Below, piece by piece: positions 1-64,000 of a stretch of 64,000 nt of DNA; the first letter of the stretch is position 1; each line of letters opens with the position of its first letter. The notes under the pieces are model-generated. The model did no database searches. It had not been told where the DNA came from and saw only the letters and a list, made by a program, of their open reading frames with translations. Source of the DNA: Phorcus lineatus (Eukaryota; Mollusca; Gastropoda; Trochida; Trochidae); assembly GCA_921293015.1 (NCBI GenBank), contig OV121091.1, positions 33,092,839 through 33,156,838 on the forward strand. The letters run 5' to 3'. Both the position numbers and the translations under genes were made by a program.

Positions 1-480
1 CAACAGTATTTAACTTATTTCTTTAAGATATCTTTATGTATTTACAGTTGTGATGAATTCCCTTTTTATGAACCATCTGGGGCCATGAACCCAAAAGTCC
101 GCCCCTTCTAAACACCACAACTGTAAGTTTTATCTAAGTTGACATCTGGTCCCCAGGTGTCTGCATAACTTTCCAGAATATTGAGTTGTATTTTAATCCA
201 GAAATAGCATCCGATACTAAAATAGCATCCGATACTAAAATATCATCATTCGCAAACATCATTAGTAATATTTCAAGCATAGGGGGGAATAACTGAACAC
301 CATATTTTCCATTTGAAATTATATCATTTGATAATTCATTGATGAAAAAGGAAAATAGGATCGGGCTTTATATGCATCCCTGCTTCAAACCAACAGGACA
401 GTCGAAGTAATTTGCACATTGTTTATTGTTCAGTTTAACACATGCTTTTACTGATTTATCTATACATTTTCAACATTTTC
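1..480 (-). mobile_element. LINE (L2/CR1-like) reverse-transcriptase relic
   Basis: The minus strand reads as a degraded non-LTR reverse transcriptase. In order it shows CPVGLKQGC, SPILFSFFINEL, the catalytic-box remnant FANDDILVSDA (in place of FADDxxL) and a later KLTVVVFRRGGLL segment, the usual order for palm motifs of L2/CR1-type LINEs. One in-frame stop lies between the QGC and SPILF motifs and another after the catalytic box. An 18-bp tandem duplication repeats LVSDAI in frame. The second catalytic Asp is preceded by Asn instead of Asp, so the copy is dead. It continues past the left window edge. Confidence 0.75.
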
Positions 481-1662
481 CAATAAAGTCCTGTATTTAT
501 TAAACTAACCCACAAAATTCAACAAATACAACATATCATTTTTCGTTTCTTTGATAAGCACTTCTGTATTAGGGCATTAAGAGTGAATAAACGAATCGTA
601 TTACAAAGGCTGCACTTCAACAATGTGGCTCTGAACAATTGAGCCATCCCCCTGCAGATCAGATCTGGTCCCAAGCGACTTGCTTACTATGCGATGATGA
701 TGAACTCAAGGCAGCTACTGACGAGTGACTGAGGGGCCAATAAAAAGACTTCTACCGCAAGAGCAAAGAGCATAGGATAAGTCCAGGGAGATTGTATCTA
801 AAAATAAAATCTATATCACAACCATTGGTTTTATATCCATTTCTATGAACTTATTGACTTCCCCTCGTCATATGGCTAGCAAGGTCACGCAAAGGACTTT
901 GAGATGTTTAGCCACGTTATAAACATATCATAACTTGAGTCACAGTCAACAATCAGATATAAGTGAAATATACGTTTCTTCTTATCTTGGAAGATGACAT
1001 CGCAACTGTTCAACTGACAATCACTCGTAAGAGTAGTCACACTCGCCTGGAAACACTGTGAACACAAATGTAATATCCACATACATCAATTATGTAATAA
1101 ATGTATTTTAATAGCACACGGGGTATATGATTACATGTAAATTAAAAAGGCCATAGGGTTAATTCCTTAAAAATCGTTAACAAAATCATATTAGTTGTAG
1201 TTCGGAATGAAAATATGTAATACGTTTTCATTGTTTTCCATATACAAAAGTATTCAAGAAATTCAGTATGACAAGAGTAATGTTACAGCAAAAGGATGCG
1301 AAAAACTGGACGATATTTTCTAAAACATCTACAACTTGAAATAGTGTATTGTTTCTGAATGGCATAATCAAATTATGATTAAAAGTCGAACGACTTCAGT
1401 TTGGAGAAAAGGGCTAGCGTTAAGTTTAGCTTCATTTCTTTAAAGTAATAACATCGAAAGGGGAAAAACGGACAAAATCAACTATTTAAACTAGCGATTT
1501 TGCGATTATCTGATTTTCGACCAGATATCGTGTAGGGGCAGGCTTTCCTTATTCTTTCTATATAAGGTGGAAGCTTAGAATTCCTCGAAATACTTTAATT
1601 ACATGAAATACATTATACAATACAATAAATAAATAAATAGCTGCATCGAACCAGTTTTTAGA
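481..1662. other. Intergenic, nothing recognised
   Basis: AT-rich sequence without an ORF resembling a known protein and without clear splice-bounded exons. I see no repeats beyond short homopolymers. Confidence 0.5.
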
Positions 1663-1815
1663 CTCCTACGTAGGAGATACTAAGTCCTACGTAGGAGATA
1701 CTAAGTCCTACGTAGGAGATACTATCGCCTACCTTGAAGATACTAAGTCCTACATGTACGTAAGACGTAGAAACTATCTCTCACGTCGGAAATACTATCT
1801 CCTACGTCAGAAAAT
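1663..1815. repeat. 21-bp palindromic tandem repeat
   Basis: About three clean units of 21 bp followed by decayed ones. Each unit is built on the self-complementary core CTCCTACGTAGGAG with the spacer ATACTAAG. Later units drift (CGCCTACCTTGAAG, CTCCTACGTCAG). Every unit can fold on itself, so the array is a string of small hairpins about 1 kb upstream of the first coding exon of the next gene. Confidence 0.85.
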
Positions 1816-2804
1816 AGATGTTCTTTTCATCGTGACACTAATACGCCTCCATAGTAAAGTGACATGATAACAAGTTTTCAGAACAGACATTGCGTTTTCG
1901 CATGTATTAAAGCAGTTGGCACGAATTTAATTAGTAAGTTGAGAACTGTAGGTGGCTTTAAAACATGAAATGAACCCATTGTTGTGATTTTTTTACTGGT
2001 TTTATAAACGTCAGATTTGAGTGTTTCTGTGTTTTAAGGAATGCATTTATAAGAGGTACTTCATTTCAACATGTAACTTTTTTCCTTGCTTGCTTAGAAA
2101 AGTATGAAACTTCCTTGTCAGTTCATGTTTACATTAGAAAATGATGACAACTTTATTTTCAGTTTATATTTACAGTTTATATGTAGAGGTGAAAAAATTA
2201 CCTCATGTCTTGTTTCCACAGAATTAAATCCAATCCAAACTCCCCCTACTCCGAAAGTGTAACACAAGTATGTGTCCTATACTTGTTTCTCTGAAAGGTT
2301 TATGACTCATCATGAATTATTATAATAATAAAGAAGTTGTTACCCAAATGTTACTCTAAATACTTGTGAAGAATATATTCTCTTGGTTTCAGTGTGCCTC
2401 TTTATAAATCCATGTCATGAACACACCAATTCACCAACAGTTCTGATAAAGATACCAATTTTAATAGACACGCACATCACAAGAGTCTTTATCGACAGTT
2501 GGGGCATCTCTCTACCTCTGACAAGAATTCTGCCTTGTTACATGCTACAAATGTATCATTTTGTTCATTTTGAAAGGCTTCGATCTTCAATAAAATGCAA
2601 CATGTCTCTTGACTATGTGTTCAATTACGCATTGAAATCATATCGGAACAAAAGGGTATTTCCTTAATTTTTCCCGTCGTCACAGTCGTTCTGATAGTAA
2701 CAAAAGAACTCAGTAACCTTTAATCAGTGAAACGTTTTAAATAGAGAGCAGCAATAAGACTCTGTCTTATCAAACAGCTGTCAGTAGTTGACTTCAGGGT
2801 CGAC
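1816..2804. other. Upstream flank of the six-cysteine gene
   Basis: AT-rich with no protein-like ORF. It presumably holds the promoter and 5' UTR of the gene whose first coding exon starts at 2805. I see no unambiguous TATA box or initiator that would fix the transcription start. Confidence 0.4.
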
Positions 2805-5800
2805 ATGTTGGTGGTCTATATAAGTTTTGGACTGGTCCTTTCAGTTTTTGGTAAACGAATTTTATATACTACTATGTATTCATGATATAAAAGATTATCA
2901 ATTCTGTTAGACGTCATATTTTATTACATTGCATATTCGTTTTTCTTTATGGTGGTGTGAGATTCAAATATATCTTCATTGTGGAAATGACAAGCTTATA
3001 GTTGAATATGTTGTTGGATATGTTCACAGATTCCACTTAAGAAAAAGCATATATAGAGATGGAGATATGAGTAGAAGCGCTGAAAGCCAAGCATTCATTG
3101 TCAGCCTCAAGTGAAGTATGATATTGTTCATGAAGAAGATATAATTAATCTGGTAAAACTTTATCTACTCATTTATTTGGACGAATATTTCTATCATAGC
3201 TTATATCATATAATTAACACGTAAGATGATTCTGCAGTTGTCTTCAAATAAGGATGTTTATGAAATATGCATTGTCTCGTTATTGTTATTGTCATATGAA
3301 CTGATAAGGTATAACTAGAACTGTTTAAATGTCAAATTTTGTTGATTTTTTTCCCATGTCCGGAAAAGTTTACCAAATGTGTGTGTAGAATGTTAAGCCA
3401 TTGGTGAAAAATTTATAATAGTTAAATTTTCTGACCATCGGACAAATTGTAGAAAGAGTTATATTAATAAATTCGATGTAAAAACTTGGTATATGATGGT
3501 CAGGAACAACGGATTTAGTTGCCACAAGGTCACGCACATAAATCCCTAAATATCAAGATATAAGGGAGTTAATTCAAAAGCAACTGCAATTAAATATACC
3601 GCTTTATGATATAAGGGAGACAATCCGATTACATCGAAAACATATCAAGTGGGGATAAGGAACACATTTTCAAATGAAATTGCAGTATACAAATGATTAA
3701 TTCTTTCATAAGCGAAATATTTTCATTTGATCAAAAGATTCCCTGTGTTTTTGTCGTAAAAAACACTAATCTACATTTCTATACTGACTTTGTTTAGAAC
3801 GTGTATTTAGGTACGTTTACTGGATGTTTAATACAGTTAATTTGTGAAACAGCTATTTAACTGTTTATAAATAACTGTTTATCAAAGTTTCCGGGGGAAT
3901 TTTGTTTAAAAATACGTGATGGTCCGCTTGACTAATGGTAACGTGTATGATACATCTTTCAGGAGAATTTAATGATGTGCAACCAACTACACCAAACTAC
4001 ACGTTTACAGCTACTAGCAGTATTGGACTGGCCATTTGCTCCAACTACACTGCAGTGGAACAGTGTCCAAACATGTTCCTCATACCATTTGGGTTCGCCG
4101 GTTTAAGTGCATTCGCCAGTAGTAAAGATTCCCCATATGCTATACAGAATGTGCTGTTTGAGAATGACCAAAACTTTACACATGCTTTGTGCAAGTAAGT
4201 AACGTAAATGCACTAATGGGTCATTTTGCAATATCTTTGAAATAGGTATTTCTTGCATCAATAGGAACCGATTTGTGAGTTATTCACTATGAATATTGGT
4301 CTCATAAATGTATATTATCTTTAGGACATTTGAAATTCGTTAATTTCATACTCACGATTTGCAATAAAAAGTACTGGCTGTATTCATTGATTTCTTATCC
4401 GTGATCTCCAATTGAAAGAAGTTCTATTCCTTTCGAACAATTGAAAATGATATCACCTCCTATGTTTTGAAAAAAAAGGAACAGAGGAAAATCTATAGAA
4501 TGTCTGACATATTATTCGCGCTGATATTCAGAAACCATCACTTCCTCTATACAATATTATACCCTTTATAAAGTTTGACATATTTGACTCCAAAAACGTA
4601 CTCTGTGCCCCTAGTATTGTCACCTTAGTGTTCGTGGAACGGAACCGAGGAGACATGATATATATTTTTGGAAACTGCATATTTTGTTTTGTTTTGATTA
4701 ATAAAGATACATTAATATATCCCCTTACATACATGTTTAACAGCGTCAAGGAGAACGAGCCAGGAGGATTGTGCGACCATTCAGTTGTAGAGAACTGCAC
4801 GTCTCGCTTCCCCTTCTTCCTCTGGAACGTCTTCCCCACGCTCTCAAGGATTGGTCAACTTCGTAAAATGATATGTGGAAACAGACAGAGTAAGATTACA
4901 GGAACGTTACAGGAAGGAATAATACTGATTCTAGTTTGCATCACTAAATCTTCTCAAATCTCTGCTAAAAGGTTTACTAGTACATAGATTTTAGAGGACC
5001 TCAATGGATGTTTCCTTACGCCTCACTTCCGGTTTGCTTTTAAAACATTTTCATTTGCTTATCAAATGTCTATACTATTGAGGTGAAGTTCATATTCCTG
5101 TTTAATGCTCGACTCAAAAATAGCCCAGTCAGATAAGAATCGACCCCGTTCTATGAAATATTATTTTAACTATTGCTCCTACTGAGCTGTGAACGGCTCA
5201 TCAGGGTATACCAACGACAGAGATCTCACATGTACGAATATAGTCGATTTATCCCGATAGCCTCAGTAGGTATGTTCGAGTCACCAAATAAAATGACAGA
5301 CAATAGTTCATCCCCTACCGTCTGGGTATGTTTATCTGCAAGACTTCTAAAATGCCCCTGTTGGGTTATATATTAAAGGCTAATCAATTAACTTAAAATT
5401 TCGTATTATTTGCAGTACCCGGATTACAACACTGCTAAAATTGCTATGAATAATCACCTGTAAGCGGTAAGAGGATAGTCATTGATGATGCAGTCAGAGA
5501 ATTATAGGAGCCTATAATGATGATAATCAGGGAATTATATAAGCCTATAGTGATGATGATCGGGGAATTATAGGAGCCTATAATGATGATAATCAGAGAA
5601 TTATAGGAGCCTATAATGGTGATAATCAGGGAATTATAGGAGCCTATAAAGATGATAATCAGAGAATTATAGGAGCCTATTGTGATGATAATCAGTGAAT
5701 TATAGGAGCCTATAATGATGATAATCAGAGAATTATAGGCGCCTATGATGATTATGATGATGATAATCAGAGAATTATAGGAGCGTCTAGTGGTGATAAT

Positions 5801-8800
5801 CAGAGAATTACATGAGCCTCTGGTGATGATAATCAGAAAATTAAAGGAGCTTCTAATGATGATAATCAGAGATTTGTAGAAGCCTCATTGGTAACACTTT
5901 CTTTTCTTCTTTTTACTGTTTGAAGAATACGATGACAAGTGTGTGAGTTCAAAGCTGGATGAAATGATGTCGTGTGTGAACGTCAGTGAGATGGTGTATA
6001 GAGCCGTCAATGACACCCCTGTATCTGGCTACACCGAGCTCATGAAGAACGCCACTTGTATGTAAGTGACATCAATTGAATGCTATGTCTACATCAGTAT
6101 CAATGTGATACTTGTAAGTCAAGCTCTCTCACTTGCTTTCAGAGATTGTGTTTGGTTACCGTCATACGTTTTTGAATGATAAACCCATGATAGCACATAA
6201 CCATATTTTGTCACCATACTCCCTCTCCTTTTCTACAGAGATGAATAGAGACATGTTATTTCTATAAGAACCATCCATCAGCGGCGAGCAGACTCATTAC
6301 TTTATCAACATGTACCATCTATAAAAGAATATCACATAAGTTCCAAAATTATAGATTCTATGTATTGCATTGGTACGGAAATTATCATAATCGACATCAC
6401 TTTTGAAAGCAACTTCTCTAACTCTATTTATAAGTAAAAATCCAGGATTTTCTTCGCATCATTATGTAGGAACATTTTCAATAATTGGTCCATTAACTTG
6501 AATATAAAACGCAAAACAGAGCTACAATGTTTTTAATGCTTTTAGAAAACGAATACACTTGTATTACAGGACCTATGCCCTCGGTCGCGTCTGTGCTCCT
6601 CAAATCCTGAGGGATTGTGGGGCGGAAACAGTGAAGATGTATGTGGAGGTTATTCCCTATTACCCACAGGAGTGTCAGCAAGCGCCGGGTGAGTATGAAC
6701 CCCGATTGACACTAAGGGTGTCCAAAAAAAAAGAAAGGTTTTCAAGATATTAGTTTGCCTATAAGAGTTAATGAAAATGAAAATGACGTACAGTGTCCGT
6801 TCGTATAACGAGCTTGTAATTTCCACGGTCTCTCTTCCACTTTTTCTTCTTTTTTTTTGTCGAAACCATAAAGCCGAATATGAAATTGACTCTCTGCGTG
6901 TTTCTGGAAATTGCATTAAGCTTTCAATTGTGTTAAAATACTAAATGTCCTGACTGAATCGTCTTGCGTGTCCATCCCCAAATGCGAAAAAAATGACAAT
7001 TTTCAGTAAAAATCGAAATTGGTCGTCATATATTTGCAGAAGTAGAAATAAGACGTCATAGTTACATGAATGCAGTAGACCTTTTCCACACTATCAGCTA
7101 CCTATCCTTCTATTTACTTTTGATAATTGTGCAAGAGTGCCTTTATCTTATCTTATTGACGCATGCCGTTTTACAATGTCTGGGTGATAAAAACAAGAAC
7201 AATTTTTAGACCTTCAATGGACTGATTAACATCAAGTACTTCTCGATATAACACCTCTAATAACGTATGACAGATGTGACCCTTCCAAAATGTGTCATAT
7301 CAAATTTCAATACCACAGTTATCTTCTAAATGTACACGCTTATTTCGCAAAGAATAACATTCAATCTATCTAATGAATTAAAAAATTATACCTTTTAATT
7401 CTCAGGATATCAGCAACACTTCAAAATAAGGCATCAATACATTTGCAGTGAGTTCTGAAACCAGTTGAAGTAATACTCTTCCTAAATTTTGATTACCTGT
7501 TAACCATTCTCTCCCAAAAATGGTACTTCCGTCAAAAACTCCCCTATAACTTCTGTCCTAATACAAGCGTTTCTCGGTCTAGAAATCTAGTAGCTTGATT
7601 GGATGCAGTCAACGGTAGTTGCAACCGGTGACGCCGTTTAAAACATTTCTACTCCAAACGCCTCAGAAACTTTGCTTTTGGAAAGCTCAACTTTATTTTA
7701 GTGGTAACTTTGCACATTGAGTCGTCTTTAAAGAACACGTCAGCTTTATATAGTGACTTTGGTAAACTGACGGAGGCCGAGAAGAGTTCGTATTAGAACA
7801 GAGGTTGTATAGGATTTAATGACAGAGCTACCTCTGTAGGGAGAGATTGCCTGTTAACCTGCATCTTCACAACGTCAAGGCCGAAACGAAAAGATTCTAT
7901 CACGATACATTTTCACCTTGCCGTGGGAAGATGGTTAACCTGATGAATCTATTTGAAATCTATTCACCATTACATAATGAAATCTGATCGATTTGAATTT
8001 CATAAGCACTTTTACAGAATGACTGCCAAACAAACGAAATGTTAATCAAGCATAACATCTTTCTTTGAAGAAATGATATAAATCAGATATGTGTCACTGT
8101 CATACAATTGTATTGAAATTTACCAATATGTAATCACGGCCAAATATAAGCATCTAGGAGCTTTTTGGTAAAACCATTGATGAATGGAATATTTTCATTA
8201 ATAAATATGTCTAAATCATTTCAATAACTCTTGTGAGCGGTGGTTATTTTTCTCCAAGGGGTTTATGATACAAGACGTTCAAAGCATGCTTTTAAGTATT
8301 TATTGCAATATTGCAAAAGGTAATTATGTTTCACTCGAATTCAGACATCGCTATGCCGTTAGAAGATGAATTTACTCCCAAGTTAATCACTAGTCATGAA
8401 TGCCAGTTTTGAATATTCCAGATATTGTACTGCCGAAGACGAAGTGTTCAAGCACGGATATAATGTACTCAGCGTTGAACTGCTTCTACAAAACCAGTCG
8501 ATATGCTAGGCTGCTTGGACACCTTTCAATAGACGAGTTGATAGAAACCATTCTCAAATCAGTAATATTTGATAACAACGAGGAGGTTTGCAGGTAATAG
8601 GAACACTATAATTTCAAATCTTATCAATATCACGGAGTGGATACCATTGTTGTTGTAGGTGCTCGTGGTGGCGTTTTCTTAGTTGTCGTTGGTTAATCAA
8701 GAATTTCGTTGGTGGAATTTGGCGCGCGTTTTGGTAATAGTAGTGTCCTTGCAAAATTTAGGATTGCGATCACGATGATATCGGTAACATACATGTAGAA

Positions 8801-11800
8801 TGAATTGATGATGATCATAAATTATTGTTACGTTGTTGGTAGATGTGTAATTGCGTTGATGTTAATGTGTCTTTTGGGAAATTTAAGATCTAGTGACGTC
8901 GTTGTTAGAATTGATCTAGATCTGCAATGCTTGGTTTTGGCGTCTTGATTTTGGACATATGAATTTAAAATTCCACACTTTGGTGTTGCCAATGGTCAAA
9001 CCACTCACCCTTGTTAGGCCATCACCTCGCCCATGCTCACACTACACACCCTGGTTAAGCCTTCACCTCATCCATCCTCACACTACTCACCCTCGTTAAG
9101 CTACCACCTCGCCAATGCTTACACTACACACCCTGGTTAAGCCTTCACCTCATCCATCCTCACACTACTCACCCTCGTTAAGCTACCACCTCGCCAATGC
9201 TCACACTACACACCCTGGTTAAGCCTTCACCTCATCCATCCTCACACTACTCACCCTCGTTAAGCCTTCACCTCATCCATCCTTACACTACTCACCCTCG
9301 TTAAGCCTTCACCTCATCCATCCTCACACTACTCACCCTCGTTAAGCCTTCACCTCATCCATCCTTACACTACTCACCCTCGTTAAGCCTTCACCTCATC
9401 CATCCTTACACTACTCACCCTCGTTAAGCTACCACCTCGCCAATGCTTACACCACTCGCCCCGGTTAAGCCTTCACCTCATCCATGCTTACACGACTCAC
9501 CCTCGTTAAGCTACCACCTCGCCAATGCTCACACCACTCGCCCCGGTTAAGCCATCACCTCATCCATGCTTACACTACTCACCCTCGTTAAGCCTTCACC
9601 TCATCCATCCTTACACTACTCACCCTCGTTAAGCCTTCACCTCATCCATCCTTACACTACTCACCCTCGTTAAGCTACCACCTCGCCAATGCTTACACCA
9701 CTCGCCCCGGTTAAGCCTTCACCTCATCCATGCTTACACGACTCACCCTCGTTAAGCTACCACCTCGCCAATGCTCACACCACTCGCCCCGGTTAAGCCA
9801 TCACCTCATCCATCCTTACACGACTCACCCTCGTTAAGCTACCACCTCATCCATCCTTACACTACTCACCCTCGTTAAGCCTTCACCTCATCCATCCTTA
9901 CACTACTCACCCTCGTTAAGCCTTCACCTCATCCATCCTTACACTACTCACCCTCGTTAAGCCTTCACCTCATCCATGCTTACACTACTCACCCTCGTTA
10001 AGCCTTCACCTCATCCATCCTTACACTACTCACCCTCGTTAAGCCTTCACCTCATCCATCCTTACACTACTCACCCTCGTTAAGCCTTCACCTCATCCAT
10101 CCTTACACTACTCACCCTCGTTAAGCTACCACCTCGCCAATGCTTACACCACTCGCCCCGGTTAAGCCTTCACCTCATCCATGCTTACACGACTCACCCT
10201 CGTTAAGCTACCACCTCGCCAATGCTCACACCACTCGCCCCGGTTAAGCCATCACCTCATCCATGCTTACACTACTCACCCTCGTTAAGCCTTCACCTCA
10301 TCCATCCTTACACTACTCACCCTTGTTAAGCCTTCACCTCATCCATCCATACACTACTCACCCTCGTTAAGCTACCACCTCACCAATGCTCACACCACTC
10401 GCCCCGGTTAAGCCATCACCTCATCCATCCTTACACGACTCACCCTCGTTAAGCCTTCACCTCATCCATCCTTACACTACTCACCCTCGTTAAGCTACCA
10501 CCTCGCCAATGCTCACACTACTCACCCCGGTTAAGCCATCACCTCATCCATGCTTACACTACTCACCCTTGTTAAGCCTTCACCTCATCCATCCTTACAC
10601 TACTCACCCTTGTTAAGCCTTCACCTCATCCATCCATACACTACTCACCCTCGTTAAGCTACCACCTCGCCAATGCTCACACTACTCACCCTCGTTAAGC
10701 CTTCACCTCATCCATCCTTACACTACTCACCCTTGTTAAGCCTTCACCTCATCCATCCATACACTACTCACCCTCGTTAAGCTACCACCTCACCAATGCT
10801 CACACCACTCGCCCCGGTTAAGCCATCACCTCATCCATGCTTACACGACTCCCCCTGGTTAAGCTACAAAGTTAACAAACAAGCTACAAACATTATGGAG
10901 AACTTACCTTGTGCAATGTGATTTAGTGTAATAGCTCTTTGGTTTCCATTTTTGTGATTAGTTGTTATAAAGATAACTCTTTTCATGTTTTGTTGCTTTT
11001 TTCTTGTGATTTGTTAGTTTTGGTGGTTGATGAAATTAGGGTTGTAGAGAGTGTATCCATAAGTAGTTAATTCAAGGCTGAATTTTATTATAGTCCCATA
11101 ATGTGTCCTCGTCGTTATGTTGTCAGTAACCTGGACACCTACAGAGAAGCGCTGACGTGCAGCCTGAAGGTTAGAAGCCAGTGTGTGGATTCAGCCATGA
11201 AAGCCTCAGTACAAGATCCAGACCACGTGATGCAGGGGTTGGTGACCCTCTGTAACAACAGAGGCAGTATGTATTATGTATTATCGTCGCTTTCACTTAT
11301 TGTCTCATTTCAAACGTCTGCATTTTAGAGACGTTTATGGCTACATAATGTTGTTACGTTAACATTTCTGAAACTAGAGAATTGATGTTTAAATTTCACC
11401 AGATATTAAGGTAGAATGCCTCCAAAATCTCACTTCACAGCGAACGATTGAAACACATAATTGACGAAACCTTTGCGGGATTCAAACTGCAAACCTCATA
11501 TTTTTGCAGACTTTGACAGCACCTGTGTACTTGCGGCTACGAGCAACAAATGTACACAACTAAAACGATCCACAATTTACGAACAAACAGTTCTGAAGCA
11601 TCTTTGTGGGTATGATATTTTCATCATTTTTCATTATATCAGTAAACATATTCAAAGAACTTTTTAATAGTAATCGCCGGTTCAAAATGAGGATAACAGC
11701 AGTAAGACATTAAAGTCCTTCCTTATAAAGCGACATTTTATATCGGGAACAGATGAATACTGAAAGGGATACACTTGATTACAAAATAATGCGAGTGTCG

Positions 11801-12202
11801 CCATGACAGAAACGTGATAGATTATACATTATATAAATTATTATACACTTTTAAGTACAACTGTTTTCCTTAAAGAGCTTTTGTATCATGTCCTTAAATA
11901 AGGGGAAATGTATTCAGTAACATGATGTCGTGTGTGTTTTTGATTATAGTAAACATTTTATATGAATATTGTTGATTTTTTTTCTTTCGTTTCCAGGGAT
12001 GTGTCCAACAGAAATCATTGTATTCTCTCGACTGTCAAGCATTGTGGCCACTCCACATCCATCCTGTATGCAAATGTCCTTCGCTCCCAACTCCCCAAGA
12101 TGTGCCTACCAAAGGGACACGCACCTGTTATTGGCTGACTCCGATATATTGATATTAATTTTAAAACATGTTAGAAATAAAATAATAACTTTTGAAAATT
12201 AA
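2805..12202 (+). CDS. Secreted protein with three six-cysteine modules (8 exons, about 409 aa)
   Basis: Family not recognised. Exons read from GT/AG borders: 2805-2850, 3963-4194, 4744-4889, 5926-6061, 6570-6688, 8422-8593, 11094-11266, 11997-12202. Their lengths sum to 1230 nt and every splice phase joins without a stop, giving 409 residues. Exon 1 is a signal peptide (MLVVYISFGLVLSVF, then G). The rest is three modules of six cysteines, each spread over two exons: C1-x(8-11)-C2, C3, then C4-x7-C5 and C6. The x7 spacing is kept in all three (CDHSVVENC, CAPQILRDC, CSLKVRSQC). The third module has one extra Cys (IMCPRRY). The last exon starts a partial fourth unit (MCPTEII). Several N-glycosylation sequons occur (NYT, NCT, NVS, NAT). 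There is no transmembrane segment, so it is probably secreted. The role is unknown; the Toll-like receptor gene lies 3.7 kb downstream on the same strand. Confidence 0.75.
5480..5885. repeat. 33-bp palindrome-containing minisatellite
   Basis: About eleven to twelve imperfect units of 33 bp in the intron just before the exon at 5926. The unit combines GATGATAATCAGAGA with the inverted repeat ATTATAGG-AG-CCTATAAT. Later units lose symmetry (GGAGCGTCTAG, GGAGCTTCTAA). Confidence 0.9.
6689..8421. other. Intron of the six-cysteine gene, nothing recognised
   Basis: AT-rich intron between the exons ending at 6688 and starting at 8422. A search by eye for further CxnC exons with open frame and splice borders found none, and the flanking phases (1 and 1) join directly. 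Confidence 0.5.
9000..10865. repeat. 41-bp minisatellite, about 45 units, with higher-order structure
   Basis: Tandem array inside the 2.5-kb intron between exons at 8593 and 11094. The period is 41 bp, measured from successive TTAAGCC steps. At least two unit types alternate. Type A contains CCTTCACCTCATCCATCC and TACTCACCCTCG; type B contains CTACCACCTCGCCAATGC and CCACTCGCCCCGG. Runs of A, then A-variant and B blocks recur in the same order near 9430-9560, 9690-9800 and 10110-10260, so multi-unit blocks were duplicated. The strand is strongly C-rich, so the complement is a repeated GGGTGAGT-type G-rich strand, unusual in this AT-rich window. Confidence 0.95.
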
Positions 12203-12229
12203 GATGCATTTTTATTCCTTATGTACATA

Positions 12230-12235
12230 AATAAA
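12230..12235 (+). promoter_or_regulatory. Poly(A) signal AATAAA of the six-cysteine gene
   Basis: AATAAA 28 nt after the TAA stop at 12200-12202. It supports 11997-12202 as the last coding exon. Confidence 0.6.
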
Positions 12236-12403
12236 TGCTAATTACCAGAAGCCAATAACTAGATCATTTTAAGAAATAGATTTCATAATGGTTTGAAGGG
12301 TGCTATGTTAACTGGTATAAACACCTTAGTTTGATTTTACTAAGATTGAATTTTCAACTGTGTACACTCCAATGAACAAACGCCTTTTGAAATGTATTTC
12401 GTA

Positions 12404-12866
12404 TAAATTCAGACTTTGAAAGTTAAGGGAACTTTGAATTCCCAATTAATTTGAAAAAAAATATTTAGTGCAAAAACAAGTTACAGAAAATGCAACTATG
12501 TAACTTGATTTGATTACTTACGAAAAGCAGACAAGATTATGAATAGTATAAAATTAATGTTTTGATAAACTGTATGAATGAAGCTTGAAACTCAATTGTG
12601 AATATTTAGTCTTAGCACTTTCAAAAATATATGGAAAGAGAATACAGTGGTGATTTCGTCAATGAACAATGCTACTTAGTTAAAGTAGTCCTGGCCTTTA
12701 CCGGACCTTTCGTCAAATCAGAAGACAGGTGTTTGTGTAAACGAAACATTCGGCTTTTATACTTTGAAAAATTATGATTGGTTTATTGCAATATCTAGCC
12801 ATAACGTTACCTTGTTACGTCCACTCAGAAGAAAGCATATCACTACAATTTCAAAGTCTGAATTTA
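12404..12866. mobile_element. Small inverted-repeat element (MITE-like)
   Basis: A 463-bp segment bounded by an 18-bp perfect terminal inverted repeat, TAAATTCAGACTTTGAAA at the left and its complement at the right. The right end, from GCATATC through CAAAGTCTGAATTTAT, resembles the right end of the two fold-back elements at 45807 and 61796. All three probably belong to one superfamily. No coding capacity. Confidence 0.65.
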
Positions 12867-13668
12867 TTCATCATTGTTTCAAATGATAAGAACAAGTCTT
12901 TTTATTTTTAATTATATAATGTTATGGAATACTTTGAAATAATTTTGGGGAAATTTGATTAGTGAAAATTATTCTTTATTAACATTCATGCAAGTGATGA
13001 CTGAAATTGTCTAGGTACTGTACACAGATATACATGTATTTCTCTCTTTATATGATAGCAATTCATTGTCGGATGGTGCTGCAAATTACAATAAGCATAA
13101 ATGAACTAGATACTTGAAAAAATCTTAGGTAGAAAGTTTGAGACATTTGATTGTATTAGAAATGAAGTTTTGAATAAATACTTGTTTTAATGGTTATCTC
13201 TGGTTTTCATATATTCATTTCATTTGAAATTTTAGTGAGAACATCACATAAACATGGTTCCGTTAAGGTCAATTAGTGAAGTGTACCATAATTATATACT
13301 TATTAAATTTGGGAATATTAAAAAAGGCCTAACTTTTATGATCTAACAGTTTCAGATTGTGATGATAAAATTGTATTTTAAAATTATTTTATCCCACATA
13401 AGCTATATTTCGAATGTGCTTGAATTAACTGAAATATATTATTAAATATATAAGGGTTGTGTTGAACGAAACTTGCCATTGAAAGTACTGTATGTACGAT
13501 CACGTAACACGGAAGTGAAGTTGAGACATAACTGAGTGTTAAAAACGACGGTAGCCATTCCCGTATGGTAATAATAATCATTGGAATTGATTTATTATAT
13601 ATATTCATTCCTCAATCGTTGTTCAAAGACAAATTATTCATCAAGGCTTTTCAAGAAGCTGCTTATAT

Positions 13669-13917
13669 TTACTCGATAATAAAACGACGTAATATTTTCA
13701 CGCGTACATAATAACCTGGATGAAAACACGTGGTTTGAAAAGATGCTAACCATGACATGTCGTCTAGCGAACGTACATCCCGAACAGATTCCAACTGGGA
13801 AGTGTTGGATCTGTTCCCGATCACTAACGGTTCAAAGCGATAGGGCTCTGGCGCGCCATCAAAGCTTGCATCAGAACCCGTATCGCTGTCACTCGTGGTA
13901 AAATCTGCAGTCGCCAT
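13669..13917 (-). CDS. Possible first exon, acidic N-terminus with PYRFEPL motif
   Basis: The frame opens at an ATGGCG in strong Kozak context (13917 on the minus strand) and reads MATADFTTSDSDTGSDASF, then EPYRFEPL and NRSNTSQLESVRDVRSLDD. An acidic Ser/Asp-rich start followed by PYxFEP resembles, from memory, the N-terminus of invertebrate proteins with a P2X7-like cysteine-rich intracellular domain, many of them multicopy. Only this N-terminal part is seen; the Cys-rich core is absent within view, so this is a first exon or a stranded fragment. The ETS/CRE element about 20-35 bp upstream supports a real transcription start. Confidence 0.35.
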   Translation of the reverse strand: MATADFTTSDSDTGSDASFDGAPEPYRFEPLVIGNRSNTSQLESVRDVRSLDDMSWLASFQTTCFHPGYYVRVKILRRFIIE

Positions 13918-13936
13918 TTTGTTTGTTTGCAACAGT

Positions 13937-13952
13937 TGACGTCACTTCCTGT
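13937..13952 (-). promoter_or_regulatory. Composite ETS/CRE promoter site (ACAGGAAGTGACGTCA)
   Basis: On the minus strand ACAGGAAG runs directly into the perfect CRE palindrome TGACGTCA, the ETS-CRE composite common in TATA-less promoters of broadly expressed genes. It lies about 20 bp upstream of the minus-strand ATGGCG. On the plus strand, 50 bp further, ACAAGATGGCT opens a short frame that meets a possible donor (AACG|GTATAG) near 14029. The segment could therefore be bidirectional. Locally G+C and CpG rise above the surroundings. Confidence 0.5.
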
Positions 13953-14565
13953 ATTGGTAAGAAAACGTGTTTTTTCCGGTCGATTCCGTAAAACAAGATG
14001 GCTGTTACGCTTCAAAGCGACGTAAACGGTATAGAATTTTTACTTCAGTGGTAATTATTAGCAAATGCACATGACTTTCATCCTTTATTTAAACGAAAAT
14101 AAATTGAATGTAACAAAGGAAAACTGTTGTTCATTCATGTTAAATGTACATGTAAACACATTGAAGATATTCTAAAGAATTTAGGACTAAATCACCCGGG
14201 AGTTGCACTTTAAACATACCATTATTCTGGGACATTTGGTAATATTGGGGTGATTCTGACTTCACTTAGTTTGTAGTTTGATTATCGCTCATTGAAGTTA
14301 TAAAATAATTTAAGGTTATTCATTATCTTATATATCTTATATCTGAATCAGCACCTGTTATATATGAACCAATATTAAAGAATACGGTCTGATATTCACA
14401 GGTAGCGATGATGGTGTTTCTTCTTCCTGCCGCCATTGAGGTTTCATGTTTAACAGGTTAAATTGAAGTTTCTATCAGCTTTCAATCTTGGAGTTTTTCT
14501 TCATTTTCTTTATTTCTTCAAAAAGCCACTATGACAGGATACTAAAACATTTACATCTAATTGAT

Positions 14566-14591
14566 AATAATAATAATAATAATAATAATAA
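14566..14591. repeat. (AAT)n microsatellite
   Basis: About eight AAT units in a row. The rest of 14030-15200 is AT-rich with no gene seen; short direct repeats of AAATGTAAATAATTTATGG occur near 14920-14965. Confidence 0.8.
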
Positions 14592-15279
14592 ATTAACCGT
14601 AACCATGCTTTACACACTTGTGGCGTTTTACGGATTTAATGTTTTTCTCTTTGAATAAATGCGCGTTTTTCTTAGACAAAAAACTTATTTAACACACCAA
14701 TAATATTAACAAAAGTAACTTAGATAAATGGATTGTGTAATAACCCTATATTAATGACCCAAATGTATAAACTAATATAAGTATCATGTGAACTATGAAA
14801 AATCAGGAACGTCCTCTCTTTCTGGCCAAAACAATGTGAAAAACACAATTTAAATTGGTAAAGTATGATAATATGATGGTAATAAAAATTTATACGTGTA
14901 TATAAATATATGTATCAAATGTAAATAATTTATGGATATATATGTTAAATGTAAATAATTTATGGAAATATGGATATATATCCGTAACTCATTTACATTT
15001 AACACATACACTTTGCATTGCAACATGTTTATAGAGTAGGTGACACAATCTGTAAAGGGTACGTGTAACATTGCACTCATTGCGCCCACCCCACAACAAA
15101 ACATGAAAGTCTAACCATGGTTACAGTTCAACAGTGAAACAACAAAGCAATAATAAAAATTCATAGACACTCCTGGTGTAATGACAGTTTTAGATTTATT
15201 ATGTTATTTGGCAGGTAAGAAAACCTTCCTCACGTTCATTGCATGCAGTAAACAAAACAAGGAAGTGGTTATATACAAC

Positions 15280-15348
15280 TCAGCAAGCAGAGACTATCTA
15301 TTACCGTAGGTGATTGTAAAGGAGAGTGGCTCTATGACTCCCTGTGAG
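15280..15348 (+). other. Predicted 5'-UTR exon of the Toll-like receptor gene
   Basis: CTGTGAG|GTAAGG at 15348/15349 is a strong donor. It pairs with the TTTTTTTGCAG acceptor ending at 15897, eighteen bases before the receptor's ATG. This predicts a 549-bp intron in the 5' UTR. The exon's left edge is a guess. Another donor-like site (GGCAG|GTAAGA) lies near 15216. Confidence 0.5.
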
Positions 15349-15572
15349 GTAAGGTATATGCTTTATTACAAAATCTGCTAACTAACGGCTTCAGAGGATT
15401 ACATATGTATAAAAACATAATGTTCATGTATTTGTAATTTTTCTGTGTTATATCTTTAGAAACTGCTAATTTAGACATTGCGAACACAACATTGAAGCAC
15501 AAAAGGGTACAGATGGTATTAACAGGTTAGGTCTGATATGAAGAAGGCCAACAAGATTTTTGTTGTGAAAGA

Positions 15573-15665
15573 TGTCACGGTGTAACGAAATCTTAACTTA
15601 AATGAGACCCGTTCCTATCCGTGCCTGATCCGGCAGAACGGTAAAACAATATGAAAAACTTTGAA
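15573..15665 (+). mobile_element. LTR fragment, same family as the solo LTR at 37813
   Basis: It begins TGTCACGGTGTAACGA and continues through GAGACCCGTT and CCGGCAGAA, matching the 5' end of the LTR at 37813 with divergence. Only the left end is present; it is broken and older-looking than the 37.8-kb copy. It lies within the predicted 5'-UTR intron of the Toll-like receptor. Confidence 0.6.
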
Positions 15666-15915
15666 TTGATTAATCGTCAATGAATTAATGAATGAACTTT
15701 CAAGCTATGGAAGTCATCGGAATAAGGAGCAGTTGATTGCAGATTTCTGAAGCTTCACAAATGCGAATCATGAACTGAAAATGTTGTTTTAAACAGTTGT
15801 AAACGAATGGGAATGTATGGCTGTAACACCCTAAAACCAATTATGATTAACCTCTCATAAGCGCGACCGTTGATTCATCATCTTAATTTTTTTGCAGTTA
15901 ATTCTCAGTGGAGTG

Positions 15916-18414
15916 ATGAAGTTGCCACCCCAGGTCGCCCTTCTGTACATCAGTACCCTGTCCGTTTCTGGATCTGGCTGGACGGACGTTTGCGAACTCA
16001 AACCTGACAGAGCTTATGATGGAATATATGTATCATGCAGTCATCAATCCTTGAAGCATATCCCGTCCAAATTTCCCAATAATACAACTTCAATTGATCT
16101 GAGCAATAACTTGATATCTATCGTCAACAATTATAGCTTCAAAAATGTCACTAGACTGAAATCATTGATATTGAGGTTTAACCAAATTGCTCGTTTTGAA
16201 AGACATGCTTTCAGTGGATGTGATGAGATTGAATATCTGGATATTTCTTTCAATAGACTGGAGTTGACTCAAACATCATACCCAAATGGCGTGTTTTGTT
16301 CCCTTGGTAATCTTAAAAGTTTAGTGATGCAGAACAATCGTCTCGGCGATGTTGGAAGTTATCCCGACATCTTTCGGAATCTGACAAAGCTTGAGACACT
16401 CAGGATTGATTCATTTTCAAAACCGAGGTTCAACGAAGGAATGAAAAATCTTGTTAGTCTAAGAACTCTAGAGTTTGCAAACGAGTTTTGTAAAATGGAC
16501 ACTCTAAGAAATGACACATTCCTCGTGTTTCAAAATCTAAGCATAGAAGCATTGGATATTCATCATTGTCATATTGTGTCAGTTGAAACAGGGACCTTTG
16601 AACCTCTCTCCAAACTCAAAACCCTTTCTCTGGCAGACACAGTTTGTGGTGTCAAGAATGCGATACGGACTCTTGGTCCGTTTCATGGGAGGGATATGAA
16701 AGGCTTGGATCTGAGCATAGTGCGATATGCAGGTCAAGTGACCTCTATTACCAAAATCGAGGACGAGATATTGAAGGCAGCTGATCTTAAACCTTTAGCT
16801 GACATTTGTGTCAAAAGAGTCAACCTTCGCTATAACAACATTTTGTATTTAAAGTCACAGAGTATGATGAACACACTATTTTCCAGATGTGTAAGTCACC
16901 TGAATTTATCAAAAAACAATCTTGGATTCGGATATGACTTTTTCCTAATGTTGGAGCAGATGTCAAACCTGATTCACTTGGATATATCTAATCAAAAAGG
17001 AGCGGTAAGACCAGACAAAAAAGACACTCATAAAGCGAGTAGTCTTCTATTTGGCGATAAGGGTAGGGCAACAGGAATTGTTATACCCTTTCCTAAGTCT
17101 CTTGAGCACTTTAATGCTAGTTCAGTGTCTGGAAGTTTTGGGCAAGTTGCAAGTAATGTAACTTTTATCAATGGACAATCCTTAAGGGTGTTTGATGTTT
17201 CCAATTTGGGTCTGAAAGATTTTAATGGACATATTATTGGATTTGAAAATTTGAAAGTATTAGTACTATCAGGAAACCCAGACCTCATTACACCAGAAAC
17301 ATTCTTTGAAACCATGCCATCACTTGAGAGCTTAGATTTGAGTGATTACAGCATGAAACAGGTCAGACTCCTACGCCAGGGAAGACGTCTCCTTCAACCC
17401 CTAAGACATTTGAAAAATCTCAACCTCAAGAACAATCACCTTGTACAACTTCCATTTGGTCTGTTCGAATCCAACACTGAACTGATACATTTGGACCTAT
17501 CAAACAATGCTTTCACGTCAATCCCATATGACGTGAGGAGGATACTCCACCTCGAAGTCCTTGATTTATCTTCAAACACAATTAGAACCCTAGCAGAATC
17601 CAACAGAGAAGAGATAAATGAACATGTTGCTGATACAAATGAATTCAGTCTTCTGCTAGATGGCAACATTTTCACCTGCTCCTGTGCTAACTTCGAATTC
17701 TTCAGGTGGATAAAAGAAAAGGATCCTAGAGTGCATCTTGATCGCAACGGAAACTATTCGTGCCTTCTAGAACAAGGATTAGAGTCCAATACAGGATATC
17801 AAGTTGAAAAAATTAGTCACATGTGGAGGAAATGCATTGGTGTTAAGCTTTTCTATATCTCATCTTCTACATTAATAATCTTCGTAGCTATGGTTTTGTC
17901 ACTTCTCCTCGTAAACGGAAACAAAACTGTTCTCATTCAAATGATGATGAACATATTTCGTGAAAATATTCTTAAGCCTAAGAGGGCTGACTTCAGACGA
18001 GATGTGTATATCGCCTATGCTGAAGAGGATTACCAATGGGTTTGTCACCACTTATGTCCAGCCCTGGAGAAGCGACACCTGTCTCTATTCATCTGGGACC
18101 GAGATTCTGTTCCCGGAGACTCAATCCCTGACCAGATTGTAGAGAACGTCCAGTCCTGCTGGAAGATACTGCTCTACTACACAGACAACTTCCAGAAGGA
18201 CCCCTGGACTTACATTAGCATCATGGCAGCCGTTAACTCAGTGGATGACATCAGTCCTGAGAAGGTCCTGCTCCTGCTGCCCGAACATGAGAATCCTCGA
18301 GTCCCCAACTGTCTGCTGGAGGTTATCCCTGAGTCGTGTATCATCCGTGTCCCTGGTGGGGCGTGTTATGAGGATCTTTGGGAAACAATAACGAACAAGG
18401 TCAAAGAAAACTAA
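15916..18414 (+). CDS. Toll-like receptor, single LRR C-cap type (832 aa)
   Basis: Membrane pattern-recognition receptor that signals through TIR-TIR contacts with adaptors such as MyD88 (family knowledge). The ATG at 15916 is chosen because a splice acceptor (TTTTTTTGCAG) ends at 15897 and the ATG is the first in frame after it. Order: signal peptide about 1-25; short N-cap with two Cys (VCELK, VSCSH); leucine-rich repeats about 48-583, including SIDLSNN, YLDISFN, HLDLSNN and VLDLSSN; one LRR C-cap from residue 584 (FTCSCANFEFFRWIK); transmembrane helix 645-666; TIR domain from 693 (box 1 RDVYIAYAEED, box 2 RDSVPGD at 729-735 with the BB-loop Pro 733, box 3 DLW at 820-822). The whole coding region is one exon, as in many molluscan receptors. 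The usual WCxxE after the TIR helix is WTYIS here, so Cys and Glu are absent. Length suits single-C-cap receptors. The orthologue group cannot be fixed. Confidence 0.97.
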   Translation: MKLPPQVALLYISTLSVSGSGWTDVCELKPDRAYDGIYVSCSHQSLKHIPSKFPNNTTSIDLSNNLISIVNNYSFKNVTRLKSLILRFNQIARFERHAFSGCDEIEYLDISFNRLELTQTSYPNGVFCSLGNLKSLVMQNNRLGDVGSYPDIFRNLTKLETLRIDSFSKPRFNEGMKNLVSLRTLEFANEFCKMDTLRNDTFLVFQNLSIEALDIHHCHIVSVETGTFEPLSKLKTLSLADTVCGVKNAIRTLGPFHGRDMKGLDLSIVRYAGQVTSITKIEDEILKAADLKPLADICVKRVNLRYNNILYLKSQSMMNTLFSRCVSHLNLSKNNLGFGYDFFLMLEQMSNLIHLDISNQKGAVRPDKKDTHKASSLLFGDKGRATGIVIPFPKSLEHFNASSVSGSFGQVASNVTFINGQSLRVFDVSNLGLKDFNGHIIGFENLKVLVLSGNPDLITPETFFETMPSLESLDLSDYSMKQVRLLRQGRRLLQPLRHLKNLNLKNNHLVQLPFGLFESNTELIHLDLSNNAFTSIPYDVRRILHLEVLDLSSNTIRTLAESNREEINEHVADTNEFSLLLDGNIFTCSCANFEFFRWIKEKDPRVHLDRNGNYSCLLEQGLESNTGYQVEKISHMWRKCIGVKLFYISSSTLIIFVAMVLSLLLVNGNKTVLIQMMMNIFRENILKPKRADFRRDVYIAYAEEDYQWVCHHLCPALEKRHLSLFIWDRDSVPGDSIPDQIVENVQSCWKILLYYTDNFQKDPWTYISIMAAVNSVDDISPEKVLLLLPEHENPRVPNCLLEVIPESCIIRVPGGACYEDLWETITNKVKEN

Positions 18415-18934
18415 GTTAGAGGTGTTTGACAAAGGTTAGGCATCGAAATGTTTTATTTCTAGTTTCCCTTCATAACATCATATATTAGACGAAAGCTTCG
18501 AGGGAAAAATATTTAGTAATCTGTTTTTTATCTATTTTGTATCTATTTGAAAATTTACGCGTATTTACTGTTTACAAATTATATATTTAAAAAAATATTG
18601 ATGAACACCAAATGTCCCAGTCAACAAAGTTTGGATTTTGTTAACAAAACAATGCCAAACAATTATCGAGATTGACTGGGTAAAATACTTATTCTTAAAG
18701 TGTATTTCTTCAATTACAGTCACTGTAAGCGATGTTGTCTGACTTGCCTGAGGGTTTTGGTTCGTATAAAGAGTAAGAGGGCGCCCGAAAAAGTACAAAA
18801 AGTGGTTCTGCTGTAGATAGTGTGATCTCAAATATAACAATAATTAATTGTTAACGATGTTAATTTGATGTCGTGTATTTCTATTTCTACAAATATCAAA
18901 AACTATACGGAAAGTTTAATGACATGTAGAAAGT

Positions 18935-18940
18935 AATAAA
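18935..18940 (+). promoter_or_regulatory. Candidate poly(A) signal AATAAA for the Toll-like receptor
   Basis: First AATAAA after the stop at 18414, implying a 3' UTR of about 540 nt. The UTR holds a hairpin near 18614-18670 with arms CCCAGTCAA and TTGACTGGG. Confidence 0.5.
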
Positions 18941-20050
18941 ATATTCTTTATTTAGATATACGGAGATTTATGTTTAAGACTGGTTTATGGGATAATCGAT
19001 CTAGTATTTATATAAAATTGATTTTATTTGAAAATCCTTTCTTAATAAGTATGTGAAAGATTTATATATCCAGCCTTGTTCAGTTTCTGATTGCCGGTTA
19101 AATGTAATTTAACCAATTGCTGAACTTTATGTGTGTTTTGGTAGTGGTGGTATCTAACATTTGCATCTTTACTGTTGTTGTTTTGTAATATAAAATATGT
19201 GTTATCGATATCTTATGCATATTGGTTATCCGTTTGCATTGTCAACACATTATTAAGCTTTAGGTTGAAAATAAAGTGTCGTTTCATGAGAAAATAGTTT
19301 AAGAAACCTGGAACAATTGTAAACAAAATTGAATTGATTCAGTGCACCACATGCTAAAATAATTAATTTTCGAAAGTAGCAGATGATGCATAACATTTAT
19401 ACAAATGACATTTGACATGTGTGCTTTTATCTGTATCCGTGGTCAAGATGCCGTCTCTACAAAAGCAAATGCTCTTAAATTACATTCTGATTGTGCTAAT
19501 GTTGTTATTTTCTTGTGTTTGTTTCAAGATCATTAAAGAGACACTCCGTGGTTTTTAAGTCGTTTTTTTTTACTTTTACTTTATTACAGTATTATATATG
19601 CTGACATAAATGAAAATATTTCTCTAAACACCAAATATAGAAAAATTTATAGTTTTCGATGAAAATCGAATATAAGCCTTATTGTTCTGCAAAAGTGGAA
19701 ATTACACGTCCATTTAATTTTCACTTGAATGCAAGTTATATAACCTGTCAAAGATTATCAACTCCAATCTTTCGTCTTTTATATGAACCTGTATTCTATC
19801 AGTGTAAGATACTTCATATCTCTAAGTTTATATTTCTCAGCAAGTAGCAGTACTTCCCGACATGTGACACAATGATAACGTTGCGCCCATGTTACTTCAA
19901 CAACTCGCGTGTTGCCTCTCATTTCTTATACCATTGACACGATTGATTGAAGAAAATAATCTTTACACCTTGAGCAAATACAGTGACAAGTTTATTCTGT
20001 GAATAGGCCTCATGGCCAAAAGCACAAGAAAATACAGCTCAAAATCGACG
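18941..20050. other. Intergenic, nothing recognised
   Basis: AT-rich sequence between the receptor gene and the LINE relics. No exon-like frames or structured repeats were recognised. Confidence 0.45.
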
Positions 20051-20059
20051 CATGTCAAG

Positions 20060-20340
20060 TTTACATAAATTATATTGGCAGGTTTCTTTTCAAATAAATG
20101 GACAGATTTTTAATATGCTCAGATTGCTAGAATATACTAGCTGGTACAATTTTTCCCTTGAAAGGAATATGAAATAATATGGAGGAATAAGTTTTCCCCG
20201 TAAATGCCTATAAAAGGGGCAGACTAACAGAAAATGATACTCATCTTCTATTACCTTCATATTACAATTAGTGCAGATAAGGGGAAGGGATTGATTCTAA
20301 GGTCATCAGATACCCTTACGCAGTGATTGTAGTTTACTTC
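20060..20340 (-). mobile_element. LINE relic, C-terminal ORF2 end
   Basis: The minus strand reads ICTNCNMKVIEDEYHFLLVCP, the CxxC...EdeyHFllxCp signature near the C-terminus of L2/CR1-type LINE proteins. One stop follows within a few codons (LL*AFTGKTY). Probably the distal part of the element whose catalytic region lies at 20990-22000 on the same strand. Confidence 0.65.
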
Positions 20341-20747
20341 CAAAAAAAATTTAATTTTGAATAGAGTTTCTTAATTTTGTTGAAGATGACGTTTCGACAT
20401 TCAAATTTCGTCTATACGTTAGTTATAAAGGCAAAACAATAAAAGCCGAAACACTGCCTTCCACACACAAATAATTGAACACCCTAACGCCTATAACACC
20501 CGGTTCGTGACCGAATGCAATCAGGATGAAAGCTTCGCCGCCTAGTACTTCCTTATTGCCACCATAACTGTTCTTAATTTATGTTGGTTTGTGTAAGGCT
20601 CTCAATGTTACTATGAAGTACATATTGTCAGACAACCATTACAGATCCACAAGTTTAAACACAATTTGTTTTCAAGAACCTGATGGTCTATAAATTATCA
20701 ATCAAACATCACATGTCAATATCATCTCGATAAATACTCGACTTGGA

Positions 20748-20832
20748 ATCTATCTATCTATCTATCTATCTATCTATATATATATATATTTATATATATA
20801 TATATTGCGTGTGTGTGTGGGTGTGTGTGGGT
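20748..20832. repeat. (TCTA)n/(TA)n/(TG)n compound microsatellite
   Basis: CTAT tetranucleotide run, then TA dinucleotides, then GTGTGTG-type repeats. Confidence 0.9.
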
Positions 20833-20932
20833 GTGTATATATACACTACATCTTCTTTTTAATATATATTTCCATAGAGTTTGAAAATTCTTTTTACTAT
20901 TTTAATATAATGTTTTAACATTCTCTTTACTA

Positions 20933-20937
<5 letters not shown>

Positions 20938-21002
<65 letters not shown>
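20938..21002. repeat. (TA)n microsatellite
   Basis: About 31 uninterrupted TA units. It abuts the homologous block shared with 33.06 kb. Confidence 0.95.
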
Positions 21003-21004
<2 letters not shown>

Positions 21005-22000
21005 TACACATTCAGATTTTTGGCAATAAGGCAGTAGATAGTGTAAATGCATGGCACAGAAGCACAAATTTCCCACATGTTTTTGCAAGATAGGTTAAGG
21101 AAATATATGAATTTATTTATGAATAATAATAATATTCTTTGATGTACATATGTCTCAATTCTAGAAATAGAAATGTTTTCTTATTCGTCAGGTCCTTTCA
21201 GATTGCTCATTTTACGTAATATATAATACACATCATTCACTTGATAATTCATGAAATGAGCCGCTAAGTCGTGCAAGGTTCCAAATCTCATTATTTAATT
21301 TCTACAAATGGCTTTCATTGTATACAGATTGTAAAACATTCTGAAATAGAAGTATTTAGGCGATACAGATAATTGATGAAGCCAATCTAGTAGACTGGAG
21401 CCTTTGTTTAAAGGGCATGAGAAACTTTGTGTACGAGTCTCAACATTGTTCTTAAAGTATATTACCTATTTCAGTAGAACATAACACTAAATCTTTAACA
21501 TCTGCACCAAATTACGTTTTCAAATGTCATAAAACATCATCCTGTTATAAAAATTATTTTAGTTATCCAAATAATGTCATATTAAATAGTGTCAATGAGT
21601 TTATTTTATTGCATATATATTTCACATATTGGAAATGCCACATTCAATGTATATCATAATATCAAAAGTAGATGATTAAACACCAAAATTTATTTGCATT
21701 TAAATTTACCTTTTCTACCACATCATTTGTCTCCTAAGCTTTGGATCCATAAAGTAGTATGGGACTGATCATAGCATCAAATATGAAATATCTTCCGTTC
21801 TTTAAAAACTTTCCAATTCAATTATTTAAGTTTGTAATCGTCATACAGTGCTTTAGTTGAGCATTACGTCATCAGCAAATAATAAGAGAAATAACTGTAC
21901 TATATTTGAATGTAAGTAAATAATATTTGAACAGTTGTCCTGAATTTGTGTTGCTAGTTCATTGAAAAGGTAAGAAAAATACGAATCGGCTCAAGATACA
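20990..22000 (-). mobile_element. LINE relic with palm motif FADD
   Basis: The minus strand near 21990-21830 reads FSYLFNELATQIQDN, then LFLLLFADDVMLN, the reverse-transcriptase palm box. Further on it gives IFDAMISPILLYGS and DVVEKV, the thumb-side motif (PxLLYGSExW...IEKVH in intact elements). Stops are present, so it is inactive. The same block recurs diverged at 33060-33800, which marks it as an interspersed family. Confidence 0.7.
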
Positions 22001-22009
22001 ACCATGTTA

Positions 22010-23650
22010 CTCCAAAATGGCTTCAAATGTTGCCAATATTGTTTCTGTTGAAGTTTGAAACAGATTTCTGAGATGTAACAGTCTGATAGGGTTGTCTTGA
22101 CGATGTCACATAAGTTATCTCTGGTGCTGTCATTTTCTTAGTACTGGTTTCACACAGAAGACAACGTATTTCAGTGAATACCAAACAAAACATCTTGAGA
22201 TAGGTGTGGCGAAGTGTCATTGTATAAGATAAAACAAACAAAGTGGATGTTTTACCCTCGATCAAGGATCTGAGATCACTAATCTGAAGTTAGAATTAAA
22301 TAGTGATTTTTTAAGGAACACTTGGCAACATTAACAGGCGTGGACATTTCTTCACGTGTTGGACGTGTTGCATGTGAAAAGTCCGTAGGAGACTCACTGC
22401 ATGTCACACACATTCATGCTAAATAATAATACCCTGTTGTATGCTCTATGGTCACCATTTCAGTAAAATCAATATTTACGCCAAATCAATATTTTTCTTC
22501 TACATCATCTATAATCAAATAGGGATCAGTACTAAATCGTGCATTGAAATCACCTCCTAAAGTTTGCACTTCTAAATTGTTTTATAAAACGTCTAATAGA
22601 CTTTTAAAATTTGTGGCATTTTGCAATATGAACCTGGCGTGTTGAACTTTCCGGGTGAATACACGTACTCTATCAATAAATCTTTATCACAAATAAGCAA
22701 TGACTACTACATTTTCAGTTATTTGGAAAAGATGAAGTGTAAAGGCTCTTTTCTTACTAAAACAAATATTTAGCCCGAGAGTTGACAATATCTGAGTCTA
22801 CAGACTTGAACAAACTCTTAGGTCAAAGTTTCACACAAACCAACAATTTCAAACTTGTTGAATAAAGAAAGAATGTCGCTGTCAGTTAATTTGTTGTAAA
22901 TAACGGCAATAGTCGAACAGATGGAAGTATGTTCACGTTTTTCTACTCCATATGCAGAAAATTGAAATTACAAATGAGATGATTCAGACATGCATCACAT
23001 GAAATATGTATTCAGACAAATTTACATAACAAAGTTTATTGTTTGAATACAAACAATGATTTCAATTATCTTCTATGCATTGTTTCCTTAACTCGGAGTT
23101 AGTGGGGTGGGATTTGGCGTGGTTTAAACAAAACTGCATTCTGTCAAAATCAGAGAGGGCACATCATACAAAGATGAAATTATATTTATTTGTACAATGT
23201 GGATGTTCAATCGAAAACACTGTCTGCATTAGCGCTGCATCTAAACTCATTCGCCAGCAAAATCTGAACCATGAAACATGGTACGTTTAATTCATTTGAG
23301 ATAACCTGTTTCCAGAAGTGTGTTTTAAAGGTCAGTAAGCTGCCAGCTTTTGCTTCCACGATTTTGCTATAGTCGAGTATTCTTTATTTGAAAGATGTTT
23401 CTACGTATGATAGGGTTATATATCAACATTTCACGACACGTTCCAAAAGGTATAAAATACTAACTTGTAGTAGTGACAGCAATCATTCCATACATTTTTA
23501 TATGACACCAGGGTTCAATGAGCCTTACATCACTGCAATTGTTTTTAATAAATGATCTGCCTTTCACAGGTAAATATGCAGATATCAATGTTATGATTCC
23601 TATAAATAAAATTGATACTGAAAAGTGATTATGATAAATAAATATATAAA
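22010..23650. other. Intergenic, nothing recognised
   Basis: Between the LINE relic and the last exon of CTL1. No supported exons or repeat structure. Confidence 0.45.
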
Positions 23651-23659
23651 TAGTGACAG

Positions 23660-26600
23660 CTATCCATTAGTAGTTTCAAGAGAAAACTCTTTATTTTTCT
23701 TTATCTTCAATGCGACATTTTTGTCTCTGACCTTCAATATTTTATTTACTCGACAAATGAAAACGCGACGAAGTGTACATGCAATATCATGCAGCAATAA
23801 TAACTTTGTCACACACACACAGTTCTCATCAGCAAAACTAAACATTGTGTGGCTTGGTTCATGCTTGGACCATCTGTCCTCTTCGAGGTAAAGCGTCCCA
23901 TCTCCCCATTTAAACTGCTTCAACTCCTTATGGTAGGTGAGGTCAATCCATGCACATTCTGAAATAGATACATATTGCACAGATAATTCAAATTGATCTA
24001 CAATCAGTATTTGGTTTGAATTCCTGCACCAAAAACTTTTACATTATTGATTACTTTACCTATTTGAAGTTAAATGTAAACACGGTTTCATATTTACAAG
24101 CCATAACGAAAAAAAAATGTTCATCTTAACTCTTCAGCAACAAGTGCTTAGCACTAGCACGGACATATTTAATAGTATTGATAATTTTGTAAGAGGCATG
24201 ATGAACAGGAGATTGTTCTACATAATAATGTCTTATCAAAAAGTGGATTGGAGCTGTTTAAGAATTGAATGTCAGTTTGTGTGTTTGCAATGGAAAATGA
24301 AAGATCTCAAACCTACATTCAAACTCTTGTGAGCCAAGCGAGCGTGAGAGCGGGTTCACGAGAAATTGAATGTAGGTTCGACATCGTTCATTGTCCATTG
24401 CAAACACACAAACTGGCATTCAATTGTTATAATTTAGCACAATATCATCTTAGATTCTGAACGAGTAATATTGTGCAACGAGAAAAATTCCTGTGCAAAA
24501 TTTTACCACATGTGAAAATCATGATATTGCGGACTAGCAGCGCTAAAATATTATAAATGAAGCGTACACAGAAATAAAATCAACACAAGAACATGAGATA
24601 AGAGTTATCTGTTTTATGAATACCAAGTCATGGCGGCCGCCGAGAGCTGCCATTTATTCATGTCTTTTCGCCAAAATATGTAAAAGACAGTTGTTTAATT
24701 GAGGATGTGATTATAATGACTGTGTAATCGCCCCTCCCTTATCAAGTATGGATATATCGTGAGTGTTTAGTCGGGTTTGGTACGTTATGGTTCCCTATAT
24801 TGATCGTAATGTGAAGTTTATCTTGTGGCTGTCTGATAAATGTTTCTCGTTTTCTCTACAGTTCAAAACCCTAAAACACCTGAAACAATGCTTATATATG
24901 AATTTTGAAAAATCTTGAATTTAGAATAATTATGTTCAACTTCTTCTTTTCATTTTAATAAATAAAGAAGGTGAATTTGGTAAGTCAGATGTATGAACTT
25001 CAAAGTGCGAAATTATAGCAAAATGCACATTTCAGGAACCATTTTCAGTATAATTATTACCATATTTTGAGACATTTGGTGCAACCATCAACGAAATATA
25101 ATATGAAATATTGATATAAAATATGATATGAAATATTGATATAAAATATGATATGAAATATTGATATAAAATATTGATATAAAATATGATATGAAATATT
25201 GATATGAAATATTGATATGAAATATTGATATGAACCCTAGAGGGCTCAAGGTGTCGTGCTGACCTTGAAAAAAAGATTAAGGTAATTTACTGTTGCCCCC
25301 TTTTCTTTCATTTAGTCTGTCCCGAAGTTTGGAGATACAAGACGCAACGAATGGCAAGGTGCATTTAAAGAGTTTCAAAAGGGGTCTAGATGTCATAGTT
25401 AGCATAAAGATAAGGTCACGGTCCATGGTTATTTTGTCAGCAGATTGAAACTGTCACTTAAATTGGAGACACGTACTGTGTGAACGGTTCAGGTGATATC
25501 ACGTTCACAAAGAAAAACAAGTGCTTTGTTAACCTTGAAAATAGTTCAAGGTCAATAAATTGAGTACTGTCTGTGTTATCTCCTAATGTAGACTGTCACC
25601 AAATTTGAAACCTTTTAGTGGAGCGGTACATAAGCAGGTGTTCAAAATGCTGTTGTGAGAATTATGACAAACTCAACATAATTGACTGTTTTGGAACAAA
25701 ATCTGCAATAAATTTTCAAACATGAGTCTGACTGATTATGGAACATCCCATTCACAAGAATTTGAAAAGCTGGCAAAGTTCTGTGGTGACCTAAACAATA
25801 AAGCCAAGGTCACGATAAGTACTCGTTTTCTGCGTAATCCTCCATTTAGACTGTAAATAAATTTGGAGATTTGGGGACAACAATTCATGAGAAATATTTT
25901 TACTAAGAGTTTAAAAGTGGCTTAGGAATAAAAGTGCTTGTTTGATGTCCAACTTTCAGGTCGTACGTACGTATTTTTCTTATTCAGCATTGTGGCAGGG
26001 AACAATAAAAGCATTTCTGTATGATGCTGCACTCAAAAAATGAAGTTCACAGCTTAAAAATATCTTTAGTTGTGGAAGTGGCATCTTTCTTTGAATCTTG
26101 TTGCAGTACTTTCAACGGACCTCAGAATAATTGTAAACATAGATGGAGGTAAACGTCATAATTACCCTTCAATCGATTCAAAAGAGAATAACATTGTGAA
26201 AATAGATCTGTAGGCAGTCTAGCGTTGTCTACATCTAGCACGATCCGGGGCCATGTCTCTGTATCAAAGAAGAAAGACTGTAAAACCCTCTACTGAGTAA
26301 CAGTCAACGTCTCCGTACTACAACAATGAAAAAATGAACATCAAAGCCAACATTCCATGTATGGTACGCGTTGACAGAACACTTTTAAACGACCTAAGAT
26401 GACTCTCGGTGCTACCCTTTTATCTCTTCAGCACTTTAGAGTCACATAGACACATTAAACGCCACACCGTTGGAACGTTTAAGGTCATGAAGACACAAAA
26501 CCTCCGAACGACGATAAGGTACTCGTGCACAAACATTCATACCATGATAAGGTACTAGATCATGGAACACACAGACCTAGACACGATATGGTACTGGGTC

Positions 26601-27386
26601 ATGGAGACACACAAACTACCACACTGCGATAAACAGTAAACTTTTGAGTCACAGAAACCGTCAACTTAATGGAAACAAGTTTGAGCTTGACCCTCTCCTT
26701 GCCTTAGATGCACAGTGAATGAAAGAGTCAGTGTGTTGGTATTGTATGGGATATACCAGTCATTAATCATGTAAAGAAATCATGATAAATTACCAAAAAG
26801 TAAGTGGTCCGATCAGGGTGAAAAGGGGTCGAAAAGATTGGGGAATGGACAGAAAGTAAGGCATAGTGAGAGATTGATAGCTGAACTGAGAACAACTCAA
26901 ATTAGTTTGGCTTCTTTCAGCGACCTGTCAAGTACCAGTGCCCCTACTAGGAACATGTATGGTTCAGCTGGCATTGCGCTCGAGATCTTTGAAGCACCCA
27001 AACCACCACACTACACCACACCACAAAGACGTTTTGAGACAATGGGTGGATGAGGGATGTACAGAGATAAAGAAGAGTTTCTTCATTTGCACCGTATCTA
27101 GCAATTGATAAATTTCCAAGAGCTCGAATGCTAATAATCTTTCAGCATAAACCTTTTGTTTGAGGAAAGGTACAAGACTATTACAAGTGATACATAGTAA
27201 AGGAACGACTGTGATTGTAGTTTTCTAGAAACAGCTCTTGCTTATATATCAGTTATAGGAAATTTTTTTAAAAAACAATCCTTACATGTTGCTTCATGTG
27301 TTTGTCAAAAAGTAATGCTTTTTTTTCTTTAATAATACATAAAAATATCGTCTATTGTTACAACTCTTACTTACCTATATTATTTA

Positions 27387-27424
<38 letters not shown>

Positions 27425-28280
27425 TACATGATGGCAGATTTATCAGCCAGTTCTCTCTTTTCATCCACAATTTCACACTTTTGTTTTCCTCCCTGAATTG
27501 TGAAATTGTGGATGAAAAGAGAGAACTGGCTGATAAATCTGCCATCATCTAACTTTTCGAATGTGAAGAAAAAGAAGAAAACATCACACAAAGGACAAAA
27601 AAAAGCTTCCAAACAACAGGGTACAAAAGGATTGGAAGAAACACAACAGAACAACGCCCCCATCAATTGATATAGAACAAATTCAACATGATAACCTAGA
27701 ATCGGATGAGTCCTCTCTTGTAGAGGTATTGAGCCAGTCAGATGACTTACCATCATCCGAGGACCTTCACCGATCTAACACAAGTTTATCAAGCGTGAAG
27801 GACGACTCAATAGTATCAAAATTGGAAGAGAGAAGTAATGATACTTCATCGACATCATCGCATCAAAACCTTACAAAAAGCTTTTGGAGTAAATTCAACT
27901 TTATAAAAAGACACTCTTCAAAAAGCATAAAATCATATACTCCTAGAAATTACATGTACACAAGAAATGTCAATTGTGCAATTGAATCAATAGATCAATT
28001 CACGGACTGGGACCGACCAGGAAGATGCCTCTATAATGACTCAAATCTTAATCCCTCATAAATAGTGCATTGTGCACTACTCACGCTAACCACTTGTCAC
28101 TTGCTTATCAATCTAAGTCTACTACACATTGTTACAGCGTTAAGCTATGTACCTATATATTTGCCATGTTGTAAAAGCTCCACACTGTTGAAAAGACTTG
28201 TAAACAAGTCGAAATGCGACGCATCCAGTCATCATTAAAATTATATATACAGCAATTGTATATATAATTTTACAATACAG

Positions 28281-28343
<63 letters not shown>

Positions 28344-30973
28344 GTACATGGTTTCTGTCTCTAATTACATTAATAAGAAGTATACATCTTGATATGTAAA
28401 CATGTAAAAAACATATAATAATTCCAAAATAGAAATCTTAAAAATTCTAAATCACTCAAACAAACACAGCTTTGTCTTAATGTCTAAACAATACATTGTA
28501 GAATCAAGATTGAGTATTCGATGAACATAAGTCATGCAATCAAACTTCGTCTTCACTTGATTCCATTAAAAAAAATTTCAAAATGACTATTGTTTACCTT
28601 AGTCTAGAGAGGACGAGTAATGAGAATGAGGGTTCCAGAGCAAGGTAATTAATTTCGAGAGAAATATATTGTTTAGATATTAATACTAATTTGAAGATGA
28701 TTAGAAACATTTTTTAGAAATAATTACCGGACCGAAAAGCAATTATTTAACTTATGTCATGACCTTTAATTTTGTCTACTCAACTCTCCGATGACAAGAA
28801 TTGAGATTTAGATATCCCAGCAGTAAAGGTTAATCTGCTTATCTATCATTTAGAGAGTTTCTTTAATATTATAATATGGACATCAGATATAAGTTTGTGT
28901 TATTGAGAAGATTGTAACATTACAATATATCAATGTACATGTATACTGCATTCATGTAGTTATTGATAAATAGTTGATATCGGGGAGATGTGTTGATTTT
29001 GTTTGTATGTAGAACAGTCTCTACTGCATATAAAGGCGGGGTTCGAACCCCAGATCACATTATCTGACCGTTTACAAAATATTACAAAAATAAATCCAAC
29101 TTACCCAAACTGTCTCCAGTGTAGGCCTCTTTGAGTTTGTCCTCTCTAAAGCCCTTTTGAAACTGTGCAAGTGAACCCCCTTCCTTCTTACACGTCACCC
29201 TGGCATCAGCAAATGAAAGTCTTCTGCTATAGTACATTAACTGAATTGATTTGTTCTTATCTTTCGATGGGCCTGCAATACAGTATAAAAATCCAATCAA
29301 TGTCTTACCTTAAGCTTCTTTATTCATTATTCCCTTAAACACTATGTACCTTTCCTGAACCCGCTATCAGTTTCTTCTACAAGCTCTAACCTAGAGATTT
29401 TGAAAATCAGATGCTTTTGTTGAGGATACATAGCGAGTACACTTTACATTGAATCTGTCCTTAAGTCCCCATCCTGTCTCAGGGTAAGACGTATAGCTGA
29501 CGCTCCACTCTACTTATCTCAGGGTAAGACGTATAGCTGACGCTCCACTCTACTTACCCTGGGTGTAAACCCCAGCATTTACTTCGCACCGTGGCCTTAG
29601 ACCAACGAACTTTCTAAAAATAATCAACCAATGACTGCGCTTGAAAGGCCAGTCGGCAAATGATTTTGGCGGCGTCCATCCCTTCGAAAGTCAAACCGAG
29701 TGAGTGAGTGAGCGAGTCGGGGATTAACGTGTTTTGAACAATATTTTAGTTATTAAACACGTGGCTGACAAGCATCCAAAAGAGAGTGGACAGATCAGGT
29801 AGACAGGGATCGACTGGAAGAGGGAAAAGACGGAAAGAAAAACATAGTGATAGATAGACAACAGGTGTTAGAACAACTCAAATTTGGTCTGGCTTCTACT
29901 CGACGACCTTTCCAGTTTGGGTGCCTGCCAGGAGCATGTTAGCTCCGGCTGGCATAGCTCTAGGGGTCTCTGAAGCACGCAAACCACTTCACCACGATAA
30001 GGTATTGAGTCAAGTGGTGGAAATCAAACAGATCCTTAAACACTGGATGTATGATTTGTTGTAATAATTTAAACAGAATCGCAAAATTTGACTCGGACAT
30101 GGGCACCATCGTGGATTGGTAAAAAAAACATAACAGTTCCAGTTTGTTTACCTGTGGACGTCGACATTTGGCGGCAGATTGAAAGCCAAATGGAGTTGGA
30201 GAGGCTTTCTTTGGTTGGCTGAAATTTAATCGCACACCATCGCGATAAAAGTATAAGATTGGCTGAATCAAAGGCCACGGTGCGAAGTAAATGCTGGGGT
30301 TTACACCCAGGGTAAGTAGAGTGGAGCGTCAGCTATACGTCTTACCCTGAGACAGGATGTTAAGTCCCCTACATATGTCCTTGTTTCCAATAGGTTGACT
30401 GACTACCTCATTATACCTGTAAGGTACGTAGTACATTTAAGATTTAACCAAAATCAGAATCAGGAATCCAGCACTGTCTTGGTACAATCAGTCATAACTG
30501 AGTTCTTCACACTATATCTCACCTTCCATGTTCCTATACTTGAGACAAACTGGTTTTCTCGATCTACTGTATACGATACGTGACAAACTTCGGCAAGTAC
30601 TGTTTAAAATGCCACTTTTCTTCCATGTATCCTGTGATTGAAAGGCAATATATAACGTTCGCAGTATGTCAATAATATATCTACTTTTAAAAATGTCTGT
30701 CTGAAATCTGCATGAAGTAATTTGCTATAAATTCATTAAAAAAACAAATCTCTTTACCTTAACTTCTTCAGTCACTGTCTGACTTTCGGTTACATTCTTC
30801 AAACTCGAACTGTAACAGCTGTAACTGTCGTGGTGGTAAGTGTAAGATTTACAACCAAACGTTGTTTTGCAGGTCCTTTTGCACAAGGAAACGCCAATGG
30901 GACCTCCGTGCAGAAGTGTTGTAGATGTTGGACACAGGAAACCAGTTAAAACCAAAAAAAATATTTTTTCCAT
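23660..30973 (-). CDS. CTL1: secreted PAN-like plus C-type-lectin-like protein (4 exons, 263 aa)
   Basis: Exons on the minus strand: 30973-30758, 30631-30523, 29272-29105, 23958-23660 (216, 109, 168, 299 nt); phases 0, 1, 1 join into one open frame. Residues 1-20 are a signal peptide (MEKIFFLVLTGFLCPTSTT). Residues 21-108 have the cysteine pattern C-x3-C-x5-C-x11-C and a further pair (NSTC, PVC), like a PAN/apple half-module. Residues about 109-230 are a C-type-lectin-like domain: SFADARVTCKKEGGSLAQF, CAWIDL, FKWGDG, HEPSH, ENCVC and CTLRRVFIC. The calcium-site EPN/WND signatures are EPS and LHD, so classical sugar binding is doubtful. The usual stop after CQV is lost; the frame runs on for about 30 Lys-rich residues. 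Intron 2 holds a MULE-like element and intron 3 is 5.1 kb of repeats. Pairing of the distant last exon with exons 1-3 rests on phase and family order. Confidence 0.72.
24259..24429. mobile_element. Fold-back element in CTL1 intron 3
   Basis: Two arms of about 62 bp in inverted orientation. The outer part is GAATTGAATGTCAGTTTGTG at the left and its near-complement at the right; the inner part is AAACCTACATTCAA. Arms differ by a few substitutions, and the centre (TGTGAGC...GGTTCAC) also pairs partly, so nearly the whole 170 bp can fold. Confidence 0.8.
25091..25236. repeat. AT-only minisatellite
   Basis: Tandem units built from ATATGAAATATTGAT and ATAAAATATGAT, about 14 to 24 bp each, roughly ten copies. 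Confidence 0.85.
25245..25950. repeat. Diverged 180-bp-class tandem repeat with AGGTCA-type half sites
   Basis: Four degenerate units share the order (T)GACCTTGAAA or AAGGTCA, then TTTAGxCTGT, then AATTTGGAGA. Unit starts lie near 25255, 25420, 25540 and 25800. The repeated TGACCTT/AAGGTCA words resemble nuclear-receptor half sites, but they are simply part of the repeat consensus. Confidence 0.55.
26790..27050. repeat. Dispersed repeat family R1, copy 1
   Basis: Shares GGACAG...CATAGTGAGAGATTGATAG, CAACTCAAATT...GGCTTCT, GACCTxxCAAG and GCTGGCAT...TTTGAAGCA with copies at 29690, 42765, 47285 and 55500. No coding sequence. Best seen as an old interspersed repeat of about 300 bp. Confidence 0.6.
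27388..27420. repeat. (TA)n microsatellite, left flank
   Basis: TA run ending TTATTTACATG. A second TA run at 28282-28340 ends TTATGTACATG, so the two share the same right-hand neighbour. Confidence 0.85.
27428..27548. repeat. Perfect 50-bp inverted repeat with 21-nt loop
   Basis: Arms 27428-27477 and 27499-27548 are exact complements of each other, from ATGATGGCAGATTTATCAGC inward to AATTTCACA. The loop is 27478-27498. With no mismatch in 50 bp it must be young or actively maintained. Confidence 0.95.
27567..28061 (+). CDS. Open frame of unknown function, Lys/Ser/Asp-rich
   Basis: Open for 164 codons, ending at TAA 28059-28061. The start is Lys-rich (KKHNRTTPPSIDIEQ); the middle is acidic and Ser-rich (SDDLPSSEDLHRSNTSLSSV); the end mixes aromatic and basic residues (FWSKFNFIKRHSSK, DWDRPGRCLYNDSN). 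An acceptor-like CTCTTGTAG ends at 27724, so a shorter exon 27725-28061 is also possible. There is no ATG at the head of the frame. Its amino-acid mix is more protein-like than random AT-rich DNA. It sits between two TA runs inside CTL1 intron 3 on the opposite strand, so it could belong to an inserted element. Function not assignable. Confidence 0.3.
   Translation, partial: RKRRKHHTKDKKKLPNNRVQKDWKKHNRTTPPSIDIEQIQHDNLESDESSLVEVLSQSDDLPSSEDLHRSNTSLSSVKDDSIVSKLEERSNDTSSTSSHQNLTKSFWSKFNFIKRHSSKSIKSYTPRNYMYTRNVNCAIESIDQFTDWDRPGRCLYNDSNLNPS
28282..28340. repeat. (TA)n microsatellite, right flank
   Basis: Almost 30 TA units. Preceded by a small imperfect palindrome (AATTATATATACAG...GTATATATAATT) at 28239-28270. 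Confidence 0.9.
29470..30359. mobile_element. MULE-like DNA transposon, non-autonomous, 9-bp TSD
   Basis: 890 bp between two copies of TTAAGTCCC (29461-29469 and 30360-30368), a 9-bp target-site duplication. Terminal inverted repeats of 89 bp begin CATCCTGTCTCAGGGTAAG and run to CACCGTGGCCT. The left one carries an extra tandem 40-bp copy of its outer part. Long inverted repeats plus a 9-bp duplication fit the Mutator-like superfamily. No transposase is visible. It lies in CTL1 intron 2 and contains an R1 repeat copy. Confidence 0.88.
29690..30010. repeat. Dispersed repeat family R1, copy 2
   Basis: Most complete member: GAGTGAGTGAGTGAGCGAG, TTAACGTGTTTTGAACAATA, TTATTAAACACG, AAGCATCCAAAAGAGAGTGG, CTTCTACTCGACGACC, CTCCGGCTGGCATAGCTCTA, TAAGGTATTGAGTCAAGTGG. 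It is nested in the MULE-like element. The GAGTGAGTGAGT-plus-TTAACG start resembles repeats I associate with gastropod genomes (recollection, not verified). Confidence 0.65.
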
Positions 30974-30999
30974 CTGGCAACAGAGAAGAATCAGTCAAA

Positions 31000-33050
31000 C
31001 ATATTATATCTGTATTTCTGTATTTCAGTAATTTTGTAGTTCCTCCTTTGAAAAAAAATCCCCGCCTTTTGAATCAGAAAAAACACTCAAAATTACTTAT
31101 TCAAAAGAATCATATATTCAAAGCTTTCTGAGCTGTCCTTTTACCAATAGTTATATCCCTGTTTCATGTTGTACAGGATATTTGTTAAAAGGTTTGAAGG
31201 TTTAAATGAAGAGGCTTTGACATCGTGTTTATCATTTGTAAAATTTTGAACAACATTGTGAATATATTCAATTGATTTGTCAATAATTATAAATATGATA
31301 AAATAAACCTTTTAATAATATTTTGATAAGTATAACAAATGTCTCAGAATAACTTTCTGTCCAATGAACATGTGAATTTTGTCAGTTATTTTATATTGAT
31401 TAATTTCTATACTATCACATATAATTCATTGTGAGAAAACATATATAGAGAATCTTACCCAAGTGTCTTCTTATATCAAATCTATCAACACGGGTTGATG
31501 AAAGTGACAAATATCAGAGGCTTGCCGATATCAGAAGACACGAGGGTGAGATTCTATTTATCATCCAAAATCATTTTCCATTTCGACTTCGTGAAACATG
31601 TATATTTCTGAACACTGCACTACTCTAAGACTCATTTCAGTGATGCCATAGCATTGTGATGTCGTCATGTTTATGACATCATAGCATTGTAATGTCATTT
31701 CTTGATGGTGAAAAACAACTGTAATATCATGAACTTGACTTGATCAGGGCATTGTTCAAAATCTACTGTAGAAACGATATCTCCTAGAAGATATCACTTG
31801 ATCTTCCACAAGCCATATATCCTGTGGAACACAGTTTTGGATGATAAGTAGAAATATTTGCATTGCTATATATTGCGGCGAAAACTGCGAGAAGCTGAAA
31901 CTAGCATACAATGGAAGGAACAGCGATGAGATTCAGTGTAGCATTACAACTAAACCTTACTGGATATACGACATTTCTATACTTCTGACAAAATTACAAA
32001 CCTCCTTGCGGAATTGCAATGTTACCAAGATATCTAAATTCACATCATTTTTTTCTTACACCTAAAGCCCAATAAACTTTCTCTTTACATAATTAGGAAA
32101 TTGATATGTCCAAAATCACTAAATATTAGTTTAATGGATGTAACTTAAAGGAGTAACAATTTTGAATTACTGTAAACCTTTTTAAATTTTCCTGATTATG
32201 TTATTTTAGTTGACATCAAATAATTAATCTTTCATAATTGAAGTAAATGATACTAACAAATTATTAAGCGAAAAGCTATCAAGTAGCAGGGAACTAACCT
32301 TGTTGTGACTTGTCTTGTTTTGCAAGTGCTTCACTAAACTGACTATCTTCCTTTAAACCTCAAACATAATTCATGTAAATGCCATGACATTTAACACTTT
32401 GAACTTTTATTACAGCATTTTCTACTCAACAGCATTTGTGTATTTCAATTCCTCTATACAGTAAAAAAATTTCGGTTACGTTAGATCACAGTTAAGAGCA
32501 AAATTGGTAATTTGGAACTGAAATTTTGAATTGTTCAAAATGTCAAGCTACAAAATATACATTATCTCAAAGTAAGCCACGATTTTGTCATTTGTTTTGC
32601 CCAATTTAAGCTGATAACTTTGAAATAAGGATAAAGTTACAGTTATATAAGACAACACTAATTAACAAAGAACTCATTTTGAGAATTGTTTATAGTGATG
32701 ATAACACTGATCTTATGAAGAACTGTTCATATTTTAATTATTAATTCTTTAAGTGCAAGTTGTCTTTTTCTATAAAAAAAAAACAAAAAGAGAGAAAGTT
32801 ACAATGAGTAGAGACTTCACTTCTTTAATTAAACCGTCTTTATCGTAAGATAAGAGTAAAAATATGTGCAGATCACTTTAATTAACTTTAAACAACTTAA
32901 AAATTTATCAAACTGAGAATATTTATGCCAGGTAAAGTTTCTTTAAAGAAATCATTCTATAACACAAGCGTGATGAAACTATTAAGTATATAATCATTTC
33001 TTAAAGTATTCAAAGCAGGAAACCGGAGTAGAATATTTTGTCAAAAGTTA
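31000..33050. other. Intergenic, nothing recognised
   Basis: Upstream flank of CTL1 on the minus strand. AT-rich, with a short direct repeat around GATGTCGTCATG...CATAGCATTGTAATGTCAT at 31645-31700. A promoter for CTL1 must lie in or beyond this stretch but cannot be pinpointed. Confidence 0.4.
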
Positions 33051-33059
33051 AATCATATA

Positions 33060-33800
33060 TCGAAACATTATATTAAGAAATAGAGAGTGTAAAGGCATGG
33101 TAAACAAGAATTGACAAACTTTCAACATGTATTTTGCTGGAAAAGCTAAGGAAATATATGATTATGATTCTTAAAGTAATAATCATTGATTTACAATTGC
33201 GAATATCAAGAAACTAGAATTATTTTGTTAATAATTGAGAATTTATAAATGAAAACCGTTTTTGAAAGTCTTTACATTGTTCAGAAATACATTACCCAAA
33301 CCTGTAAAACTAATATTTAATACACTACCAGAACTAATTTAAACCTAACAATAAATCTATAACATCGGTCACCAAATATTGTTTTCCATTGTCATACAAC
33401 GCCATAATGGTATAAAAAAAAGATTTGGTAACCAAGAATGGCATATTACATTATTTTATTGCTTTGATTCCTGCATTTAATGGAAACCCACCATATTCAA
33501 CAGTATATAGAGGTAGAAGATTTAACACATAGGTATATCATATTGCACTTACCTTTTTTACTACATCAACTTTTTGCCCCCGAACTTTGGAAACATGATT
33601 TAGTTTTGAACTGAGCAAATCATCAAACATCTTTATAAGAGATTTATAAAGCGAGTCACCCAAGGTATTAATTAACCTCATGATGACTAATTAAGTCTAA
33701 GTAAGTTTCCATTCCTTACAATGTTTTACCATTTCATTTGTTTCTGTTTGTAATCGTCATACTGCCTTTGTTATACCATCAGTTATCAATAGCAATGGAT
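33060..33800 (-). mobile_element. LINE relic, second copy of the 21-kb family
   Basis: Diverged homologue of 20990-21860: shares GTGTAAAxGCATGG, AAGGAAATATATGA and, on the minus strand, a FDDLLSS...DVVKKV reading equivalent to FDAMISP...DVVEKV in the other copy. Heavily decayed, no long frame. Confidence 0.55.
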
Positions 33801-34009
33801 ATCCCTGCTGTCTCAAGTATGTCTTGCAGACAGACATCTCGTGTCGCCGATTGTGAGACAGTCATGCAAATTCTTCGCTTAGTATGACTGGCGCGTTATA
33901 TAAACTCCCAGGCAAAAGAAAGTTTTCATTTTTTTCATGCAAACATTAAGAGGGCTGGTAAGAGTTTGATTCTAAGCAGAAAATGATAACATTACTGTAT
34001 CGTTTCCTC

Positions 34010-34565
34010 TACACGAACGCATTGCATAGATCGCATCCACTGGATGCCCGTACAGCAATTTTGTTGGAAAGAGCAAACATTCAGTAACATTAAGAACACT
34101 AAAATTATGCCAAGACATTAGCATACGCAACGTTACCAAGCGAGCTGTCTTCAGCCAAACCACCATAAAAAGGAAGTTAATGTGCTACCAGCAGACAGGC
34201 CAGACACAGGACACAGATCGGGGAGACGAAGATAGTTACATCATGCAGGTTCACCTGCAAAAGCGATTCAAAACGGCAACATCAATTGCAGCAACGACAT
34301 CCGATCATGTCATCAGCACGTGAACAACCCTCTGTCGACTTCGTTTGGCTGGTATACGAGCCTACCACCCTTTCCAAGGAATGGCTTTGACCTGTCTACA
34401 CCATCAACACAGATTACGATGGACAACTATTATGCACCATTGGTAGCGACGTGACGTGACTGCAAGAGGATGCTGTTAACAGATGAGAGCAGGTTTTGGC
34501 TATTCAGGAACGATGACAGGGTTCGAGTTTATTGACGAAGGGGCGATCGTCTTGCACCAAACTGA
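34010..34565 (+). mobile_element. Tc1/mariner transposase relic
   Basis: Scattered plus-strand frames match the Tc1-type transposase in order: FSQTTIKRKLMCYQQTGQT (helix-turn-helix end), DEDSYIMQVHLQKRFKTATS, RLRLAGIRAYHPF, HHQHRLRWTTIMHHW, then DESRF-like and RVRVYRR-like segments near 34480-34550. Several frame changes and stops separate them and the C-terminal third is missing. No terminal repeats were identified. Confidence 0.8.
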
Positions 34566-36265
34566 GTTAGAGAGGCATTAGTTAGCTCATTTGACTTCTG
34601 ATGTAAGGTCTGTGGTTCGATTCTCGCCAGGGACTCGGCAACTTTGTAAATGATTCCAATTGAGCATGTATTTGGAAAAGCCCTTTTCTCTAGGATCACA
34701 ATGAATCACAATTAAAGATGTCGTTGTAAAACATCTCAGGTCAAAATGAAAAATCTGAAATAGTATTATCTGCAACAGACAATTTATTCAGTTTAAGATG
34801 CATTGCAAAAATAACTTCATTTGCGTACGAACAGGAATGAAGCGGGTTTTTAGTAATTAATATATCTGTTATCCTGAAATGAAGGGTTATAGCATCCGCA
34901 TCATTTCCACAATGGAAACTATCAACAAATTATTTCCGCAACGTTTGTAGGATGGAAATCTAAACATTTTATTTCCATTTAGTTTCCGCCAAGTGTAACT
35001 TATTTTATTTTCAGTGGGATAGGTTTCCACATAGATTCCGAGGCTAGGAAATAATGATTCATTTATACAGTTGTGGAAACCGATTGGATTTTGATTTCGA
35101 TCATTTCTGCGACATATCCGGATCCCGAAACTTGTTTCCTAAGGCTTGTGTTGTAAATGTATAGCGTTTTAAGTTTTTGACATTTTTATTTTTGATAGGA
35201 ATTCTAGACCTGAATCAACAGTTTCCTGTTGAACATTTTTACACTCTGTAAGTTAATATACGGCCACTATTAATTTGATACTGATAGTTTGATTACTTTG
35301 AAGTTGATTCTGTTCCGTACGATCATGAAAGCGTATAATATTAACCTCAGATTACATTTTTGGACGACTTCCTGGACAGTGTCCCAAAATGGCAGAGCCT
35401 AACGCTAGCTGAAAGTTGTGTAGAGTGTATTTATCTTGATGGAGACACATATGCCAAACTATTTCAATGGAGTTATCTTAATACCATGGTCATTGATAGT
35501 AGGCCCAATCAGATAAACTTTGTTCAAGAGACGCTGTTAAAAATGAACAGATTTTACAACAAACACTTATTTTCAACTATAGTCTATATTATTACCAACA
35601 ATACAACTAATATAATGACATTATACACAAACACTTAATTACAATCTTTTTCACAAATATCTCACAGCTGACGAACTAGGAAATTGCATTTTTGCATGCA
35701 CTTTGACCCTCATCAATTTATCTGGAAATGTTAAAATTGTTGTCATTAGGGATCATTTAAGAAACATTTATTTTTACAGAAATTTATTTGATTATATTAA
35801 AACATGAATGGAATCATAAAAGTTTTGCTTGCCTTTCCGTATATATGTATCATCTCAAGTTTGGATCCTTCCAGATGATAAAATTGGGCTCGTTCCATCT
35901 TGGAATCCTAAGTTGGAATCTGTATCGAGACGTCGCAATTTTCTCAATATAAAGAAGTTGTCATCCATAAATATTTGTACTTCGTTGATTGAAACCTCTA
36001 AAATTGTGTGTCCCAAATTTGTAATATTTATTAGAGGTGAACAGCTCCGACGTTGGCCTTCCCATCCTAATCATAACATATACTTCAAACTCCTTTCACA
36101 TTTGACTCATAACACATAAGATATACAATCCAACATTGTCAAACATGAATATGATATTCTAAGTCTTTTAGGATGTATTATCATAGGTTTTACTGAAATC
36201 AATAAGAATAATATCTTAAAATTTCTGTTATACACGTGTTGACAAGGATTTCACTCGCTCCTATT
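34566..36265. other. Mostly unassigned; one tRNA-like trace and one short ORF
   Basis: Near 34578-34634 TTAGCTCATTTGAC and GGTTCGATTC resemble tRNA A and B boxes, so a decayed SINE head is possible. An open frame at 35360-35638 (92 codons, starting MDDFLDSVPKWQSL) has plausible composition but no recognised domain, and shows no matched splice borders. The rest is AT-rich without structure. Confidence 0.35.
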
Positions 36266-36273
36266 GCCGTCCC

Positions 36274-37110
36274 GATTCTAATACAAAAGCCCACCCGGAC
36301 AAAATCCCACCCGGACAGAAGCCCATAGGACAAAAGCCCACCCTGACAAAAGCCCACACTAAACCTCAATATACTAGGACAAAAGCCCATACTTGTTTAT
36401 GATATTTTTCAAAAAAAATACAAGGACACAACAGGAGTATAACAGCACTAACAACTTGTGAATACTGAATATGTAATATTCATGAAATTGACATATTGTT
36501 GTCATTACAGAAAAATACATTTTCATAGCATAGCATAAGCATACAAGACCAAGAGTCAACGTCTGTGCATTAGATTCTGAAGTATGGCCTCTTTTGCAGC
36601 ACGTTTGGTCGTGGGTCGTGTGGATTGTCGCTCACCCCTCTCAAACTGGAGTAAACGTGTTGCCACCAAGGCATAATCACGCTGAAATCCTTGAACAGCT
36701 GCCCAAACAGATGGATGGTCTCTGACTTTTGACTCAAGCCAATTTATTGTCAACACACTGCAGTGTGACATTGAGGTGAAACACTTACCTTGGAGTAATT
36801 ACTTTTGACTCAAGCCAATTTATTGTCAACACACTGCACTGCCATACTATTGGTATTCATTCATTGACAAGTGACAATTAAAGTAATCACTTAAGATTTA
36901 ATCTCTTTCAAGACACCACTGATCATGTCACAACATCGTAGTATTTTACACCCATACATGTATATGTACATCAATATATAATTCTCATATGATTGGTGGG
37001 CTTTTGTCCACATACTTAAAAATAGGTGTGGGTTTTATCCGGGTGGGGTTTTGTCCTATGGGCTTTTGTCCTTGTGGGGTTTTGTCCGGGTGGGCTTTTG
37101 TCCGGACACC
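36274..37110 (-). mobile_element. MULE-like DNA transposon with repeat-built inverted ends
   Basis: 837 bp between 8-bp direct repeats GCCGTCCC (36266-36273 and 37111-37118). Both ends consist of reiterated ACAAAAGCCCACCCGG-type units in inverted orientation (left to about 36395, right from about 36990). Between them is a short transposase-like coding remnant. A 36-bp internal direct repeat (TTTTGACTCAAGCC...ACACACTGCA) occurs at 36727 and 36807. Confidence 0.8.
36556..36771 (-). pseudogene. C-terminal tail of a MULE-type transposase
   Basis: 71 codons including INWLESKVRDHPSVWAAVQG, FQRDYALVATRLLQFERG and TTKRAAKEAILQNLMH. The pattern of a Trp/Leu helix, HPSVW, a second helix and a charged tail is what I recall at the C-terminus of metazoan Mutator-like transposases. 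The catalytic DDE region is absent, so the element is a deletion derivative. Confidence 0.5.
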
Positions 37111-37812
37111 GCCGTCCCATCTTAGAATTTCAAAATTTGACTCAAATCTCACTTATTACAGAAACTTTCTAAATAGAAATATGATATTCCGTATCTATAA
37201 GTTAAACTAAGCAATGTGAATAATATGTTGCATATAATACACATGTGGGAAGATGGACAGAGGGTAGTATTTTACCTGTAAGTCACACGGGAGTTACACA
37301 TTTTCCCGGCAATTGATTGATTATTGTGAACCAACGAAAATGAACGTTGGTGCCAACTATTTCATTCATCTTTCAAAACACGTAATTGCACAACTATATA
37401 GAATTTAGGAATTATTGACTTACTACATAATTACGTAAAGTTTAGAATCACAAAGAAAACACATGGTTACGTTCTGTTGTAATGGCGTAATTGACACTGG
37501 AGGTTACGACGTCACATTTCCATAGGTTACGTCACAAGAATTTCAGTTAGAGCCGTCTTGAAGTATTACTGTAGGGCGTTGCTGACCTCTTCAAATTAAT
37601 ACAAAACCCTTACATATAACAATTTTGAATTACGGTTATAAAAGGATAGAATAAACATTCAACAACAACTACATCAAGCTTTTATTTTAAAACTTTTTCA
37701 CTAATGACAGTTGCACAGTGCGTAGGTAAGTGCCAAGTAAAGCTACAGCACATGCATATAGATTTGCAGATTCCCCACTCTTATCCTGTATAGAGAAACT
37801 TTTATTTCTATT

Positions 37813-38932
37813 TGTCACGGTGTAACGATACCTAAACTCAGGTGAGACCCGTTATCCGACAGAAAGATAAGAAAAGAAAATAATCAAGCCAATAAATAAC
37901 TAGAGAGAAGCCAATCCGTGAATCAAGTGATTTATTTGCAGTCAACACAAGACGATAACCGGGTGCAGCAACAAGCTACCCGTAATCCACTCAACAGGAG
38001 TTAACAACTAATTAAGGAAGTCAACAACCCATGAATAAACAAATAGACAAACTGTAGGGAATCACTCTAGCATACCCCAGACGTTGTAACAACAAGATAA
38101 GCTAATGGCCGTCTTAACGAGATAGCATACATAAGACAAAGCAACACTTTGGCGAATATACAAGTGAAGGGAAACGGGGCACGGGTGGACTGACAATAGG
38201 GATGAATAAACAACAAGCACACAGTACTTTAGATTATCCCTAATCACTACTTGAGTGAGTAAATGAATAAGAACACTAGTTTAGTTATAGCAGAACTTAT
38301 CAAATAATGGGAGGGAAGGTAAGGTTAAAACTGTAAGTTCTTAAAGGAAGTGATCACATACTCCAGAAAGGTACGGAGAAAAATGAAGGAATATTAACCT
38401 CACCGATTCACCTCCAGCGTCCCAGGTCCACCCGTGACCTCTCCCAGCAAGGGTCAAGTCAAGACTACTGGTACCAGAGCTTAGCTCGCTATTTATTTGC
38501 TCCGTGCGGACTTCGGAGTAACCATGCCTAGCTCGAAGAACCGAATGGTAGCCTATCGTAAGGATATCGTGAATCTGTGTTTCTTAGCGAAAGTACATTA
38601 TCCCTAGCTCCATAAATATTTAAGGTATGGAGCCTTACAATGGCTTATTGTAAAGGGCGCAAACTCCTCTACAAGAAGATTTAAATATATATAACCTGGG
38701 CATTGGCATATTAATGCTACATGTAAAAAGGCTGAAAAATGGAGCATGAAAATGACATTGGAACATATAAAAATAGCCACAGTCGGCGAATAAAGACATG
38801 AATGATAAAAATAGATACATGAATGTAAAGCACTTAATATGTACTTTCGATATATACAATAATTGATGATATTTTATGAAAGTACATTAGAGGAGAGGCG
38901 AGAAATAGGTCGCACGCTCGAACTGCGTGACA
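37813..38932 (+). mobile_element. Solo LTR (1,120 bp) with 5-bp TSD
   Basis: Fossil LTR bounded by TGTCACG at the left and its complement CGTGACA at the right, flanked by CTATT direct repeats (37808-37812 and 38933-38937). TG...CA termini, a 5-bp duplication and absence of an internal coding region identify a solo LTR left by recombination. Retrotransposon family (Gypsy or Bel/Pao) cannot be told from the LTR alone. Matching target repeats suggest moderate to young age. A fragment of the same family lies at 15573. Confidence 0.82.
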
Positions 38933-38971
38933 CTATTGTATTCGAGTTTAATCTTTTTTAAATACATATGG

Positions 38972-39135
38972 GTAATATAAACAATAACCAACTCATGACG
39001 GGAATTGACAGATTATATTTCCCTCGTTATATTAATTGTGTAATTTCTCGCAAAGGCTCGAGAATTACGGAATTAATATAACTTGGGAAAAATAATCTGT
39101 CATTCCCCGTCACTCAATAGTTATTGTCTAAATTA
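38972..39135. mobile_element. Fold-back element
   Basis: Arms of about 64 bp, 38972-39035 and 39071-39135, pair with few mismatches (ATGACGGGAATTGACAGATT against its complement). The centre (TAATTTCTCG-CAAAGGCT-CGAGAATTA) also pairs, so the whole segment forms one long hairpin. Confidence 0.8.
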
Positions 39136-40369
39136 TATAAAGATAATATGACAGTAAGTGTTTAGGGATTTCTTACAGCTTATTAGGGGTGTCCTTACTT
39201 GGAATCTTCAATATCAAATGAGTTTTGAGTCTTTGAAATTTAAAGAATGGATTGGTTGATGGGAGTTACTTGCCCTTTGCTGCTATCTATCACGTCAGAA
39301 CATGCTTATTTGTACATGTCAGACATTGATATCTGCCAATGCCATTTGAAACAATTAAATTTCTTTTAAGTTTTACTCCATGTATAATTCACATCTACTT
39401 CTTCAGCATCGTCGTGGCTATATATTAAGAATATCTACAAAGTATTGGACAAAGACTGAAGGAAGTAACAAAAAGATGTCTTCTAAAATATTTGCATTAC
39501 AATAATGCAGGGTTACATGTGGACAACAAACAAGGTTAAACAATTCTAGTTCTAGCCTAGCAGTTTAAGATTCAACACGTCGGCACTCAGTGCATTTGAA
39601 AAAGACACTTTGGTGAATAAAAGAACTGCAGATTTTGAATATGTTCTGTTTAAGCTTGATGTCATTTTAAAAACATATCATTTCATTGAAAAGAAAATAA
39701 TGGATGATGAAATGTAAATTTTCTAATGTTAACAACAAACATGCCAAATTAAACAGAAATGAGATCAATTTCAAAAGACTAATCGTTATATTTTCCATCA
39801 GCTGAACATCATTAACCTTACTTCTGAAATTGAGCTTTTAAAAATATACGAAAATTGCGTTGATTTAGGCAGTTGGCCAACACTATTGTGGTTCTTAGAA
39901 GATTTACATCGGGACTTGACATAGAAAACCATGTGTAAATTCACATGAAACATCTACTAGCAGTAAAGTCTTCTTCAAACATACACAGTTTTCCTCCTGG
40001 AAACCAAAAAGTGTGTGAGTTGGTTCATTATCACTCCATCTGTCCTGTTCAAAGTAAGGCGTCCCATCTCCCCATTTAAACTGTTTCAATTCCTTATGGT
40101 AGGTGAGGTCAATCCATACAGTCTAAAATATAAACAAATGGGACAGAGTTGTCAAAATGATATACCCTCACTCATGGTTTCTCATAACTTAACAGAGCTA
40201 AGACTTGACATTTTAGTTTTATGTTCTTTTATGCTCACTGAAATAAAGCAAGTTCGACTTTTGCCATAAAATTTAACACGAAATAGTGTTGATGTCAGCG
40301 CCAGCTAATATACCTTATCAAATGATAATTGCTTTGGCCTCCTATCTCACTGCCTGATGTATACAGTGT

Positions 40370-41110
40370 GATTTTAGAAAGGGTTGAAATCGATTCCTCG
40401 AGTGTGAAGGGCTTTTTTAAAGCCTGTTCTTATGTCTAGATTGTGAAGGGCATGGCAATTGTTTGCATGTTACATTAGCAAGTGGAGGGGTCGATTTCAA
40501 GAATGTGAAAAGCTTTATGTCAAACTGACGGAGCATAGAGGTGATTCCTCTGTTGTGAAGTTCATTTTGCACGTCTTTATATTTAATTCAGTAACTATCA
40601 GTATCCATTCCCAGATTGATTAAAGAGGTCGATTTCATTGATTCATTATTGTTCAGTCGAGTCAAATCAGGATCGATTCCGAGATTGTCAAGCTCTCAGT
40701 TTGTATTTGTATAAACATGAGGGAGTACAGAGCCTGATTTCCAGATTGTGAAGGTCACTGTGCTTATCTAACAAGTGAATGGGTCGACTCAATACGTGTT
40801 GACGTGAAGGAGCATACGGGCCTATTCTTAAGGCATCTCACCACGTCATTGTGTTCATCTAATGGAATAACCTTGTGATTCCCCATTTGTAAAGGGCTTT
40901 AACTCCGCATAAGGTTGGTGAGGAGACAGTTACAGATTGCACAGGTTTCTCAGCTTGTCTTCATTTCGATATTTGATTTATAGGGGTCGGTTATTACATT
41001 GTGAAGCGTTTTCATTTTGTCTCATGTAATTGTTTTTTTGTAATTTGAGGTTATATTTCTGGTTAGCTGAGGGCTTTCAGATCGTCTATATGTACATGGT
41101 ATGGATCAAT
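40370..41110. repeat. Degenerate tandem repeat in CTL2 intron 3
   Basis: Roughly eight loose units, 70 to 100 bp apart, share TCGATTxC, then AGATTGTGAAGGGC and a T-rich GTCTxxxT tail (for example near 40390, 40430, 40485, 40540, 40730, 40885). Too diverged to define a consensus by eye. Confidence 0.5.
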
Positions 41111-42764
41111 TCCTAGATGTCTGATTTCAGGATATCAAATAAGGATCGTCATTAAAGTGACTATTATCTCAGAAACCGTTTTTCCATTTAAGAATTTAAT
41201 TGTTCTTAAACAAAAGTAAACAATTGCCTTGAAATTTCAAAATTATTCAAATTAGTTTGAATCTTATTACGTGTATGACCATAAGCTGCAGTCAACCCAT
41301 TGACTAGGCATTTCTAAAAACATGATGTTTTCACTAGTTTTGTATATCCCAATTTCATTTGATATGTTCTGTTCTGATCTTGTTGAATAATGTATTTGGT
41401 CGCCAATTAAATGGCATGTTTGCCAACCCATGTTGCATATGCAATATGAATATGTTGAAACAACAGGAACAACAAAGAAGTCTAATGATTGTTTGAATGT
41501 CGCATGATTACATAGATCATAAAGGTAGACAATGAACATATTTAGAAAGATATATACTAGAAGATTAAATTCTGTAAGTGTTGTTTGTAACGAGGTGCGA
41601 TTCCTACATTCTGAGGGTTTAAAATCGTTTTTTTATTTTCAATAAATGGTTATCACTATTTCTTTCGATTACGTGTTGGCTATTTATAAGCTTGATTGTT
41701 AAGTTTAGATTTTTCATTTGCTTCACCTATTCAGTTACAATGTTAACCTAACCAAGAATGAGTTTTGACTTTTCAAAAGGTTTATATTACAATGCAGCTG
41801 ATTAGATGTACAGCAGACATTAAACGAACACAAAAATAGAATTTAATTAAGTCAGTTCAATATTTTCCACTCGATATAAATGTTACTGTCCCAGGTTGCA
41901 TGCTCGAGCCTGGCAGCGACGAGGCACCATGCCACTTGTTTAGATAATCAAATCTCTTAAGAGGTCTGGTCTAATGTATCAAATTTTTTTTTTTATATAT
42001 AGTTTCTGATATACACTTACCGACCAAATTCCATGTAAAAATATTTTTCAAATGAGGGCGAAGAGTACAGATAAAAGCCCAAAAGAACACAAGGTCCAGA
42101 TGGAGTTTTCCCCTATATTCTTGAAGAGCATTAGGAATCAAACCTCGAAATCGTTATACATTAACTAAGAGAGTTGTAAGTTCTTCAAAATCACACCTTA
42201 TAGCTTATAGATAGACGGAGATTATATAACAATGTATTTAAACAATCATTTCTTGATTAATACCAAGCATATTCGATCATTTTCCGTTTTAAATTCGATA
42301 CCAAATGGAATTTTAATACTTATTAAGAAGAAAGTTTAAGGTATTACAAATGTGGTACCATAAATATCTCTCCCAACTTATTTTTTTATCTAAGCCTTTC
42401 TGTTTTCAAAAAAACATTCATATAGTCTAATGTAGTCTTTTTGCCGATCATTTTTCCATTGTTCACTTTCTTATTTTTTGTGTACTATATTTTACCTTTT
42501 GGCAATATATTTATTTTTTCATCAAAATCTAATATATTTGATACGAAATAATGTGACAACCATCAACAATCAAGGCTCAGTTTAAAAATCGGTTATAAAA
42601 ATGTCAGTTACTTACACGTTAGATAAATTCAACATTTCAAAAGTTAGCCTCTTGTGATGAACCAGAGGAAACATATCATTTTTGAAAGAAATATGCATTT
42701 AGTCTTTTGGCATTTAAATTTGGATAGGTGAGGAAGAAAGGAAATGTGTCTTCATTGGAATATT

Positions 42765-42940
42765 TTGAGTGAGTGTTTGAGTGGGTTGGGGTTTGACGTG
42801 TTTTCAACAGTATTTAATAAACACGTTGATGAAAAACATCCAAATAAGTGGACAGCGAAAGGATGAAGCAACCGATGGAAAGAAGGCATATTGAGAGAAA
42901 GACACCAGCTTTTGGACCTCACAAACATGAAAAGGTAATA
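42765..42940. repeat. Dispersed repeat family R1, copy 3
   Basis: Left half of the family: GAGTGAGTGTTTGAGTGGG, GACGTGTTTTCAACAGTATT, AATAAACACGTTGATG, ACATCCAAATAAGTGGACAG. In CTL2 intron 3. Confidence 0.6.
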
Positions 42941-44296
42941 AGAGGTGGTAAACAATCTTGAAATGGTGTAATATCCTATATTGTGAGCTCATAATCTACA
43001 GATTGTGGTATAACTCAGATGGTTCGTTACATACATAGATATATGATTATTACATGTTTAGTGTATTCTACTCACAAAATGTTTTTCCAACGAAGATCTG
43101 TTTGAGTATGTCGTCATTGAAGCCCTTTTGGAACTGTGCTAGTGAACCTCTCTCTCCCTTACACTTCAGCTTGGCATCATCAAAAGTAAGGCTTTCAGTA
43201 AAGTACTGGACTGATTTGTCCCTCAAGTCCATCGAACCTCGTATAATAAAACACAGTTTGGTAGTTGTATTTTTATATATAACTATATCTATAATGTCAT
43301 CCTATACCCTTTTGCTACCAGTTAGAAGTATCAATATAATTAGATTATTTCTAAGGAGATAAATCATATGTCTTTACAAATCAGACAAAATGATTTCTAA
43401 TCATAAATAACATTGCATGTTTGCAAATATTTTCCTTTCTTTATAAAAAGAAAAGGATTATCATTTCTGGTCAGAAGTGTTCTAGAAACGTAGCAAGAAT
43501 GGCACCATTCTCATAGGACCACGTTGAGATGGTCTTTGTCACTAGCGAACACATAAATTGTATTGTTGAAGATTTCTCAGGTAAGACTGCAGTATGAATG
43601 TAATCTCCATATACCGAGCCTTCCTTTTGTAAATGCGTGTTAAGAAAAATTTGTGTGATTCTTTTTGAAAGGGACATATCCCAAACATTTAAGGTTACCA
43701 GCTCTTAAACTATCAGCCGCCTACAGTTCACCTCAACATTTTATATTAATGTCTAGAAATTTGGAAAAATCAGAATGGGATATCGAGCGCTGTCTGTGTA
43801 TGATTATTTAGACTCGAATTTCGTACAACATATCTCACCTTCTACGGTTCTGAGTTTGATACAAACTGATTTCGTTGATGTACTGTGTACAACACGTGAC
43901 AGCCTTCTGCAAGATGTGTTGAAATCATTTCGTTCATCCAGGTATCCTGTTGATAATATAATGTATCATTTAATCGAGAGGTCATGAACACCACTGTTTT
44001 TAATTGTGTAAATGTAAATGATGTGAATCTCTGTAAATGTAATAAACAAATAAAATGTTCACTTATGTTTCCTGTTTACCTTAACTTGTTTAGTTACTGT
44101 GTGGTCTTCTGGTATCTTGTTTATCCTGCCCTTATAACAAAGGAGAGCGTCATGACGTAGAATGTGAGATTCGAAAACAAACATTGTTTTGCATATCCAT
44201 TTGCAAATGGGTTCACCAACATAATCTCTGTGCAGGAAAGTTGTTGTCGTAAATGTCGGACACAGAAGACCAAGGAAGATCAAACACGATCTGTAT

Positions 44297-44400
44297 TTCA
44301 TCTGGAAACAAATGAAGATCTAACACATTATGTTTTTCATCTGGAAACAAAAGCAAATCTATAAAACATGTTTTTCATCTGGAAGCAAATCAAAATCAAT
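44297..44400 (-). repeat. Triplicated splice acceptor plus start codon of CTL2
   Basis: On the minus strand the sequence TTTCCAGATGAAAAACAT (or a close variant) appears three times, about 42 to 46 bp apart, ending with the copy that opens the CTL2 frame at 44301. Each contains a polypyrimidine-CAG followed at once by ATG. Confidence 0.8.
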
Positions 44401-45440
44401 CATACATAGTGCCACTTTCCATATCAGTAAGGGTATTCTTCTAAATGAAAACGACTCATTTCAAGGCATAAAAACTGTTTGACCATTTTGACCATGGGCA
44501 TAACCACTGTGTGCACATGATCAAACTTTGTCTGCAAAAGAGAACTATTCTACAGCAGTAAGGTTTGGATGCTATGCTTAACTGAATACATGTACAGTAC
44601 GACCCATGGTTTGCTATTTCCTGCCGCAGTTGTCACTGCAATGCATAGCCACAGTAAAACAAACGAATAATTACGCACCACAATGATTCTATCGTAATTT
44701 TGGAAACTTATTTACTGCAAACTAAAAGACAAACATGGAATGGAAAGCTACAGTATGTCGTATAAATGTAAAAAGGGCGCTAATTTCAACTTCTTAACAT
44801 TACATGTTATTTTTATGATTATCATTAAAAACAAGAAAATATCAAAATTAGATAAGTCTAACGTGTCGATTTGAACTAACTACAGGGCGTAGTTCATGCC
44901 ATATGAAAAATCATAAAACAAAATCTCTGTTACTTTAAAGTTCTTCGTCAGAGTTAGCTTAAATGTCAAACACATAATTCGATGATCGAACATTACAGTT
45001 AATTCTAGTATCTCTTTCATATCGAGAAGGATTTCAAACAAATGTTTATCAACACAAGGAAAACCTCCACTGATATTGAATCAATGTTTAATCCTAGCTC
45101 CAGACAGCGAGTATCCGCTCCGTGACGTCACTAATATACTTGCTGCCATCAGAAGGCTTCAAGGTGAAAAAGCTCTAACACAGCGCGTGCAAACAACGAT
45201 TGATGTCACGCTCTAAAAGTGAAGCTCCTAACTCATAGGATTCAAAATGCAACTCCGAACAACGACTCAAGAAATGAGTACGGCAAACGAAACTTTTTGT
45301 TATTTTATAAAGTTGTCTTTGAATTTTTGAAACATAACAAATTGTCCACCATATACTCATCAAATACAAAATTATATTTGAAGCAAATTACACCAACTTT
45401 TGTAATATTCATAGAATTTCATACGCCTAACGTTTAAAAC
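44400..45440. other. Upstream flank of CTL2, nothing recognised
   Basis: AT-rich with no supported feature besides ordinary low-complexity DNA. Confidence 0.4.
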
Positions 45441-45443
45441 ATA

Positions 45444-45540
45444 CTCTCGAACCAATTTATTTGTATGTAAAATAACAATTTGGTTCGAGATTATCGATGA
45501 CGTCAATTCCTATTGTTGTCAAGAATCTTGACAACAATGC
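45444..45540. repeat. Two nested palindromes
   Basis: TCTCGAACCAA and TTGGTTCGAGA form an inverted repeat around 45446-45492. A perfect 27-nt palindrome with one central base, ATTGTTGTCAAGA-A-TCTTGACAACAAT, lies at about 45513-45539. Confidence 0.85.
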
Positions 45541-45806
45541 CCCCGCAAGGGAAGGCAGGGCTGCTACCGTAGAGGTACTCGAAGGGAAGGCGCCCTGACT
45601 TGGAGGTTGTGTTTATTCAAATTGGAAATCCAAATGCACAACTTATCTTAACCCTCTAAGAATATACATGACAGTTTCATTTATTTAAAAACTTCTTCTT
45701 TGTTTCATTTCAGACATACTTTCAAAAATATATCTTTCGAGATTACCTATCATTAATATTTGAGACGTTAGTTTTAAGAAATTTTGCAGAAAATAAATGT
45801 TTTTAC

Positions 45807-46435
45807 TTAAGAAATGAATTTCATCATATGGTTGTCCACACGGTTATAACCTGTTTGAAACTTGTAAGATAAACTTGTATAACCGGCAAGCTTGCGACGC
45901 CGGTTATACAAAAGTTTATCTTACAAGTTTCAAACAGGTTATAACGTTGTATTTAAAGCGAAAATGCATTCGAAATGCAATTCTATAGCTGCTTGTCGCA
46001 CTGACCTACGTACCGGTTACACCAAGACGGATCTCTACCCGTATTCAGACGCATAAACAAAATAGTTCCAAAGACTCGGTAAAAATGACACTTTTTTATT
46101 CTACAAATAATACATTTTGTGTATCAAAAAACTAACAATGATTATATTTTTGGAAAAAAGTGGAAAATGTAAAGTTTAATTTAAATAGATCAAAGTTAAC
46201 AAATAACACTCGCGTATTTATACTGTCCAGAATCTAGGTGACAGTACAGCGTGTTTTGGCTATGAAGAAAATAGTTCCGGCACGATATCGTATAACCTGC
46301 ATTTACTGAAGGTTATTTTGTATAACCCTCAACTTTGGGTTCATTGAAATGTATACCGATCACATGACCATGTCTGATGCAATCAGAATGCAGCATATCG
46401 TTTACATCACAAAGTCTGAATTTATATAATGTTAA
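45807..46435. mobile_element. Fold-back element F1, copy 1 (arm truncated)
   Basis: Starts TTAAGAAATGAATTTCATC and ends CAAAGTCTGAATTTATA. About 45 bp of the second hairpin arm plus spacer are missing compared with copy 2 at 61796; the break falls at a short AAC shared by both sides. The remaining 480 bp are almost identical to copy 2. Confidence 0.88.
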
Positions 46436-47284
46436 TATTTAAACAACAAAAAATAATAATTTTATGACAAATCATAATTCAATTTGACATATAGAATGTA
46501 AAATTATTCTAATTTGTGATTTGATTTTCATAGAAATTAATACCTTGAAAATACCTTTTCAACTGTGTACAATAAGACCGATGTGTAAGCCCTTTAGCTG
46601 GATGACAACTGCTTGACATGTAGTATATTTTATCCCGTGTGGATTCCCGTCTTCTCTTGAACTTTTTTCATGGACTATATGCTCTACATTCTCTAGAAAT
46701 ATCAAATGCGTAAGATTGTAAGAAAACACCAGGATGTTACAATGTAGCAATCAATTCGCTTACACGGGTAAGAATAACTCCATGCATTGGAAAAATTAGA
46801 CTTATACGAATATGAATATTTTGAAACTGACAATGAGACCTAGACGATTTTCATCATCAATGTTTAGCATTTTCCAAATAAAAGTATTTTTCATAGCTGT
46901 CTATGTGCATGAAATGGTGTTAACATTTGGTTTCAGGAGCTGATAACGTTACCTGTGTACTGTAAAGTGTTGATATTTTTCACGATGCCTATTTTCATTT
47001 GCTAAACTATCACATAGCACTTTTTGAAACTTAGATCATGTTTTTCTGCTTATCTTATTTTTTTACCTTCGTCGAAAATGAGATAAGTTGAACAAAGCTT
47101 CAATGACATAATCAATGAAACCTTATGTAATGTTTTTTGTAACGAAAAATTATAATGTATTGTAAAATTCACAAGAGGAAAGTTATATCTTTCCTTGGTA
47201 AGGAGCAACATCTCTAGTTTTTCATTCACAACCTTTTTGAGTATTTCATCAAAGTTTGCAATTGATGCACTTTTTAGGGTATCA
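46436..47284. other. Intergenic, nothing recognised
   Basis: AT-rich sequence without recognised genes or repeats. Confidence 0.4.
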
Positions 47285-47585
47285 GTTAGTGATTGGGTGA
47301 GGTGAGATTTCACGTGTTTGCAACAATACTTCAGTTATTATACACATGGATCAAGAGCATCCAAATGAGAGTCGGTAGATCAAGAAGGGGAGGGACTGAA
47401 AGGCACAGAAAGATATATACACTGCTTTTTATTACACTTATATTTAGTCTGGCTTCTGTCTGTCGACTTCTTCAGCTTGTGTGCCCCTTTATAGAGCGAT
47501 AACATTACACCTATCATAGATCTCGGGTCTTTGAACCCTCAAACAACCACACCATAATAAGGTATTGAGTCAAGTAGTGAAGAAA
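47285..47585. repeat. Dispersed repeat family R1, copy 4
   Basis: GTGATTGGGTGAGGTGAG, TTTCACGTGTTTGCAACAAT, GAGCATCCAAATGAGAGTCGG, GTCTGGCTTCTGTCTGTCGAC, ATAATAAGGTATTGAGTCAAG: same order as copy 2. Confidence 0.65.
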
Positions 47586-48854
47586 GTGTGATGATGATTA
47601 CTAAAGTGATGATGTTCCAAATGATGATAATGAATATGAGGATAGTTGTTTATAACATGACTTACTTGCTCCGTTATAAAGAATAACGGATATAGACATT
47701 TAATGACATTTTCATTCACTTCAGTTATGAAATTAGAATGCAGCTCAAATGACCAAAAAACATAAAAGATGGAATGGACATGTATACACACTGCTGTTTA
47801 TCAACAATTTTAGAATATGTTACATTTTTCATCATTGGACAATATGCTTCATAGAAAAACGCCCACGCACATGGACAGCAATTCGCTTGCATTCATAATT
47901 TATCAAAGAACTAGGTTATTCAACTCACCAAAGTGCTGTTTCCTGTTTATTCAATGCAGTGAAGTTCGTCTCATATTACCAATGACACTTCATAGACAAA
48001 TCCTTTATTTGCTATGCTATTAATTTCCTGGCAAATATTCATTCAACAAAACTACAGAAACGAGATATTTGAGCAACTCTATTGACCATGAAATAAACCT
48101 CCTGTAGGGATATAAGCACTGCTGTTTTTTACTCATAAAAACTTTATAATAAATGGATGGACACAATTCTTTATTCACAACTACATTTTTCCAATATGGA
48201 ACGACATAAAAGACATAGCATACATAAAGTCGACTAATTGCTAAGCAATTTAAGAGAGATCTTAAGACATAAATACAATTGAATAAATTTAAATACAAAT
48301 ACGTTGAACCATCAAATAGAATTTCATTTACATAAAACCATCAAAAAGTATATTGTCCCCTTAAACAACTAAACTTATACTAAGCATTAAACTTGGCTAG
48401 CCTACTTTGATGCTTTCTGTGGATTTTCACATTAACACTCTCCGTATGTGCATGTTTTATCATTGGACAATGTGCTTTATTAATTGAAGTCACGGGCACG
48501 ATTTTTAATATTTGTGGTATCAATGTCTACCAACAAGTTCCATATATATCTATCTAGGTCTAAAATGATACATTAAAAATTGGAAGATTCTAACTTTATG
48601 GATCATCATAAATAAATGAATACTTCTGTTCAGTAGAGCATGTAAGTGGTTTCGAAAGTATGTTAAGCTGGAAATTCCCTTTGAATTTGACCCTCCTCTG
48701 CCTCTCAAAAAGACGGAACAGTCATATTAGTCCCCGGGTTGGGGAATGACAATGAATCCAAATGAATTTAACAATTAATTTATCTTATAAATGAAAACCT
48801 GTAATCAAATGTTGAAAAAAACAAAACTGAACAACCATTATTCAAATGTTTGAA

Positions 48855-48860
48855 TTTATT
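48855..48860 (-). promoter_or_regulatory. Poly(A) signal AATAAA of CTL3
   Basis: AATAAA on the minus strand about 47 nt past the CTL3 stop codon (48907-48909). Confidence 0.55.
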
Positions 48861-48906
48861 GTGTTTGATTAAATGGAGCACATTTTATACTTATGAGCAG
48901 AGTGTT

Positions 48907-51633
48907 TCACATTGACACTTGACAAATAAAATCAGAGCGGGATTTACAGGTGATATCCTGCAACAGTAGAGTCTTTTTCATACACACACAGTTCTCCTCA
49001 ACCCAACCAAGAAGTGTGTGAGTTGGTTCTTTATCATTCCATCTGTCCTCATCAACATAAGGTGTCCCATCTCCCCATTTAAACTGCTTCAACTCTTTGT
49101 GGTAGGTGAGATCAATCCAAGCACAGTCTGTAACACCCACAAAACCCTCAGATTATTAGCTTCGTTATTCAAAGGTTCATGAAATATTGATTAGACAAAT
49201 ATCCAATATTACCATGGTATTTCAATAATTAAAAAAAGACTGGTCCATGCTATGTCGTTGGTCAAGGGTTTTAAGCTATTCATATTCAAACTCCACATTT
49301 TGTTCATGACAATCTATTTTGATATCCTATAATAATCTCGGTAGTCTCGAAATGTTATAGATGAAGTGTTGCAAGCACGATTTTAAATAGGTTTTAATGG
49401 ACCGTTTTGATAATTTTTAGATTGTGCAATATGTTGTGTGTACATGAACACAATAAATGACAGTCAATATAGGGGTATCGATTTATGAATAAATGTATAT
49501 AATAATAGCTTTCTTATACCGCGCATATATCCATGACAAAGCATGCTCAAAGCGCCATGAGTATTATTACCCTGGAGGGATAGTTCATTCGGTGCTGCCG
49601 ATTAACAAGCGCTCCGCGCGACCGTATAGGTCCATACTTCCCCCTTGTTCAGGTACCCATTTGTACAGCTGGGTGAACTGAGTGCAAAGTGGATGAAATA
49701 TCTTGCCAACACAGGATGAGACCCAAGTCACAAATTTTTGGTGTCTCCACCGGGATTCGAACCCGGGTCTCTGGCGTGAGAAGCAAGCAAGCTTACCACT
49801 ACACCACTGTGCTCCACAGTATATATGGCACAGAGCTTAGATACGGTAGTATTCTACTTGAAATGCACAAGCACACAGTTAGAAACTTTATTCCAAACCA
49901 ATTGTTTGTGCATTCTTTCTTGTGTTTCTAACAGGATAACTTCACATACTTTTATTCTTCCAAGCAAAATATGTTAAAGACTTCACATTTGATTTGACAC
50001 TTGATAAACCAAAATGTCATTCGCTTCAAACGAATAAAACGTGAAATAGAGATAAAAACAAGGCAAATCCATCTGACATACCGTATTTATTTCCCATGAA
50101 GATTCGTTTGAGAGTGTTCTCAGGGAAGCCCTTTGAGAACTGTGCTAGTGAACCTCCCTCCTCTCCACACCGCATCTTGGCCTTAGCAAACGAAAGGCCC
50201 TTTGTGTGGTACTTCAACTCAATTGCTTTGTCAGATATTTTATTTGGGACTGCAATATAAAAAGTTAGAGAGAAAATAGATTATCTTATTAATCCTAAAA
50301 TTAATAGATTTTAAGAAATAAAAACATTTTAAATGAAACATGGTTTAAGTTATCTATCAATTACTCCTTATAGACATTTCAATTTGATAGAATAAGTCTT
50401 ACCTTGCAGGTCCCTTATATGGAAGCAAACTGGTTTCCCCCATCTGCTAAATATGACACGTGACCATCTCATACATGTTGTGTTTGAAATGCTGCCCAGC
50501 AGCTGGGTATCCTGTCAAAAATGTATTGTCATATAAATATCATTAAGCGCCCATAAATTGATTGCTGAATGTCAGTCTCAGCAGTTAGACATTATGCCAA
50601 TCATTCAAGGTCACATAAATGCTGGTTGCTGTAGTAGTCAGGTAAGCTGTTGATGAACTGTAATATCATACAATTTCAATCAGAAGTCAGGCATTCCGTC
50701 ATTTATTTTAAGATGCTATAAATTCTGCTAGCTGTACCATCCAGGTAACCTTTTGAGGAATCAATTAAAGATCACATTAATGCTGCTAGCTGTAGCAGCC
50801 AGGTAAACCGTTAATGAAATATGCTATCATATTAATATCACTCAGAAGACATATTTCATGTTAATGAAATACAAAAATATATAAACATTACATCTTGTTG
50901 TTTAATTGGAAAAAAAACATTACAATGATATTTCGAAGCCACGTTATGTGATTTAAGTACCACTCAGTAACAAGGTTAGGTGGGGTTATTTGGGGTATTT
51001 CACTTATATCACGGCTGCTAAAATAATTGCAGGGAGAACGCCAAAAACACCATTGTGGCTATGCAATGTGGTAAAACCTGCGAGCATCAGCTAGCATTGG
51101 CAAACCATGAGTTGTACTGCGCTGAATTCAGTGAACCACTGCACCCAAACCGTACTTTATGTTGATCAATTCCAGACTGCAGACAAAGTTGCAAAAACCT
51201 TGCCGGATTTGAACACTATTGCTCTTGATCCGAAATTTAACATGCTTACCACTGTGCTATCGCGCTCACCTCAGCAACATGGAATCCTACCGACGAACTG
51301 ATATTTCATTATCTGTACATTACTTCAATCAAACTTTTGAAATAAATCTCAACAATACAGATAAACAAACTTCCATTATAAATACAAATAAAATATCACA
51401 TTTTATTTAACCTGAACTTCTCCAGTCAGTGCCTGATCTTCTGGTGCTCTGTGAAATTTACCACGGTGGCAGGATAAACTGAGAGGAAGATAGGTGTAAG
51501 ATGTACAACCAAACGTTGTTCTGCAAATCCACTTGCACAGGGACACACCAATAGGACCTCTCTGCAGTAGAGTGGTTCTCGTAAATGGTGGACATAGAGG
51601 AACAAGGTAGATCAAAACCAACATGTTTTTCAT
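48907..51633 (-). CDS. CTL3: secreted PAN-like plus C-type-lectin-like protein (4 exons, 239 aa)
   Basis: The cleanest copy. Minus-strand exons 51633-51412, 50511-50403, 50249-50082 and 49127-48907 (222, 109, 168, 221 nt; phases 0, 1, 1) join into 239 residues. The ATG at 51633 is preferred over one 12 nt upstream because TTTTGCCAG directly precedes it, as in CTL1 and CTL2, implying an acceptor of a 5'-UTR intron. Signal peptide 1-22 (MKNMLVLIYLVPLCPPFT). Residues 30-110: C-x3-C-x5-C-x11-C (SLCKWICRTTFGC), then NTTC and PVC, a PAN/apple-like pattern. C-type-lectin-like domain about 111-239: LSFAKAKMRCGEEGGSLAQF, CAWIDLTYHKELKQFKWGDG, EDRWNDKEPTHTLLG, ENCVC, LLLQD, CKSRSDFICQVSM. EPN is replaced by EPT and WND by LQD, so calcium-dependent sugar binding is uncertain; a secreted ligand-binding protein is the safe inference. 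Confidence 0.85.
49495..49814 (-). mobile_element. tRNA-derived SINE (Glu-like head)
   Basis: Minus strand: GTGGTGTAGTGGTAAGC (A box), an anticodon-arm remnant with CTC in the loop, and CCGGGTTCGAATCCCGG (B box plus T stem), within 49741-49814. It lacks the pairing of a working tRNA. The body follows down to a tail with GGCGCTTTGAGCATG and TGCGCGGTATAAGAAAGC, a 3' end style known from invertebrate SINEs. Lies in CTL3 intron 3. Confidence 0.85.
50585..50860 (-). repeat. Reduplicated exon-2 edge in CTL3 intron 1
   Basis: The segment around the CTL3 exon-2 acceptor (plus strand AATGCTGCCCAGCAGCTGGG...) recurs three times upstream as decayed versions: AATGCTGGTTGCTGTAGTAG, AATTCTGCTAGCTGTACC and AATGCTGCTAGCTGTAGCAG. 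Each is followed by CAGGTAA and an ATATCAT tail, spaced about 105 to 125 bp. Confidence 0.7.
51195..51272 (-). mobile_element. Decayed tRNA-like SINE head in CTL3 intron 1
   Basis: Minus strand: GATAGCACAGTGGTAAGCAT (A box) and GTGTTCAAATCCGGC (B box) at tRNA-like spacing. Body not delimited; it probably extends toward 50990. Confidence 0.55.
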
Positions 51634-51899
51634 CTGGCAAAACACAAATTGTGCATGTCAATAGATGACAAGAAACGAATAGAGTATACACTACTTAATG
51701 GAAATTGTCAAATACCAGGTCCATGAGCTTTAATCATTCCACAAGATGAACAAGGAGACAGGGGCAATGATCATGCCTTATTTATAATTTTGTATTACAC
51801 CTTATCTTCACGAGATAATAGTTTCACATTGCTTTTCAATTGAACCGCCTACATTGAATGTCCCATAATGTTAATCTCAAAAGGAAGATTAACAATGCT

Positions 51900-53340
51900 G
51901 ACTGATCAACATACCACGTTCTCTTGATTTGTTTTGCAGTTTTGCAGACGTGCTCCTGAAGTTAAATCCAAGTTACATTTCCATGGAAACTGCAAAAAGA
52001 AAAAGCCAAAAAGTTGAAAATCCAAATAGGCACATTTACGCATGCTGAATGATCCACATACCAAATAAGACATATAGCCCAATCAACAATTTCGGGATTC
52101 TTTGTTATGTGTAATTGAAACAGGGAAAACTAAGAAGCCAAAGAATTTGATAATCACAAAAGGCACACATCCGAAACGTGATGATTGAAGCACATACAAG
52201 TTCCGTTAAACAAGATCTAATTAGTTGTTTAGTTTTGCTCTGGAAATGAAGTCGTGATTGAGATCATTTCAATATACCCGGCCAACACTGAAACACGTGG
52301 TATTTGGCAAAAATAGCTAATTGACAATGGTATGAGAAATGATAACTTAATTCAAACAAGCTGTTATAATCAGCTAAATCCCCTGCCAAGGTGCAAAAAT
52401 GTTAAATGTATTGTACAATAATCATGTAGCTATATTCTTTCATTAACCCTCAGTAACTCATATTTTTAAATCAAACTTTCTTAAGCAGATCAGTGTTGAT
52501 ATATTCATCCTTCAGGAGATTGTTGTTAACAATTCCTTGTTTTATTCATCCTGCTACATCAGCGTATTTGTCTCCGCCTTGCTCCATCATGTACCCCGAT
52601 ATCCTTCAGCCGAAAACACTCGCATCGCTAAATATAGCAAGAAAATGAAATGACTCGCATTCAGCAATAGCGGCACATTCTGGTTGTGAGTTCAAACAAA
52701 TGTCAATATAGGCTATAAATAGCCAAGAGTAACCAGCCGTAAGCGATACGAGCGTTTTAGGCCGAAGGATATCGGGGTATATGATGGAGCTTGGCGGAGA
52801 TGTAGCAGGATGTGTTCTATTGTACTAAGCATTAAGTTCGGAGGGTTCGAGCTTTGAAACATTATTGTGACTTGTATTCCAAGGAAACAACCCTCACATA
52901 GATTCCGAAGAAAACCTAAAAAGGCACCGATTAACATGATGATTATTCTACACAAAAAATCTTAAAGAGCTAGACATAATGGTTTATGAGGTCTTGGTAA
53001 GAAACGAAATTCTAAGTAATGTTTCCTTGGAAACCGCACATAGTAAAGTAAGAATAGGTTTATAACCCCCAAAGGCTACACGACACATGAAGTTGTTCAA
53101 CGTACCAAGTTTCAATGAGCTAGGCATTATGGTTTTGAGTTCTGGGCGGGAAAACCTTTTTAAAGTTGAACATCCATGGAAATGGCCAAAAAGAATGCAG
53201 CAAGAAAAGGAAAAGCCTAAAAGCCATCGCTTCTCATGACAATTGTTCCAAAAACTAAACTTCAATGAGTTAGGCCTTGTGGTTGAATTCTGGTCCGGAG
53301 ACGAAATTCTATGTCGCGTTGCCATGGAAACAATGAAAAT
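51900..53340. repeat. Diverged tandem repeat containing CCATGGAAAC words
   Basis: Units of roughly 170 bp share CAATGAGxTAGGCxTTxTGGTT, TCTGGxxxGGAxACGAAATTCTA and a GTTGCCATGGAAAC-type word (near 51985, 53025, 53170, 53320). The array is split by the inverted-repeat element at 52547-52812. Confidence 0.6.
52547..52812. mobile_element. Inverted-repeat element (MITE-like), 266 bp
   Basis: Arms of about 75 bp begin CATCCTGCTACATC and run through GCTCCATCATGTACCCCGAT and GATATCCTTC to AAAACACTCG. The left arm carries an extra AGCGTATTTG-type stretch. No coding sequence and no clear target duplication. Confidence 0.82.
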
Positions 53341-56300
53341 TGAATTCAGAAAGAAGTTTAAGATACCAAAAAGTATCACTACAGTATCACTTGAAATTAC
53401 AAAGGTATTTCAAATATTTTGAAAAATGCATTGGTTTGAATAATGTTTTAGATTGTAGTAAGGGATTGGCACAGAAATTAACAAGCTGCTTGAACGAGGC
53501 TTCATTTTTGAATAAAAACTAGCAACTGATAATGTTCTGAAAGAGATTAATTTGATGGTTCTGTTAGTAAGCAAAACCTACTATGTAATGTTTAATTTTG
53601 ACAGAATAAAAGCTCAAATGCAGAGTCAGACTGAATTAAAATTATCCTTCAGCGCAAATACAGAAGACTATAGATTAACTGATTAGATTCGACCTCAATA
53701 TAATGAATTAACTAATTTATCTGAGCAAACTTAAGGTTGCAATAAACCTATATGACTATTTACTTCCATCCATAGACATTAAGACAAAAAACAGAAGATG
53801 AACCTTTTATATTAGCAACTTGCTTTCTGTTCTCCGTATCATTTGCAATGTGGCCTGTTTTCAATTGTGCCTATGAAATATACTTTGTCATGAATTTACC
53901 GGTGAAGAGGAATTTTCATTTTGCTGACATAATTATCTTTGATGTTCGATCATACTACTAATAATTCATTCAGGCTATCATTTGAATTTTTCATCACAAG
54001 AAGAATGATAATAATTACAACGATGATAATCATCAATGCCTTATGTCCAGCCAACAATGATCAATGGCGCTGTCCAAAGAGAGAAAACTAGCAAGTAGTT
54101 AGAAAGAGAAACAATTTAAACTGGCTCCTTAAAGTTTCCTAGGTGCAAAAGCTACAGTTGATTGTGATTCAACATTTACATTCATTAGAAGCTGTTGAGG
54201 ATATAAACTTTGCTTTTGATTTGATTCAACAGAGATATTTACAAACAAAATATTACATGATGGATATCTAAACTTCAATGAGAACTCACATTTAATATGA
54301 TTTCCACTGTTCGTGGAGTTTGCTTCACTATCTTCTGTCAATCCAAACTGAAAACTAAATGAACAAGGATAGTTTTTACATTTGAATAATAGAACTTTGA
54401 ACTTTATATCAAGCACATTAGGAATGCGTAAAATGGTAATCGTAAATAGAATAAGAATTTATCTTTTAAAAAGTTAAAGCGATTACAGATTCGGGCAAAA
54501 TTAACAATTTGAAACAGTTGCTATTAAGTAATTGGTAATGTTTAGAAGCAACTATTTACGTCTTTCATCAAGTCATGTTTTGTGCAGTTTTTGCGTTTTT
54601 CAATGAATAAAAGCTAACGTTAGAGCGCAGATAGCCTAAGATGTTGGAGGGATTGTGTTTACAATTAGAATAATTGATTGTGTGTATTCCTGTTTTCATC
54701 TTTTTCAATAACAAATACTTTGAACTTTGTTTTATGTATGATGTATGTAATCCTCTCTCAATCTACAAGCACAAAATTTTATTCTTTAATCATCAAAGCA
54801 GCATTTATGAAAAAAAAACTAGAGATGAAAATGTCCTTAATTAATGTATTCTTCGAAAATCAAAAGAACCTCACACCAACCCTTTCTTATAAAGCATCAA
54901 TATTGATTTTTTCCCTTTTTTCGATACGTTCTTAACCCCCGCAATATTTGATCATATAGAATTAATTAAAAATGTTTTTACACTCGGAAATCTTGATTAA
55001 ACTATGTTGATCAAGAGCACCAGTGAGCATAGCTGACTCCTATACCCCGCTTCTAAATGAGTTAGCAGGAGGGTAAGATACAGATTTGCATTTGGTTGAA
55101 AAATGCCTCTTACATCTATATAGTTTTAGGGAGGTAAACATCTTAAAGACTGAGTCATTGGTTAGGCAATGTCTCCTCGGAAACCACTTACTAATGGCAT
55201 ACAAATGGAGATTCTACCAAGAGCAGGCACATGCAGGGGTAATGGTTGAAGCACAGATGCACATCATAGTTATTACATGTGTCTAATCTTATTCCAATGA
55301 AAATGGTCTCAGTTATGTTAGGAATGGTAACGGACAGAATGAGAACAAAGTGTAAATTAAGGAAACCAGGATTGAAAAATACAAATCATAGCGATTAATT
55401 GTGTTAAGTGTCTTTAATTCAGACAGCACAAATGTGTTGTCAAGGAGGCCTATGCAATGATGCAATCACTAAAGTGTTCTGTGAAAAAGGAATGATTTTG
55501 GGTTTAACATGTTTTCAACAATTTCCAGTTACTACTCTACAGATACATACGGATATGTACAAATAACATAAAGATTCAAATGCAAAGTGCACATTTGATT
55601 TAAGTTTAGCTTTCTCAAAGCACACAGGCATAACTCATTCTTCTCGAATGATCATTTATCACGTGTTGTGCGTCGATGGATTGGTGGATCAATTACTCAT
55701 AACTCGCCCATATGGACTTTGTAAATGTAGACAGTTGGCCTTTTATTAACATATACAGGTTACCTCTAATAAAAGCAGCAGTGTATTCCTGCGGTTTGAG
55801 GTTTGTTTTTGAATATCTTTTTGGAAGAGTGTCTTTATGTGAGAGAATTAAATGCTAGGTCTCTAGTAAACTGTTTTGCAAACTTCATACAATTTACTTG
55901 AAACTTTATTTAGCTTTTTGTCAATTGTTTTATTACATTTGTTTAACGTTCAAATAAAAAATGCCTATAGTCTTAATTTTAAAAAGGACACATTATATAT
56001 TGTTTTCTCTTTATTATTTCGCATGCTTAGATAAACGAAGCAGTTTTTATCTTATCTTAATAAGAATTATCTTAAGTGCAACAGAACAGCCAATACACAC
56101 CAGGTATGTGAGTTGGAAACAACCATTATTGTCTACATTTGGCTTCTAAAGTTGAAAATATTCTTAGAGTTTACATTGTCTTTGGCGATATCGCATTTAT
56201 TGAAACCCGTGTTATTGTGTGACAAGAAAGAAAGTTCAGTTTCACTGATTTTTATAAAAAAAAAGACAATGCTTTTTTAAAAACACTTACAAAGGAACTA

Positions 56301-58490
56301 AGCACATGAGAGAGTGAGATTTTAAGAAATACCCCTTGATCAGTATTTTTTGATAATTGATTATAGTGTTTTGCTGCCAATGTATTTCCAAAGCAAATAT
56401 CTTGCAATTTTCTCATCTTATTTTATTTGAAAATAACTTTTACCATGCTCTTAATCTGAGAACTTAAGAACTGTTAAACCTATCTCTTGAATTATTGAAA
56501 TAATCTCATGTCAGTTATTGCTTCTCGAATAATAACAAGCTTATTTAAAGCTTATTCTGTAGCATTAGGAAGTTGATTGCTGGTTCATAGCTCCTCTAGC
56601 CGTGTTCAAATGACTTTGTTTCGAAAACGTTTTGAAAAACATTTCACACTGCAAATAGACCTACAAAAAAATTTTGTATTGATATAATTTGATCTTACCA
56701 AAACATTTGAAAATAGTATAACTATTTCTTTGGTTTGTTATGAATAAATAAGACAAGTGTTCTCGAGTTTTCCAACTAAAAATAGCAGACTTCGCTTGGT
56801 CACCAGCGCGTGAAATCAGTATGAAACATGCCTTTCTCTTTTCATTGCATATTTCACAGAAGTCAATAAAAAGCGAACAATGCATGCTCTTACACCCGGA
56901 TCTTAAGATCTATAAAAAAGATGTTATTAAAGTATTATGTTTGAAGATGTTTTACAACATACCATTGTTGGTCCTTTATCAAGAAGTTAAGAGAAGCAGA
57001 ATTCACGTGTTAAAACAATTATTTACTTTGAAACAGATACAAAGAGCAATATGAAAACACTTTCCATATAAAGTTTATGGTATCAGCTCCTAAAACTTGA
57101 TATGAGAATTGTACCTCATAACAATCTAAACACACCTGAAAAAGAATGAGAGTTTCCCTTTAAAATAGTCTTAGAATCATAGTCTAAATTTGAATTAGAC
57201 ATACTCGAACTTATCTTTGATTTCTTCTTGATTAAATTGTTTCGTTGTCTATAAGAGAAAACAAAAGAGAAATAAAAGAGAATATTCTAAAGATACATTA
57301 TTGCATTTGTAAAACATTTTATGCATTTCATGATAACGGTTTAAATGTGTTGAATACTGGTAAATACATCTAAAATTCTATGTAAAACTTTATATGGTTA
57401 GTCATATTTTGGTTTGAGAGTGTGTTTGACAGACGATAGCAAGCTAAGTGAAGCTATTTCAAGGTTAGATTGAAATAACGTTTAAGGTGAGTTCTCATTG
57501 TTAACTTCCAATCAATCCTTGTCTCAGTGACCACGAAAAACAAAAGTTACATGATATTATTGAAGTTATTGCAATGGTCATGGTGGGAGAAAGAATCAAA
57601 CCTTTCCTACTATTATTTATTATTGAAAAGGAAAGGGTAACTTTCCTACTATTATTTGTTATTAAAAAGAAAAGGGTCATTTCTGTGAATATTATGAGGT
57701 AAGCATGGAAATAATTTACACCTTTTATTTCAAATGTGACTTAGGAATATTTTGTTATTTTTAAATTTAATCGTATAATTAAGGAAATATGTTGGATCGT
57801 TTCTGTGAAATTAAGATATTTTGGTCCTTGGAATTTCATCAGACAAAACAAATTATTATTTGTTTTGTTAGAATAAATGTTGAATAATGTCTTCAGCTAC
57901 CTCCCAATGTGATAAAATTTTATATTTTTTCAAAATACCCCTCAGAATGAAATAAATATAAAGAATGTGCCTAACATTGTATGTTGATTTCTGTACGCTA
58001 CGTCTTTAAAGAAAAGTATGTTTTAAAAAAAACTATAATTTGATATAAATACAATTTGTTTTGTTGCATTTAAAAAAAATCATATGTTAATAAAACCAAA
58101 GGTTTGTTCGAGGTCAGTTAGATATCAGAATTAAATGTTTGTAAAGGTATCGTTTCATTGTATATATAATTGTTTTCATTAAAATACATATCAACTCCTC
58201 TATGATGTACATGTAGCTGAAAGAGTCATTTTCAAAATCATAAAAATGGACATAATCCAAGGTAAAATTACATGCAATTATAAATAAATGATATAATTAT
58301 TTGATATTTGCAAGTCTTTCTTCGTCTAAGTGATTTTCAAAGCTGCATTGCTGTATTCGTTCCTTCCTCTATTGAAAGAGTAAGTCTCTTTTGAGTTTCA
58401 TTTCGAAAACCACTTTACAGAGACTATTTCACTAATTTATGATTGCAACGTGGGTATGACTGACATCCACTTTGTTGTCAGATTGAAAAC
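53341..58490. other. Intergenic between CTL3 and CTL4; weak exon candidates only
   Basis: AT-rich. On the minus strand a possible small exon at 54346-54289 sits between TTTAGTTTTCAG and TGTGAGT-type borders (FGLTEDSEANSTNSG). Another possible terminal exon is at 57241-57188 after TTCTCTTATAG (TTKQFNQEEIKDKFEYV, stop). The two are not linked by anything I can see. An R1-like fragment (TTTAACATGTTTTCAACAAT) lies at 55500-55640 and a 44-bp tandem duplication at 57600-57675. Confidence 0.3.
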
Positions 58491-61481
58491 ATGTTGGGTC
58501 TGGTCTTCCTTGGTATGCTGTGTCCAACTTTTACGACAACTTTGCTGCACAGTGGCCCGATTGGCATTGCAATGTGCAAATTAATTTGCAAAACAAGGTT
58601 TGGTTGCAAATCTTACACTTTTCGTCATGACAGTTACAACTGTTACAATGGCAAAATGAAGTTCCCAGCAGGAGATCAAGGAGTGACTGGAGAAGTTAAG
58701 GTGAATAGGATATGCTTTCCTTTACTTTTGTAATTTACAGCAAATTACTCAATTCAAATATTAAACATACATTTGAATAAGCATCTATGTCTGTGCCATA
58801 TATGATATTTGTTTCATAAACAGCAAACTTGGAAGAAAAATGGTATTTCGAAGAATACTTGTCGAAGTTTGTCTCGTATCATATATAGCAGATCAAGCAA
58901 ACCAGTTTGTGTCAAGCTCAGGAACGTGGAAGGTGAGACATTTGATTTGAGTTATAAGTATTCTACCAAATCATTTCTTGATAATTGGTTCTTGATTGTT
59001 GCTGTGTAAAAATAACCACAGGTCAAGATGTTTTACAGAATAAGCAGAAACCACGTATACATATATTGAGATATCATTTGGCATTAAGCAACTGGAAACA
59101 TCATGGGTGAAATTGTATTCCCTTGCTTCGTAAGTAAAAAGTTGTAGTGATCATTTAGAACACACTTGGCCGTCAATCACGTTGTTGCCAATAGTCATTA
59201 TGTGAATATGACCAATAATACAGTGATGTTAATCAATTCTAAACAATGTTTTATTTCTACAACTGGGAAGAGTTACTGATGTTTAGAAGGTATTGAGATT
59301 TCTTGAGGACTTTAAGAAGATATATTTTGTTAACTTGTGGTGTCAGTTTTGGGCTAGATGCATTTTGAAAACTAAGCTGATAATGCAAAATTCACACGAT
59401 TTCACATTTAGTTCAGAGCTTTTCCCAATGTTAATTTTGACATGAGTATAAATGGAGAACCTAATGAGTTTTAAAACCAAAGGCATATTATGGGGATTGC
59501 TACGAGTCTTTTCCTGAAAAAAACATGACAAGGAAACACGCTGGTTTCATCTTGTAAATGTATTGCTGCGAAATTAAATAAATGATAATGATTGTACAAA
59601 ACGATACTTAAGATGACATTGCCCACATTTTGCTTTGTTCTAGCAGGTCCAGAGGAATATGAGAACAAATCAATTCAATTTAATTACCACACCAAGGACC
59701 TTTCATTCGATGATGCCAAGATTAAATGCAAGGATGAGGGGGGTTGACTTGCACAGTTTCAGATGGGCTTCAATGAGGACACACTCAAACATATCTTTAT
59801 CGGAAATAACATCGGTAAGCTTTATACATATAGTTCTCAATAGTATAAAGATAATCAACAAGATACGAGGAATTATGGTTGATATGTCTGAGTTGATTGT
59901 TGTGAGAAATTCTGTCATAGTCTTTATCCGCGCAGTCAAATGTAGTCCCAGCAATTCATCATGTGTTAAAGGATCATATATTAAGCAAAACAATTTTACA
60001 TGAATGAACTTGGAAAAAAGCAACAAATATAATCGTTTACGTTTCATATTAGTCCATACGATATGAACAACGGTTTTGAAGTTTTATAGAAAGAGGTTGA
60101 TATTTGGAATAAATATAGGTTACTTTCTATGGACGAGAGCTCTAAAACATAGGCAACTATTTTTCGATCAATACACATAACTTACACATTTCTCGTGCCT
60201 TCATACCTTGTGTTGTCACAATCAGAAACAAAATTCTAAACTCATTATCGACTTTAGCAAGATTACATTTGTTTTTCTCAAGTGTTTTTGAGAAGAAAAC
60301 CAAAGCAAGAATTCGAACTATGGAAGAGTCTGGTTTAAAAAACATATTTAAGAACATACAAACCGCAAATAAAAAGACCTTTAAGACCTACTATGAGAAC
60401 TGGAATGAAGTACGAATGACATAGGTCCAACAACAGTTACAGTTAAGGGCGTTATGCTCGTAACACCTGAAATTCAAATAGAAATAAATAAAAAAAATAA
60501 TGCGTATCATAAACGTACATAAGTACCTGTGTACATCAAACATTTAATTTCTGTGAGTATTTGCTGCATGAAATTTGAGGATAAGCAATGAGATTCATTC
60601 GCCAGCTTTGGGAATCCACCACGAAGTTATGCAATGACATTTGTCATTATCTTTGAATGAACTGAGATCTACTTCAGGGCCTATATGGAAAAGGGATTAG
60701 CAATCGGGCTAAAGCAGCCTGTACAAATGTCTTTCCTGGCCTAGCTCATGAGGCTTATATTTTCAACAGATTGTATTTGAATTGTCAGTGGGGCGGAACG
60801 TCAGTCAAAACATTTACAATGGCGATTTAGAAAAAACACGTTGCTTGGGAAAGTGTTTCTAACTTGGGACCGAGTGTATTTTCGTAACATAAATTAACTG
60901 ACCAACAGTCTAATGAGAATAACCGAGTTGCGTATGTTTGATCTACATTGTCACTAAAACCGTTATGAATTTATGTCAGTAGATTTTTTTAGTACTAGTT
61001 ACCATTGCTATTTCATGATTTAAGCTTTATTTGCGAAATAAACAACATATACAGCAAATTGAAGAATCATTTTATTTTTTTCTGGAAAAATGTAACAACT
61101 ATATTGATAAAGCACACACTTGCTAACATTATGTCAGTACACTTTTCAAATCTTTCGTTCACCTCAACTTCAAATTCGAACAGCCAAAAAGTTATTTGTA
61201 TCCCTTTGATTTCAAAAATTAGTTGATATCATGTTTATTTCTCTGTCCCATGTCATGTGGTTGCGGACTGTGCATGGATTGACCTCACCTACCACAAGGA
61301 GTTGAAGCAGTTTAAATGGGGAGATGGGACGCTTTACCTTGAAGAGGACAGATGGTCCAAGCACGAACCAACTCACAAAATACTTGGTTTTGGTGAAGAG
61401 AACTGTGTGTGTTTGAAAAAGACTTTACTGCTGCAGGATTATGCGTGTACAAAACGTCACGATTTCATTTGTCAAGTTTGA
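58491..61481 (+). pseudogene. CTL4: inverted, decayed PAN-like/C-type-lectin-like gene
   Basis: The only family member on the plus strand. Exons 58491-58700, 58824-58932, 59647-59814 and 61267-61481 (210, 109, 168, 215 nt) with family phases. Signal peptide MLGLVFLGMLCPTFTTT; the family's first ATG is ATT here, so the second Met (58491) would start. PAN-like part: AMCKLICKTRFGCKSYTF, SYNCY, NTC, PVC. Lectin-like part: LSFDDAKIKCKDEGG, CAWIDL, FKWGDG, HEPTHK, ENCVC, HDFICQV. Three defects are visible: loss of the first ATG; TGA at 59745-59747 in place of the Ser codon of GGSLAQF; and a GG dinucleotide instead of AG just before exon 4. Exons 1-2 and the last exon are otherwise well kept, so loss looks recent. 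Confidence 0.85.
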
Positions 61482-61795
61482 AACGAAGACCGTAAACTGT
61501 ACTTGGAGTCCTTATCAACATAACCTTTGATAATCTAAAGTCACACATTTTAAACGAATGACACACTTGTCAATTTCATTGGAAAATAGGATTTATTAAA
61601 CTAAACGTTTAACAAAAGTTAACATTGTATTTGGTGTGTCAATATTAGAAACATAACATTTCACCAATATTCAATTTGATGCATATTTTTTCATAAAAGT
61701 ACAATTCATGAATGAGTTTGGCGACAATCTCTGAAGAGCTTATGTAATGGCCGAATGCCAAGACACAAGACATACAGACAATAAATATGATCATT

Positions 61796-62478
61796 TAAGA
61801 AATGAATTTCATCATATGGTTGTCCACACGGTTATAACCTGTTTGAAACTTGTAAGATAAACTTGTATAACCGGCAAGCTTGCGACGCCGGTTATACAAA
61901 AGTTTATCTTACAAGTTTCAAACAGGTTATAACCGTGTGGACAACCATATGATGAAATTCATTTCTTATAAATTCAAACGTTGTATTTAAAGCGAAAATG
62001 CATTCGAAATGCAATTCTATAGCTGCTTGTCGCACTGACCTACGTACCGGTTACACCAAGACGGATCTCTACCCGTATTCAGACGCATAAACAAAATAGT
62101 TCCAAAGACTCGGTAAAAATGACACTTTTTTATTCTACAAATAATACATTTTGTGTATCAAAAAACTAACAATGATTATATTTTTGGAAAAAAGTGGAAA
62201 ATGTAAAGTTTAATTTAAATAGATCAAAGTTAACAAATAACACTCGCGTATTTATACTGTCCAGAATCTAGGTGACAGTACAGCGTGTTTTGGCTATCAG
62301 CTGTCAGCTGTCACTTTAGAAAATAGTTCCGGCACGATATCGTACAACCTGCATTTACTGAAGGTTATTTTGTATAACCCTCAACTTTGGGTTCATTGAA
62401 ATGTATACCGATCACATGACCATGTCTGATCCAATCAGAATGCAGCATATCGTTTACATCACAAAGTCTGAATTTATA
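61796..62478. mobile_element. Fold-back element F1, copy 2 (complete hairpin)
   Basis: Arms 61796-61874 and 61888-61968 are about 79 bp and nearly exact complements (one 2-bp length difference), separated by a 13-nt loop (CAAGCTTGCGACG). A 500-bp tail follows, ending CAAAGTCTGAATTTATA. Relative to copy 1 at 45807, the tail differs by a few substitutions and an insertion with CAGCTGTCAGCTGTCA near 62298. Confidence 0.9.
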
Positions 62479-63179
62479 AAACCATGAACATGGTAGCAGA
62501 TGATAGAGTTAAGAAATATCTTTTCCATTTAACAGAAAACAATAAAAAGTATTGCTGTTGTATCTGTTGACCACATGACTGTCAATTATAAGTCTTTGAA
62601 ACCTTTTGGCAATAAAATCCCTACAGTGTGGATATTTCTAAAGTTTGAGCTAAATACATTTCATAGTTTCATTGTGCCAGCTGGGAATGACTTTTCATAT
62701 GTGGTTAAACATTTAACTGTATGAATGGTTTGATTTTTTCTGAATTATGGTCATATATATTGGTCATCGTAGATAGAAGATTACAGAGAAGTTTTCAAAT
62801 TTCACATTTGAGCGGGCTTTCTCACAGCAATTATAATAGCAGCGGTGTTGCAAATCTACTTGTATAAATCAAATTTTACAAAAACGATGAACCGCACAAT
62901 TTGTTTCCCTTGCGAAACGGCCAATCACCACTAATGCGGTTTTTCCACTTACGCTATTGTTTATCCTTTTTGAAGTCTGTTGAAAAGGCTTGAAAAAGTA
63001 AATGAACTTGTTAACATTTCAATATCTTTTTCAGATATGGAAAACAATAGAAAATGTGTTAACCCTCTGCGACTTGTAACTTTGTAAATGATTTTCATGA
63101 AAGCGAATAAGAAAAAAAAGGGAAAACATTTTGCTTAGCTGAGAGAATTTGAAAACATAATTTTGCAGACATGGTGTGA
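62479..63179. other. Intergenic, nothing recognised
   Basis: AT-rich sequence between F1 copy 2 and the LINE 3' end. No supported feature. Confidence 0.4.
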
Positions 63180-63633
63180 GTGAAAGATAATATGCTTGTA
63201 CGTTCTAATATGAGACGTTTACTTCGAAGTTGGTCATATACCTTTTATGTAAATTTCGTGTATCTCTCCATGGGTTAATCATAAACGTAAGAAGAACATT
63301 AATGCGATTCCTGATACAGATTCTTTCTGCTTATATTGTGACCATAATGTTGTTGAAAATAAATTTCATGTTTTCTTTGAGTGTAGTAGATATGCTTCAC
63401 TTCTTAATGAATACCTCCTGTCCATTAAACACAATTTTAAAGGCAGATTGACATTGCACAAAATATTTAACACGGAAGATGTAAATTTAATATGATTAAC
63501 CTCCATATACCTGTGTAAACTAGTCAAAGTGAGAGCATTGTAATTCCGGTCATGTGACAACAATTATACTTTTAATTTTACAACTGTACCATGGGCCATG
63601 TGGCCTGAACTACTGCAAATAAAGATGATGAAT
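63180..63633 (+). mobile_element. LINE 3' end (L2/CR1-like)
   Basis: The frame near 63300-63480 reads NAIPDTDSFCLYCDHNVVEN, then KFHVFFECSRYASLLNEYL: the CxxC...ExxHxxFxC terminal signature of L2/CR1-type LINEs, ending at TGA 63493-63495. A short 3' UTR follows, finishing ACTGCAAATAAAGATGATGA, typical of short-repeat LINE tails. 5'-truncated, with a stop upstream of the motif. It abuts CTL5 exon 3. Confidence 0.78.
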
Positions 63634-63785
63634 AAAGATCTGTTTGAGTGTGTTCTCAGGGAAGCCTTTTGAGAACTGTGCTACTTAACTTCCTTCCTCT
63701 TTACATTGAATCTTGGCCTTAGCAAATGGAAGACCCTTGACGTGGTACTTGAACTCTTCTGTTTTGTTCATATCATCAGTAAGGC
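63634..63785 (-). pseudogene. CTL5: lone exon 3 of the lectin family, cut by a LINE
   Basis: Minus strand: acceptor TTTTGTTACAG, then exon 3 reading TDDMNKTEEFKYHVKGLPFA, KAKIQCKEEGS, stop, VAQFSKGFPENTLKQI. A TAA (63687-63685) replaces the Ser codon of GGSLAQF. Homology to the other copies stops after AAACAGATCTTTAT, where the LINE 3' tail begins, so the exon's donor side and probably exon 4 are lost or displaced. Exons 1 and 2 would lie beyond the right window edge. Confidence 0.75.
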
Positions 63786-64000
63786 CTGTAACAAAAACTC
63801 AAGAAGAGGAAACATACATGATCCAAAAGAAACGAGAAAACAGCTTTCAAATTCAAATAGAAATATCGTCAGATCTACCTATATATGAATTTTATTTCTA
63901 GAAATATAACATTTTGTTTAAATAACTAGTTTCCAATGGAGCTTCAAACCTGCCATTTGCACCAAGTTTAATAAAACTTGATCGGCAAAAAATTATATTT

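Follow-up and report, generated by a model that had tools for sequence, protein, structure and literature searches.

Near the start of the window (the whole stretch of 64,000 nucleotides of Phorcus lineatus DNA analyzed here) lies a chain of open, cysteine-rich exons, and we asked whether these exons form a genuine gene, to which protein family its product belongs, and what such a protein might do. A preliminary description of this DNA had joined eight exons into a secreted 409-residue protein built of three modules. We found that nine coding exons, joined from the sequence, span positions 2805 to 12138 of the forward strand and encode a protein of 410 residues with four modules, the extra module being that of exons 8 and 9 (Table 1). 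The consistent phases given in that description hold, the chain lies on the forward strand and opens with a hydrophobic first exon, and AG/GT sites and phases agree across the nine exons. The gene looks genuine.

Table 1. Coding exons of the cysteine-rich gene and its likely polyadenylation signal (positions are those of the window)
Feature	Position	Strand	Content
Exon 1	2805..2850	+	start codon with presumed signal peptide (MLVVYISFGLVLSVF; judged by eye), phase-1 donor
Exon 2	3963..4194	+	module 1 (long), 5' half: C1, C2, C3; ends 2 bases past the C3 codon
Exon 3	4744..4889	+	module 1, 3' half: C4-x7-C5, C6
Exon 4	5926..6061	+	module 2 (short), 5' half: C1, C2, C3; start fits paralogues (KYNISC, DYNQAC)
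Exon 5	6570..6688	+	module 2, 3' half: C4-x7-C5-G motif, C6
Exon 6	8422..8593	+	module 3 (long), 5' half: C1, C2, C3
Exon 7	11127..11266	+	module 3, 3' half: C4-x7-C5, C6; most frequent finder of paralogues
Exon 8	11510..11609	+	module 4 (short), 5' half: C1, C2, C3; fourth module, missed in the earlier count
Exon 9	11997..12138	+	module 4, 3' half: C4-x7-C5-G motif, C6, tail ...PVIG, stop TGA
AATAAA, likely polyadenylation signal	12176..12181	+	starts 38 bases past the stop

The 5' half-exons (2, 4, 6 and 8) are entered in phase 1, contain C1, C2 and C3, and are left two bases past the C3 codon. The 3' half-exons (3, 5, 7 and 9) are entered in phase 2, contain C4-x7-C5 and C6, and are left in phase 1, with the exception of exon 9. 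Each module is therefore split over two exons, as had been claimed and as is true of all four, by a phase-2 intron just past the C3 codon, and phase-1 introns lie between the modules. Seven N-glycosylation sequons are present (residues 27, 43, 86, 110, 160, 170 and 183), all of them N-terminal of module 3. Two introns contain minisatellites: between exons 6 and 7, approximately 45 copies of a 41-base unit, C-rich on the forward strand, take up a large part of the intron (window 9003-10864), and between exons 3 and 4 there are 11.6 copies of a 33-base unit (window 5494-5885). A further tandem repeat at window positions 1664-1753 has a 21-base unit that contains the palindrome TCCTACGTAGGA.

Two other features were observed in the window. 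Approximately 3.7 kb downstream of the cysteine-rich gene is a Toll-like receptor gene, whose open frame (15874-18414, forward strand) contains leucine-rich repeats and a TIR domain according to Pfam and a transmembrane stretch judged by eye; a lone neighbour of this kind says little on function. A marginal tRNA match was found at 49750-49806 on the reverse strand (30 bits against a gathering score of 29, E-value 0.031).

We found 24 cysteines, four times six, with exactly three in each of the eight exons that follow the signal exon. The step from C1 to C2, described previously as 8 to 11 residues, is x8, x10, x11 and x8 in modules 1 to 4, the steps from C3 to C4 are 10, 8, 11 and 8, and C6 is present as had been reported. 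The invariant length of C4-x7-C5 holds in four of the four window modules, a count that is free of selection by the exon finder described below. When three cysteines were placed randomly in each exon, a first step of x7 in all four 3' half-exons was obtained in 1 of 200000 trials, an equal first step of any length in all four in 14 of 200000, and a cysteine as the final complete codon of every 5' half-exon in 1 of 200000. Each module comprises approximately 70-110 residues, modules 1 and 3 being long and modules 2 and 4 short, and this alternation suggests that the unit is a long-short pair that is used twice.

We questioned whether the gene belongs to a family within its own genome (958 Mb in 74 contigs, of which the contig of the window is referred to here as C17; all counts for this genome are lower bounds). 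A translated genome search with the 410-residue protein returned its own eight module exons and at least four weaker places, all on C17, at 32.66 Mb (two places), 26.66 Mb and 19.97 Mb, with E-values of 0.0016, 0.0039, 0.0045 and 0.11. Exon models built at these places add to the family on C17 at least three similarly constructed genes or gene chains; the family also includes one decayed remnant, described below. The 32.66-Mb and 26.66-Mb paralogues are four-module genes, and the 19.97-Mb chain contains six modules (long, long, long, short, long, short) which may be one gene or two. The exon finder used for the paralogues demanded the phases and the cysteine steps, and the exons that escaped it were added manually in accordance with those phases. 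The agreement of the paralogues in their internal borders (AG/GT, phases 1-2-1-2) is therefore partly by construction. The translated matches that led to the paralogues made no demand on phases or cysteine steps. A plausible signal exon lies upstream of the 32.66-Mb gene, and there are candidates for the other paralogues. Judged by eye, the 26.66-Mb and 19.97-Mb genes encode hydrophobic C-terminal tails that look like GPI or membrane signals, and the protein of the window gene and that of the 32.66-Mb gene have no such tail and finish with ...PVIG.

Searches with the three paralogues returned mostly the same genes among the matches listed, the new places being one at 19.967 Mb and one on contig C1. 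The former (C17:19966638-19967100, forward strand) is a decayed relative of modules 3 and 4 that has lost cysteines and whole pieces, and it lies on the other strand from the 19.97-Mb chain. The latter, at 29.748 Mb of C1, has an E-value of 0.52 and two stops and is the sole listed match off C17 in the paralogue searches. Near the 19.97-Mb paralogue are two long open frames, one for what we take by eye to be an IgGFc-binding-type protein (C17:19956003-19957481, reverse strand) and one for what is presumably a RING/B-box TRIM-type protein, again judged by eye (C17:19988700-19991115, forward strand).

Six-cysteine modules, a phase-2 intron past C3, phase-1 introns between modules and C4-x7-C5 were found throughout this family with the exception of module 4 of the 26.66-Mb gene, these features having also served as search criteria for the paralogue exons. 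C4-x7-C5 occurs in 17 of the 18 modules of the window gene and its paralogues, a count that is biased upward outside the window since the finder required C-x7-C, and V, I, L, M or F stands at C4+4 or C4+5 in 17 of 17. The motif C5-[GD]xx[TA]xx[ILM][YF], which was drawn from these same sequences, is present in all eight short modules and in none of the ten long ones. Module alignments show that the cysteines are far better preserved than other residues and that the stretch from C2 to C3 varies in both length and sequence. The exceptional module, the fourth of the 26.66-Mb gene, is without both C2 and C4 and keeps the other four cysteines; this one joint loss suggests a C2-C4 disulfide in the modules. 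Taken together, we are highly confident in the anatomy of the window gene and in its membership of this family.

How the modules are related was assessed with an all-against-all BLAST of the 18 modules (composition correction off, the database being the 18 sequences). The best match of each window module was the paralogue module of the same number, with E-values of 4.9e-15, 2.0e-14 and 6.8e-17 for modules 2, 3 and 4. Window module 1 is barely like any other and matched solely module 1 of the 32.66-Mb gene, weakly (E 0.056). Identity between window and paralogue exon pairs at the same module position was 20-39% over at least 40 aligned residues, and the presence of such pairs in the paralogues supports the exon model of the window gene. 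Since modules pair by position across genes, the arrangement long-short-long-short probably predates the gene duplications.

The sequences between the cysteines had been called almost unrelated, and this description is borne out: no pair among the window protein's own four modules matched at an E-value of 1 or below, and comparison of the long and short profiles with hhalign gave a probability of 1.7% (P 0.029), yet with the C3-C4-C5 register correct. The long modules are nonetheless connected through the paralogues (the first and third modules of the 32.66-Mb gene, for example, match at an E-value of 2.3e-7), and short modules match each other across positions weakly (best 0.002). For a common origin of long and short modules, the exon borders that they share are stronger evidence than the hhalign score. 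Growth of the protein by exon-pair duplication, as proposed earlier, is supported by the fact that each of the four modules corresponds to a single exon pair, with identical phases in all of them. Given that long modules match long and short modules weakly match short, the duplicated repeat may be the two-module, long-short unit rather than the single module.

We asked whether the modules belong to a described domain family, to which the preliminary description had not assigned them. Pfam was scanned with the full-length protein, with seven long-short units and with 15 single modules (eight short and seven of the ten long), and no match at cut-off was obtained from these scans, from NCBIfam with the whole protein, or from the PDB with the whole protein; in PDB profile searches with all, short or long modules the best E-value was only 0.88. 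The protein thus stays unassigned after these searches. Zinc finger, IER, SAND, Paramecium surface antigen and similar Pfam rows appeared at E-values of 0.027 or weaker with bit scores far under cut-off, and were rejected as chance since shuffled sequences give equal or stronger rows. DUF19 (PF01579) is a nematode cysteine-rich secreted domain. The window protein resembles it in being cysteine-rich and presumably secreted but differs in profile: DUF19 was absent from the matches of the Pfam scans of protein, units and modules, and a genome search with DUF19 gave no match, its controls being equally silent, so that the genome may still contain this domain. The open-access literature searched, including work on DUF1397, 27-kDa hemolymph proteins and bivalve six-cysteine proteins, yielded no account of the family, and none of the DUF1397 papers listed there mentioned a mollusc in its title or in the opening of its abstract that was displayed.

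The sole lead was Pfam PF07165 (DUF1397), which comprises insect 27-kDa glycoproteins. Of its 207 positions, 129-196 were matched by window module 2 (E 0.0038) at 17.1 bits, where the curated cut-off is 25.7, and 129-190 by the second module of the 26.66-Mb gene (E 0.076, 12.8 bits). It is conceivable that the window protein is a distant DUF1397 member, in which case one domain would equal one long-short unit, two domains would stand in tandem, and the protein would be of hemolymph type and responsive to immune challenge. The total length of DUF1397 is about that of one unit, and the match sits where the short half would fall if a long and a short module together made approximately 190-207 residues. 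Serine in place of any one of C1 to C5 in window module 2 brought the match under the reporting level, and substitution of C6, which lies outside the matched stretch, had no effect; since single changes abolish the match, DUF1397 conserves cysteines at these spacings. A silkworm 27-kDa glycoprotein is listed as DUF1397 in a table of PMC8358373. Passages of PMC4224417 report a 27-kDa hemolymph protein that is up-regulated in Galleria after fungal challenge (its DUF1397 identity is taken from the name), passages of PMC8914287 use a 27-kDa glycoprotein as a marker of oenocytoid-like hemocytes in Bombyx, and DUF1397 is named in a passage of PMC6878950 as recruited into scutigeromorph centipede venom. 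Against membership, the match is carried by cysteine spacing alone: among 34 shuffles of module 2 from the two genes with the cysteines fixed, two matched DUF1397 (one of 29 for the window module, at an E-value of 0.00079, better than the real sequence, and one of five for the 26.66-Mb module, at 0.047), and these shuffles revealed no residue similarity beyond the cysteines. Nothing reached 25.7 bits, and there was no match for the other six of the eight short modules, the seven long modules scanned, the seven units or the whole protein. A search of this genome with the DUF1397 model listed a single weak place (E 3.45), which lies on a different contig. Because the five-cysteine spacing fits and residue evidence does not extend beyond it, we did not file this protein of two tandem units under DUF1397, and we regard membership as doubtful. 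It is also unlikely, in our estimation, that the modules represent an undescribed ancient extracellular fold that shares its cysteine framework with the arthropod 27-kDa DUF1397 proteins. On that reading the long-short pair would already have been present in the common ancestor of the two families, and tandem, secreted and membrane-tethered versions would have arisen in the present lineage, possibly for immune binding.

Two further readings concern the gene as a whole. The protein might be a structural component of matrix, mucus or egg coat, its modules serving as spacers without a specific ligand. Such a role would suit cysteines that outlast the remaining sequence, and tables in PMC5865745 and PMC8035744 include DUF1397 proteins among those of insect peritrophic matrices, a point that counts here solely if the protein is indeed related to DUF1397. 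Six cysteines per module suggest bonds that close within the module rather than cross-links, however, and the paralogues with hydrophobic tails suggest a role at the cell surface; we consider a structural role improbable. That the exon chain is instead a gene-model artefact or a dead gene draws on the decayed relative at 19.967 Mb, and is made very improbable by frames that stay open through nine exons and by cysteine positions that are preserved in paralogues of such low identity.

The best explanation as a whole, which we favor with some reserve, is that the gene encodes a secreted, disulfide-rigid glycoprotein of 410 residues, built of two long-short units and belonging to a small family on C17, that acts in extracellular binding. 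From the sequence we infer secretion, N-glycosylation, disulfide pairing and a compact and possibly helical fold centered on C4-x7-C5, where a test of helix periodicity gave no significant signal, 82 of 500 shuffles having attained the moment of the real sequence. Six cysteines per module would most simply form three disulfides within each module, and modules stapled in this way could make up a protease-resistant extracellular rod. In body fluid or in mucus, the rod might bind some partner or ligand, with the variable stretch from C2 to C3 carrying the specificity of binding. Paralogues with hydrophobic C-terminal tails would present their modules at the cell surface, and the others would be soluble. 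A disulfide-rigid binding protein fits the presumed secretion, the six cysteines per module, the sequons, the variable C2-C3 stretch and the tailed paralogues; the binding role toward an extracellular partner is itself put forward tentatively, as a possibility of less than even probability.

Our data define, at the level of exons, a secreted module family that falls below threshold in the libraries searched. They also provide a rule by which relatives might be recognized at very low identity, namely a phase-2 intron past C3, C4-x7-C5 and two alternating module types. Animals have many lineage-specific secreted cysteine-rich families. Were the insect 27-kDa proteins truly related to the present one, two uncharacterized extracellular families would be joined; otherwise, the modules described here would constitute a lineage-specific secreted cysteine-rich family.
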